51,230 bases of DNA, taken from contig NZ_MVBK01000042.1 of assembly GCF_002000365.1 (NCBI RefSeq), positions 1 to 51,230 of the forward strand. Reading direction: 5' to 3'. Shown piece after piece: positions 1-51,230 of this stretch; the first letter of the stretch is position 1, and every line of letters begins with the position of its first letter. A program made the translations under genes and the position numbers. This stretch comes from Thioalkalivibrio denitrificans. Its GTDB lineage: Bacteria > Pseudomonadota > Gammaproteobacteria > Ectothiorhodospirales > Ectothiorhodospiraceae. Under the pieces are notes generated by a model. That model made no database searches. It saw only the letters and a list, made by a program, of their open reading frames with translations, and was not told the DNA's origin.

Positions 1-141
1 CCTGATCAAACCACCCTCACTCTGTCCTCCCTGAGGGAGAGGGGAAAAGCCGGGTGGTTTCGATTCCCTCCTCCCCCCCTTCCCCCTCTCCCCTGACTGG
101 ACTATCCTCCTTCATCCCCCTCATGGAACGAGGAGCCCATC
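1..141. other. Leader region of the minor-pilin operon
   Basis: Pyrimidine-rich non-coding stretch (long C and CT runs at 65-120) with no convincing sigma70 promoter. A GAGGAG ribosome binding site at 130-135 sits seven bases before the first pseudopilin ATG. The upstream gene lies outside the window. Confidence 0.5.
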
Positions 142-654
142 ATGCCAAGGGAATCTGGCTTCACCCTGATTGAACTCATGGTCACGCTGGCCGTGGCTGC
201 CATCCTGATCACCGTGGCTGTCCCCGGGTTCGCAAATCTCATAGCCGAGCAGCGTGTAGTGACCACCACCAACCGGTTCGTGACCGCGCTCCACCTGACC
301 CGCTCCGAGGCCGTAAAGCGTGGGGCCCGGGTGACGCTGTGCGCCAGCGGAGACGGCAGCACCTGTGGCAGTGCCGGCGACTATAGTGACGGCTGGATCG
401 TCTTCGTTGGTCCGGCGTTTGGAGAGCCACTGAATCCGCCCGGCGAAATCCTCCGAGTGTTTCCGGCGGGACCTCTGGATGTGGAGGGCAACGGCTCCAT
501 GGCCAGCTACATCTCCTACGTGGCCACGGGCGAGACCCGCCAGCTCGGCGGCGCCCTGCAGATGGGCACGGTGACCATCTGTGACGAAGATCGCGGCCGA
601 AATGTGATCATCAGCCGCACCGGCCGGCCCCGCGTGGAACCGTCCGTCTGTTGA
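142..654 (+). CDS. fimT: Type IV pilus minor pseudopilin, GspH/FimT family (first copy)
   Basis: 170-residue minor pseudopilin. A short basic leader (MPRESG) is followed by the prepilin peptidase site G/FTLIELMVTLAVAAIL: cleavage falls before Phe7, and Glu at mature position 5 is present. The hydrophobic N-terminal helix continues to about residue 30, then a GspH-type head with two cysteine pairs (ASGDGSTCG near 70 and TICDEDRG near 150). Such proteins are processed by PilD and prime pilus assembly in the inner membrane. It is first in an operon of minor pilins, preceded by a good GAGGAG site. It is a tandem paralogue of the next gene and shares its processing helix almost word for word. The family call is firm; which of FimT or FimU it equals is not settled. 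Confidence 0.85.
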   Translation: MPRESGFTLIELMVTLAVAAILITVAVPGFANLIAEQRVVTTTNRFVTALHLTRSEAVKRGARVTLCASGDGSTCGSAGDYSDGWIVFVGPAFGEPLNPPGEILRVFPAGPLDVEGNGSMASYISYVATGETRQLGGALQMGTVTICDEDRGRNVIISRTGRPRVEPSVC

Positions 655-768
655 TCCGTGTCGGCGATTTTTACGATTGGGGGCCTTGAGCCCGGTCATC
701 GGCCAAAAGCTCGCCGTTCATCGAATGCACGGAGACACCCCCGTACCCCCCTGTCTAAACTTGGCGAC

Positions 769-1263
769 ATGATGAAATCCCGTGGATTCACGCTGATCGA
801 GCTGATGGTCACCCTGGCGGTGGCGGCGATCCTCGCCACCATCGCGGTGCCGGGGTTCTGGAATCTGATCCAGAACAACCGGGTGACCACGCAGACCAAT
901 GAGCTGGTGTCGGCCCTGAACCTTGCGCGAAGCGAGGCGATCAAGCGGGGCGAATCCGTCAGTGTTTGCCGTGGAGGGGCCAGCTACGCGGCAGGCTTCG
1001 AGGTGCGTACGGGCGAGAACTGTGGCGCCGGCACTCTGATTCGCAGTTACGGCGAAATGCGCCGGATGACCGTTACCATGACCCCCGTGAATCCGGTGAG
1101 AATTACCTTCGACGGCCGGGGCGCGAAGGACGAGCCTGACGAGAGTCCCCTCGAATTCCTGCTTGAGCCGGAGGATTGCGGGGGTGCCGCTGGCCGTGCG
1201 AGGGAAGTCAGTGTCATCAATACCGGCCGTGTGAGTGTCACGCGAACAGACTGCAGCTCATGA
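769..1263 (+). CDS. Type IV pilus minor pseudopilin, GspH/FimT family (second copy)
   Basis: About 164 residues from the ATG at 769 (a second ATG follows directly at 772). The open frame extends upstream to 658, but the start is placed here because the type III signal MMKSRG/FTLIELMVTLAVAAILATIAV then lies at the very N terminus, as prepilin peptidase needs. Glu5 of the mature protein is present. The head domain has cysteines in SVCRGG, NCGAG, EDCGG and the final TDCSS, consistent with disulfides. It probably acts as FimU/FimT in the pilus-tip complex with PilV, PilW, PilX and PilY1. Its stop overlaps the start of pilV (ATGA), so translation is probably coupled. Confidence 0.83.
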   Translation: MMKSRGFTLIELMVTLAVAAILATIAVPGFWNLIQNNRVTTQTNELVSALNLARSEAIKRGESVSVCRGGASYAAGFEVRTGENCGAGTLIRSYGEMRRMTVTMTPVNPVRITFDGRGAKDEPDESPLEFLLEPEDCGGAAGRAREVSVINTGRVSVTRTDCSS

Positions 1264-1772
1264 ACAAGCGTATCGATACAATTCCTGACCGCCCTGCAAG
1301 TGTTGTTGTCGTGCGCCCTGCTGGCCAGCGCGGCTTCACCCTTGTCGAAGTGCTCATCGCCGTTCTCGTACTGGCTATCGGCCTGCTGGGCCTTGCGGGT
1401 CTTCAGGCCTCCTCGCTGCGTTTCAATCATGACGCGCAGCTGCGCACCCAGGCGACCCTGCTTGCCTATGATATTGCGGACCGTATGCGGGCCAACCGGG
1501 AGGCGGCGATCAACGAGGGTGACTATGACGCCGGTTTTGCCGTCACGAGTTGTGATGTCGATTTCCCCGACAGCTTCCCTGGCTATGCCAGTCTCTCAGT
1601 GGCCGACCAGGATCTCGCCGAATGGCGCAACCAGATGGCCTGCCTGCTGCCGCTGGGCGAGGGTTCTGTGACAAGGGTCGATGATGTAGTGACCGTCACT
1701 GTGCGCTGGAACGAGCGGGATCCCGATGACCCTGCCGCCATGCGCGATTTCGTATTCCAGACGAGGCTCTGA
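1260..1772 (+). CDS. pilV: Type IV pilus modification protein PilV
   Basis: 170 residues. A leader of about 24 residues ends in AGQRG, followed by FTLVEVLIAVLVLAIGLLGLAGLQ, the PilV form of the class III signal with Glu5. LRFNHDAQLRTQATLLAYDIADRMRANREAA is the usual PilV continuation after the helix (given here as the motif at residues 57-87). Two cysteines (SCDVDFP, MACLLPLG) remain in the head. PilV is a minor pilin of the priming and tip complex. The ATG overlaps the upstream stop and the next gene starts two bases after the stop, so it is inside a tight operon. Confidence 0.87.
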   Translation: MNKRIDTIPDRPASVVVVRPAGQRGFTLVEVLIAVLVLAIGLLGLAGLQASSLRFNHDAQLRTQATLLAYDIADRMRANREAAINEGDYDAGFAVTSCDVDFPDSFPGYASLSVADQDLAEWRNQMACLLPLGEGSVTRVDDVVTVTVRWNERDPDDPAAMRDFVFQTRL

Positions 1773-1773
1773 C

Positions 1774-2874
1774 ATGCGTGCCCGGCCCATTCAAGCTTTC
1801 TGTCGTCGCCAGCAGGGCCTCTCGCTGGTGGAACTGATGGTGGCCCTGCTCATTGCGCTCATCCTGACCGCCGGCGTCATCCAGATATTCCTGGGCTCGA
1901 ATCAGACGTACCGCTTTACCGAGGGCGCTTCCCGGGTGCAGGAGAACGCCCGGTTCGCCATGGACACCCTGCAGCGTGATCTGCGCATGGCCGGATACCG
2001 CGGATGCACGCGCAACATCACGAGCTGGCTTAATGACACCAGTGGTACGGAGTGGGAACACATTCTGGGCGGCCCCGCCGTCACCGGTTGGGAGGCGGGG
2101 GGTACCGCTCCCGGAAATCTGTTCGCACTGCCCGGCACCGCGAGCTGGTCCAACGGCACCGCATCGGCCCTGCCCACCGCTATCAATAATGACGGCAACC
2201 GTATCCCGGGATCCGACATCCTGGTGGTTAATGGTGCTCGCGTGCTGGATATCCAGCCCTCCGCCTCCCAGCCCCAAGGCTCCGTGATCAGCCTCACCGG
2301 CCCCAACGGGCTTCCGGGGCACTCCATCGTGCTGGCTGTCGCGGGCGATTGCAGCGGCGGCGATCTCTGGCAGAAACAGAGCTCCGATAGCGCCGCCAAC
2401 CTGAGTCGCGGCTCGGGCGGCAGCCCCGGCAATTGGCCGCCCGCCGGCACACCCTTCGCCAACATCCACGGCGGGGAGACCCAGATCCTCTCCTTCCGGA
2501 GCACGGCCTACTACGTGCGCACGGGTGCGAGCGGCGAGCCATCTTTGTACCGCCTCCGCCTTGATCCACGGAACGATGAAGACTGGCAAGCAGAGGAGCT
2601 GGTCGAGGGTGTTGAATCCATGCAGGTGCTCTATGGCCTGGATGACACCGGCAATCGCACGGCGGACGAATACGTGACGGCGGCCGGAGTGTCGGATTGG
2701 GAGAGTGTCGTGTCGGTGCGGGTGGCGCTGCTGATGCGCTCGCCTCAGGAAGTCAACAACGAGCCGGACACCCGCGTCTACAACCTGATCGGCACCCGCA
2801 TCGATCCCGTGGATGACCGCCGCATCCGCCAGGTGGCCACCACGACGGTGGCCGTGCGCAACCGCTTGCCCTGA
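1774..2874 (+). CDS. pilW: Type IV pilus assembly protein PilW
   Basis: 366 residues. The leader MRARPIQAFCRRQQG precedes the processing site G/LSLVELMVALLIALILTAG. After it comes the PilW signature region FRFTEGASRVQENARFAMD (residues about 48-64, here starting YRFTEG) and LQRDLRMAGYRGC. The large C-terminal head is beta-rich and ends in VATTTVAVRNRLP. The ATG at 1774, two bases after the pilV stop, was chosen over the longer open frame because it places the signal at the N terminus. It is a minor pilin that works with PilV, PilX and PilY1 to start pilus assembly. Confidence 0.87.
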   Translation: MRARPIQAFCRRQQGLSLVELMVALLIALILTAGVIQIFLGSNQTYRFTEGASRVQENARFAMDTLQRDLRMAGYRGCTRNITSWLNDTSGTEWEHILGGPAVTGWEAGGTAPGNLFALPGTASWSNGTASALPTAINNDGNRIPGSDILVVNGARVLDIQPSASQPQGSVISLTGPNGLPGHSIVLAVAGDCSGGDLWQKQSSDSAANLSRGSGGSPGNWPPAGTPFANIHGGETQILSFRSTAYYVRTGASGEPSLYRLRLDPRNDEDWQAEELVEGVESMQVLYGLDDTGNRTADEYVTAAGVSDWESVVSVRVALLMRSPQEVNNEPDTRVYNLIGTRIDPVDDRRIRQVATTTVAVRNRLP

Positions 2875-2884
2875 GGCCCCTATC

Positions 2885-3400
2885 ATGCGTTCCGCTCCCC
2901 AACAATTGTTCGTCAGGCAACAGTCCGGCAGCGCCCTGATCATCGCGCTGGTGTTCCTGCTGCTGATGACCCTCGTGGGGGTGACAGCCATGCAGACCAC
3001 CACCCTGCAGGAACGCATGGCCGGCAACCTGCGCGACCGTGACATGGCCCTGCAGGCGGCGGAGTCGGCGCTTCGCGAAGGTGAATGGCGCCTGCAGCAG
3101 CCCACCATACCCGCGTTCGTGCTCCCGCCGGTCCCCGGCGGCGGGCGTGCCGCCACATGGAACGGCTACAACTGGAACCAGTCCGCGGTGCAGACCCACA
3201 CGCTGCCCACTACTGCGGGATTTACCGTGGCGGCGCAGCCCCGCTATGTCATCGAACAGTTTCCGCCCTCGCCCGATCCTGCCGGCACGCTGGCGGCGGA
3301 CGGCCCCATGCCCGAAGTGGAGATGTTCCGGGTAACGGCCCGTGCGGTGGGCGGGAGCGCCGAAGCGGTAGTCATTCTCCAGACGACGTTTCGCCGTTAG
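2885..3400 (+). CDS. pilX: Type IV pilus assembly protein PilX
   Basis: 171 residues. Its N terminus, QQSGSALIIALVFLLLMTLVG, is the atypical PilX signal: the helix lacks the usual FTLIE and there is no Glu at position 5, as is normal for the GspK-like PilX at the pilus tip. MQTTTLQERMAGNLRDRD and ALQAAESALREGEW (residues about 38-70) are hallmark PilX motifs. The start at 2885 lies ten bases after the pilW stop. The head ends in VEMFRVTARAVGGSAEAVVILQTTFRR, a typical C-terminal strand. It probably caps the minor-pilin complex that holds PilY1. Confidence 0.87.
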   Translation: MRSAPQQLFVRQQSGSALIIALVFLLLMTLVGVTAMQTTTLQERMAGNLRDRDMALQAAESALREGEWRLQQPTIPAFVLPPVPGGGRAATWNGYNWNQSAVQTHTLPTTAGFTVAAQPRYVIEQFPPSPDPAGTLAADGPMPEVEMFRVTARAVGGSAEAVVILQTTFRR

Positions 3401-3433
3401 ACAGGCGTCGTCAACCCAAGGGATGGACGAGAC

Positions 3434-6400
3434 ATGAAGATACTCAGCTCACTGAACCGAACGCTGTTCACGGCGCTGGCGGTGTTGGCGATAGGTGCCA
3501 TCGCGACGACCACACAGGCCACTGTGTCCCAGATGCCGCTTTTTCTGACGCAGGCGGTGCCGCCAAACATTCTGTTGATCATCGACAGCTCGGAGAGCAT
3601 GCAGGAAGGGGTCGACGGGAGAGTGGCGCTGGACAGGAGTGATCCGGCCTGTATTGCTGGGCCCGACATGGACGCCGACCTGTGTCCTGCCGGTGCTCGC
3701 TCGCCTTTGAGCAAGGCCAGTATCGTCAAGGGCGTTGGGTTGGAACTCATCGATCGATACGAAGGCCTCGTCAACATGGGTCTGCTGTCCTACCAGCAGA
3801 ATCCCGCCAGCCTCAATCGAAACTCCTTCAATACCGGCGGCACGGTGCGCTGGCACCTGGTAGAGCGCGCCATCGACGTGCGATTCAGCACCAATCCGAA
3901 CCCGTCCTGGTGGCAACCCGGCCACACTGAGCCCTGGGATTCCAACATCAAGCGGTTTCGCGAAAGGCATCCGACCCGGAGCGACATCTGGATGTTCTTC
4001 AACGACGCCATTCCTGGCTATGCCTGGTCGACGGCCGATTCGAGCACTGGTGTGCCGGATCTGGACACCAACGTGACGGGATTCTATTGCCGACGAGACA
4101 CGACCTCCACATCTGCAGTTAATTCCTGTGTGGCCAATCCTGGTTTCCAGCACGACCCGGACTTCACGCGGATGACGGAGTTTGCCGGTCTGCAACCGGA
4201 TCCCGGCACCCTTCAGGACATACAGTTTCCAGAAATCGCCAGCAACCTGTGGTTCGACGATCGGCGGCAGGCCTGGAGCGTCTTCCTGGTCGACAGCCAA
4301 CGGCAGCGTGGTATCACCAGTTGGGGCCGGCGCGCGGTTTTCACGCAGCTCAACCAGTTGGAATGGCGTACCACGACCTCGCCCGGTCGCGGCTTTCTGC
4401 ACCAGCCGATTCAGACGCTCGATGAGCAGCACGCCGAGAACATTCGCAAGAAGCTGCAGCCGCAGAGCCTCGACTGGGACCCGAACGCGATGACCGACCC
4501 TGACTGGCCGCTCATCGCAGCAGGGTTGACTCCGCTGGAAGGCACCATGCAGACCGCCCGTGACTACTTCCTGGGTGCCGGGAGCACTGCATCCGATACG
4601 TTTGGCCCAAACCAGGGCTGGCACAGCAACCTGCCCCCGATTCCGGAGTCCTGCGGTGTGAATGCAGCCATTTGGGTCACCGATGGTCTGCCCTCTGTGG
4701 CTTCCGATGGAACGGCACTGGGTACCAACCTGCCCCAGGCGCTGGAGCAGGCCAGACTTGGCATCGCCGATTTTTATTCGAAGACTGAAGAGACTCTCGG
4801 CAGCCCGGTCAATACCTACATCGTCGGCTTTGCCCTGCCGCCAGGCGTTGAGAACATCCAGGGCATGCCGCCTAACCCCCTGGATCAGCTCGCAGCAGCA
4901 GGCGGTACGGGGCAGGCGTTTGACGCCCAAGACGAAACGTCACTGCTAGACGCACTGGATGACATTTTCTATACAATTCTCTCCGAGACAAACGCATCTG
5001 CGGCAGCGATCGCGACCAACTCCACGCGTCTGGACGGCGACACCATGATTTACCAGGCGCGATTCAATCCCGAGACGTGGTCCGGGGATCTGCTGGCCTT
5101 CAACGTGCAGCCGGACGGTTCTGTGCCCGAGACGCCCCTGTGGAATGCGGCTGATCCTAACCTTATCCCGGAGCATGACATACGCAAGATCATCACATCC
5201 AATCCGTCGCTTACGGGCGGTCGCATGTTCGCGTGGGGTGATCTGGAACAGCAGGACCGTGAGGAACATTTTGATGACAACCAGTACCTACTGAGCTACC
5301 TGCGGGGCGATCCCAGCAACGAACTGGACAACGGCGGCAGTTTCCGTAACCGCGATTCGGCCCTGGGTGACATCATCAACTCGGATCCCACTTTCCTCGG
5401 CCGGGAGAACTTCGGCTACAGCCGACTTCCAGGTGCTGCCGGGGACAGTTACCAGAGCTTCCAGGACTCGAAGCAGACACGTCCATCGGTGCTGTTCGTG
5501 GGTGCCAACGACGGCATGCTGCATGCTTTCGATGCCGAAAGCGGAGATGAACTGTTTGCATATGTCCCTTATGAGGTCTATCCGAATCTGGCCAGTCTGG
5601 CGGATCCCAACTACACCCACCGCTACTTCGTGGACGGGTCGCCGCGTGTGGCGGATGCCTATATCAACGACGACTGGCGTACGCTCCTGATCGGCTCTAC
5701 CGGCGCAGGCGGACGTTCCGTCTTCGTCCTCGACGTCACCGATCCCACACCCGCCAGTATCGATGGCAACAGCGTGCTGTGGGAGTTCACTGATGCCGAG
5801 ATGGGCTACAGCATCCCGCAGCCCACTATCGCGCGCATGGCAGATGGTCATTTTTGGGCCATCATCCCGAACGGCTACGAGAGTACCGGCGGCACGGCGC
5901 GCCTCTTTCTGAAGCGTATTCATGATGGGCATGTGGTGGAGATCAACACAGGCAACGGGCCTTCCAACGGTTTGTCGACACCTATTCCGGTGGATACCAC
6001 TGGCGATCGAGTGGTTAACTACATCTATGCCGGGGATCTGCAAGGCAATCTGTGGCGCTTCAATGTATCGAACTCCAGCATTAGTCAATGGACGAGTCCA
6101 TCCAATCAGCCCCGCAGACTGTTCGAGGCGCGGGACGCGTTTGGTAAGCCCCAGCCCATTACTGCGCGGCCTGAAGTGGGTCGGCATCCGGACGGTGGGT
6201 TCATGGTCTACTTTGGCACAGGCACATTCTTCCGCACGGGTGACAATATTGTGGATCCCAACGATGTCCGCCACAGCTTCTATGGCATCCGTGATGAAGA
6301 TGGAAACAATTACACAACGCTCACCAGAACCAACCTGGTTGACCAGCAGATCCTTGCCGAGACGAACCAGTTCGGTTTTGACCTGAGAGTAGTGAGCGAT

Positions 6401-6868
6401 AACCCGGCGACATCCGGAACAAAGGGGTGGTACCTGGACCTGGTTTCTCCGGTGGCGGGCTTCCAGGGCGAGCGCGTGGTGAGCCGGGCGCAGCTGCGTC
6501 ACGGGCGCATCATCTTCGTGACCCTGATCCCGTCGGCCGATCCCTGCACGTTCGGGGGGGACTCATGGCTGATGGAACTCGATGCCATCACGGGGAACCG
6601 ATTGACGTACTCCGTGTACGATTTGAATCAGGATGGCAACTTTGACAGTGGAGACTATGTGACCGTGATGATCGACGGTCAGGAGGTCCAGGTCCCGGTC
6701 AGCGGGCTTCGTCCCGGTGTCGGCATCATCCGTGACCCGGCCATCATCTCGGCGGGTAGTGAAAGGGAGTTCAAGTACGTGTCCGGCACCTCGGGTGACG
6801 TGGGTGTGATCACGGAACGCGGGGCCGGTGTCGATCTGGGCCGTCAGTCCTGGCAGCAGTTGAGATAA
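3434..6868 (+). CDS. pilY1: Type IV pilus tip adhesin / assembly factor PilY1
   Basis: 1,144 residues, the normal size of PilY1. A signal peptide (residues 1 to about 30, hydrophobic TALAVLAIGAIATTTQA) leads to a von Willebrand A-like domain with the MIDAS motif DSSES (NILLIIDSSESM, about residues 47-58). The C-terminal half is the PilY1 beta-propeller: LFVGANDGMLHAFDAESG near 690, YFVDGSPRVADAYI near 735 and YIYAGDLQGNLWRFN near 865. An acidic DLNQDGNFDSGDY loop from about residue 1063 looks like a calcium site. PilY1 sits at the pilus tip, antagonises retraction and binds surfaces. It is the largest gene of the minor-pilin operon, 33 bases after pilX. The MIDAS and propeller assignments are read from motifs; the calcium role is inferred from the family. 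Confidence 0.9.
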   Translation: MKILSSLNRTLFTALAVLAIGAIATTTQATVSQMPLFLTQAVPPNILLIIDSSESMQEGVDGRVALDRSDPACIAGPDMDADLCPAGARSPLSKASIVKGVGLELIDRYEGLVNMGLLSYQQNPASLNRNSFNTGGTVRWHLVERAIDVRFSTNPNPSWWQPGHTEPWDSNIKRFRERHPTRSDIWMFFNDAIPGYAWSTADSSTGVPDLDTNVTGFYCRRDTTSTSAVNSCVANPGFQHDPDFTRMTEFAGLQPDPGTLQDIQFPEIASNLWFDDRRQAWSVFLVDSQRQRGITSWGRRAVFTQLNQLEWRTTTSPGRGFLHQPIQTLDEQHAENIRKKLQPQSLDWDPNAMTDPDWPLIAAGLTPLEGTMQTARDYFLGAGSTASDTFGPNQGWHSNLPPIPESCGVNAAIWVTDGLPSVASDGTALGTNLPQALEQARLGIADFYSKTEETLGSPVNTYIVGFALPPGVENIQGMPPNPLDQLAAAGGTGQAFDAQDETSLLDALDDIFYTILSETNASAAAIATNSTRLDGDTMIYQARFNPETWSGDLLAFNVQPDGSVPETPLWNAADPNLIPEHDIRKIITSNPSLTGGRMFAWGDLEQQDREEHFDDNQYLLSYLRGDPSNELDNGGSFRNRDSALGDIINSDPTFLGRENFGYSRLPGAAGDSYQSFQDSKQTRPSVLFVGANDGMLHAFDAESGDELFAYVPYEVYPNLASLADPNYTHRYFVDGSPRVADAYINDDWRTLLIGSTGAGGRSVFVLDVTDPTPASIDGNSVLWEFTDAEMGYSIPQPTIARMADGHFWAIIPNGYESTGGTARLFLKRIHDGHVVEINTGNGPSNGLSTPIPVDTTGDRVVNYIYAGDLQGNLWRFNVSNSSISQWTSPSNQPRRLFEARDAFGKPQPITARPEVGRHPDGGFMVYFGTGTFFRTGDNIVDPNDVRHSFYGIRDEDGNNYTTLTRTNLVDQQILAETNQFGFDLRVVSDNPATSGTKGWYLDLVSPVAGFQGERVVSRAQLRHGRIIFVTLIPSADPCTFGGDSWLMELDAITGNRLTYSVYDLNQDGNFDSGDYVTVMIDGQEVQVPVSGLRPGVGIIRDPAIISAGSEREFKYVSGTSGDVGVITERGAGVDLGRQSWQQLR

Positions 6869-6888
6869 GCGGGCGAGGGGGCCATTGG

Positions 6889-7344
6889 ATGAACCAGAGA
6901 AAGCCACGTTACGCGAAGCGGCGCGAGTCTCGGGGTTTCACCCTGATCGAAGTGATGATCGTGGTGGTGATCCTCGGCATCATCGCTGTTATCGCCTACC
7001 CCAACTACACGCGCCACGTTCAGAACACCCGCATGGCGAACGCGCAAGGGGATCTGATGGAGCTTGCCCAGTGGATGGAGCGCCAGTACACGCTGAACAA
7101 CGCCTACCGTTCGGCGCCGGGCGGTCCGTTCCTAGTTACAGGCGATCTGCCCTTCACCGAATCGCCGAAGGACAGCAATACGACTGCCTACGACGTCACT
7201 CTGGGAGACGTCACCGCGAATACGTTCACGTTAACGGCTACACCTGTCGGGCCGCAGGCGGGTCACTGGTGCGGTAACCTGACGCTGAACCAGGCAGGAA
7301 CCCGAGGTGCAACAGGTGCCGACCCGGCGGACTGTTGGCGCTGA
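6889..7344 (+). CDS. pilE: Type IV pilin, PilE-type minor pilin
   Basis: 151 residues. The leader MNQRKPRYAKRRESRG is followed by FTLIEVMIVVVILGIIAVIAYPNYTRHVQ, the canonical pilin N-helix with Glu5. NTRMANAQGDLMELAQWMERQYTLNNAYR (residues about 46-74) matches PilE proteins encoded at the end of pilV-W-X-Y1 operons. Two cysteines (HWCGNLT and the penultimate-region DCWR) form the usual C-terminal D-loop. Because it closes a minor-pilin operon it is more likely the minor pilin PilE than the major pilin PilA. The start lies 20 bases after pilY1, with a GGGGG-rich weak site upstream. Confidence 0.85.
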   Translation: MNQRKPRYAKRRESRGFTLIEVMIVVVILGIIAVIAYPNYTRHVQNTRMANAQGDLMELAQWMERQYTLNNAYRSAPGGPFLVTGDLPFTESPKDSNTTAYDVTLGDVTANTFTLTATPVGPQAGHWCGNLTLNQAGTRGATGADPADCWR

Positions 7345-7611
7345 CCCTGCCGATTGATGCGACGGTGCGGCGCCCTTCTATGAGGCCAGCGTTGTCAAGC
7401 CTCCGGGTTGTGTCCTTCGCAGGAAATCCAAGGGGTCAGAGTTGTTGATCCGCGCAGATCGGCTGAACTTAATCCAAGGGGTCAGAGTTGTTGATCCGCG
7501 CAGATCGGCTGAACTTTGGGTAACCGGATATCGCTGAGATCGATTTTGGACGATCGAAGAGAGGATTGCCCACTGGTCGCATCTTTCGGATAAAGGAGCA
7601 AGGAGTTTTTC
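7345..7611. other. Spacer between pilus operon and RAYT, with 46-bp tandem repeat
   Basis: No gene. It holds two perfect tandem copies of a 46-bp unit (see the repeat entry) and the RAYT leader. An AAGGAG-type ribosome binding site (AAAGGAGCAAGGAG, 7592-7605) lies just before the RAYT ATG. No intrinsic terminator for the pilus operon was recognised. Confidence 0.5.
7425..7516. repeat. Perfect 46-bp tandem duplication carrying half of the RAYT-linked REP
   Basis: Units 7425-7470 and 7471-7516 are identical. Each starts AATCCAAGGGGTCAGAGTTG and so contains one arm of the REP family found downstream (GGGGTCAGAGTTGTTGA), but it lacks the complementary arm. It continues into TCCGCGCAGATCGGCTGAACTT. 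The unit is therefore a half-REP joined to other DNA, doubled in tandem directly upstream of the transposase. Confidence 0.9.
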
Positions 7612-8325
7612 ATGGCACGGATGCCACGGATCGTGATCCCGGGTCAGCCGTTACACGTCATTCAGCGTGGCAATAATCGTGCGGACGTCTTCTTTCAACG
7701 CAGCGATTATCTGCGTTACCTGAACGACCTGCGTGAAGCCGCCGAGCGCTATGGCTGCGCCATTCATGCCTACGTGCTGATGACCAACCACGTGCACTTG
7801 CTTCTGACCCCTGACCATGAGCAGGGGCCTGCACATATGATGCAGGCCGTTGGCAGGCGCTACGTCCGTTACGTGAATACGCGTCACGGTCGAACCGGCA
7901 CGTTATGGGAAGGGCGCTACAAGTCGGTGGTGGTGGATTCCGAGAATTACCTGCTGGCATGCAGCCGCTATATCGAACTCAATCCGGTGCGCGCCGGGAT
8001 GGTGACGCATCCCGGTGAGTACTCCTGGTCAAGTTACGGGTGCAATGCCCGAGGCGTGGCAGACAACCTGATCACGCCGCATCCTGTCTATCGTGCATTA
8101 GGGCCGAGCGCTGCGGAGCGTGAGGCCGCCTACGGGGCTCTTTTCGGCGGCCTCCTTGAGTCTCGAACCCTGAAGGAAATCCGGGACGCAACACATGCCG
8201 GAATGGTCCTGGGTGGCAAGCGCTTTCGGAAGGAGGTCGAAGCGGCCTTGGGTCGGCCGGTGGCACGACGGGCCCATGGGGGTGATCGACGCAGCAAGGA
8301 ATTTCGCCAGCGCAAGACGACGTAA
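7612..8325 (+). CDS. REP-associated tyrosine transposase (RAYT, Y1_Tnp domain)
   Basis: 237 residues. The start MARMPRIVIPGQPLHVIQRGNN is typical of RAYT proteins. The HUH metal-binding motif is NHVHLLL (His60, His62) and the catalytic tyrosine is probably Tyr120 in SRYIELNPVRAGM, followed by the conserved SYSWSSY-like patch. The basic tail after about residue 195 fits DNA binding. RAYTs are single-copy, domesticated relatives of IS200/IS605 transposases that nick REP hairpins. The gene has no IS ends of its own, but REP hairpins of one family (GGGGTCAGAGTTGTTGAA) start five bases after its stop and recur at 9109 and 9873, and half-REPs lie upstream, which is strong evidence for its substrate. 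It appears intact. Confidence 0.9.
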   Translation: MARMPRIVIPGQPLHVIQRGNNRADVFFQRSDYLRYLNDLREAAERYGCAIHAYVLMTNHVHLLLTPDHEQGPAHMMQAVGRRYVRYVNTRHGRTGTLWEGRYKSVVVDSENYLLACSRYIELNPVRAGMVTHPGEYSWSSYGCNARGVADNLITPHPVYRALGPSAAEREAAYGALFGGLLESRTLKEIRDATHAGMVLGGKRFRKEVEAALGRPVARRAHGGDRRSKEFRQRKTT

Positions 8326-8329
8326 TCAT

Positions 8330-8371
8330 GGGGTCAGAGTTGTTGAAACCAACTTCAACAACTCTGACCCC
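8330..8371. repeat. RAYT-linked REP hairpin, copy A
   Basis: Inverted repeat with 18-bp perfect arms (GGGGTCAGAGTTGTTGAA and its complement) around a 6-base loop. It lies between the RAYT stop (8325) and the first toxin-antitoxin promoter. It could also act as a transcription terminator-like structure, though no T tract follows. Confidence 0.92.
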
Positions 8372-8381
8372 TTGATTTCGC

Positions 8382-8414
8382 TTGACACGAATCTCGTGCA
8401 GCACTAGTTTCGTG
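8382..8414 (+). promoter_or_regulatory. Promoter and operator of the RHH-VapC module
   Basis: TTGACA at 8382-8387 is a consensus -35. A weak -10 (TAGTTT, 8405-8410) follows at 17 bp, so transcription would begin almost at the antitoxin ATG (8418). The inverted repeat CACGAA (8386-8391) / TTCGTG (8409-8414) straddles the promoter and is a likely binding site for the ribbon-helix-helix antitoxin, implying autorepression. The operator role is inferred. Confidence 0.5.
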
Positions 8415-8417
8415 TAG

Positions 8418-8660
8418 ATGAAGAACGTGACGATCACGCTGGACGAAGAGACGGCACGCTGGGCTCGCATTGAGGCCGCGCGGCAAGGGACGAGCGTTTC
8501 CCGTCTTGTCGGGCGGATTCTGCGCGAACGCAGGGAACAGGAAGCGCAGCGATTGGCGGCCCTGGAGCGCTTCATACAGCGCCCTGTCAAGGCGTTGAAG
8601 GCCGCAGATGGAACCTATCCGGACAGGGAAACGTTGTATGACCGACCTGTACTTCGTTGA
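8418..8660 (+). CDS. Ribbon-helix-helix (CopG-like) antitoxin
   Basis: 80 residues. The N terminus KNVTITLDEETARWARIEAA is the beta-strand and first helix of a CopG/RHH DNA-binding fold, and GTSVSRLVGRILRERRE gives the second helix with the conserved S-x-x-V/L pattern. The C-terminal part (residues 50-80) is the likely toxin-neutralising tail. It overlaps the downstream PIN-domain toxin by 23 bases, the arrangement of a type II toxin-antitoxin operon. Almost no leader separates the predicted transcription start from the ATG and no strong ribosome site is visible, so the message may be leaderless. Confidence 0.82.
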   Translation: MKNVTITLDEETARWARIEAARQGTSVSRLVGRILRERREQEAQRLAALERFIQRPVKALKAADGTYPDRETLYDRPVLR

Positions 8661-9096
8661 TACCAATATCCTCGTATATGCCCGGGACGCGAGCGCACCC
8701 GAAAAGCAGCGTCGGGCGGCCCGCTGGATCGAAGTGTTGTGGAACCGGGGATTGGGTCGGCTGAGTTACCAGGTTCTGCAGGAGTACTATCAGGTAGTGA
8801 CCCGCCGCCTTTCGCCCGGCATGGATCCCGAGCTGGCGCGTGCCGACATTCGCGACCTGATCACCTGGCGGCCCGTGCAGACGGATGATGCCGTCCTGGA
8901 GGCGGCCTGGTCCGTGGAGTCCCGTTACCGGCTCTCATGGTGGGACTCATTGATCGTGGGTGCCGCCGAGCGCGCGGGTTGCCGCTTCCTGCTGACCGAA
9001 GATCTCCAGCACGGCCAGATGCTGAGTGGCATTCTGGTACTGAACCCCTTTGAGACGGACGTGCCTGAACCCGCGGAAACGACTCCGCCTTCTTGA
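8638..9096 (+). CDS. VapC-type PIN-domain toxin
   Basis: 152 residues. YFVDTNILVYARD holds the first PIN aspartate (Asp8), VLQEYYQVVTRR the conserved Glu, and WWDSLIVGAAERAGCRFLLTEDLQHG the later acidic residues that bind Mg2+. VapC proteins cut RNA, often initiator tRNA or 23S rRNA. It starts inside the end of the RHH antitoxin, so expression is coupled. All catalytic acids appear present, so it should be active. Bases 8690-8712 of this gene recur exactly at 9927-9949, next to a REP hairpin further downstream. The target RNA cannot be predicted. Confidence 0.86.
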   Translation: MTDLYFVDTNILVYARDASAPEKQRRAARWIEVLWNRGLGRLSYQVLQEYYQVVTRRLSPGMDPELARADIRDLITWRPVQTDDAVLEAAWSVESRYRLSWWDSLIVGAAERAGCRFLLTEDLQHGQMLSGILVLNPFETDVPEPAETTPPS

Positions 9097-9108
9097 GTCC
9101 GACCCTGA

Positions 9109-9164
9109 AAATCAAGGGGTCAGAGTTGTTGAAATTGATTTCAACAACTCTGACCCCTTGATTT
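9109..9164. repeat. RAYT-linked REP hairpin, copy B (27-bp perfect arms)
   Basis: The longest copy: arms 9109-9135 and 9138-9164 are perfectly complementary over 27 bp, with only two bases between them. The core is GGGGTCAGAGTTGTTGAA, extended outward by AAATCAA. It separates the two toxin-antitoxin modules, beginning 13 bases after the first vapC stop. Confidence 0.95.
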
Positions 9165-9182
9165 CCTGTGACGTTAAAGAAT

Positions 9183-9203
9183 AGACTAAGTCTTATGACT
9201 AAG
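9183..9203 (+). promoter_or_regulatory. Probable operator of the Phd-VapC module
   Basis: The palindrome AGACTAAGTCT (9183-9193) is followed by a direct repeat of GACTAAG (9184-9190 and 9197-9203). This pattern, 18 bases before the antitoxin ATG, is what a Phd/AbrB-type autorepressor would bind. No clear -35/-10 pair was seen, so the exact promoter is left open. Confidence 0.45.
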
Positions 9204-9220
9204 GCATTCTGAGAGCGCTC

Positions 9221-9451
9221 ATGAGCACCACGGTCAACGTACACGAAGCGAAAACGCATCTGTCGCGGCTCTTGAAACGGGCGCATGACGGCGAGGAAAT
9301 CATCCTGGCCAAAGCCGGCCGGCCCTACGCACGCCTGGTTCCCTTGGAGTCCACCCCGTCAAAGCGCCAGCCCGGACGCATCAAGGGCCGGGTCGAGGAG
9401 GCTTTCTTCGATCCCCTGCCAGAAGATGAACTCGCCGCTTGGGAAAAGTAG
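9221..9451 (+). CDS. Phd/YefM-family antitoxin
   Basis: 76 residues. VNVHEAKTHLSRLLKRAHDGEEIILAKAGRPYARLVPL (residues about 6-43) is the Phd/YefM N-terminal DNA-binding and dimerisation domain. The rest (KGRVEEAFFDPLPEDELAAWEK) is the acidic antitoxin tail that fills the toxin active site. A start at ATG 9221 gives the standard MSTTVNVHEAKTHLS N terminus. It overlaps the toxin gene by one base (TAGTG). Confidence 0.88.
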   Translation: MSTTVNVHEAKTHLSRLLKRAHDGEEIILAKAGRPYARLVPLESTPSKRQPGRIKGRVEEAFFDPLPEDELAAWEK

Positions 9452-9837
9452 TGCGAATCCTGCTCGACACCCATGCCCTGCTGTGGTGGCTCACAAATGA
9501 CTCGCGATTGTCCGCGAACGCACGCGCAGCGATTGGGGGTCTGGAGAACGCCGTGCTTGTGAGCGCCGCCAGCGCATGGGAGATTGCCACCAAGCATCGC
9601 TTGGGAAAACTGGAGATTGGCGGCGAGGTGCTCCAGCGTTTTGATGAACTGATCACTGCGGACGGCTTTACGCATCTGGCGGTGAACTACCGGCAAGCCA
9701 TCCACGCCGGGGCTTATCCGGTCAACCACCGCGACCCGTTCGACCGGATACTGGCCGCCCAGGCAGAATTGGAACAGGTGCCCCTGGTGACGGCCGATCC
9801 GGCATTTCGCGATTTTTCGATTCGGTGCCTCTGGTAA
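9451..9837 (+). CDS. VapC-type PIN-domain toxin (second module)
   Basis: About 128 residues from the GTG at 9451, which overlaps the antitoxin stop. A TTG at 9439 in the same frame is the alternative. RILLDTHALLWWL holds the first PIN aspartate, and SAASAWEIATKHRLGKL is the signature of the VapC subfamily paired with Phd antitoxins. The later acidic sites are NHRDPFDRILAAQAE and VTADPAFRDF. It probably cleaves RNA when the antitoxin is degraded. The catalytic residues look intact. A REP hairpin follows 35 bases after the stop. Confidence 0.86.
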   Translation: MRILLDTHALLWWLTNDSRLSANARAAIGGLENAVLVSAASAWEIATKHRLGKLEIGGEVLQRFDELITADGFTHLAVNYRQAIHAGAYPVNHRDPFDRILAAQAELEQVPLVTADPAFRDFSIRCLW

Positions 9838-9872
9838 CAGACTGACCCGCTGGCCCGCCTCATCAAGGGGTC

Positions 9873-9924
9873 ATCAAGGGGTCAGAGTTGTTGAAGTTGG
9901 TTTCAACAACTCTGACCCCTTGAT
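9873..9924. repeat. RAYT-linked REP hairpin, copy C
   Basis: Perfect 23-bp arms (9873-9895 and 9902-9924) around the loop GTTGGT. The left flank carries an extra CATCAAGGGGT (9861-9871), a partial doubling of the arm end. It ends the accessory patch before ispH. Confidence 0.93.
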
Positions 9925-9926
9925 TT

Positions 9927-9949
9927 CGAGCGCACCCGAAAAGCAGCGT
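9927..9949 (+). repeat. 23-bp exact copy of a piece of the upstream vapC
   Basis: Bases 9927-9949 are identical to 8690-8712 inside the first vapC (CGAGCGCACCCGAAAAGCAG plus CGT). The match stops on the left at the REP hairpin. It is probably debris from a duplication or transposition event using the REP. Confidence 0.85.
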
Positions 9950-9976
9950 TATGCGGCCGGGGCTTGTCAAAGCCCC

Positions 9977-10909
9977 TCAGCGCAGCGCCTTCGGCAGCGA
10001 GAACGTAATCGTTTCCCGTTTGCCGCCGTGTTCCGTCACGGCATCCACGCCCGCTTTCTCAAGGTGCTCGATGACCTGCTGAACCAGCAGTTCAGGCGCC
10101 GAGGCGCCGGCGGAGAGGCCCACCTTGCGCTTTCCGGCCAGCCAGCGGTTATCGATCTGGTCCGCGTCGTCGATCAGATACGCCTCCACGCCGAACTTTT
10201 CCGCGATCTCCCGCAGCCGGTTGGAATTGGAACTGTTGGGTGAGCCCACCACGAGAAACAGATCGCATTCCAAGGCCAGCGTCTTCACGGCGTCCTGCCG
10301 GTTCTGGGTGGCGTAGCAGATGTCGTCGCGGCGCTGGCCCTGAATGTTCGGGAACCGGCGTTTCAGCGCCTCGAAGATACCCCTTGTATCGTCCACGGAC
10401 AGCGTGGTCTGGGTGACACAGCCCAGTGCATCGGGGTTTCGCACCTGGATGCGCTCGGCGTCCTCCACCGTCTCCACCAGGTAGATCTCGCCGCCGTGGC
10501 TGCGGTCGTACTGACCCAGGGTCCCGTCCACCTCGGGATGGCCCGCATGCCCGATCAGGATCACTTCCTCGCCCCGGCGCGCGTGACGGGCCACTTCCAG
10601 GTGGACCTTGGTCACTAGCGGGCAGGTGGCGTCGAACACCCTGAGCCCCCGGCGTTCCGCTTCCTGCACCACGCTGCGGGCCACCCCATGGGCACTGAAG
10701 ATCACCGTGGCGCCGTCCGGCACCTCGTCCAGCTCCTCCACGAAGACCGCACCCTTGGCGCGCAGGTCGTCCACCACGTAGCGGTTGTGCACCACCTCAT
10801 GTCGCACGTAGATGGGGCTTCCGAACAACGCGAGCGCCCGCTCGACGATGTCGATGGCGCGGTCCACGCCGGCGCAGAAGCCGCGTGGATTGGCGAGAAT
10901 GACTTGCAT
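9977..10909 (-). CDS. ispH: 4-hydroxy-3-methylbut-2-enyl diphosphate reductase
   Basis: 310 residues, full length. IspH (LytB) makes IPP and DMAPP in the last step of the MEP pathway using a 4Fe-4S cluster. The three cluster cysteines are visible in [12 protein letters not shown] (Cys12), [11 protein letters not shown] (about 96) and [10 protein letters not shown] (about 197). The catalytic Glu lies in the [10 protein letters not shown] region and the substrate-binding SPNSSNSNR and SAGASAPE motifs are also present. It is last in the conserved minus-strand run ribF-ileS-lspA-fkpB-ispH. A REP hairpin separates it from fkpB. Confidence 0.97.
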
Positions 10910-10979
10910 GAATACGACCGTGAGGTGTAAGGCGAGGGGCTATTGTCCCATTAACCGGGTCGGGAATGAACCTCCGCCC

Positions 10980-11047
10980 GTAGGAGCCCGGCCCTCCGGG
11001 CGAATGGTTGTTTGTTGAATGATTCGCCCGGAGGGCCGGGCTCCTAC
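10980..11047. repeat. GTAG-type REP pair (BIME) between fkpB and ispH
   Basis: GTAGGAGCCCGGCCCTCCGG at the left end is mirrored at the right (CCGGAGGGCCGGGCTCCTAC), with arms of about 26 bp around TGGTTGTTTGTTGA. Each arm begins with the GTAG tetranucleotide known from REP elements. The right-hand CTAC supplies the TAG stop of fkpB (11044-11046). Confidence 0.9.
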
Positions 11048-11481
11048 GGGGCCTTTCCCGTCCCCACGTCCAGGATCTCCACCGAGTAGGTGATCTCGTG
11101 GCCGGCGAGGGGGTGGTTGAAATCCACTGTGACGGTGTCCTCGGAGACTTCCTTCACGGTGCCGGGCAGTTCGTCGCCGCCCGGTGTGACAAAACTGACG
11201 ATCAGTCCGGGTTTCAGGTCCATCTCCGGCGGGAAATCGCCCCGCGGGACATCGTGGATCGCGGCAGGACTGTGGTAGCCGAAGGCCTTGTCGGGGGGCA
11301 GCTTGACGGTCTGTTTGTCGCCCGGCCGAAGGCCGATCAAAGCCAGTTCGAGCCCCTCTTCCAGGTCGCCGGCGCCCATGACGAACTCGAAGGGCTCCTC
11401 ACCCACGGAGGTGTCTGCCACCATGCCGTCCTCCAGGGCGATGGTGTAGTGCATGCGCACCTTGCTCCCATATGCGATCAC
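11044..11481 (-). CDS. fkpB: FKBP-type peptidyl-prolyl cis-trans isomerase FkpB (SlpA)
   Basis: 145 residues. It is a small FKBP with the SlpA/FkpB insert: VRMHYTIALEDGMVADTS, FEFVMGAGDLEEGLELAL, VKLPPDKAFGYH and VDFNHPLAGHEITYSVEIL. It catalyses proline isomerisation in the cytoplasm and chaperones folding. It overlaps lspA by four bases and sits between lspA and ispH as in other gammaproteobacteria. Its last codons run into a GTAG REP element, whose TAG is the stop codon, so the native C terminus may have been trimmed or replaced by the repeat. Confidence 0.95.
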   Translation of the reverse strand: MIAYGSKVRMHYTIALEDGMVADTSVGEEPFEFVMGAGDLEEGLELALIGLRPGDKQTVKLPPDKAFGYHSPAAIHDVPRGDFPPEMDLKPGLIVSFVTPGGDELPGTVKEVSEDTVTVDFNHPLAGHEITYSVEILDVGTGKAP

Positions 11482-11969
11482 GGCCGGTTCTCCTTGCCTG
11501 CGTCGGGTTCATTGCGGGCGAAGAACAGACTGTAACCCACCAGAATGATCGCGCCAACGGTGATGGCTGCGTCGGCCACGTTGAAGGCCGGCCAATGGCG
11601 CCCCGCGTAGTGAAAGTCGAGGAAATCGATCACATGGCCGTGCCACAGGCGATCGATGACGTTGCCGATGGCGCCGCCGAGAATCAACGTCAGACTCGCC
11701 GCGGTCCATCGCTCGGAACGATGCAGGGTTCGCAACCACCAGATGATGAACACACTGGCCCCCACGGCCACGGCCACGAAGAACCAGCGCTGCCACCCGG
11801 AGGCGTCACCCAGAAAGCTGAACGCGGCGCCCGGGTTGTAGACCAGCGTGAAGTTGAAAAACGGCGTGATCTCCACGGGCGCGTAGAGAACCAGCGCGCG
11901 CTCGGCGATGTACTTGGTGATCTGGTCCAGCACGATCACCGCGGCGGAAAGCCATAACCATTTCAGCAT
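11478..11969 (-). CDS. lspA: Lipoprotein signal peptidase (signal peptidase II)
   Basis: 163 residues from the ATG at 11969. An in-frame extension upstream translates the ACAGGAT repeat and is discarded. Four membrane segments are visible. The catalytic aspartates lie in GAIGNVIDRLWHGHVIDF and FNVADAAITVG, and VYNPGAAFSFL is a conserved family motif. It cleaves the signal of diacylglyceryl-modified prolipoproteins in the inner membrane. It overlaps fkpB by four bases (coupled translation). A roughly 215-bp nested inverted repeat separates it from ileS. Confidence 0.96.
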   Translation of the reverse strand: MLKWLWLSAAVIVLDQITKYIAERALVLYAPVEITPFFNFTLVYNPGAAFSFLGDASGWQRWFFVAVAVGASVFIIWWLRTLHRSERWTAASLTLILGGAIGNVIDRLWHGHVIDFLDFHYAGRHWPAFNVADAAITVGAIILVGYSLFFARNEPDAGKENRP

Positions 11970-11985
11970 GGGGTACTCGAGATAA

Positions 11986-12200
11986 GGATGGACAGGATGG
12001 ACAGGATGAACAGGATTTTTCGGGATTGACAGGATGAAGACCAAAGAGAAAAAAGATCAGACAGGACTAACATGATCTACAGGATTATTCCTTAAAGGCC
12101 TTTTAATCCTGTAAATCATGTTAATCCTGTCCAGGGTTTTGCCTTTCGCCCCAGTCTTTATCCTGTCAATCCAGAAAAAATCCTGTCCATCCTGTCCATT
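11986..12200. repeat. ACAGGAT nested-hairpin element, copy 1
   Basis: About 215 bp between ileS and lspA. The outer arms are built from GGATGGACAGGATGGACAGG and its complement near 12180-12200, with an inner pair around 12060-12135 (ACATGATCTACAGGAT versus ATCCTGTAAATCATGT). It has no plausible ORF. Two related copies lie at 43667 and 44292. Confidence 0.9.
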
Positions 12201-12208
12201 AATCCTTC

Positions 12209-15022
12209 TCAGGCAAAGCGCCGCTGCTCGCCGGCGCCCGCCACGTTCTCCACGCAGCGCCCGCACAGTTCCGGGTGCTCCACGTTCGCGCCGATATCCT
12301 CCCGATGATGCCAGCAGCGCGGGCACTTGGGGTGTTCGCTGCGGGTGATGCGGGTGTAGAGCTTCGTGCCGTCCTCGAGCGGGGTTTCCACCGCGTCCGC
12401 CGGGCGTGCGTCCAGCGGGTGAACACGGGCGTAGGACGTGATCAGCACGAAGCGCAGTTCCTCGCCCAGGCGCGCGAGCGTGTCGGCCAGCGTGGATTCG
12501 CAGTACAGGTCCACCTCGGCGTCGAGCGAGCTGGCCTTTGCGGCGCGCAGCTTTTCCATCTCCCGGTTGACCGCCTGGCGAACCGACAGGAGCGTCGTCC
12601 AGAAGGCGTCGTTCATGGGTTCGTCCGGGTCCAGCGCGAACAGCCCGTCGTACCAGGTGCCGAACAGCACCGATTCGCCGCGTTCGCCCGGGATCTCCTG
12701 CCAGATCTCCTCCGTGGTGAACGCGAGGATGGGCGCGAGCCAGCGCACCATCGCCTCGATCACGTGGTACATGGCGGTTTGCGCGGAGCGCCGCGCGATG
12801 CTGTCCGGGCGGGTGGTGTACTGGCGGTCCTTGATGACGTCCAGGTAGAAGCTGCCCATCTCGACGGAGCAGAAGTTGTGCACCCGTTGGTAGATCTGGT
12901 GGAACTGGTATTTCTCATAGGCGGCCGTGACACGCTCCTGCACCTTGAGCGCCTGATCCACGGCCCAGCGGTCCAGCGGCAGCATCTGTTCGGGTGACAG
13001 CATGTCGCGCGCCGGATCGAAGCCCGACAGGTTGGCCAGCAGGAAGCGGGCGGTGTTGCGCATGCGCCGGTAGGCGTCCGCGGTGCGCTTGAGGATCTCG
13101 TCGGACACGGCCATCTCGGCGCTGTAGTCCGTGGCGGCGACCCAGAGGCGAAGGATGTCCGCCCCCAGGCTGTCGGCCACCTTCTGGGGCGCCACCACGT
13201 TGCCTCGGGACTTGGACATCTTCTGGCCCTGGGCGTCCACGGTGAAGCCATGGGTCAGCACGGCCCGGTAGGGCGCCTCGCCACGCATGGCCACCGCCGT
13301 GAGCAGGGCGGACTGAAACCAGCCGCGATGCTGGTCGGAGCCCTCCAGGTAGAGGTCCGCGGGCAGGCCCAGCTCCTTGCGCACCTCCGTGACCGTGGCG
13401 TGGGTGACGCCCGAGTCGAACCACACGTCCAGGGTGTCGGGCACCTTCTCGTAATCCGATGCCTCGGCGCCCAGCAGGTCGGCGGGCTCCAGCGAGAACC
13501 AGGCCTCGATCCCCGCCTGCTCGATGCGTTTCGCCACCGCCTCGATGAGCGCGGGGGTGTCCGGGTGCAGCCGTCCGGTTTCCCGGTGCACGAACAACGG
13601 AATGGGCACGCCCCAGTTGCGCTGGCGCGAGATGCACCAGTCCGGACGCGAGGACACCATGCCCTCGATACGTGCCCGGCCCCACTGCGGCACCCACTGC
13701 ACCTGTCCGATGGCCGTGAGTGCCGTGTCGCGCAACTCCGCCTGGTCCATGCTGATGAACCACTGGGGCGTGGCGCGGAAGATGATGGGCGTTTTGTGGC
13801 GCCAGCAGTGGGGATAGCTGTGGCGCACCTTCTCGGTGACCACCAGGGTGCCGCGTTCGCGCAGCACCTCGATCACGTGGCCGTTGGCCTGGTGCACGGA
13901 CTCGCCGGCGAAAAACTCCGTTCCGGGCAGGAATCTGCCGTCGGGGCCCACCGGGTTCTCCACCTCGAGGCCGTAGCGGCGGCCCACCACGTAGTCGTCC
14001 TGGCCGTGGCCGGGGGCGGTGTGCACGCAGCCGGTGCCCGCCTCCAGCGTGACGTGTTCGCCCAGGACCACGGGCACCTGGCGGTCCAGGAAGGGGTGAT
14101 GAAGCGTGACGCCTTCCAGCGCGGCGCCGGTGCAGCGCCCGACGATCTGCCAGCCCTCGAAGCCGTAGCGCTGCATGGCGGACTCAACCAGATCAGCCGC
14201 CATCAGCAGGCGTTCGTCGTTCACGCGCACCAGCGCGTAGTCCAGCTCCGGATGCAGCGCGACGGCCCGGTTCGCCGGCAGCGTCCAGGGGGTGGTGGTC
14301 CAGATGACCACGGAGACCGGGCCGTCGCCGTCGTCGTCCAGGGTGCATCGGCGCATGAAGTCCAGTTCGTCCTCCACGCGGAAGCGCACGTCGATGGCGT
14401 GGGAGGTCTTGTCCTCGTATTCCACCTCGGCTTCCGCCAGCGCCGAGCCGCAGTCCACACACCAGTGCACGGGCTTTTCGCCCTTGAGCAGGTGGCCGCG
14501 CTCGATGATGCGCCCGAGCGCGCGCACGGTATCCGCCTCCACCTGGTAGTCCATGGTGAGGTACGGTTTGTCCCAGTCGCCCAGCACGCCCAGGCGCTTG
14601 AAGTCCCGGCGCTGGTTGTCCACCTGCTCTGCCGCGTAAGCACGGCAGGCCTCGCGGAAACGGCGCGCGTCCACCTCGTGGCCCACCTTGCCGATCTTCT
14701 TCTCCACCTGCAGCTCGATGGGCAGGCCGTGGCAGTCCCAGCCCGGAACGTACGGGGCGTCGAAGCCGGCCAGGGTGCGGCTGCGCACGATGATGTCCTT
14801 GAGGATCTTGTTGACCGCGTGGCCGATGTGGATGTCGCCGTTGGCATACGGCGGTCCGTCGGCCAGCACGAAACGCGGCCGTCCGGCGCAGGCCTCGCGC
14901 AGGCGCCGGTACAGCCCGTCCCGCTCCCAGGCCTCGAACATCTCCGGCTCCCGCTTCGCCAGGTTGGCCCGCATGGGGAAGTCGGTGTTCGGCAGGTTGA
15001 GTGTGTCCTTGTAGTCAGTCAC
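12209..15022 (-). CDS. ileS: Isoleucyl-tRNA synthetase
   Basis: 937 residues, standard for bacterial type-1 IleRS. It charges tRNA-Ile. The class I signature HIGH lies at residues 65-68 ([13 protein letters not shown]) and KMSKS at 601-605. The editing (CP1) domain lies between, with [12 protein letters not shown]. The C-terminal zinc knuckle [10 protein letters not shown]...LCGRCVENV is intact near residues 895-925. It sits between ribF and lspA, the usual order. A GC-rich hairpin lies just upstream of its start. Long open frames on the opposite strand are codon-bias shadows. Confidence 0.98.
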
Positions 15023-15039
15023 GAGGTCGTTTCACCATG

Positions 15040-15089
15040 GGGCGCCCCGTGGGCGCCGAACTTGTGTGGACGGCGCCCGCGGGGCGCCC
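15040..15089. repeat. GC-rich hairpin between ribF and ileS
   Basis: Arms of 19 bp (15040-15058 and 15071-15089, one mismatch) around AACTTGTGTGGA. The ribF TAG stop directly abuts the right arm (AAATAGGGCGCC on the minus strand), like the GTAG REPs elsewhere. It lies 18 bases before the ileS start. Confidence 0.75.
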
Positions 15090-16015
15090 TATTTGCCGAA
15101 ACACTGTTTCGCCTGCGCCGCGTCCCGGGCGATCTGCGCCTTCAGCGCATCCAGGGACTCGAATCGCTGCTCGTCGCGGATACGGTACAGCAGGTCCACG
15201 TGCACGTGCCGCCCGTAAAGGTCCCCGTCGTAATCGAACAGGTGCACCTCGAGCCGGTTCTGGGTGCCCGCCACCGTGGGGCGGTTGCCCACGTTGGCGA
15301 CCCCATGCACGGGCTCCTCGTCGAGCCCGAAGGTCTCCACCGCGTAGACGCCGCGAACCGCCAGCGGCCGGGGCCCCAGCTTCACGTTGGCGGTGGGATA
15401 GCCCAGTTGGCGCCCGCGCTTGTCGCCGTGGGCCACGCGTCCGCTCAGGCGATAGGGGCGGCCCAGCAGGCGCTGGGCGGTGTCCATGTCCCCTTGACCC
15501 AGTGCCTCGCGGATGCGGGTGCTGCTTACCCGCGCCCCGTCGATCGTGAAGCTGTGCATGTGGGCCACCTGGAAACCGAGCCTTCCGCCCAGCTCCTGCA
15601 GTAGGTGGAAGTCCCCGGTGCGCCCCCGGCCGAAGCGGAAATCGTCGCCCACCACCAGATAGCGCACACCGAGACGCTCGACCAGCAGTTCCCGCACGAA
15701 GGCCTCGGCCTCCTGCTCCGCCAGGCGACGGTCGAAGTGCAGGCACAGCAGCCGGTCCACGGAATAGCGGCGCATGGCCAACACCTTGTCACGGAAGCGC
15801 TGCACCCGGGGCGGGGCCTTGGGCCCCATGAAATACTCCCGGGGCAGGGGCTCGAAGCTGATGACCACAGTCGGCAGGCGCAGCTCGGCCCCCTTCTCCG
15901 CCAGCTGACCAAGCACCGCCTGGTGCCCGAGATGCAGCCCGTCGAAGTTGCCGATGGTGGCCACCGCGCCCCGGTGCCTTGGCCGCAGGTTGTGCGCCCC
16001 CCGAATGAGTTCCAT
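15089..16015 (-). CDS. ribF: Bifunctional riboflavin kinase / FAD synthetase
   Basis: 308 residues. The N-terminal nucleotidyltransferase half contains ATIGNFDGLHLGHQAVL (residues about 19-35) and the ISSTRIREALGQGD-like motif (here VSSTRIREALG). The C-terminal flavokinase half contains GRPYRLSGRVAHGDKRGRQLG and PTANV with the catalytic Glu further on. It makes FMN and then FAD from riboflavin. It is transcribed ahead of ileS. The stop TAG touches a GC-rich hairpin. Confidence 0.97.
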   Translation of the reverse strand: MELIRGAHNLRPRHRGAVATIGNFDGLHLGHQAVLGQLAEKGAELRLPTVVISFEPLPREYFMGPKAPPRVQRFRDKVLAMRRYSVDRLLCLHFDRRLAEQEAEAFVRELLVERLGVRYLVVGDDFRFGRGRTGDFHLLQELGGRLGFQVAHMHSFTIDGARVSSTRIREALGQGDMDTAQRLLGRPYRLSGRVAHGDKRGRQLGYPTANVKLGPRPLAVRGVYAVETFGLDEEPVHGVANVGNRPTVAGTQNRLEVHLFDYDGDLYGRHVHVDLLYRIRDEQRFESLDALKAQIARDAAQAKQCFGK

Positions 16016-16090
16016 GCCGGCTCCGGAAAAGCGCCGATTATATCAGCCCTGTGGTGCCGGCGCGTCGGGTGGTGTGGTTCCGGTGCGGCT

Positions 16091-16183
16091 GGGAACGCAG
16101 AGGGCGCGGAGACGCAGAGAACGCGGAGAGAATCATGCTGAAAAAACTCTGCGTCCTCCGCGTCTCTGCGGTCTCTGCGTCCC
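16091..16183. repeat. ACGCAGAG-type inverted-repeat spacer element
   Basis: Imperfect hairpin of about 93 bp built from repeats of ACGCAGAG/ACGCGGAG on the left and CTCTGCGT/CTCCGCGT on the right, around AATCATGCTGAAAAAA. It lies between murJ and ribF and is non-coding. A short relative of this type may exist at the right edge (51155-51180), with different spelling. Confidence 0.75.
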
Positions 16184-16235
16184 AACACCGCAACCGGTCC
16201 CAGCCCCAGGGGTCATGGGCGCAGCGGACAGGGAT

Positions 16236-17795
16236 TCAGCGCATCAGGAACTGCCGGGGACGTACGCCAAGCGCCAGGAGGGTGGCGCCGTAGGCGGCGG
16301 CGCCGAGGGCGATCAGGCCGAAGAGGCGGATGACGCGTTCCCGGGCGGCCCACTCGCTCCAGGCGGCCAGGTCGGGTGTCGCGTACCAGAGGGCGGCGCT
16401 CATGACGAGGCCGGCCGTGATGATGCGCGCGAGGAAGCCCCGCCAGCCCGGGGGCGGTCGGTAGAACCCGTCCCGGTACAGCCCCCGGAAGAGCAGCCCG
16501 GCGTTGAGCAGGGCCGAAAGCCCGGTGGCAAGCGCCAGGCCCGCATGGGGGCCCGGCAGGCCGAGCATGACCCAGGGCACGACGATAGCCACGTTGAGCG
16601 CCATGTTGGCCAGCATGGCGATCACGCCGATCTTGACCGGGGTCCTGGTGTCCTGGCGGGAGAAATAGCCGGGCGCAAGGATCTTGATCAGCATGAAGGC
16701 GGGCAGGCCGGCGGCGTAGGCGATCAGGGACATGGCCGCCATGCGCGTGTCGAAGGCGGTGAACTCGCGGTACTGGATCAGGCTGGCGAGGATCGGGCCC
16801 GCGAGCCAGATGAGCCCCAGCATGGCGGGCAGGGCCACCACGAGGGTGAGTTTAAGTGCCCAGTCCAGGGTGCTGTTGAAGGCCTCGGGGGTGTTGGCCG
16901 CATGTTCCCGGGAGAGCCTCGGCAGGATCACCGTGGCGATGGCGATGCCGAACAGCGCCAGCGGCAGTTCCACGAAGCGGTCGGAGAAGTACAGCCACGT
17001 GATGGAGCCGGCCGCCAGAAAGGAGGCGATGAGCGTGTCCACCAGCAGGTTGATCTGCACCACCGAGGAGCCGAAGATCGCCGGCAGCATCAGCCGGGTG
17101 ATCTTGCGCACGCCCTCGTGGGCCTTCCTGAGGCGCGGCCGGGGCAGCAGCCCCACGCGGATCAGGAACGGGATCTGGAAGGCCAGCTGCACGGCACCGG
17201 CCACGAACACGCCCCAGGCCAGCGCCCTGACCGGCTCCTCGAACAGCGGTGCGCCCCAGAGCGCGGCGGCGATGAGCGACAGGTTCAGGAACACCGGCGT
17301 GAAGGCGGGCACCGCGAAACGTCCGACGCTGTTCAGTATGCCGCCCGCCATGGCGGTCAGGGAGATGAACAGCAGGTAGGGGAAGGTCACGCGCAGCATG
17401 TCGGAAGCCAGCGCATGGCGACCGTCGTCCTCCCCGACGAAGCCGGGGGCGAAGATCATGATCAGCAGCGGCGCCGCGAGCATCCCCACGGCGGTCACCA
17501 TGAACAGCACCAGGGTCAGCGCGCCGGCGGTGTGGTCCAGGAGATCCTTCAGGGACTCGCGCCCGCGCTGTTCGCGGTACTCGGCGAACACCGGCACGAA
17601 GGCCTGGGAAAAGGCCCCCTCGGCAAACAGGCGGCGCAGGAAATTGGGAATGCGGAAGGCGACGAAGAAGGCGTCGGTGGCACCGCTGGCCCCGAAACTG
17701 ATGGCCAGCACCAGGTCCCGCAGGTAGCCGAACAGCCGCGAGACGAGCGTCATGGCGCTCACCACGGCAGTGGATTTCAGCAAGCGGCTCTTCAA
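16236..17795 (-). CDS. murJ: Lipid II flippase MurJ
   Basis: 519 residues with about 14 membrane helices. The N terminus LLKSTAVVSAMTLVSRLFGYLRDLVLA and ATDAFFVAFRIPNFLRRLFAEGAFSQAFVPV are MurJ/MviN signatures that hold the essential arginines. It flips the peptidoglycan precursor lipid II across the inner membrane. It is upstream of ribF on the same strand. The start at 17795 has no strong ribosome site; an in-frame ATG at 17750 (MTLVSRLFG) is less likely because conserved residues would be lost. Confidence 0.96.
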   Translation of the reverse strand: MKSRLLKSTAVVSAMTLVSRLFGYLRDLVLAISFGASGATDAFFVAFRIPNFLRRLFAEGAFSQAFVPVFAEYREQRGRESLKDLLDHTAGALTLVLFMVTAVGMLAAPLLIMIFAPGFVGEDDGRHALASDMLRVTFPYLLFISLTAMAGGILNSVGRFAVPAFTPVFLNLSLIAAALWGAPLFEEPVRALAWGVFVAGAVQLAFQIPFLIRVGLLPRPRLRKAHEGVRKITRLMLPAIFGSSVVQINLLVDTLIASFLAAGSITWLYFSDRFVELPLALFGIAIATVILPRLSREHAANTPEAFNSTLDWALKLTLVVALPAMLGLIWLAGPILASLIQYREFTAFDTRMAAMSLIAYAAGLPAFMLIKILAPGYFSRQDTRTPVKIGVIAMLANMALNVAIVVPWVMLGLPGPHAGLALATGLSALLNAGLLFRGLYRDGFYRPPPGWRGFLARIITAGLVMSAALWYATPDLAAWSEWAARERVIRLFGLIALGAAAYGATLLALGVRPRQFLMR

Positions 17796-17946
17796 GGCAG
17801 TGGCAAGTGGCAGGTAGCAAGGAAAACCCGGACTTTACTGGGTTTTACGTGCCGGTGGCCACCACCTTGTGGGGAAGGATGAAGGATGAAGGATGAACAG
17901 AGTCTGTCGGCTCTTACGCCTTACCCCTCACCCCTCACACATCACG
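17796..17946. other. Repeat-rich spacer between murJ and the DsrE-like pair
   Basis: Contains short tandem units: AGTGGCAAGTGGCAGG near 17800, GAAGGAT three times at 17875-17896, and C-rich CCTTACCCCTCACCCCTCAC near 17920. No gene and no clear terminator. Confidence 0.6.
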
Positions 17947-18492
17947 TCATTCCACCTTGAGGTAACGGAATCCCTCGTCCTGCAGCTCGACGATGCGCAC
18001 GACGCCGGAGGGAACGGGTTCCACCGCTTCGTAGATCTGTTCCGGTGTCAGGCCGACGGCCTGGCGGGTGATGTCGCACAGTTCCAGCTTCACGCCCTGG
18101 TTGGTCACCAGGCCCAGCAGGCGGCTGCGAAGGTTCTCGCGGCGCTCCTCCAGCTCGGCGTCCGCGGCAAACGGCGTGCCTTCCATGGGTTCGTCGGTGA
18201 CAAAGCGGATCCCGTGGGCCAGGAACACGACGCGAACGTCGTAATCACGCAGTTCGTTCTGGTAGTGCGTGGTCATGTTGAAGATGTTCGTGATCATGGC
18301 GCTGACCCTGTCCGGGCTGGCGAAGTCCACGTGGTAGACCACCTTGGCCTCGTCGCCGAAGGCGCGGGCGTCGCCGGCGGGCCAGAGGGACAGGCATGCC
18401 GCCAGAAGCAGCGTGGACAGCAGGGCAATGCCACGGCTGAAGCGAAGGCTGGGGCCGGCGGCGTATACACGGGCGATGGGGGAAAACGACAT
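17947..18492 (-). CDS. Exported DsrE/DsrF-like protein (paralogue 1)
   Basis: 181 residues from the ATG at 18492, with AAGGAGG eight bases upstream. The N terminus is an export signal (hydrophobic GIALLSTLLLAACLSLWPAGDARA). LLLAAC fits a lipobox, so a lipoprotein is possible; otherwise cleavage after ARA would release FGDEAKVVYHVDF. The mature part resembles the DsrE/DsrF fold: KVVYHVDFASPDRVSAMITNIFNM, DVRVVFLAHGIRFV, and a lone cysteine in [13 protein letters not shown] near the position of the DsrE sulfur-carrier cysteine. DsrE relatives act in sulfur transfer. A role in periplasmic sulfur handling is inference. It is 177 bases downstream of a same-length paralogue on the same strand. Confidence 0.7.
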   Translation of the reverse strand: MSFSPIARVYAAGPSLRFSRGIALLSTLLLAACLSLWPAGDARAFGDEAKVVYHVDFASPDRVSAMITNIFNMTTHYQNELRDYDVRVVFLAHGIRFVTDEPMEGTPFAADAELEERRENLRSRLLGLVTNQGVKLELCDITRQAVGLTPEQIYEAVEPVPSGVVRIVELQDEGFRYLKVE

Positions 18493-18669
18493 GCGGTGGG
18501 TCCTCCTTGATAAACAGCAAGTTCTGTGTGGTCTTGTCCAAAAGCGCACACAGGGTATCCTGCACAAGGAGGATTTGGAAGCGCGGAGGGAAACGGCCGC
18601 TACCCTTCACCCCGAGAGAAGGCGTGAGGGGTTTCATGCGCCCACCCCCTCACCCCTCTCGCCTCACGC

Positions 18670-19215
18670 TCATTCGATCTTCAGGTACGCGAACCCTTCC
18701 TCGTTCTGCAGCTGGGCGATGCGCACAACGCCGGAGGGGACATAGTCCACGACCTCGTACATCTCTTCCTTGGCCAGCTGGACTGCAGTGCGTGTGATGT
18801 CGCAGAGTTCGAGCCGCACGCCGTGCATGTTCACAAGGCTCATGAGCCGGCCGCGCAGGTTGTCACGTTCCTCGGCAAGGGCTTCGTCCTCGGCGAAGGG
18901 CGTGCCCTCCAGGGGGTTATCCGTGATGAAGCGGATGCCGTGGGAAACGAACACGATGCGCACATCGTAGTCGATGAAATTGTTCTGGTAGTGCGTCACC
19001 ATGTTGTTGATGCTGGTGAGCATGGCGCTGAAACGGCGCGGGTCGGCATAGTCCGCGTGGTAGACGACCTTGGCCTCGACGTCGGCGCGGGCCTGTGGCA
19101 CGGAGAAGCCCATGGCCAGGGCCAGGGCGACCAGGGCGGTGAAAACCAGCCAGGGGCGGCGGGTGCGCGCCTGTGCCTGGGCCTTTAAGGGGACTTGGGG
19201 TCGGAAGCGATTCAT
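18670..19215 (-). CDS. Exported DsrE/DsrF-like protein (paralogue 2)
   Basis: 181 residues from the ATG at 19215 (AAGGAGA upstream). The signal peptide is [22 protein letters not shown], with likely cleavage before [12 protein letters not shown]. There is no lipobox, unlike paralogue 1. The shared core is EAKVVYHxDxAxPxRxSAM(I/L)T, the HYQN(E/N) patch, YDVR(I/V)VF(V/L)(S/A)HGIRF(I/V)TD, and the cysteine in [11 protein letters not shown]. The mature regions align without gaps and look mostly identical or conservative. It probably arose by tandem duplication. Function is unproven; the family suggests sulfur relay or a redox role. It is divergent from rpsT. Confidence 0.7.
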
Positions 19216-19371
19216 GGCGGGTCTCCTTGGGTTTCCGGACGCCCCGAAGGCGCGGCGGTCCCGCAGGGGCGTCCTGTGGACTTGTTCTCGTTCTGTGGCC
19301 GTGTAATCCCTGTGACCAAGGGGGTCTTGGCGGGGTTCCCGCCCGACAGCGTTGCGTGGCCCCGGCGGGCA

Positions 19372-19400
19372 TTGACAGGCCCGGCCCGATCGGGCATGAT
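19372..19400 (+). promoter_or_regulatory. Predicted sigma70 promoter of rpsT
   Basis: TTGACA (19372-19377) and CATGAT (19395-19400) with a 17-bp spacer. Transcription would start near 19407, giving a leader of about 40 bases before the UUG start. Confidence 0.65.
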
Positions 19401-19448
19401 CCTCGCCCTTTAGCAGCCGTAGCCCCGGATTCATTCAGGAGCATTACC

Positions 19449-19709
19449 TTGGCAAACATCGCATCTGCCCGCAAGCGCGCCCGCCAGGCCGAGAAGAATC
19501 GCCAGCACAACATGGCGCTGCGCTCCCGCTTCCGTACCGCCGTCAAGAAGGTGCTCAAGGCCGTGCAGGCCGGCGACAAGGACGCTGCCCGCGAGGCGCT
19601 CAAGGCTGCGGAGCCGGTGATCGACACCACCGCCACCAAGGGGCTGATCCACAGGAACAAGGCTGCCCGGCACAAGAGCCGGCTGAATGCGCGCGTCAAG
19701 GCGCTTTAA
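19449..19709 (+). CDS. rpsT: 30S ribosomal protein S20
   Basis: 86 residues: [20 protein letters not shown] at the start, then a helical, Lys/Arg-rich protein ending NARVKAL. S20 binds 16S rRNA in the 30S body. The only start giving the conserved N terminus is a TTG at 19449; E. coli rpsT also starts at UUG, where it takes part in autogenous control. CAGGAG (19437-19442) is the ribosome binding site. It is followed by an intrinsic terminator. Confidence 0.96.
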
Positions 19710-19728
19710 GCGCGCCGGGGGCGCGCAG

Positions 19729-19755
19729 AGACAAGATTCAAGAGGCAAGATACAA
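19729..19755. repeat. CAAGATTCAAGAGGCAAGATACAAG spacer repeat
   Basis: Short direct repeats of the type CAAGATACAAG between the rpsT stop and its terminator. Related TACAAGG/CTTGTATC tracts are at 22012-22094 and 23940-23972. Confidence 0.6.
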
Positions 19756-19759
19756 GTGA

Positions 19760-19786
19760 AAGGCCCGGCATATGCCGGGCCTTTTG
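19760..19786 (+). terminator. Intrinsic terminator of rpsT
   Basis: AAGGCCCGGCATATGCCGGG followed by CCTTTTG: a stem of about 11 bp with a short T tract, 50 bases after rpsT. Confidence 0.85.
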
Positions 19787-19800
19787 CATTTCGGGATCCT

Positions 19801-19865
19801 GTAGGTCGGGCTTCAGCCCGACGCGGCCGGCCTCGACAGGCGCCGCTGTCGGGCTGAAGCCCGAC

Positions 19866-19869
<4 letters not shown>
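19801..19869. repeat. GTAG-type REP pair (GTAGGTCGGGCTTCAGCCCG family) at the end of proB
   Basis: Two inverted copies of GTAGGTCGGGCTTCAGCCCG at 19801 and ending 19869, around a GC-rich centre (GCGGCCGGCC...GGCGCCGC). The right CTAC provides the TAG stop of proB. A near-identical pair lies at 47726-47793 and a single copy at 46629. Confidence 0.92.
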
Positions 19870-22430
<2,561 letters not shown>

Positions 22431-22450
22431 CTCGTGTTACCTCTGAGCGT

Positions 22451-22762
22451 TCAGCCGGAGATACCGGTGATCTCGACTTCCGTGAAATCCTGGCGGTGGC
22501 CCATCTGCTTGCGATGGTGCTTGCGGCGCCGGAACTTGATGATGGAGATCTTCTCGCCGCGCCCGTGGGTGCGGACCGTGGCCGTGACCTTGCCGCCTTC
22601 CACCAGCGGAGTGCCCACCTTCACCTCGTCGCCGCTGCCGACCAGCAGGACGTTGTCGAATTCCACGGTGGCGCCCGCCTCGGCGTCGAGCTTCTCGATG
22701 CGGAGCACGTCGCCCTGGGCGACCCGATACTGTTTGCCACCGGTTGCAATCACCGCGTACAT
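22451..22762 (-). CDS. rplU: 50S ribosomal protein L21
   Basis: 103 residues from the ATG at 22762: [25 protein letters not shown] at the start, then [37 protein letters not shown]. It binds 23S rRNA. It starts the ribosomal operon and is preceded by a strong promoter. TCCGGAGACATCAAG gives GGAG eight bases from the start. Confidence 0.98.
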
Positions 22763-22810
22763 CTTGATGTCTCCGGAAAAAGGGGGGTCTGGCGGATCCA
22801 AAGGAGCGGA

Positions 22811-22839
22811 ATGATACCGGTGGGCGCGACACAGGTCAA
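22811..22839 (-). promoter_or_regulatory. Predicted sigma70 promoter of rplU-rpmA
   Basis: On the minus strand TTGACC (22839-22834), a 17-bp spacer and TATCAT (22816-22811). It is the best match to consensus in the window and points to a start near 22804, about 40 bases before rplU. Confidence 0.8.
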
Positions 22840-22859
22840 ACGCCCCGGAGCCCCCGAGC

Positions 22860-22889
22860 TTGACACCCGGACGCGGCCGTCCCTAGCAT
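22860..22889 (+). promoter_or_regulatory. Predicted sigma70 promoter of ispB
   Basis: TTGACA (22860-22865), 18-bp spacer, TAGCAT (22884-22889), divergent from the rplU promoter. Transcription would start near 22896, only about 23 bases before the ispB ATG. Confidence 0.65.
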
Positions 22890-22918
22890 GCGCAGTTCCC
22901 AGCCGCCCGCCCGCCCCC

Positions 22919-23887
22919 ATGGATATTGACCGGATACGCGATTTTGTCGCCGACGACATGGATGCGGTCAACGACCGTATCCGGGAGCGCCTGCAATCCT
23001 CCGTGGTGCTCATCAACCAGTTGGGCCAATACATCGTCAACAGCGGCGGCAAGCGCCTGAGGCCCCTGCTGGTCCTGCTGTCGGCCCGCGCCTGCGGCGC
23101 CACGGATCTCCGCCGGGTGGATCTGGCCACCATCATCGAGTTCATTCATACCGCCACGCTGCTGCACGACGACGTGGTGGACGCCTCCGAACTGCGCCGG
23201 GGCCGGGAGACCGCCAACGCCCTGTTCGGCAACGAGGCCAGTGTGCTGGTGGGCGATTTCCTCTATTCCAGGGCCTTCGAGATGATGGTGGAGATCGGCT
23301 CCATGCGCATCATGGAGATCCTGGCCCACACCACCAACACCATCGCCGAGGGCGAGGTGCTGCAGTTGCTCAACTGCCACGATGCCGATACCCCCGAGGA
23401 CCGCTACATGGAGGTGATCCGCTCCAAGACCGCGAAGCTGTTCGAGGCGGCGGGGCGCATCGGCGCCGTGCTGGGCGGGCAGCCCGATGCGGTGGAGCGT
23501 TCCATGGCGGATTACGGCATGCACCTGGGCACGGCGTTTCAGCTCATCGACGACGTGCTGGACTATGGGGCGTCTGCCCAGGAAATGGGCAAGAACATGG
23601 GCGACGACCTGGCCGAGGGCAAGCCCACGCTGCCCCTGATCCACGCCATGCGCGTGGGCGCCCCCGAGCAATCCGCCGTGATCCGCGAAGCCATCGAGCA
23701 GGGTGGCCGGGACTACGCCGTGCGGGTGCTGGAGATCATTCGATCCACGGGGTCGCTGGATTACACCCGTTCGGTGGCAGCCTCCGAGGCCGCCCGCGCC
23801 GAGGGCAGCCTGACCGTGCTTCCGGAGTCCCCCGAGCGGGAGGCGCTGGTCGCCCTGGCGAGGTTCTCGGTCAACCGGGGATTCTAA
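22919..23887 (+). CDS. ispB: Octaprenyl (polyprenyl) diphosphate synthase
   Basis: 322 residues from the ATG at 22919. It is a trans-prenyltransferase with the two aspartate-rich motifs: LLHDDVVDAS (Asp84-Asp88) and QLIDDVLDY (about 211-216), plus GGKRLRPLLVLL near residue 43-54. It builds the isoprenoid tail of ubiquinone. It is divergent from rplU as in many gammaproteobacteria. The long open frame continuing upstream is an antisense shadow of rplU. The start has no strong ribosome site (CCGCCCCC precedes it). Confidence 0.95.
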   Translation: MDIDRIRDFVADDMDAVNDRIRERLQSSVVLINQLGQYIVNSGGKRLRPLLVLLSARACGATDLRRVDLATIIEFIHTATLLHDDVVDASELRRGRETANALFGNEASVLVGDFLYSRAFEMMVEIGSMRIMEILAHTTNTIAEGEVLQLLNCHDADTPEDRYMEVIRSKTAKLFEAAGRIGAVLGGQPDAVERSMADYGMHLGTAFQLIDDVLDYGASAQEMGKNMGDDLAEGKPTLPLIHAMRVGAPEQSAVIREAIEQGGRDYAVRVLEIIRSTGSLDYTRSVAASEAARAEGSLTVLPESPEREALVALARFSVNRGF

Positions 23888-23939
23888 CGGCGGCCGACGC
23901 ACGGTCTCCGCGACGGCACCGTACGCCGCCGACGCTTTT

Positions 23940-23972
23940 CTCTTGTATCTTTACACTTGTATCTTGTATCTT
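23940..23972. repeat. CTTGTATCTT direct repeats upstream of tRNA-Pro
   Basis: Four copies of CTTGTATC-like units in 33 bases (TCTTGTATCT, CTTGTATCTTGTATCTTG). Same type as the right arm of 22012-22094. It may overlap the tRNA promoter, which I cannot place. Confidence 0.6.
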
Positions 23973-23983
23973 GCGCAGTTCTT

Positions 23984-24060
23984 CGGAGTGTAGCTCAGCC
24001 TGGTAGAGCACTGCCTTCGGGAGGCAGGGGTCGAAGGTTCGAATCCTTTCACTCCGACCA
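23984..24060 (+). tRNA. tRNA-Pro (anticodon CGG)
   Basis: 77 bases including an encoded CCA. The acceptor stem CGGAGTG pairs with CACTCCG. The D arm contains AGCTCAGCCTGGTAGAGC. The anticodon stem CTGCC/GGCAG encloses TTCGGGA, giving anticodon CGG. The T arm is AAGGTTCGAATCCTTT-like (GAAGG TTCGAAT CCTTTC). A 25-base near copy of its 3' end occurs 1.3 kb downstream. Confidence 0.95.
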
Positions 24061-24074
24061 AAAACGATGTAAGA

Positions 24075-24110
24075 AGCCGCCTGCCGGAAACAGTGGGCGG
24101 CTTTTTATTT
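24075..24110 (+). terminator. Intrinsic terminator after tRNA-Pro
   Basis: AGCCGCC (24075-24081) pairs with GGCGGCT (24096-24102), followed by TTTTATTT. Confidence 0.8.
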
Positions 24111-24127
24111 CAGGTCGCAGGCTCCTA

Positions 24128-24157
24128 CCCATATCTCACCGACCGGTGAGATATGGG
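24128..24157. repeat. Perfect palindrome CCCATATCTCACCG / CGGTGAGATATGGG
   Basis: 14-bp perfect arms with a two-base loop. The same core (ATATCTCACCG/CGGTGAGATAT) forms the 29-bp inverted repeat at 25180/25317 and reappears at 47388, so it is a separate dispersed family. Confidence 0.9.
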
Positions 24158-24250
24158 TTAGTGTTCCATGCCTTGTCAGGCCTGGTTTTCGTGTTCGCGA
24201 TGGCCGCGGGTTGGTCCTTCGATGGCGAGGGTTGAAGGCAATGGGCCAGG

Positions 24251-24796
24251 TCATTCCTTCGCCGGACTGTCATCGAGCACGTTCAGCACTTCTACCCCGG
24301 GCAGATAGCCATACAAGACCCGCCCTTCCGTGGTCACAATCGCCGGTGTCCCATACAAACTCAGCTCCAGGGCAATGTCCAGGTGATTCATCACGGGGGT
24401 CTCGCAATCTGCGGCCTCCAGCTTCACACTCCGCTTGGCCTCGTCCATGGCCGCCTTGCGATCCTCCCGACACCAGACCGCCTCCATCAGGCGTCTGGAA
24501 TTGCCATGAACGGGGAAGGCCGCGTACTTCACCCGAATGCCTTTCTCGAGATACTCATCCATCCTGAAGTGCAACAGGCGGCAGTGGGTGCAATTGACAT
24601 CCGTGAAGACGACTACCGAATGCGTCACGTCACCCTCGGGTTCGTAGACGATCAGCTCGGAGTCGTCGATGGCGCCGACACGCTCTTTGACCTTCTCGGG
24701 GGGTGCACCCGCTGCCTGCGCCAAGGCCCCAAGCGTCAGTGCCCAAGCGGCCAGCAGATAGACGAGGCTGTGAGTATGCGCCCGCATTTTTTTCAC
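24251..24796 (-). CDS. Exported DsbC-like thiol:disulfide protein
   Basis: About 181 residues from the GTG at 24796, chosen because GAGGAGA lies eight to ten bases before it; an in-frame ATG at 24820 would place that site inside the gene. The signal peptide (SLVYLLAAWALTLGALAQAAG) is followed by a single thioredoxin-fold domain like the catalytic half of DsbC/DsbG: VVVFTDVNCTHCRLLH with a CTHC active site (Cys69/Cys72), a helical insertion with further cysteines (WCRED, ADCETP), and the cis-Pro motif YGTPAIVTT. There is no DsbC dimerisation domain of normal length. It probably isomerises or reduces disulfides in the periplasm. It lies in a short stretch bounded by tRNA 3'-end copies. Confidence 0.8.
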   Translation of the reverse strand: MKKMRAHTHSLVYLLAAWALTLGALAQAAGAPPEKVKERVGAIDDSELIVYEPEGDVTHSVVVFTDVNCTHCRLLHFRMDEYLEKGIRVKYAAFPVHGNSRRLMEAVWCREDRKAAMDEAKRSVKLEAADCETPVMNHLDIALELSLYGTPAIVTTEGRVLYGYLPGVEVLNVLDDSPAKE

Positions 24797-25179
24797 GGTT
24801 GTTGTCTCTCCTCGATTCATTACTCGGGCGTAACCACTCGCCCCCCCCCTTGTCGCAAATCTGCCCCGAGAGGGCCGTCTTCCTGGCGGTCATGGAGTGG
24901 AATTGGGCGGAGACGCGGCAGCAGGCCTCGGCAGTTGCCCGGTCCTGAAGCAGCCTGAGACTGTCTGCGTGACCTTGCTTATGCACGAATCGCGCTCGGC
25001 CCTGTTTGGTCAGGTGCGCGCGGGGATCTCCGGCGAAGTATAGCACCGCGTCTTCATGGCGCTGCAGGTGTCCCCACAGGTTGTGGGCGTTCGACCTGGC
25101 CGCCAAGGCCGTGAATCGGCTTTATCGTGTGTTGCCTCCCGAATCAACAAGTCCCGGTCAGGTTTCGGGAGGCGCGGGT
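24797..25179. other. Apparently non-coding stretch
   Basis: No convincing gene. Both strands have short open frames, including one on the minus strand ending inside the DsbC-like gene, but none has a ribosome site, a family signature or an expected codon pattern. A run of ten C lies at about 24840. It may be decayed coding DNA. Confidence 0.5.
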
Positions 25180-25345
25180 CTAGCCCACATATCTCACCGG
25201 GATCGCGGTTCAGGCTCGTCTTCGCGTCCGTATGCTTGCTCTTCACTCAACCCATAGCTACGGCTATGGGTTTCGCTCCAGAGCGGCGCCTACAAACGCG
25301 AATCCTTTGCCTGCTCCCGCGATCCCGGTGAGATATGCGGGCTAG
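25180..25345. repeat. Composite hairpin element with 29-bp ends (ATATCTCACCG family)
   Basis: Arms 25180-25208 and 25317-25345 match at 28 of 29 positions as inverted repeats (CTAGCCCACATATCTCACCG...). Between them is a second small hairpin, CCCATAGC TACG GCTATGGG near 25250-25270. The right end directly abuts the partial tRNA copy at 25346. Confidence 0.9.
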
Positions 25346-25370
25346 GGTCCGAATCCTTTCACTCGGACCA
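25346..25370 (+). repeat. Second copy of the tRNA-Pro 3' end (att-like site)
   Basis: Matches 24036-24060 at 23 of 25 positions, including the CCA (GAATCCTTTCACTCGGACCA here). This is the pattern left when an element integrates at a tRNA 3' end. No integrase gene lies between the copies. Confidence 0.8.
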
Positions 25371-25385
25371 GATCGGCCTGCGAAG

Positions 25386-25416
25386 GGCCTGACCGGTTTG
25401 CGGTCAGGCCTTTTTT
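25386..25416 (+). terminator. Intrinsic terminator after the tRNA 3'-end copy; overlaps the cbbR stop
   Basis: GGCCTGACC (25386-25394) pairs with GGTCAGGCC (25402-25410), then TTTTTT. On the plus strand it would be the original terminator of the tRNA before insertion (inference). The cbbR TGA (25404-25406, minus strand) lies inside the stem, so it may also stop or protect that transcript. Confidence 0.75.
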
Positions 25417-26357
25417 GCTTCCCTGGCAGGCTTTCCCGTGGGGCCCGGGGCCGAGGGCACCGTAAGCAGCGCCGGCGCCTCCGAGAGCATGAAATCCAGA
25501 AATCCCTGCCCCACCCGGGAGAACCGCTTGCCCTGGGGATAGACCACGTACCACTGCCGGCGAATGGGGAATCCGGCCACGTCCAGGACCGCCAGTCGGC
25601 CGAGCGCCAGTTCCATCTCCAGGGTGTGCACCGACAACACCCCCAGCCCCAGCCCCGCCTCCACCGCCTGCTTGATGGCCTCGCTGCTGTGCATGATCTG
25701 GGCCGGCACCACCTGCTCGCCGTGCTTTTCGAAGAAGCGTTCCGTGGCGCCCCGGGTGCCGGAGCCCTGTTCCCGCATGATGAACGGCTCGGTGCGCAGA
25801 CGCTCCAGGGGGATGTTGCGCTCCCGTGTCAGGGGGTGATCCGGCGGCGCAATCATCACCAGGGGGTTCTCCATGAAGGGGTGGGACACCAGATCCTTGC
25901 CGGGCGGCTGGCCCATGATGGCCAGGTCCATGGCGTTGGCCTCCAGGAGGCTCAGCAGGGTTTCGCGGTTGGTCACCTCCAGCGTCACCGAGACGCTGCT
26001 GTGGCGTTCGCAGAAGCCGGCGATCAGGCGCGGCACGAAGTAGTTGGCCGTGCTGGCCACCGCGATGGTGAGCCGCCCGCGGCTGAAGCCCTTCATCTCG
26101 TCCAGCACCATCTCCAGCTCCGACAGCTGGGCCGAGATGGCCATGGTGTAGTGGTACATCTCCCGCCCGGCCTCGGTCAGAAAGATGCGTTTTCCCACCT
26201 GCTCGAACAGGGGCAGCCCGGCATGCTCCTCCAGCTGCTTGATCTGCATGGAGACGGCGGGCTGGGTGAGGTGCAGCTCCTGGGAGGCCCGGGTGAAGCT
26301 CAGGTTGCGGGCCACGGCCTCAAAGGCCTTGAGTTGCCGAAAGGTAAAGTTCATCAT
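25404..26357 (-). CDS. cbbR: LysR-type regulator of the CO2-fixation operon, CbbR
   Basis: About 317 residues from the ATG at 26357 (a second ATG at 26354). The N-terminal winged helix-turn-helix is FRQLKAFEAVARNLSFTRASQELHLTQPAVSMQIKQLEEHAG. The effector domain (GRLTIAVASTANYFVPRLI... MREQGSGTRGATERFFE) matches CbbR proteins that sense RuBP, NADPH or similar metabolites. It is divergent from cbbL with about 350 bases between, the classic arrangement for a regulator of the neighbouring operon. The exact effector is unknown. The C-terminal tail (PSAPGPTGKPAREAKKA) is lineage-specific, and its stop lies within a terminator hairpin. Confidence 0.92.
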   Translation of the reverse strand: MMNFTFRQLKAFEAVARNLSFTRASQELHLTQPAVSMQIKQLEEHAGLPLFEQVGKRIFLTEAGREMYHYTMAISAQLSELEMVLDEMKGFSRGRLTIAVASTANYFVPRLIAGFCERHSSVSVTLEVTNRETLLSLLEANAMDLAIMGQPPGKDLVSHPFMENPLVMIAPPDHPLTRERNIPLERLRTEPFIMREQGSGTRGATERFFEKHGEQVVPAQIMHSSEAIKQAVEAGLGLGVLSVHTLEMELALGRLAVLDVAGFPIRRQWYVVYPQGKRFSRVGQGFLDFMLSEAPALLTVPSAPGPTGKPAREAKKA

Positions 26358-26539
26358 GACGATCCCCACCAATCTGGACGGTTCCGCGGCGGGCCTGCCG
26401 CCTGGGGTGAAAGAGCACTTTCAGTGACGAGCACACCGCGCCGGGTATCTGCCCGGGCCGGTGCATCCCGCAGCCCCTTTTGGGGCCGCGAAGACCGGAA
26501 CTGTCGATCTGGCCGGCCGGAAGCCTCGATCCGCCCCCG

Positions 26540-26605
26540 CCAGATCATAACTGATCACTTATCGTAATAATCACAAGAATTGATTGTTAATTATGCTGGC
26601 CTTTC
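26540..26605 (+). promoter_or_regulatory. AT-rich cbb control region, probable CbbR operator and promoter
   Basis: In a G+C-rich neighbourhood this 65-bp block is strikingly AT-rich (CATAACTGATCACTTATCG, TAATAATCACAAGAATTG, ATTGTTAATTATGCT). It contains several T-N-A triplets spaced as in CbbR boxes and the short palindrome TTATCGTAATAA. A possible -10 is TATGCT (26592-26597) but no good -35 sits at the right distance, as expected for an activator-dependent promoter. The rest of 26358-26706 shows no gene. Confidence 0.6.
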
Positions 26606-26706
26606 CTCTAGGATGCCAGCAGTCCAAATCCAAAATGGCTTGCGGTCTCGCCCGGTGCGGGCCTCAGGCGTGGTTTTCGATCCTCAATATATCTAAGGAG
26701 TCGCAC

Positions 26707-28128
26707 ATGGCCGCCAAGAAATACAGCGCTGGCGTGAAGGAATACCGGCATACGTACTGGATGCCCGAGTATGTCCCGCTCGATACCGACATTCTGGCCT
26801 GCTTCAAGATCACGCCCCAGCCCGGCGTGGACCGCGAGGAGGCTGCCGCCGCCGTGGCCGCCGAATCCTCCACCGGCACCTGGACCACGGTGTGGACCGA
26901 CCTGCTCACCGACCTGGACTACTACAAGGGCCGCGCCTACCGCATCGAGGACGTGCCCGGTGACGACGAGTCCTTCTACGCCTTCATCGCCTATCCCATC
27001 GACCTGTTCGAGGAAGGCTCCATGGTGAACGTGTTCACCTCCCTGGTGGGCAACGTGTTCGGCTTCAAGGCCGTGCGCATGCTGCGCCTGGAGGACGTGC
27101 GCTTCCCCATCGCCTACGTGAAGACCTGCGGCGGTCCGCCGCTGGGCATCCAGGTCGAGCGCGACGTGATGAACAAGTACGGCCGTCCCCTGCTGGGCTG
27201 CACCATCAAGCCCAAGCTCGGCCTGTCCGCCAAGAACTACGGCCGCGCGGTGTACGAGTGTCTGCGCGGCGGTCTGGACTTCACCAAGGACGACGAGAAC
27301 GTCAACTCCCAGCCGTTCATGCGCTGGCGCCAGCGTTTCGACTTCGTCATGGAGGCCATCCACAAGGCCGAGGCGGAGACCGGCGAGCGCAAGGGTCACT
27401 ACCTGAACGTGACCGCGCCCACCCCGGAAGAGATGTACAAGCGTGCCGAATACGCCAAGGAGATCGGCGCGCCGATCATCATGCACGACTACATCACCGG
27501 CGGCTTCTGCGCCAACACGGGTCTGGCCAACTGGTGCCGTGACAACGGCATGCTGCTGCACATCCACCGCGCCATGCACGCCGTGATCGACCGTCATCCC
27601 AAGCACGGTATCCACTTCCGCGTGCTGGCCAAGATCCTGCGCCTGTCCGGCGGCGACCACCTGCACACCGGCACCGTGGTGGGCAAGCTGGAAGGCGACC
27701 GCGCCGCGACCCTGGGCTGGATCGACCTGCTGCGTGAACAGTTCATCCCGGAAGACCGCAGCCGCGGCATCTTCTTCGACCAGGACTGGGGTTCCATGCC
27801 CGGCGTGTTCGCCGTCGCCTCCGGCGGTATCCATGTGTGGCACATGCCCGCCCTGGTCACCATCTTCGGCGACGACTCCGTGCTGCAGTTCGGCGGCGGC
27901 ACCCTGGGCCATCCCTGGGGCAACGCGGCCGGCGCCCACGCCAACCGTGTCGCCCTGGAGGCCTGCGTGCAGGCCCGCAACGAAGGCCGCGAAGTGGAGC
28001 GCGAAGGCAAGGAGATCCTCACCGCCGCCGCCGCGCACAGCCCCGAACTCAAGATCGCCATGGACACCTGGAAAGAGATCAAGTTCGAGTTCGAGACCAC
28101 CGACAAGCTGGACGTTGCGCACAAGTAA
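26707..28128 (+). CDS. cbbL: RuBisCO large subunit, form IA (carboxysomal)
   Basis: 473 residues. Fixes CO2 onto RuBP. Catalytic Lys168 in TIKPKLGLS, carbamylated Lys194 with Asp196 and Glu197 in [11 protein letters not shown], His in HIHRAMHAV near 287, and the loop-6 lysine in [10 protein letters not shown] near 327 are all present. The form IA identity rests on overall wording ([27 protein letters not shown]-type end) and the carboxysome context. AAGGAG (26695-26700) precedes the ATG; the longer upstream frame is discarded. First gene of the operon, divergent from cbbR. A hairpin lies in the gap to cbbS. Confidence 0.98.
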
Positions 28129-28138
28129 TCGTCGCTGC

Positions 28139-28164
28139 GCGGGCGGTATTTGCCTGCCGCCCGC
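28139..28164 (+). promoter_or_regulatory. Intergenic hairpin between cbbL and cbbS
   Basis: GCGGGCGG (28139-28146) pairs perfectly with CCGCCCGC (28157-28164) around a 10-base loop. With no T tract it looks more like a processing or stability element than a terminator. It could protect the very abundant cbbL message (inference). Confidence 0.7.
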
Positions 28165-28195
28165 GACTTGAGAACCAGATTAAAGGGATACCGAC

Positions 28196-28528
28196 ATGTC
28201 CGACATTCAGAGCTACAAGCAGACGCCCAAGTTCGAAACCTTCTCCTACCTGCCGGAGATGAATGCCGACCAGGTGCGTCGCCAGATCGCCTACTGCATC
28301 GCCCAGGGCTGGAACCCGGCGGTGGAGCACAGCGAGAAGGAGAACGCCTTCGGCCACTACTGGTACATGTGGAAGCTGCCCATGTTCGGCGAGCAGTCCG
28401 TGGATACCGTGCTGGCCGAGATCGAGGCCTGCCACCGCGAATACCCGAACCAGATGGTGCGCTTCGTGGCCTATGACAACTATGCCCAGAGCCAGGGTAT
28501 GGCCTTCGTGGTGTATCGCGGTCGTTGA
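28196..28528 (+). CDS. cbbS: RuBisCO small subunit, form IA
   Basis: 110 residues: [49 protein letters not shown], and [20 protein letters not shown] near the end, all typical of carboxysomal CbbS. It caps the L8 core and forms part of the surface that CsoS2's N-terminal repeats bind. AAAGGGAT lies upstream of the ATG. It is followed by a strong hairpin before csoS2. Confidence 0.97.
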
Positions 28529-28538
28529 TTGCCGATGC

Positions 28539-28563
28539 GGGCCGGACCCTGCCGGTCCGGCCC
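28539..28563 (+). promoter_or_regulatory. Perfect 10-bp-stem hairpin between cbbS and csoS2
   Basis: GGGCCGGACC CTGCC GGTCCGGCCC. It lacks a U tract, so it could act as an attenuator or 3'-end stabiliser that sets RuBisCO well above shell proteins in amount. This role is inference from position, 10 bases after cbbS. Confidence 0.75.
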
Positions 28564-28608
28564 CGTTCGCAGCCATAAACAGCAGACGCCTATCAGGAAG
28601 GATGTGCC

Positions 28609-31560
28609 ATGAGTGATTCGACAGCCGGCTCCAGCCGGGGCCGCGAAATCGCGCTGGAGCGCCGCAAGGCCATGTCGCAGGGCGGCAAGGCCGGCGTGAA
28701 CCCGCAGGCGGCCGCTCGCAGCGGCAGCCGCACGGCGTCGCGTGGCGCGACTTCCAGGTCCGCCCCGGCGCAGTCGACGGCCAGGACCCCCGCGGTGGCC
28801 TCGTCCTCAAGACCGAGGCAGACGGCTGCTCCGGCGCCTGCCGCCGCCCGCTCGCCCGACTCCGGGACCAATCCCGGGCCGTCCAGAGGACGCCAGGCGT
28901 CGCTGGCGCGGCGTCAGGCCATGACCCGCAACGGCAAGGCCGGGCTTGGCATGGTGCGTGGCGGTTCCGGCAAGGCCTCGACACTGGAGGCGTTGGCGGC
29001 GTCCATGGACGTGGACTGTTCCGAGATGAGCGGGCGGGAGATCTGCCGGCTGCGTCGCCAGGCCCTGTCCCAGGGCGGCAAGCAGGCCCTCAACGTCCAG
29101 CCTTCCCCGGTGCGCCGGGCACCCTCGGAGCAGCGGCCCGAGGCCCCCGTGGACAACGTGCCCCGCGCGTCGGAGACGGGTGAGATGAAGAAGGAGGGCT
29201 GCGGTTGCGGGTGCAAGGGCAAGAAGCGGGAGGAGGCACAGCCCACGGTGGAGGAGGCTGCCGTGGAGGCGGGTCTCGACGCCGTGTGCGAGGCGGCCGA
29301 GTCCGCTGACGACGCCGAATCCCCGGGTCCGATGATGTCCTCCGTGCGCGCCCTGTGCATGGCGCGCCGCCAGGCGCTCGCCGGGCGCGGCAAGAAGGCC
29401 CTGCGCCAGCCGCTCACGGGCGGCGGCCTGTCCCAGGGCACGCTGCCCCGGCAGCGTTCCTGGAAGGGTGCGCAGAAGCAGGGGTTGTCGGGGCGCGAGA
29501 TCGCCCGGCAACGTCGCGAGGAGCTGTGTGCCATCGGGCGTGGTACAGACGAGAAGGGGCGTCCTTGCGGACGCATGCGCCCCCAGACCGGGCCGGTGAA
29601 GGTGGAGGAAGGCACCACCCTGGCCGGCCAGCGCGTCTCCGGCACCCAAGTGGACCGTTCCGCGCGGGTGACGGGTATCGAGTCCGGCAGCTGCCGGACC
29701 ATCACGGGCACCGAGTACACGGGTGCCGAGCAGTACGAGCGTTTCTGCCGGACGCGGCCGGAGGCCAATGCGCCGAAAGTGAGCGTCACCCACACCCTGC
29801 GCGGTCAGGGCGTGACCGGCACGGAGGTGGGCCGTTCGGTGAGAGTCACCGGCGACGAGTACGGCAGCTGCAAGCCCGTGACCGGCACCGAGTACATCGG
29901 TGCGGAGCAATACGCGGAATTCTGCGCCACGGGCCCGCAGCCGGGCCCGCGCAAGACCAGCGCCATGCCGACCCGCGGTGGCGAGTCGGTGTCCGGCACC
30001 GCCGTGGGCAGGAGCGTCAGGGTGACCGGCGACGAGGCCGGCTCCGGTCGCCCGATCACGGGTACGGACTATGTCAGCGAAGCCGCCAGCGAGGTGCCCG
30101 GCATGGGAAAGTCTGAAAGCGGCCCCCTGAAGGTGGGGGTCATGCACACCCTGCGCGGGCGTGAACTGACCGGCACGGAAGTGGGCCGCTCCGTGAAGGT
30201 GACCGGTGACGAACCCGGCAGCTGCAAGTCGGTCACCGGTACCGAGTACATCGGCGCCGAGCAGTACGTCTCCGGGTGCGGCACGCGTCCGGCGCCCGGC
30301 CCCGAGAAGGTGTCGCGGTTGAGCACGCCCCAGGGGCTTGCGGTGACCGGCACGGCGGTGGGCCGCAGCGAGCGCGTCACGGGTGACGAGCCCGGCTCCT
30401 GCGCACGCCTGACCGGCACGCCCTATTACAACCAGGACGATTTCGCAGCGGCCTGTGAGGCACCCGCCGCCGGCGGCGTGCCCAAGGTGGGCGTGATGCA
30501 CACGCTCAAGGGGCGCGAGGTGTCCGGTACCGTGGTGGGCGGGTCCTTCAGGGTGACCGGTGACGAGTACGGCGGCTGCAAGCCCATCACCGGTACCGAG
30601 TACGTGGGTTCCGAGCACTACGACGCCTTCTGCGCCAGCCGCCCCGATCCCTCGCCCGAGAAGGTGACCGTGGGTCGGACCTGGAACCAGCAGGCGGTCT
30701 CCGGCAGCGCCGTGGGCCGCAGCGCCAGGGTGACCGGCGACGAGTACGGCGCATGCAAGCCTGTCACCGGCACCGCGTATATCGGTCCTGACCAGTACCA
30801 GGACTTCTGCGAGGCGCCCGATACGGGGGCGGCCCAGGAACGGGTGGCGCAGCGCCATTCCACGCCGGGCATGCCGGTCACGGGCAGCCAGCCGGGCTAC
30901 GACCCGCAGGTGACGGGCACCGAGCGCGGCGCCTGCCAGCCGGTCTCCGGTGCCCCCTACGTGGGCGCTGACGACTTCGCGCAGACCTGCCACATGGGCG
31001 GTGCGGCGGACCTGCATCCGCGCCTGCGTCCGGAAGGGCAGCCGGCACAGGCGGCGCCGCAGGGTTTCGAGCCTGCGCCCAACAGCCGGTTCAGCGTCGT
31101 GTCTCCGGCCCGTGAGGCCTGGGAGCGGCGCGACCGCCGGGTGACGGGAACCGCCTACGGCGCCAACGGCACGGTCACCGGCCCCATCAACAAGGCTGCG
31201 GGCCTGATCTCGGGCACTCCCGAGTTCCGTTACAGCGAAGGCGCCGCGGCCCCAGGTCAGGCCGTGCCCGCCCAGCCCGAGGCACCGCCTGCCGCCAGCC
31301 GGATCACCGGCAACGGCAGCGAAAGCGGCGTGACCATCACCGGTGATCACTGGGCCCGGGGCAGCAGCGTGACGGGGACCGAGGGTTTCTCGGTGCGCCG
31401 TAACGCCACCCAGCGCGGCGAGCCACGCGGCGAGGGCCGCAGTGCCGTGACGTATCGCGGCATGGAACGGCCCGAGGTGCCCGAGAGCAGGATCACCGGC
31501 AGTTCCGGGAACACCAGCAAGGGTTCCCTGGTGACGCTCTCCGGGGGTGCGCGTGGCTAG
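28609..31560 (+). CDS. csoS2: Carboxysome scaffold protein CsoS2
   Basis: 983 residues, a long, mostly disordered scaffold that links RuBisCO to the shell. The N region (to about 310) has basic helical repeats: GREIALERRKAMSQGGKAG (11-29), RQASLARRQAMTRNGKAG (about 95-112), GREICRLRRQALSQGGK (about 144-160), a VRALCMARRQALAGRGKKAL repeat near 245-262 and GREIARQRREEL near 295; four such repeats bind RuBisCO in known CsoS2. A CGCGC cluster lies near 198. From about 340 to 800 come seven to eight M repeats of roughly 58 residues with three (V/I)(T/S)G motifs, two cysteines and a conserved Tyr. The C region ends in the conserved ITGSSGNTSKGSLVTLSGG peptide that anchors to the shell. Third in sequence, the M repeat starting near residue 463 lacks both cysteines. 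ATG with AGGAAGG upstream. Confidence 0.96.
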   Translation: MSDSTAGSSRGREIALERRKAMSQGGKAGVNPQAAARSGSRTASRGATSRSAPAQSTARTPAVASSSRPRQTAAPAPAAARSPDSGTNPGPSRGRQASLARRQAMTRNGKAGLGMVRGGSGKASTLEALAASMDVDCSEMSGREICRLRRQALSQGGKQALNVQPSPVRRAPSEQRPEAPVDNVPRASETGEMKKEGCGCGCKGKKREEAQPTVEEAAVEAGLDAVCEAAESADDAESPGPMMSSVRALCMARRQALAGRGKKALRQPLTGGGLSQGTLPRQRSWKGAQKQGLSGREIARQRREELCAIGRGTDEKGRPCGRMRPQTGPVKVEEGTTLAGQRVSGTQVDRSARVTGIESGSCRTITGTEYTGAEQYERFCRTRPEANAPKVSVTHTLRGQGVTGTEVGRSVRVTGDEYGSCKPVTGTEYIGAEQYAEFCATGPQPGPRKTSAMPTRGGESVSGTAVGRSVRVTGDEAGSGRPITGTDYVSEAASEVPGMGKSESGPLKVGVMHTLRGRELTGTEVGRSVKVTGDEPGSCKSVTGTEYIGAEQYVSGCGTRPAPGPEKVSRLSTPQGLAVTGTAVGRSERVTGDEPGSCARLTGTPYYNQDDFAAACEAPAAGGVPKVGVMHTLKGREVSGTVVGGSFRVTGDEYGGCKPITGTEYVGSEHYDAFCASRPDPSPEKVTVGRTWNQQAVSGSAVGRSARVTGDEYGACKPVTGTAYIGPDQYQDFCEAPDTGAAQERVAQRHSTPGMPVTGSQPGYDPQVTGTERGACQPVSGAPYVGADDFAQTCHMGGAADLHPRLRPEGQPAQAAPQGFEPAPNSRFSVVSPAREAWERRDRRVTGTAYGANGTVTGPINKAAGLISGTPEFRYSEGAAAPGQAVPAQPEAPPAASRITGNGSESGVTITGDHWARGSSVTGTEGFSVRRNATQRGEPRGEGRSAVTYRGMERPEVPESRITGSSGNTSKGSLVTLSGGARG

Positions 31561-31592
31561 GATGAAGGCGGCCGCGGGCCGTGCGGACGTGA

Positions 31593-33146
31593 ATGCTGCG
31601 ACATCGTGACAAGACCCCCCTGGGGAGCCGCTACAAGGCACCCAGGGAGATGGGCGTCGGACGGCCCGAGGAGGACGACAGGGAACAGCAGGCGCAGGTG
31701 GAAGGCGAGTCCGCCCCTGCATCGGCGGCGTCCAGCGCCCAGGCGCCTTTCCTGCCGGGTCATCCCCTGGCGGACCAGGACGCCAACACGGCGTTGTACG
31801 AATACGAGCGGGGGTTCCGGGAGCGATTCGCGCGTCTGGTGCCGGTGCTCAAGGAGGTGCACTCGCTGCAGCACGAACCGGATTTCGAGCTGCGTGCACA
31901 GAAGATCACGCAAGAGGCGCTGGGTTACCGGCTGCCGGAAGAAGTTGTGGCGGATGCCTGGATCAACGGTCTGGACACCCGCGCGCTGTACCTGCACGGC
32001 ATGTTCGAGATGTTCGACCAGGTGGTCAACGAACACTGGCGGGGCCGCGACGACCTGATCGCCGATGCGCAACGGGCCGTCGCCTACTTCCTGGACTGCG
32101 ATTTCCATGAAGTGGACATCACGCCCTGTTCGGATGGACGCCTGCTGGGCCTGCGACGTTTCATTCTGCGTCTGCCCGCCCTGGCCGTGCGTGTGAAGAG
32201 TTATGCCGGTGCGCTGTTCGACATCGAGAGCGACGTGCAGCACTGGACGAGGCGCGAGCTGATCCGCTTCAGGGAGGGTGTGCCGACGACGCCGGACGTG
32301 CCGAGCCGCTACCTGAAGATTGCTGTGTACCACTTCAGCAGCTCGGCGCCGAATGAACAGGGATGCGCGGCCCATGGCTGCAACGAACGCGACGCGGCCG
32401 AGGCGGCGCTCCTGCAGCTCAGGGCGTTCCGCCAGGCGATCGAGAACACGTACTGCTGCGGCGCGTCGGTGGATACATTGCTGATCGGCGTGGACACGGA
32501 CACGGACGCCATCAAGGTGCACGTGCCCGATGCGGATACGCGCATGAGCCTGTACCGCTTCGTGGACTGCGGCGAGCTGTACCGCGAGACGCGCGAGCTG
32601 GATGCCCAGACGGCGTCGCTGCGGGTGTACGAGGCGATACAGGAGGCGATCCACACCCAGGGCTGGGGCAAGGGCAACGGTGCGCCGCACGAAGGGATGC
32701 TGCGACTCGTGACGAGACTGCTGCTGAACAACATCTCGCAGCTCGATTACGTGGCGCGCTACCACGGTGGACGCTACGCCGACGTGGAGCATCAGGAGCG
32801 GGTGATCATCGTGGGTGATCACATCTCCGAGATGCAGGTACGCAACTTCGCGTACTTCACGCAGATGCAGACCATGGAGGAGGACGGCAAGAACATGGAC
32901 GTGGCGGTGCGCAAGATATTCGGCTCGCTGAACATCTCGCACGGTCTGCCCATACCGGTGGTGGTGCATTACCGCTACAACCGGAACGTCCCGGGAGCCC
33001 GGGATCGCGCAGAGGCCCATGCGCGGCGGGTGAAGGCGGCGATCATGGATCGCTACCGGGAGCTGGCCGAAAAGGGTCTGATCGGATGTCACATGGTGAT
33101 CCGTGACAAGCAGAGTGGCAGCCAGCTCGAACTGCTGGAAGGTTGA
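31593..33146 (+). CDS. csoSCA: Carboxysomal carbonic anhydrase CsoSCA (epsilon subclass of beta-CA)
   Basis: 517 residues. Turns bicarbonate into CO2 inside the carboxysome. Zinc ligands by comparison with the Halothiobacillus enzyme: Cys179 in ITPCSDGR (with the Asp and Arg of the catalytic dyad right after), His247 in VYHFSSS and Cys258 in EQGCAAHGC. Spacing (68 and 11 residues) agrees with the known protein. The first 55 or so residues are disordered and basic, the part known to bind RuBisCO in Halothiobacillus. An in-frame stop immediately precedes the ATG at 31593, so the start cannot lie upstream. The ribosome site is weak, fitting the low copy number. Confidence 0.95.
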   Translation: MLRHRDKTPLGSRYKAPREMGVGRPEEDDREQQAQVEGESAPASAASSAQAPFLPGHPLADQDANTALYEYERGFRERFARLVPVLKEVHSLQHEPDFELRAQKITQEALGYRLPEEVVADAWINGLDTRALYLHGMFEMFDQVVNEHWRGRDDLIADAQRAVAYFLDCDFHEVDITPCSDGRLLGLRRFILRLPALAVRVKSYAGALFDIESDVQHWTRRELIRFREGVPTTPDVPSRYLKIAVYHFSSSAPNEQGCAAHGCNERDAAEAALLQLRAFRQAIENTYCCGASVDTLLIGVDTDTDAIKVHVPDADTRMSLYRFVDCGELYRETRELDAQTASLRVYEAIQEAIHTQGWGKGNGAPHEGMLRLVTRLLLNNISQLDYVARYHGGRYADVEHQERVIIVGDHISEMQVRNFAYFTQMQTMEEDGKNMDVAVRKIFGSLNISHGLPIPVVVHYRYNRNVPGARDRAEAHARRVKAAIMDRYRELAEKGLIGCHMVIRDKQSGSQLELLEG

Positions 33147-33170
33147 ACCGCAAGGTCACAGGGCGAACGC

Positions 33171-33422
33171 ATGAAGATCTGCAAGGTTGAAAAGACGCTG
33201 GTGTCGACGAACAGGATCAGGGACCTGGGCCATCGTCCGCTGCTGGTGGTGCGCGAAAAGGGCAGCGGCCCGCCCACGGTGGCCGTGGACGCGGTGGGTT
33301 GCGTGCCGGGCGACTGGGTGATCGTGGTGGGCAGCTCGGCCGCGCGTGAAGCCGCCGGCAGCAAGGAGTACCCGAGTGACGCCACCATCGTCGGCATCAT
33401 CGACTACTGGGAGGAGGAGTAA
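33171..33422 (+). CDS. csoS4A: Carboxysome vertex protein CsoS4A
   Basis: 83 residues of the EutN/CcmL (BMC-P) fold: MKICKVEKTLVSTNRI, PLLVVREKG, AVDAVGCVPGDWVIVVGSSAAREAAG, and ATIVGIIDYWEEE. Pentamers close the twelve corners of the shell. It lies 24 bases after csoSCA and 3 bases before csoS4B. Confidence 0.95.
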   Translation: MKICKVEKTLVSTNRIRDLGHRPLLVVREKGSGPPTVAVDAVGCVPGDWVIVVGSSAAREAAGSKEYPSDATIVGIIDYWEEE

Positions 33423-33425
33423 CCG

Positions 33426-33758
33426 GTGGAGATCATGCGCGTGGTCGACGAGCTGGTCTGCACCCGGCGCGTGCCGGGGCTGTACACCGCCTCGCTGCGC
33501 GTGCTCGCGGACCACAAGGGCAGGCTCAACGTCGCGGTGGATCCGGTGGGCGCACACCCGGGCAACTGGGTGTTCACCGTGAGCGGCTCGGCGGCGCGCT
33601 ACGCGACAGGTGATTTTCGCATCGCCACCGATCTCACCATCGGCGGCATCATCGATCACTGGGACGGTGATGACGGCAGTAAACAGGCCACCGGAAGGGA
33701 ATCGGGTGGTGAAGGCAACGAAGCAAGCGGCTCGGCCACCTCCAGAAACGTGGCGTGA
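33426..33758 (+). CDS. csoS4B: Carboxysome vertex protein CsoS4B, with C-terminal extension
   Basis: 110 residues from the GTG at 33426 (an ATG at 33435 is the alternative). The BMC-P core is MRVVDELVCTRRVPGL, AVDPVGAHPGNWVFTVSGSAARYATG and LTIGGIIDHWD, ending near residue 79. The last 31 residues (rich in Gly, Ser, Asp, Glu) go beyond the usual fold and look disordered. Forms pentameric vertices with or instead of CsoS4A. Confidence 0.93.
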   Translation: MEIMRVVDELVCTRRVPGLYTASLRVLADHKGRLNVAVDPVGAHPGNWVFTVSGSAARYATGDFRIATDLTIGGIIDHWDGDDGSKQATGRESGGEGNEASGSATSRNVA

Positions 33759-33799
33759 GCATGATTGGAATCTGAACCCGTAAATCCAGGAGAAGAGAG

Positions 33800-34099
33800 A
33801 TGGCAAGTGAACGTTTTGGAGTGGCCCTTGGGATGATCGAGACCCGCGGTCTGGTGCCGGCGATTGAAGCAGCCGATGCCATGACCAAGGCCTCCGAGGT
33901 GCGTCTGATCGGGCGCCAGTTCGTGGGCGGCGGCTACGTGACCGTGCTGGTGCGCGGCGAGACGGGTGCGGTGAACGCGGCCGTGCGTGCCGGCGCTGAC
34001 GCCTGCGAGCGCGTGGGTGATGGCCTGGTGGCTGCGCACATCATTGCCCGCGTGCATTCCGAGGTGGAAAGCATCCTGCCCGAGCGCGTGGAAAAGTAA
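33800..34099 (+). CDS. csoS1C: Major carboxysome shell protein, BMC domain (CsoS1C position)
   Basis: 99 residues, a single BMC domain: GVALGMIETRGLVPAIEAADAMTKAS, RLIGRQFVGGGYVTVLVRGETGAV and ADACERVGDGLVAAHIIARVHSEVE. Hexamers tile the shell facets and their pores pass small anions. AGGAGAAGAGAG precedes the ATG. First of three near-identical tandem copies. A 101-base block (33830-33930) is identical to csoS1B but not to the gene in between. Confidence 0.96.
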   Translation: MASERFGVALGMIETRGLVPAIEAADAMTKASEVRLIGRQFVGGGYVTVLVRGETGAVNAAVRAGADACERVGDGLVAAHIIARVHSEVESILPERVEK

Positions 34100-34129
34100 G
34101 TCAACAAACCTTGACTAGGAGTTAAGACA

Positions 34130-34423
34130 ATGGCGAATGAACGATTTGGTGTGGCCCTCGGCATGATCGAGACCCGTGGTCTGGTTCCCGCGATCGAAGC
34201 GGCGGATGCCATGACCAAGGCCTCCGAAGTGCGGCTGATTGGTCGTCAGTTCGTGGGCGGTGGTTACGTCACCGTGCTGGTGCGCGGTGAGACGGGCGCG
34301 GTGAACGCGGCCGTGCGTGCCGGCGCTGATGCCTGCGAGCGCGTGGGTGACGGCCTGGTGGCCGCGCACATCATTGCCCGCGTGCATTCCGAGGTGGAAG
34401 CGATCCTGCCCGAGAAGCCGTAA
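34130..34423 (+). CDS. csoS1A: Major carboxysome shell protein, BMC domain (CsoS1A position)
   Basis: 97 residues. Residues 4-90 are identical in protein to the preceding copy (ERFGVALGMIETRG... HSEVE), though many codons differ. The tail is the short AILPEKP. Hexameric facet protein. CTAGGAGTT upstream is the ribosome site. A hairpin (34424-34457) begins right after the stop. Confidence 0.96.
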   Translation: MANERFGVALGMIETRGLVPAIEAADAMTKASEVRLIGRQFVGGGYVTVLVRGETGAVNAAVRAGADACERVGDGLVAAHIIARVHSEVEAILPEKP

Positions 34424-34457
34424 GCGGCAATCGCGGTATGGAACCCGTAATTGCCGC
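34424..34457 (+). promoter_or_regulatory. Hairpin between csoS1A and csoS1B
   Basis: GCGGCAAT (34424-34431) pairs with ATTGCCGC (34450-34457). No T tract follows. May tune the ratio of shell proteins (inference). Confidence 0.55.
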
Positions 34458-34503
34458 CGCGGTAACAAGCCCGGCGGCAGGGGTCTGAAGCAAGGAGACT
34501 GAG

Positions 34504-34848
34504 ATGGCTAACGAAGTGACCGGTGTGGCCCTCGGGATGATCGAGACCCGCGGTCTGGTGCCGGCGATTGAAGCAGCCGATGCCATGACCAAGGCCTCCG
34601 AGGTGCGTCTGATCGGGCGCCAGTTCGTGGGCGGTGGTTACGTGACCGTGCTGGTGCGCGGCGAGACGGGCGCGGTGAACGCGGCCGTGCGTGCCGGTGC
34701 CGATGCCTGCGAGCGCGTGGGTGACGGCCTGGTGGCCGCGCACATCATTGCCCGCGTACATACCGAGGTGGAGGGCATTCTGCCCACGAGCCCCAGCGAC
34801 AGCGGCGCCTGTGACGGCCGTGACGGCGCGGTAGTGCCGGCCAGCTAA
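34504..34848 (+). CDS. csoS1B: Carboxysome shell protein, BMC domain with extended tail (CsoS1B position)
   Basis: 114 residues. The BMC core is the same as in the two preceding copies except the first six residues and the end of the domain (HTEVEGILP). The extra tail TSPSDSGACDGRDGAVVPAS is typical of CsoS1B, which is about 12 residues longer than CsoS1A/C. CAAGGAGACTGAG supplies the ribosome site. Minor facet protein. Confidence 0.95.
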   Translation: MANEVTGVALGMIETRGLVPAIEAADAMTKASEVRLIGRQFVGGGYVTVLVRGETGAVNAAVRAGADACERVGDGLVAAHIIARVHTEVEGILPTSPSDSGACDGRDGAVVPAS

Positions 34849-34860
34849 GGACGCGCATCC

Positions 34861-35307
34861 ATGGCCGATTCGCGCATCATCGGATTCCTGGGGCGGGCGA
34901 TCTCCCATGAGTTCTCCGCGGCCCAGCAGTATCTCGCCCAGGCGAGGCTGACCGCCCTGTGGGGTCTGGAGTCCGAGAGTGCAGGTTTTCGCAAGGATGC
35001 GGACGAGGAGATGGGGCATGCCGACATGCTGCTGACGCGCATGCTGTTTCATGGCGCCACCCCGGGTGGCACCCATCTGGCGCCGGTACGCCTGGGCCGG
35101 TCCCTGGCGGATCTGCTCCTGCACGACCGGGAGCTGGAGCTGGATGCGGTCAGGCTGTACGAGGAGGCCATGACCTATTGCCGGCGGCGTCGGGCCGAGG
35201 ACGATGCGCAGCTGTTTGAGCGCATCCTCAATGATGAACTCGAGCACGTGCGCGAGATCGATGCCCGGCTGGCGGCGATGGACAACAGGAGCCGCAGCCG
35301 TGGCTGA
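34861..35307 (+). CDS. Ferritin-like (bacterioferritin-type) protein of the carboxysome cluster
   Basis: 148 residues, four-helix ferritin-like domain. Carboxylate and His ligands are seen in SHEFSAAQQYL (Glu17), DEEMGHADML (Glu, His), LELDAVRLYEEAM and NDELEHVREI. Such a gene follows csoS1B in many proteobacterial alpha-carboxysome operons; its job is unclear, possibly iron or redox handling. Starts 12 bases after csoS1B and overlaps the next gene by eight bases. Confidence 0.87.
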   Translation: MADSRIIGFLGRAISHEFSAAQQYLAQARLTALWGLESESAGFRKDADEEMGHADMLLTRMLFHGATPGGTHLAPVRLGRSLADLLLHDRELELDAVRLYEEAMTYCRRRRAEDDAQLFERILNDELEHVREIDARLAAMDNRSRSRG

Positions 35308-35578
35308 CTCGGATCTGGTGGTGCCGGAGGGTTGGGATCCGGGGCGCGGCAAGGCGGCGCAGCTCAACAAGCGCTACAGCTTCGAGGGCTACGGCCAGAC
35401 GCGCGATTTCCTGGACCGGGTGGCCGAGCTGTCCGAGGGCGAGGGCTATCACCCCAACATCAGTTTCGGCACCACGTATGTGAACATCACCATTGACGCG
35501 CGCAATGGTGAGCGGCTGGAAGAGACGGACGTCGCCTTCGCGCTGGAGATAGACAGGCTTTACTCGGAAAAGGGTTAG
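35300..35578 (+). CDS. RuBisCO assembly factor acRAF (PCD-like)
   Basis: 92 residues from the GTG at 35300. Fold of pterin-4a-carbinolamine dehydratase: KRYSFEGYGQTRDFLDRVAELSE, GYHPNISFGTTYVNITIDA, and ETDVAFALEIDRLY. The family in this context is acRAF, which helps RuBisCO fold or assemble. The catalytic His-His pair of true dehydratases is reduced (HPNISF with no second adjacent His), fitting loss of pterin activity. It overlaps the upstream gene (translational coupling). Confidence 0.87.
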   Translation: MADSDLVVPEGWDPGRGKAAQLNKRYSFEGYGQTRDFLDRVAELSEGEGYHPNISFGTTYVNITIDARNGERLEETDVAFALEIDRLYSEKG

Positions 35579-35617
35579 CGCCGCCTGGTCGAGGGCGCCT
35601 TGAAGCGGGGAGCGGGC

Positions 35618-36256
35618 ATGTCGTCGAAGGTGGTTGCGGTCATCAATCAGAAGGGTGGCACGGGCAAGACCACCCTGACCATGAACCTGGCCGCCGGGCT
35701 TGCGCGCCGCGCGCGTTCCCTGGTGGTGGACGCCGACCCGCAGGGCTCCGCCGGGCACTGGGTGCGCATGGCGGACGATCGCCGCCCCTTTCCCGCCTCG
35801 GTGATCTCGGTGGCCGGGCCCCTGGACCGCGAGGTGGGGCGCATCCGGCGCGACTACGACTACGTGGTGGTGGATTGCCCCCCCACCATGGACAGGGCCT
35901 CCGCCGGGGCCGCCATGTCGGTGGCCGACGTGGTGCTCATCCCCGTGCTGCCGTCACCGGTGGATCTGTGGGGCAGCGTGCGCATGTCGCGCGGGCTGGA
36001 GGACGCCCGCGATGAGAACCCCGGGCTGCGGGCGTTCATCGTGGTCAACCAGCTGGAGGTGCGCAACGCGCTGTCCCGGGCCATGCGCCACGCGCTGACG
36101 GAGATCGACATTCCGGCGCTGGACAGCAGCCTGCGGCGCCGGGCGGCGTATCGGCGCGCCGCGCTCGAAGGCTGCTCGGTCTATGACCTGGGCAAGCCCG
36201 GCGAGGCGGCGGCCGCCGAAGTGGAATCCATCATTGAAGAGGTGTTCGAGTCATGA
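35618..36256 (+). CDS. mcdA: ParA-type ATPase McdA, carboxysome positioning
   Basis: 212 residues from the ATG at 35618 (GGGGAG five bases upstream). Deviant Walker A NQKGGTGKTTL with the signature lysine, followed by VVDADPQGSAGHW, and Walker B YVVVDCPPTMD. ParA ATPases bind DNA as ATP dimers. In the McdAB system, gradients on the nucleoid keep carboxysomes apart so that both daughter cells inherit them. It overlaps the next small gene by four bases, which pairs them. Confidence 0.92.
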   Translation: MSSKVVAVINQKGGTGKTTLTMNLAAGLARRARSLVVDADPQGSAGHWVRMADDRRPFPASVISVAGPLDREVGRIRRDYDYVVVDCPPTMDRASAGAAMSVADVVLIPVLPSPVDLWGSVRMSRGLEDARDENPGLRAFIVVNQLEVRNALSRAMRHALTEIDIPALDSSLRRRAAYRRAALEGCSVYDLGKPGEAAAAEVESIIEEVFES

Positions 36257-36480
36257 GCGACATCCAGAGCAAGCTGGCCGCCGGCGTACGCGAGGCGAGG
36301 AAGCAGCAGGACGAACCCAAGGCGGGCAAGGCCGAGGCGGCCAAGTCCAGGCCGGCTCCCAAGACGCCCGCCCCGGCCAAGGCGCCGGCACCCGCTGCGG
36401 ACGACGCCAACCAGGTGCCGCCCAACACCGGCGATGACCCGTGGGCGGATCTGCATCCGCGGCGCGTCTGGCCCGACTGA
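36253..36480 (+). CDS. mcdB: McdB-like carboxysome adaptor
   Basis: 75 residues, almost wholly low-complexity: Lys/Ala/Pro-rich middle (KSRPAPKTPAPAKAPAPAA), and a conserved-looking C terminus DDPWADLHPRRVWPD with two tryptophans. Alpha-carboxysome McdB proteins are small and disordered with a C-terminal invariant Trp. McdB binds shell and stimulates McdA. The four-base overlap with mcdA supports this. Homology is inferred from composition, tail and position, not from a search. Confidence 0.85.
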   Translation: MSDIQSKLAAGVREARKQQDEPKAGKAEAAKSRPAPKTPAPAKAPAPAADDANQVPPNTGDDPWADLHPRRVWPD

Positions 36481-36555
36481 GGCCCGTTTGGCCATTCACG
36501 GTAAAGAGGACGGGACCGCCGCCGAAACGGGGCGATCCCCGGGAGAGTTGTTGTC

Positions 36556-37359
36556 ATGAACGATGAGCTGCGCGACTACCTGATCCACGAGGAGCCGTAT
36601 TACCGGCCCGTCGGCGACGAGGTGGAACTCTACGAGGCCGCCTACTCGGTGCGTATGCCCATGATGCTCAAGGGCCCCACCGGCTGCGGCAAGACCCGAT
36701 TCGTGGAGTACATGGCCTGGCGTCTGGGCAAGCCGCTGATCACCGTGGCCTGCAACGAGGACATGACCGCATCCGACCTGGTGGGGCGTTTCCTGCTGGA
36801 TGCCGAGGGGACCCGCTGGCAGGACGGCCCTCTCGCGCTGGCCGCCCGCTTCGGGGCCATCTGCTATCTGGACGAGGTGGTCGAGGCGCGCCAGGACACC
36901 ACGGTGGTGATCCATCCGCTGACCGACAATCGCCGCGTGCTGCCCCTGGAGCGCAAGGGTGAGCTGGTGCATGCCCACGAAGACTTCCAGGTAGTGATCT
37001 CCTACAACCCGGGCTACCAGAGCCTGATGAAGGACCTCAAGCAGTCCACCAAGCAGCGTTTCGGGGCGCTGGACTTCAACTACCCGGCCCATGACCTGGA
37101 AACCGAGATTGTCTCTCACGAGACCGGGGTGAGCGCCGACATCGCCGGCAAGCTGGTGAGCGTGGCCGAGCGTGCCCGCAACCTCAAGGGTCACGGTCTG
37201 GACGAGGGCATCTCCACGCGCATGCTGGTGTACGCCGGTTCGTTGATCCACAAGGGTGTCGCGCCGCTGGCCGCCTGCCGCATGGCCCTGGTGCGTCCCA
37301 TCACGGACGACCCCGACATGCGCGACGCCCTGGACGCCGCGGTCACGACGTTCTTCTGA
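36556..37359 (+). CDS. cbbQ: RuBisCO activase motor CbbQ (MoxR AAA+)
   Basis: 267 residues. Walker A GPTGCGKT at 40-47, Walker B AICYLDEV at 101-108, sensor region [11 protein letters not shown] near 150, and an arginine-finger area [14 protein letters not shown]. CbbQ hexamers with CbbO remove inhibitory sugar phosphates from RuBisCO using ATP. GGGAGAG is eight bases before the ATG. The typical end is reached with VTTFF. Confidence 0.95.
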
Positions 37360-37397
37360 CCGGTGCCGCCGCGAAGCGCGGCCATGCAGTCTCCGCC

Positions 37398-39719
37398 ATG
37401 AGCATCCATCTCGAAGATTACCGCGAGCTTCTCGAGGATCTCGGGCCCCATGCGGCCGAGGTCATGGAGGCCTCATGGCAGGAAGCGGCGCGCGCCTTCA
37501 GCAGTCACGGGCTGAAGGCCTATTACCTGGAAGGCGCCCAGGCCCTGCACTCCCTGAGCCGCGGCAGTGAACTGGTGGTGGCCTTCATCCAGGAGGCGCC
37601 GGACGTTGCCCGCGAACTGGGCGAGGACGCCGTGCAGGATCTCCTGAGCGCGGCCATCAGGCTCTACTCCAAGACCAGTGTCGCGGTGATCACCCTGCTG
37701 GTCTCCACCGCCCCGGTGGCGGCCCGGCGCTTGGGCGATCGCTCGCTGTTCAACGGCTACCTGCGGTTGCTGGACAACCTGCTCAGCCAGGTGCCCAGGG
37801 GCGTGCGCCCCATGCTCGAGCGTCTGGACGAACTGCTTACCCACCTGACCCTGGGCGGCCTGCGTCGCTGGGCCATGTGGGGCGCGCAGGCCCATCGCAC
37901 GGACCCTGAGGCCCAGGTGGCCTACTTCGGCCTGCAGTCCCCGGAGTCGCTGTCGGTGTTCCAGAAGGAACGTCGCGGCACCCTGTTCGTGGACGTGCAG
38001 CGGCGCATCAACATCTACCTGCGCGCCCTGTGGGCACGGGACTTCTTCATGCGTCCCACCAGTGGTGACTTCGAGTCCCGTGAGGGCTACCGGCCCTACA
38101 TCGAGGGCTACACCCTCTACCTGCCCGATGCCTACGACGACATGGACGGACTCACGGGCCTGGACCTCTATCGTGCTGCCGCCGCCCATGCCGCGGCGCA
38201 CATGGTGTACACACGGGAGATGCTCCCGGAGGCGGAGCCCAGGGGCGTGGCCGGCGCGCTGGTGGGCCTGTTCGAGGACGCCCGCGTCGAGACCCTGGCG
38301 GTGCGCGCGTTTCCCGGCCTGCGCCAGATCTGGCTGCCCCTGCACCGCGCCACGCCCGATGACGGAGACGAGCCGGCGGTGCTGCTGGCGCGTACCGCCC
38401 GCGCCCTGCTGGATCCCGACTACCGCGATGACCACCCGTTCGTGACCCGTGCGCTGGAGGCCTTCGAGGCCCGCGCCGACAACCTGGAGCAGCCGCTGCT
38501 GGCATGGGAGCTGGGTCAGGAACTGGCGTCCACCTTCCCCCTGCTCGGCAGCTTCAACCCGGCCCAGGATCAGGCGGACATCGTCTACCGGGACGACAAT
38601 CGCTACATCTGGGACTTCGGGCGAGAGGACGAATCGGGCGAGGTGGTGCGCCTGGGCGAGACACGTCATCAGCGCCGCCACGTGAGCCTGATGGAGATGA
38701 TCAATGAACTGGACGTGCCCGGCGCGGGCGACGACGCCGAGGAGATCTGGGTGCTCTCCACCGAGTTCTTCCGCGACTCGGAGGAGACCAGTCTCAATGA
38801 GCAGGAGGGCAAGCCGCCCATCTCCCTGCCGTTTCATTACCACGAGTGGGACTACCAGATGCAGCTGGAGCGACCGCACTGGTGCACCCTGCTGGAACGC
38901 CGCCCGCCCGCCGGCGACCTGTCTCTCATCGAGGACCTTGCCGACAAGCACCGCCCCCTGATTGCGCGGCTCAAGTACCTGATCGAGGCCATGCAGCCCC
39001 AGGGGCTCATTCGCATGCGCAAGCAGCCGGACGGCGACGAACTGGACGTCAACGCCCTGGTTCACGCCATGGTGGATCTGCGCCTGGGCGAGCAGCCGGA
39101 CCCGCGCGTGTTCATCCGCAACATCCGCAAGGTGCGCGATCTGTCTGTACTGCTGCTCATCGACCTTTCCGAATCCACCAACGAAACGGTGGGCGGGAGC
39201 GAGACGCGCGTGCTGGACCTGGCGCGCGAGTCCACCGCGTTGCTGGCCGGGGCGCTGTCGAAGATCGGCGATCCGTTCGCCATCCACGGGTTCGACTCGG
39301 ACGGTCGCCACGACGTGGAGTATTTCCGCTTCAAGGATTTCGACGCGCCCTACGACGACAAGGTCAAGGCGCGGCTGGCGGGCATGACCGGGCAGATGTC
39401 CACGCGCATGGGCACGGCCATCCGCCACGCCGGAGAGATCCTCAAACGCCAGCCCACCCACAAGAAGCTCCTGCTGCTGCTCACCGACGGCGAGCCGGCG
39501 GACACCGACGTGCGCGATCCCCAGTACCTGCGCTTAGACGCCAAGCGCGCGGTCGAGGAGGTGGCCAGGCATGGGGTGTTCACGTTCTGCATCAGCCTGG
39601 ACCCCCATGCCGACGAATACGTGGAGCGCATCTTCGGCGCCCGCAACTTTGCCGTCATCGACAACGTCGAGCGGCTGCCGGACCGTCTGCCCATGCTGTA
39701 TGCGGGCCTGACACGATAG
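37398..39719 (+). CDS. cbbO: RuBisCO activase adaptor CbbO (VWA domain)
   Basis: 773 residues. A large helical N-terminal region (SIHLEDYRELLEDLG start, TPR-like) and a C-terminal von Willebrand A domain with the MIDAS motif DLSES at 589-593 (VLLLIDLSESTNE), TRMGTAIRHAG and LLTDGEPAD. The VWA domain contacts RuBisCO and the N region docks on the CbbQ ring. The pair is a standard activase. It starts 38 bases after cbbQ and ends 64 bases before the terminal gene of the operon. Confidence 0.95.
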   Translation: MSIHLEDYRELLEDLGPHAAEVMEASWQEAARAFSSHGLKAYYLEGAQALHSLSRGSELVVAFIQEAPDVARELGEDAVQDLLSAAIRLYSKTSVAVITLLVSTAPVAARRLGDRSLFNGYLRLLDNLLSQVPRGVRPMLERLDELLTHLTLGGLRRWAMWGAQAHRTDPEAQVAYFGLQSPESLSVFQKERRGTLFVDVQRRINIYLRALWARDFFMRPTSGDFESREGYRPYIEGYTLYLPDAYDDMDGLTGLDLYRAAAAHAAAHMVYTREMLPEAEPRGVAGALVGLFEDARVETLAVRAFPGLRQIWLPLHRATPDDGDEPAVLLARTARALLDPDYRDDHPFVTRALEAFEARADNLEQPLLAWELGQELASTFPLLGSFNPAQDQADIVYRDDNRYIWDFGREDESGEVVRLGETRHQRRHVSLMEMINELDVPGAGDDAEEIWVLSTEFFRDSEETSLNEQEGKPPISLPFHYHEWDYQMQLERPHWCTLLERRPPAGDLSLIEDLADKHRPLIARLKYLIEAMQPQGLIRMRKQPDGDELDVNALVHAMVDLRLGEQPDPRVFIRNIRKVRDLSVLLLIDLSESTNETVGGSETRVLDLARESTALLAGALSKIGDPFAIHGFDSDGRHDVEYFRFKDFDAPYDDKVKARLAGMTGQMSTRMGTAIRHAGEILKRQPTHKKLLLLLTDGEPADTDVRDPQYLRLDAKRAVEEVARHGVFTFCISLDPHADEYVERIFGARNFAVIDNVERLPDRLPMLYAGLTR

Positions 39720-39783
39720 CTTTCCAGGTCCGCTATCCCTTGCGAAACATGCAGGTTGGCGGAGAGACATCACGGAGCACACT

Positions 39784-40359
39784 ATGGTGACCAAGGGTTC
39801 TTCCACGAGCCGGCCCCGGATCAGCGGGACCCGCTTCATCGACGCGGACGCCGTGCGCGGCAGCCGACTGAGCATGAGCGCGTCGTTTCGCGGCCATGCG
39901 CATCCGGTCACCGGCACTTTTCGCGGCGTCGAAGCCGAGGGGATCGACACGCCCCCGGATGAGGCCTGCGTCGTCTGTGCCCCCACGACCCAGCGTCTCG
40001 CGGAGGACCTGTTCGACCGCTGGAACGATGCGCTCAAGAGCGGGGATCCGGACCGCGTGACCGCCTGTTACGCCGAGGACGCCGTGCTGTTGCCCACGGT
40101 ATCCAACATCCCGCGCACCAGCCATGCCGAGATCCGCGACTACTTCGTGCATTTCCTGGAGAAAAAGCCCCGGGGCACCATCAACCAGCGCAACGTCAAG
40201 TTCGGCTGCAACAAGATCACCGATGCGGGCATCTACACCTTCCGCGTCGAGGACAACGGCCAGATCCTGGAGGTGCCCGCCCGCTATACCTTCGTCTACG
40301 AGAATCGTGACGGGGAGTGGCTGATCGTGCACCACCACTCGTCGAAGATGCCGGACTGA
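39784..40359 (+). CDS. Putative iota-class carbonic anhydrase (CaMKII-association/SnoaL fold) with CsoS2-like N-terminal extension
   Basis: 191 residues. From about 70 onward it is a CaMKII-association (SnoaL-like) domain: RLAEDLFDRWNDALKSGD, RVTACYAEDAVLLPTVSN (Thr105), HAEIRDYFVHFLEKKP (Tyr120), VPARYTFVYEN, GEWLIVHHHSSKMPD. The HHHSS motif at 183-187 near the C terminus, with LLPT and RYTF, is the mark of iota-class carbonic anhydrases, which can work without metal. There is no signal peptide, so it should be cytosolic, unlike many bacterial members. The first 69 residues are extra and disordered. They hold ISG (13-15), VTG (42-44) and two cysteines (62, 65), like pieces of a CsoS2 repeat. 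It closes the carboxysome operon 64 bases after cbbO (GGAG site). Enzyme class is a motif-based inference; the shell-targeting idea is more tentative. Confidence 0.72.
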   Translation: MVTKGSSTSRPRISGTRFIDADAVRGSRLSMSASFRGHAHPVTGTFRGVEAEGIDTPPDEACVVCAPTTQRLAEDLFDRWNDALKSGDPDRVTACYAEDAVLLPTVSNIPRTSHAEIRDYFVHFLEKKPRGTINQRNVKFGCNKITDAGIYTFRVEDNGQILEVPARYTFVYENRDGEWLIVHHHSSKMPD

Positions 40360-40455
40360 GTCTTGATGTGGGAATTGGGAATTTGGAAGCAAGCAGTGGG
40401 AAGGGGAAAGAGGGGCGAACACCTTGATTCGAGAGAAACGACACGCCGGCTGTCC

Positions 40456-41161
<706 letters not shown>

Positions 41162-41201
41162 AATACTGAGTTCGAGCGAATTTTTTGGAGTAAATGGAAA
41201 C

Positions 41202-41462
41202 ATGGCACGCATTACCGTCGAAGACTGCCTGGAAAACGTGGACAACCGCTTCCAGCTCGTGCTGGTGGCCGCCAAGCGCGCGCGCCAGTTGTCCATGGGC
41301 CACGAGCCCCATGTACCCACCGAGAACGACAAGCCCACGGTCATCGCCCTGCGCGAAGTGGCGGAAGGCCTGGTGGGTCCGCAGGTGCTGGACGAGGTGG
41401 TCGCGGAGGAGCACGCGGTGGCGTCGGAGATCACCGAGGACGAGGTGCGCGCGGAGCTCTGA
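41202..41462 (+). CDS. rpoZ: RNA polymerase omega subunit
   Basis: 86 residues: [30 protein letters not shown], then [12 protein letters not shown]. It helps assemble RNA polymerase and forms part of a ppGpp site, which fits with spoT next door. TTGGAG precedes by about a dozen bases. Confidence 0.97.
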
Positions 41463-41485
41463 AGGCATGCGCGCATACGTAACCT

Positions 41486-43660
<2,175 letters not shown>

Positions 43661-43666
43661 TTTTTG

Positions 43667-43870
43667 AATGGACAGGATGGACAGGATTTTTCTGGATTTA
43701 CAGGATGAAAGAAGAAACGAAAAGCAGAAGAGCTTAGACAGGATTAACAAGATTTACATGATTCAAAGAAGAGTGTCTTTAATCCTGTAAATCTTGTTAA
43801 TCCTGTCTGATGTTTTCCTTCAGATGTCTTATCCTGTAAATCCAGAAAAATCCTGTCCATCCTGTCCATT
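43667..43870. repeat. ACAGGAT nested-hairpin element, copy 2
   Basis: About 204 bp between spoT and ridA. Outer arms AATGGACAGGATGGACAGGA and its complement (…CTGTCCATCCTGTCCATT at the right end). Inner arms are GACAGGATTAACAAGATTTA / TAAATCTTGTTAATCCTGTC. Poly-purine (GAAAGAAGAAACGAAAAGC) in one connecting loop. Confidence 0.92.
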
Positions 43871-43900
43871 CGCCTTTAAAGAAAATCCAAGGAGCTATCA

Positions 43901-44284
43901 ATGCCCCGCGAGATCATCCGCACCGACAAGGCCCCCCAGGCTATCGGTACTTACTCCCAGGCCGTGAAGGTGGGCAACACCGTCTATCTCTCCGGACAGA
44001 TCCCGCTGGACCCCGCCACCATGGAACTGGTGACCGATTCCATGGAAGCGCAGATCCGCCGGGTGTTCGATAATCTCAAGGCCGTGGCCGAAGCCGCCGG
44101 CGGCAGCCTCGCGGATGTGGCCAAGCTCAACATCTTCCTCACGGACCTCTCCCACTTCGCCCTGGTCAACGAGATCATGGCGCAGTATTTCAGCGAGCCC
44201 TACCCGGCACGCGCAGCCATCGGCGTGGCCAGTCTGCCCAAGGGTGCGGCGGTGGAGATGGATGCGATTCTTGAACTTGGCTGA
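43901..44284 (+). CDS. ridA: Reactive intermediate (enamine/imine) deaminase RidA
   Basis: 127 residues, YjgF/YER057c/UK114 family: [45 protein letters not shown], and [22 protein letters not shown] with the catalytic Arg in the PARAA motif. It hydrolyses toxic 2-aminoacrylate made by PLP enzymes. AAGGAGCT lies nine bases before the ATG. Flanked on each side by an ACAGGAT element. Confidence 0.96.
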
Positions 44285-44291
44285 GCTTTGG

Positions 44292-44478
44292 AATGGACAG
44301 GATGAACAGGATTTTTCAGGATTGACAGGATGAAAGAGAATGTGAAAAGAAGAAGAAAAGCTTGGACAGGATTTACATGATTATTTCTTGAAGGCCTTTG
44401 ATCCTGTAAATCATGTTAATCCTGTCTAAACGCCTTTCATCCTGTGAATCCTGAAAAATCCTGTTCATCCTGTCTATT
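44292..44478. repeat. ACAGGAT nested-hairpin element, copy 3
   Basis: About 187 bp between ridA and recG. Outer arms AATGGACAGGATGAACAGGA / TCCTGTTCATCCTGTCTATT. Inner arms GACAGGATTTACATGATTAT / GATCCTGTAAATCATG-TTAATCCTGTC. Same layout and purine-rich linker as the other two copies. Confidence 0.92.
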
Positions 44479-44505
44479 GGATCTCCCGGTAAGGACACCG
44501 AACCA

Positions 44506-46563
44506 ATGACTGAACCCGTAACCGTACTCAAGGGCATCGGGCCGAAGCTGGCGGAGCGGCTCGAGCGGCTTGGCATCCGCACGGTGACGGATCTGCTCTT
44601 CCATCTTCCGCTTCGCTACCAGGACCGTACCCGCGTCGTGCCTATGGGCAGCCTGCGTCCCGGTGACGAGGGCGTGGTTGAAGGCACCGTCGATCACGCC
44701 GAGGTGGTGTATCGCGGGCGGCGCATGCTGCTTGCGCACATCAGTGACGGCACCGGCGCCATCACATTGCGTTTCTTTCACTTTTCCGCTGCGCAGCAGC
44801 AGGGGCTGGTGCGCGGTCTGCGCCTGCGCTGTTTCGGGGAGGCACGGCGCGGCCACGCGGGTCTCGAGATGGTGCACCCGGAGTACCGGGTTGTCAGCGA
44901 AGATGCGACGGTGGACGATACGCTCACGCCCGTCTACCCGACCACCGAGGGCCTGCATCAGCTCAGCCTGCGCCGCCTCACCGACGAGGCGCTCGCGCGT
45001 CTCGACAGGTTGCCTGACTGGCTGCCGCCGGGCGTGCTGGCGGGCGCGGGGCTTCCGGACCTGGAATCGGCGCTTCGCACCGTGCACCGTCCGCCGCCCG
45101 ATGTGTCCGTGGCCGCACTCATGGAGGGACGTCACCCGGCCCAGCGCCGTCTCGCCTTTGAGGAACTGGTGGCGCACCACCTGAGCCTGGCGCGGCTGCG
45201 CGCACGCACCACGGAAGATCCGGCGCCTGCCGTCAAGGTGCCGGGGCGTCTCTTCCGGCAACTCACCGACCGCCTGTCCTTTGCGCTGACGGGTGCCCAG
45301 AACAGGGTCATCGGCGAACTGCTCACCGACATGGCACGTCCCCATCCCATGCTGCGGCTGGTGCAGGGGGACGTGGGCGCCGGCAAGACGATGGTGGCAG
45401 TGGCGGCGTGTCTCGCGGCCGTGGAGGCGGGCTACCAGGCCGCGGTGATGGCACCCACGGAGATTCTTGCCGAACAACACTTCCACAACTTCAGCGAACA
45501 ACTGGAACCGCTTGGTGTTACGGTCGCCTGGCTTTCCGGCAAGCTGACGGCAAAGGCGCGGCGGGAGACAGTGTCCGATGTGGCCGAAGGCCGCGCCCGC
45601 GTGGCGGTGGGTACCCATGCGCTGTTTCAGGGCGACGTGGACTTCGACGACCTGGCCCTGGTGGTGATCGACGAGCAGCACCGCTTCGGTGTGCACCAGC
45701 GCATGGCGTTGCGCGAGAAGGGCAACCGTGACGGCCGTTTGCCCCACCAACTCATCATGACTGCCACGCCCATTCCGAGGACGCTCGCCATGACCGCCTA
45801 TGCCGACCTCGATTACTCGGTCATCGACGAACTGCCGCCGGGGCGCACACCGGTGAAGACCGTCGCTGTCAGTGACGCCCGGCGTGCGGAGGTGGTCGAA
45901 CGCATCAGCGTCGCCGTGGCCGAGGGCCGACAGGCCTACTGGGTGTGCACGCTGATCGAGGAGTCGGAGGCCCTGCAGGCACAGGCCGCGGAAGACACCT
46001 ACGCACAGCTCTGCGAAGCGCTGCCGCACGTGAATGTCGGTCTGGTGCACGGACGCATGCGGCCGAAGGAGAAGGAATCGGTCATGGCCCGGTTCAAGGC
46101 GGGCGGGATCCAGCTCCTGGTGGCCACCACGGTCATCGAGGTGGGTGTGGACGTGCCCAACGCGTCGCTCATGATCATCGAAAACGCCGAGCGCCTCGGA
46201 CTTGCCCAGTTGCACCAGTTGCGCGGCCGGGTGGGGCGCGGCACCACCGAGAGTTCCTGCGTGCTGCTCTACCGTCCGCCGCTTTCCGATACTGCCCGCA
46301 AGCGCCTCGATGCCCTGCGCGCCACCACCGACGGTTTCGAGATCGCGCGCATCGATTTGGAGCTTCGCGGCCCCGGCGAGGTCCTCGGCACCCGCCAGAC
46401 GGGCGCCATGCAGTTCCGCATCGCCGACATCATGCGCGACCAGGATCTGCTCGATGAGGTCAAGCGCACCGCCCAAAGGCTATGGGCCGAGTATCCGGAT
46501 CATGTGGATCCGCTCATCGACCGCTGGCTGAGCGGTGCGGAGGAATACGGGCGCGTCGGATAA
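44506..46563 (+). CDS. recG: ATP-dependent DNA helicase RecG
   Basis: 685 residues. The wedge/OB domain spans roughly residues 50-150 (LLFHLPLRYQDRTRV, GTVDHAEVVYRGRRML). Helicase motifs: Walker A GDVGAGKTMVA near 286-296, DEQH at 389-392 and motif VI QLRGRVGRG. It remodels stalled replication forks and branched DNA. The end WLSGAEEYGRVG is typical. The ribosome site GGTAAGGA is a little distant from the ATG. Confidence 0.97.
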   Translation: MTEPVTVLKGIGPKLAERLERLGIRTVTDLLFHLPLRYQDRTRVVPMGSLRPGDEGVVEGTVDHAEVVYRGRRMLLAHISDGTGAITLRFFHFSAAQQQGLVRGLRLRCFGEARRGHAGLEMVHPEYRVVSEDATVDDTLTPVYPTTEGLHQLSLRRLTDEALARLDRLPDWLPPGVLAGAGLPDLESALRTVHRPPPDVSVAALMEGRHPAQRRLAFEELVAHHLSLARLRARTTEDPAPAVKVPGRLFRQLTDRLSFALTGAQNRVIGELLTDMARPHPMLRLVQGDVGAGKTMVAVAACLAAVEAGYQAAVMAPTEILAEQHFHNFSEQLEPLGVTVAWLSGKLTAKARRETVSDVAEGRARVAVGTHALFQGDVDFDDLALVVIDEQHRFGVHQRMALREKGNRDGRLPHQLIMTATPIPRTLAMTAYADLDYSVIDELPPGRTPVKTVAVSDARRAEVVERISVAVAEGRQAYWVCTLIEESEALQAQAAEDTYAQLCEALPHVNVGLVHGRMRPKEKESVMARFKAGGIQLLVATTVIEVGVDVPNASLMIIENAERLGLAQLHQLRGRVGRGTTESSCVLLYRPPLSDTARKRLDALRATTDGFEIARIDLELRGPGEVLGTRQTGAMQFRIADIMRDQDLLDEVKRTAQRLWAEYPDHVDPLIDRWLSGAEEYGRVG

Positions 46564-46827
46564 ATTCAGTGGCAAGTCTCAAGTAGCAAGTAGCAAGGAA
46601 TGGCGGCGGCACCGTCAGCCGCCGACTCGTAGGTCGGGCTTCAGCCCGAGGCCGCGGCCAAACAAGACTTCCGGCCGCGGGGCCTCGATTCGGGGCCCGC
46701 ACGGCGGGCACGGCCCGCCCTACGAATATGCTCCCTTCGCGGGCTTCGCGGGCTTCGCGGGCTTCGCGGTCTTTGCGAGAGAAACTGCCCTTCGTGGTGA
46801 GCCAGTTTGCGGGCTCAGGACCCCGGA
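46564..46827. other. Repeat-filled spacer after recG
   Basis: No gene. AGTGGCAAGTCTCAAGTAGCAAGTAGCAAGG repeats begin right after recG (46569-46599; units of GTAGCAA). Then a REP pair (46629-46723), and a short tandem array of GGGCTTCGC, three and a half times, at 46740-46770. Confidence 0.75.
46629..46723. repeat. Mixed GTAG-type REP pair
   Basis: The left element is GTAGGTCGGGCTTCAGCCCG, as at 19801 and 47726. The right one is inverted and of a different family (minus strand GTAGGGCGGGCCGTGCCCGC). Between them lies a CCGCGGCC...GGCCGCGG pairing. Two REP families joined in one BIME. Confidence 0.85.
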
Positions 46828-47073
46828 TCAGAGACCGAGCATCTCCTTCGCCTTCGCCAGCGTGTCTACTGATTCCTGGTGCCGGCCGGCGTTGTGCAGG
46901 GCCTCGCCCTCTTCACGCAGCTTCTTCACCTCGGCGAGCTGTTCCGAGCTGAGCTGTGGATTCTGTGCCAGGGCGGCGTCGATCTGACGCATGTCGGCGG
47001 GGCATTGGAAGGCGAATGCCACGGATGTGGTCAGAATCAGGGCCAATGTGACCAGGATCTGTTTCAGCTTCAT
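46828..47073 (-). CDS. Small exported protein of unknown function
   Basis: 81 residues. Clear signal peptide: MKLKQILVTLALILTTSVAFA, cleaved before FQCPADM. The mature 60 residues are helical, with one cysteine (CPADMRQIDAAL), PQLSSEQLAEVKKLREEGEALHNAGRHQESVDTLAKAKEMLGL resembling a TPR-like hairpin. Strong AGGAGG five to ten bases before the ATG. I do not recognise the family by name; similar short proteins occur in sulfur bacteria and are labelled hypothetical (recollection only). Confidence 0.75.
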   Translation of the reverse strand: MKLKQILVTLALILTTSVAFAFQCPADMRQIDAALAQNPQLSSEQLAEVKKLREEGEALHNAGRHQESVDTLAKAKEMLGL

Positions 47074-47393
47074 GGTGAGCCTCCTGCCGTCATTGACGGT
47101 GAATGTCCGGTGCCGCCGGTTGCCCGGGAGGCCTGAAGGACGTGCAGGGTCGCTGGCGGGAGCAGCGGCTCCGGAGTGGGGAACGCGGGACCTGGGAGAG
47201 GCCCCGGGGTCCGTATCGTATAGCCCCGCCGGGCGAGCCGGTCAAGGACGCGTCAGGGCTTACATCCCCGGCCACCGCTGGTTCATGATGGGGCCGTGAA
47301 ACCTGGGCCGCGTATCTCAGTACCGCTTGTAGCGAGGGCGCACGCCCCGCCACGGCGTGCAGATCGGGGGCCGCAATAATGAGGTGGTGAGAT
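47074..47393. other. Non-coding spacer with a degenerate ATATCTCAC inverted repeat
   Basis: No gene seen. GGGCCGCGTATCTCAGTACC (47305-47324) and GGTGGTGAGATATGCGGGCT (47383-47402) are weak inverted copies of the CTAGCCCACATATCTCACCG element at 25180. The start codon of the next ORF lies inside the right arm. Confidence 0.5.
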
Positions 47394-47684
47394 ATGCGGG
47401 CTGGTACCAACCCATGGCCGTTCATCCGCATCGCGGCATTGTGCGTCGTGATCCTGGTGATGGGGCTCGCCGGACCGGTGCCGGGTCTGCGCACGGCGGG
47501 CGGGATGCTGGTGGTGTTCGCCGGCCTGCAACTGGTGCGGCGTTACCGGCGCACGCAGGCAGCCTGCGAGGTGTCCGGGCAGCTTCCGGTCGCGCCGGCG
47601 GTGCTGATGGCGGCGGCGCAGGCGGGCATCGGTCTGGTATTGCTGCTTTGGCCGGATGCGGTATTGCGTCTGCTGGGGGTCTGA
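47394..47684 (+). CDS. Small predicted membrane protein
   Basis: 96 residues with two or three membrane segments: IRIAALCVVILVMGLAGPV (about 11-29), TAGGMLVVFAGLQLV (34-48), and VLMAAAQAGIGLVLLLWPDAVL (69-90). A basic patch VRRYRRTQ follows the second. GAGGTGGTGAG precedes the ATG, but that sequence is also the arm of a repeat element. Unknown function. The hydrophobic pattern favours a real gene. Confidence 0.55.
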   Translation: MRAGTNPWPFIRIAALCVVILVMGLAGPVPGLRTAGGMLVVFAGLQLVRRYRRTQAACEVSGQLPVAPAVLMAAAQAGIGLVLLLWPDAVLRLLGV

Positions 47685-47725
47685 CCCGGATACTTCGTGA
47701 AGGCTTGCGGCGGCAACGCGATCTG

Positions 47726-47793
47726 TAGGTCGGGCTTCAGCCCGACGCCGCCGGCTTGGACAGAACCCGTTGTCGGGCTGAAGCCCGACCTAC
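47726..47793. repeat. GTAG-type REP pair at the end of the PLD-helicase gene
   Basis: Inverted GTAGGTCGGGCTTCAGCCCG copies at 47726 and ending 47793, around GCCGCCGGCTTGGACAGAACCCG. The right CTAC supplies the TAG stop of the helicase gene (47790-47792). Confidence 0.92.
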
Positions 47794-50700
47794 AGATTTC
47801 CTGCGGGCGTCCGTCGCTCCGGTACGCCGACGATGCAGGCCGCAAGGCGCGCTTCCAAGGGGCCGGCCTCGGGAATGTCCGCAAACGCCGCTTCCAGGGC
47901 GGCAGCGCTCAGGCAGTCCTCCCCCAGCAGGTCCCGGCGGATGTCGCGCAGCAACAAGGGACGTCCGCGCCGGCGCTCGCCCAGGTGCCGGTACCAGACC
48001 GGGCGGATCAGATCCAGCCAACGCTCGGCGAGCGCGTCCCAGTTGGGCGGTTGTTGCGCATCCGGCTGGCGCAGGCGCATCAGCAGCGCGTTCACGATGC
48101 GCTTCATGCGCGGCTCGCTGAAACGCCTGGCATACCCCTGAAGAACTTTCTCCATCTCGTCCAGCGCGCGCCGCTTGCGCCGGGGCAGGATCTCGCGCTC
48201 GGCCCGGTGCAGGTCAGCGAAAAGCGCGCTCAGCTGCCCCTGAACCTGGTCGTCCAGGGGCAGGGTTTCGCTGTGGGGCGTGAGCAGGCGGCGCAACCGG
48301 GCCGTAATCCGGTGCAGGTCCGCGTCCACCAGGGGCCTGGCGCCATGGGCACGCGGCCGCAGCAGTACCCACTTGGGCGCCCGCTCGTCGTCCCCCGACA
48401 GGCAGAAAAAGCCGAAGGCCTCTGTCGAACGCACGGCGGCGATGCGCGCCAGCACGTCCTGCTTGTTGCGTTGTATCGCATCCATGACCTGCGGCGGCAC
48501 CATCGCCCGGGGGCCCAAGACCAGATCACGCACCGGCTGGAAGGCATCGCGGATGCCGTCCCACGGCTCCGCGTCCGCCTGGGCCTCGAACTCGCGGATC
48601 AGTTCCTCGGCCTGCACGGGCCCATGCCCCCTGCCCAGCATCTCCTCGGGCAGCGGCAGGTTGGAGCCCAACAGGTTTTCCACGGTCTCGAAGCGCTCGA
48701 TGAAACGCTCGTCGGAACTCAGGGCAAAGGCCGGAGCATCGTCGGGCCACCAGGCGTCGATGGCCTCGTGGGGGCTGTCCATGCGGTCCACCCGGCCGAC
48801 CCGCTGCTCGGCGACGCGCACAACGCTGGGCATGTCCAGGTGCACGATGGTGCTGGCCTGCTGCAGATTGACGCCTTCCGCCAGGCTGTCCGAGCACAGC
48901 GCCACCACGCGCTGGCGCTGAGAGCCGGGGCGCAGCGTCTCGGCGATCTCGCGGCGATCCGATCCGGTGTCGCCCGTGGCCAGCAGGATGCGGGCGTCGC
49001 CCATTTCTTCGAGCATGGCGCGGATCACCGCCAGGGTGATGGGCCGGCTGTCGAAGGCGAGCACGAGATCGTGTTCGCAGAGCAGCCGCGTGAGGAGTTT
49101 CGCCTTTGCCCGTTCGCGTCCGTCGGATAGCTGCGCGAGGGCCTCCCACATGGCCTCGTAGAGCGAACGTTCCTCGTCGCAGGCCTGCGCGTGGGCGTCG
49201 GGATCGGTGAGCCAGTCCGGCAGAGGGATGCCGAGGCGGTTCTCCGGCACCTGCCCGCGGATTTCCCGGAGCTTATCGATGACATTGCCTACATGCGGCT
49301 TGTTGAAGCGCCCCGCAAGGCCGAAGTGCTCCAGCGCGAAGGCGGTGCCCCTGAGGTGTTCGGTCAGTGCGGCGCGCGAGGAACGCAGTGCCGCCGAAAC
49401 CACATAGGCGGGCAGCATACGCGCCGACTTCAGGCGGCTCTCAAGATATCGGGCCGCGTCCCAGTGTTCGCGCTGCAGCACGGCCGGCATCTCGAGGGCG
49501 CCGCGCAGATACAGCAGTCCGCGCAGCTTTCCGGACAATGTGCGAATTTTTGCCGCGAGCGCCTGGTCGGCGTTGCTCTCGCCAAGCTTGTAGACGTGAG
49601 ATCGGTGGCGGGGGTAACGGCAGGGGCGGCCGGCAGCGTCCCGGTAGGCTTCGGGGTTCTGATCGACCAGCGCGTTCAGTTCGCGCTTGGTACGGCGCAC
49701 GGTGAAACGCTCCAGTTCCTGGCGAAGCGCGGCCAGCTCTCCGGGGCTGAGGCTGCGGTCCAGGCGACGGCTGCGCAGCAAACCCTCGAACATGGTGAGG
49801 GTCTCCGGGGCCAGATTGTCCGCGCCCAGGGTGTCCGCGATGCGCAGCAGGTCCACCACGCTGCGGTTGATGGGCGTGGCCGTGAACAGCAGGGTATGGT
49901 CCGCCATGTTGGAGAGCACCATGCGGGTGCGTCGCGACGCCAGGTTGAGAAAGTTGTGAGCCTCATCCACTGCCAGCACCTGGGCCCGGCGCAGCGCGTC
50001 TTCCACCTGTTCACCGGCGCTGCCCGCGGCCCGGGACAGTACGCCGTGGGAAAGCGTCACCAGGGGCAGGTCGCAGCGTTGGGCCTCCGCCTCCCAGGCA
50101 TGGCGTACCGCGGGCGGACAGACCATCAGCGGCCGGCCCTTGCGCATACGCCCGCTGCTCCAGATGCGATCCACCGCGGCCCGGATCAGGTGCGCGCCCA
50201 TGCGGGTCTTGCCGGAGCCGGTGGCGTCGGCTACCAGTACGCTGCCCACGTTCTCCATCAGCCACAGGGCCTCGGCGATGCCCTGCACCTGGGAAGGCCA
50301 GAGACCTGCCGATTCCAGCTCCAGTGCACCCAGGTAAGCGCGGGCCCAGTCCCCGTCCAGCAGTTCGGCGCAGGCGCGCGCCAGTGCCTCCTGCCAGCTC
50401 ACCACGGCGAGCAATTGGCGCAGCAGGGCGAGCAGTTCATCCCGGTAGGGTCTTCCTTGCGCCCAGAAGTTCTCGGCGATGCGCCGGGCCTCGTGAAAGC
50501 GCCGGGGCTCCTTCGTCGTAAAACGCACATTTGCCTCGAGCTGGCGGCTCAGGCCGGAATCCGTGAAGTTGCTGGAGCCCAGGGTGACGCCCTTCTCGCC
50601 GCAATAGATCTTGGCGTGCAGCCGCTTGCGGGCACCGCCAAGGTGGCGCGCTTCCACCCGGCCGGACTCGATCAGCCCGATGGCGTGAATCAGGGATGCG

Positions 50701-51065
50701 CTGGCATCGACGGAGATGCCGTGTGCCAGCCAGTAGTCGCGGACCTCTGTGGGAAAATCCACGTGTTGCAGCGCGAAGCGTTCGCGCCCCGTGGCGTGAG
50801 GCTCCACACCAAAGAGCAGCCGCACCGGTCCGCCCTTCGCATCCAGGTCCGCGAGCAGCCGCACGATCCGCTCCAGTGAGGCGTAGCCGCTCACGATCAG
50901 CGGGGACTGAGCCTCGCGCAGATCCTGCAGAACCACCTGCCCCACCGTGTGTCCGCTACGGTTGCACGGGAACCGTTCGTGGGCCGGCCAGAGATCGGAC
51001 TCCACTGTCGGCTGGACCGAGAACAGATCGATCTGCTCGTTGTCCGGATGTTCGGGGTCGTTCAT
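47790..51065 (-). CDS. PLD-family nuclease domain fused to SNF2-type helicase
   Basis: About 1,091 residues from the ATG at 51065 (an ATG at 51074 gives MPP more). Residues about 40-200 are a phospholipase D-like domain with one HKD half-motif: LHAKIYCGEKG then LGSSNFTDSG (near 150-170). A DEAH superfamily 2 helicase follows: Walker A ADATGSGKTRM (about 280-290), VLAVDEAHNF (about 365-373), LLFTATPINRS, and motif VI EQRVGRVDRMDSP near 770. The last 300 residues have no known domain. PLD-helicase fusions are found in repair and phage-defence settings; a defence role is possible but not shown here. Single gene with no obvious partner. The stop codon is inside a REP pair, so the tail (VPERRTPAGNL) may be altered. 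Confidence 0.85.
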   Translation of the reverse strand: MNDPEHPDNEQIDLFSVQPTVESDLWPAHERFPCNRSGHTVGQVVLQDLREAQSPLIVSGYASLERIVRLLADLDAKGGPVRLLFGVEPHATGRERFALQHVDFPTEVRDYWLAHGISVDASASLIHAIGLIESGRVEARHLGGARKRLHAKIYCGEKGVTLGSSNFTDSGLSRQLEANVRFTTKEPRRFHEARRIAENFWAQGRPYRDELLALLRQLLAVVSWQEALARACAELLDGDWARAYLGALELESAGLWPSQVQGIAEALWLMENVGSVLVADATGSGKTRMGAHLIRAAVDRIWSSGRMRKGRPLMVCPPAVRHAWEAEAQRCDLPLVTLSHGVLSRAAGSAGEQVEDALRRAQVLAVDEAHNFLNLASRRTRMVLSNMADHTLLFTATPINRSVVDLLRIADTLGADNLAPETLTMFEGLLRSRRLDRSLSPGELAALRQELERFTVRRTKRELNALVDQNPEAYRDAAGRPCRYPRHRSHVYKLGESNADQALAAKIRTLSGKLRGLLYLRGALEMPAVLQREHWDAARYLESRLKSARMLPAYVVSAALRSSRAALTEHLRGTAFALEHFGLAGRFNKPHVGNVIDKLREIRGQVPENRLGIPLPDWLTDPDAHAQACDEERSLYEAMWEALAQLSDGRERAKAKLLTRLLCEHDLVLAFDSRPITLAVIRAMLEEMGDARILLATGDTGSDRREIAETLRPGSQRQRVVALCSDSLAEGVNLQQASTIVHLDMPSVVRVAEQRVGRVDRMDSPHEAIDAWWPDDAPAFALSSDERFIERFETVENLLGSNLPLPEEMLGRGHGPVQAEELIREFEAQADAEPWDGIRDAFQPVRDLVLGPRAMVPPQVMDAIQRNKQDVLARIAAVRSTEAFGFFCLSGDDERAPKWVLLRPRAHGARPLVDADLHRITARLRRLLTPHSETLPLDDQVQGQLSALFADLHRAEREILPRRKRRALDEMEKVLQGYARRFSEPRMKRIVNALLMRLRQPDAQQPPNWDALAERWLDLIRPVWYRHLGERRRGRPLLLRDIRRDLLGEDCLSAAALEAAFADIPEAGPLEARLAACIVGVPERRTPAGNL

Positions 51066-51074
51066 GGGTGGCAC

Positions 51075-51230
51075 TATAGCGCCGGAGGGGCCATGCGTGC
51101 ATGGCGGGGATTGCCCGAGCTATTGTTCGGCGCCATACAGCGTAAGGAAACTTTCTCTCGCAAAGCCGCAAAGCGCGCCAGGACATCGCTTGAAGCGGAA
51201 ACGCCGACGTGTAGGTTGGGGTGAGTGTCG
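51075..51230. other. Upstream region of the PLD-helicase gene
   Basis: No gene. TCTCTCGCAAAGCCGCAAAGCGCGCC at 51153-51178 is a spacer repeat type. GTGTAGGTTGGGGTGAG at the right edge may be the start of another GTAG element, cut by the window end. Confidence 0.4.

Follow-up and report, generated by a model that had tools for sequence, protein, structure and literature searches.

An iota-class carbonic anhydrase homologue encoded beside CsoSCA in Thioalkalivibrio denitrificans: a candidate carboxysome-targeted and probably zinc-sparing partner enzyme

Why does a single alpha-carboxysome locus encode two unrelated carbonic anhydrases (CAs)? The question is raised by a stretch of 51,230 nucleotides from Thioalkalivibrio denitrificans (contig NZ_MVBK01000042.1), which is referred to here as the window. 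An open reading frame for a 191-residue iota-class CA homologue (iCA; 39784–40359, forward strand, ATG at 39784 and stop codon at 40357–40359) stands there in the same cluster as the gene for CsoSCA, the zinc beta-type carboxysomal CA. An earlier note on this DNA had called the product an iota-CA encoded by the last gene of an alpha-carboxysome operon, and had suggested that a metal-independent CA could serve at alkaline pH or under zinc shortage, or could recapture CO2 outside the shell.

The iCA gene is preceded by cbbL (Rubisco large subunit; 26707–28128), cbbS (Rubisco small subunit; 28196–28528), csoS2 (scaffold; 28609–31560, with 30 [VI][TS]G tripeptides in frame), csoSCA (31593–33146), csoS4A and csoS4B (pentamer shell proteins, conserved in relatives; 33171–33758), three csoS1 hexamer genes (33800–34848), a ferritin-like gene, acRAF, parA, a 75-aa ORF, cbbQ (AAA ATPase; 36556–37359) and cbbO (VWA-domain protein; 37398–39719), in this order and on the forward strand for all genes whose coordinates are given in this sentence. 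Family searches within the window covered cbbL, csoS2, csoSCA, one csoS1, the ferritin-like gene, parA, cbbQ and cbbO. The other names in the cso locus, including cbbS, csoS4A and csoS4B, follow the gene order and common usage; cbbQ and cbbO are likewise customary names, the best NCBIfam match of the former being GvpN, below the cut-off. Of the three csoS1 genes, the NCBIfam search covered the third, and each of the three products has a histidine at position 80, which we take to be the equivalent of CsoS1A His79. The 75-aa ORF between parA and cbbQ (36253–36480) had no Pfam match and recurs at 26–57% identity in several Thioalkalivibrio-type loci.

The reading frame is as it had been described, with LLPT, RYTF and VHHHSSKMP all present, and the gap of 64 bases after cbbO is correct, cbbO ending at 39719 and iCA starting at 39784. 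Relatives of iCA are encoded at 53 loci found by searching genome contigs, and the iCA of the closest genomes is 80% identical across residues 2–190; iCA is thus a conserved gene and not a chance frame. A consensus scan of 39400–40700 found no terminator-like site and a single promoter-like site at 40456–40485, 3' of the iCA gene. The last place in the operon agrees with the gene order in the window but does not extend to distant carriers, which can have iCA away from the cso locus. Likewise, iCA follows cbbO directly in the window's own genus, whereas a LysR gene lies between the two in the other Thioalkalivibrio-type loci checked.

The catalytic domain of CaMKII_AD/NTF2-like type (residues 67–191; 39982–40356, forward strand) matched PF08332 CaMKII_AD with E=1e-22, as the earlier note had anticipated, and also SnoaL_3 (5.4e-14) and NCBIfam SgcJ/EcaC (9.3e-18). 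AlphaFold2 modelled most of the domain with pLDDT >90, with values of at least 90 at 112 of the 191 residues. A sequence search returned 3h51 as the nearest solved structure (E=1.5e-37), and in the structure search the iCA model matched it with Z 22.0 and rmsd 1.1 over 124 residues at 53% identity; in available excerpts, a 2021 review counts 3h51 among the iota-CAs. Among 38 sequences, Y120, H185, S186 and S187 are invariant and T105 and H184 nearly so, and these residues of the T105/Y120/HHSS set were paired with T106, Y124, S199 and H197 in review numbering by motif order, not by superposition. The metal-free iota-CAs 7c5v (Z 16.3) and 7c5x (Z 16.2), which lay outside the best 50 Foldseek matches listed and were scored in a second structure search, tied with other NTF2-like folds, so that the class assignment rests on the sequence signature and close homology. 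With the PF08332 match, the HHSS tail, the conservation of the residues named earlier and the identity to 3h51 taken together, iCA very probably belongs to the iota class, as had been claimed.

CsoSCA of the window scored 607 bits against a cut-off of 241. Its alignment with the Halothiobacillus neapolitanus enzyme showed C179-x-D181-x-R183, H247 and C258 to be kept, which are presumably the zinc ligands and the Asp/Arg pair. Because CsoSCA is intact beside iCA, one locus encodes two unrelated CAs, and the idea that both go with one carboxysome was borne out in many relatives as well. A degenerate CsoSCA compensated by iCA was ruled out by the presence of the active-site residues. Within the window's family, 18 of 47 genomes encode a full-length iCA and one (G011) the domain only, and CsoSCA was above the cut-off in 37/47, comprising all 18 genomes with the extended iCA described below and 19 of the 29 others; hence 19 of the 37 CsoSCA genomes lack an extended iCA. 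In the Thiomicrospira family, the extended iCA was found in 22/58 genomes, 14 with and 8 without CsoSCA, all eight of the latter belonging to genus g56, and 20 of the 34 CsoSCA genomes lack it. As a separate observation in the window's family, CsoSCA of iCA carriers scored 607–623 bits on TIGR02701 and other full-length CsoSCA 639–664, with G002, G008 and G009, CsoSCA genomes without iCA, as exceptions at 607–623; judged from these scores, the family perhaps holds two CsoSCA types. One genome, G381 (= G048; contigs C7 and C206), has two csoS2 copies and two csoSCA matches, one of the latter cut by a contig end.

What distinguishes iCA from many of its relatives is an N-terminal extension (residues 1–66; 39784–39981, forward strand), on which the earlier note had made no remark. 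It is conserved within the extension clade described below, missing from the other homologues and predicted to be disordered, with AlphaFold2 pLDDT <50 at residues 1–21 and 23–57. It carries two motifs of the type [VI][TS]GT on the forward strand, ISGT at residues 13–16 (39820–39831) and VTGT at residues 42–45 (39907–39918), the second 29 residues after the first. Searching the 47 family genomes with a profile of the extension alone recovered the same 18 genomes (E<=5.1e-29; next best E=0.008). The extension-less loci L038–L073 align from residue 54–76 onward, or later in the truncated L066 and L072, and some extension-less relatives (L038–L040 and L019) have, by eye, a signal-peptide-like N-terminus. 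No signal peptide was seen by eye in iCA of the window, in keeping with the earlier note, and a periplasmic role was ruled out on this ground.

A tree of the domain (126 columns, with 14 of 61 inner branches open) placed all 22 extension sequences on one side of a branch with support 100/99, the sole other row inside the extension clade being the tandem paralogue of G040. Most simply, the extension had a single origin, with one later exchange. G040, one of the 18 carriers, holds this second iCA copy without the extension, and because the tree puts the paralogue inside the extension clade, the extension was apparently swapped for an export signal in G040. The tandem copy (L122:13817–14200; also L008 and L020) directly follows the carboxysomal copy and has a signal-peptide-like N-terminus by eye. 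A different duplication was seen in G108, a Thiomicrospira genome with two diverged extension iota-CA genes (L111:7840–8379 and 9776–10324) in a single carboxysome island, one of them without the second [VI][TS]G. Between the two lie a Ham1-like gene (by eye) and a further ORF; G429, G446 and G466 likewise have two iota-CA genes.

The extension follows carboxysome genomes. Among 369 Gammaproteobacteria, the iCA profile matched 36, of which 11 matches reach into the extension, and CsoS2 was found in 74; we took both counts to cover the same 369 genomes from the equal counts and handles. Of the 11 extension genomes, 10 have CsoS2, as do 64 of the 358 others (Fisher p=5.8e-7, kinship ignored); among the domain-only genomes it is present in 1/25, namely G171, which has a weak match (E=2.2e-4). 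The one extension genome of this class sample without CsoS2 is G113, which is 84% complete. In a second count, 10 of 13 extension carriers had CsoS2, the missing ones being G113, G050 (L037) and G051 (L066, a truncated copy). We regard it as highly likely that iCA is located in the carboxysome. That the extension goes with carboxysome genomes and has tripeptides of the shell-binding type known from CsoS2 speaks against a recapture of CO2 outside the shell, one of the roles suggested in the earlier note.

How could the extension direct iCA to the carboxysome? According to the available part of a published study, mutants showed that CsoS2 binds CsoS1 and the shell through its (V/I)(T/S)G motifs, and cargo has been encapsulated with the CsoS2 C-terminal domain as the encapsulation peptide (PMC11365436). 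The pattern [VI][TS]G[TS]xx[IL] occurs in all 36 distinct extension sequences, partly by selection because the retrieving profiles include this first motif, and a second [VI][TS]G follows 27–29 residues further on in 30/36 and is absent in 6/36. These 36 sequences differ from one another within the last 150 aa, several of them being close kin, and they include 14 of the 22 Thiomicrospira-family extension genomes as well as G108, G419 and G242; the truncated copy L066 was excluded.

The hhalign comparison of the extension with CsoS2, which aligned it to a stretch of the CsoS2 middle region, gave a score of 21.7 at a probability of 4.8%. None of 400 column shuffles reached this score (maximum 20.4), and it fell to 9.2 with the reversed alignment and to 9.5 with both motifs masked. 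Against the single proteins of the window, CsoS2, which is also the longest, came top at 16.3, followed by 11.2 for the next. Sliding windows of 38 columns along the full alignment scored 15.6–21.6 when starting at columns 0–42 and 8.6–13.5 when starting at column 48 or later. Neither hmmsearch nor the profile search of the 47 genomes gave a significant E-value between the extension and CsoS2; true homology was thus not detected by these searches, leaving likeness at the level of the motifs. At the sequence level, the likeness rests on the two tripeptides and is a shared motif, not proven homology. Judged from these sequence features, iCA would somewhat more probably than not dock through its extension, and attachment by the two [VI][TS]G motifs themselves we rate as evenly balanced. 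The open-access literature searched, as far as its texts were accessible, yielded nothing on the extension of a carboxysomal iota-CA.

Another way into the carboxysome would lead through Rubisco, with the extension binding it as the CsoSCA N-terminus and the N-repeats of CsoS2 do, and the [VI][TS]G tripeptides being incidental. In the accessible parts of the literature, a cryo-EM study found no ordered shell peptide for CsoSCA, and other work describes recruitment through Rubisco; because CsoSCA is recruited in this manner, the extension might bind Rubisco instead. The recruitment of CsoSCA and of the CsoS2 N-terminal domain by Rubisco via disordered peptides, as these excerpts have it, is in line with such a role, as are several arginines in the extension, one of them invariant across 13 aligned sequences. 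However, no R-RR-GK type repeat was seen by eye in the extension, and hhalign prefers CsoS2 with a score that depends on both [VI][TS]G motifs. We therefore consider Rubisco binding unlikely and favour docking to the shell. Apart from iCA, the ORFs of the ferritin-like proteins at L111:14623–15165 and L112:14229–14783 begin ~30 residues before the position where such proteins usually start (SVMAGVGQxTRREL...), and these extra residues are perhaps another targeting peptide.

Next to its location, the possible benefit of a second CA has to be explained. On the stretches examined, nine extension copies (L034–L037 and L114–L118) are without any cso gene, and four of them (L034–L037) show signs of zinc control, either zinc-starvation-type neighbours or Zur-like boxes, the latter scored out of 18 against a Zur consensus. 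The genes after iCA in L034 encode COG0523, CysRS, ThrRS and an amidohydrolase, the CysRS being the second copy in its genome and 47% identical to the other. Amidohydrolase and HisI genes precede iCA in L037. L035 has the end of ZnuA, a C-terminal piece of CobW and a DksA with two cysteines only, which therefore lacks the full C4 finger; its Zur-like box (15/18) is 460 bp away from iCA, with a divergent ORF closer by. The box in L036 (16/18) is ~130 bp upstream of iCA, and the other neighbours there are not of the zinc type. In simulation, 0.0 boxes of the grade of L035 and L036 were expected per locus. CsoSCA is encoded on other contigs in the genomes of L034, L035 and L036, and not in the genome of L037.

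Within 1.49 Mb of loci, boxes of at least 14/18 occur in L035 and its copies L083 and L119, which are one contig (G381 = G048), in L036, and otherwise only in L067, L069, L070 and L071. The last four are Methylocystis-type loci, where the neighbours of an extension-less iCA are COG0523, ZnuA, an ABC-3 permease and a weak FUR-family match in L067, COG0523 in L069, and GTP cyclohydrolase I (folE) in L070 and L071; iota-CAs may thus serve as zinc-sparing CAs more widely. No Zur-like box precedes iCA of the window (best 9/18 within ~480 bp upstream) or of its Thioalkalivibrio relatives (best 9–10/18), and since the window gene is without such a box, the signs of zinc control belong to some of its relatives. 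L114–L118 have no zinc-type neighbour by eye and no box of at least 14/18, and none of that grade occurs in the extension loci L111–L118 and L146–L159; boxes at 13/18 occur twice in L115 and once each in L111, L146–L148, L153 and L159.

The zinc-starvation-type genes have precedents. Among the paralogues of zinc enzymes in Zur regulons, the accessible part of a published survey lists CysRS, ThrRS, PyrC, HisI, DksA and a gamma-class CA, the DksA paralogues being without the canonical C4 finger (PMC2770081). In the part of the open-access literature to which the search extended, nothing was found on zinc regulation of a carboxysomal iota-CA. As for catalysis, excerpts of a review state that the proven metal-free iota-CAs share an insertion absent from other iota-CAs, that measurements on the iota-CA of B. 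territorii were made with zinc, and that dehydration of bicarbonate is probably beyond the metal-free iota-CAs. Metal-free catalysis in the direction of dehydration, which carboxysomes need, is thus unproven. The zinc shortage proposed in the earlier note gained support from some relatives (L034–L037 and the Methylocystis-type loci) and found no counterpart before the window gene or around the five other non-cso copies. The odds of a zinc-related role fall with these five negatives and rise with the duplicated CysRS and the DksA that has two cysteines; on balance, we give a zinc-sparing role of iCA an even chance.

The two CAs might instead be an adaptation to high pH, widening the pH or anion range of the carboxysome independently of zinc. 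A haloalkaliphilic way of life has been described for Thioalkalivibrio and for Thiomicrospira cyclica, and the excerpted review suggests an alkaline adaptation via low cofactor solubility for the Thiomicrospira enzyme. Against this stand the relatives whose iCA lies among zinc-starvation-type genes or behind Zur-like boxes, as well as the absence of iCA from 19/37 and 20/34 of the CsoSCA genomes in the window's family and the Thiomicrospira family, respectively. An adaptation to high pH appears improbable to us, and a zinc-sparing role remains our preferred explanation.

An iota-CA in a carboxysome is not new, having already appeared in print for Thiomicrospira. The primary paper on the Thiomicrospira carboxysomal iota-CA is reportedly that of Wieschollek et al. 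from 2024. In Thiomicrospira alpha-carboxysomes, an iota-CA replaces CsoSCA, according to the available passages of citing papers (PMC12628692, PMC12646314, PMC12918739, PMC13159521). What may be new is the pairing with CsoSCA, the N-terminal tail and, for some relatives, the connection with zinc shortage. In the text accessible, two papers on the genome or transcriptome of Thioalkalivibrio mention csoS3 (csoSCA) along with other CAs, and no iota-CA. G452 (83% complete), filed under genus g56, has CsoSCA and no iCA. In G167 (94% complete), CsoS2 is directly followed by CsoS4A without any CsoSCA match, and an extension iCA is encoded elsewhere on the contig carrying CsoS2 and CsoS4A. The simplest history is that both CAs coexisted first and CsoSCA was lost afterwards, probably more than once. 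That iCA is a cytosolic NTF2-like protein other than a CA, of the ketosteroid-isomerase or polyketide-cyclase type and a mere passenger of the cluster, would agree with the many NTF2-like folds scoring about like 7c5v and 7c5x and with a CA function read from homology, but it is very improbable in view of the HHSS signature and conserved pocket residues, the 53% identity to 3h51, which is treated as an iota-CA, the same-extension orthologues in Thiomicrospira, whose carboxysomal CA is described as iota-type in the passages available, and G167 with its CsoS2 and iCA genes and no CsoSCA match.

From the computed features, which are the class by homology, the pairing with CsoSCA, the extension clade, the association with CsoS2 and the zinc neighbourhood of some relatives, we infer the activity, metal use, shell docking, regulation and physiological role of iCA. 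It would work inside the alpha-carboxysome alongside the zinc enzyme CsoSCA. The disordered extension, which takes the place of the signal-peptide-like start of some relatives, probably docks iCA to the inner shell via its two [VI][TS]G motifs, copying the binding of CsoS2 to CsoS1, and the docked enzyme would convert bicarbonate to CO2 beside CsoSCA. With a catalytic domain that probably requires hardly any zinc or none, iCA could supply CO2 to Rubisco in zinc shortage. The iCA gene looks zinc-regulated in some distant relatives; in the lineage of the window it lies in the cso–cbbQO cluster and has no Zur-like box before it, and in Thiomicrospira iCA has taken the place of CsoSCA. The reading as a whole, a carboxysome-targeted and probably zinc-sparing iota-CA partner of CsoSCA that later became its Thiomicrospira replacement, is in our judgement rather more likely to be right than wrong. 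A bolder version, which we put forward tentatively and at somewhat less than even chances, is a two-enzyme, zinc-switchable carboxysome, in which a metal-independent CA, tethered to the shell by a short CsoS2-like [VI][TS]G tail, would take over from the zinc-dependent CsoSCA at low zinc. The enzyme would have started as a Zur-controlled backup and later gained a permanent place in the cso cluster of alkaliphiles, so that CsoSCA could be lost in Thiomicrospira and in one other lineage at least (G167).

This reading suggests why a carboxysome keeps two unrelated CAs, and it suggests a route to the loss of CsoSCA, namely a zinc-sparing partner already aboard. The short natural extension is a candidate cargo tag for alpha-carboxysomes. 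If the reading is true, zinc shortage would be a physiological setting for iota-CAs, one open to tests in strains that can be cultured, and engineers transferring carboxysomes to plants would have at their disposal a CA that may need no zinc loading.

Several known systems resemble parts of the proposed arrangement. The iota-CA-like protein 3h51 from Xanthomonas campestris has the HHSS tail in common with iCA, whereas its aligned region starts only at residue 68 of iCA. The metal-free iota-CAs 7c5v (Anabaena) and 7c5x/7c5y (Bigelowiella) share the fold (Z 16.0–16.3) and the HHSS tail, the latter by alignment for 7c5x and for both according to the accessible review text, but they are only 22–25% identical to iCA and, by the same text, carry an insertion absent from other iota-CAs. 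The Zur-regulated gamma-CA paralogues likewise stand for a zinc-sparing CA within COG0523/Zur clusters, although they belong to another CA class and the excerpted source mentions no carboxysome link (PMC2770081). Like the iCA extension, the middle-region and C-terminal repeats of CsoS2 hold disordered [VI][TS]G tripeptides, 30 of them as opposed to two, with no significant HMM homology between the proteins. Closest is the Thiomicrospira iota-CA, which belongs to the same clade as iCA and has the same extension (G108, taken as T. cyclica ALM1); further g56 genomes share the extension, with the gene near cso genes. The available passages of the citing papers mention neither the extension nor zinc regulation for the Thiomicrospira enzyme, and csoSCA, absent there by our searches (csoSX in print), is intact in the window.
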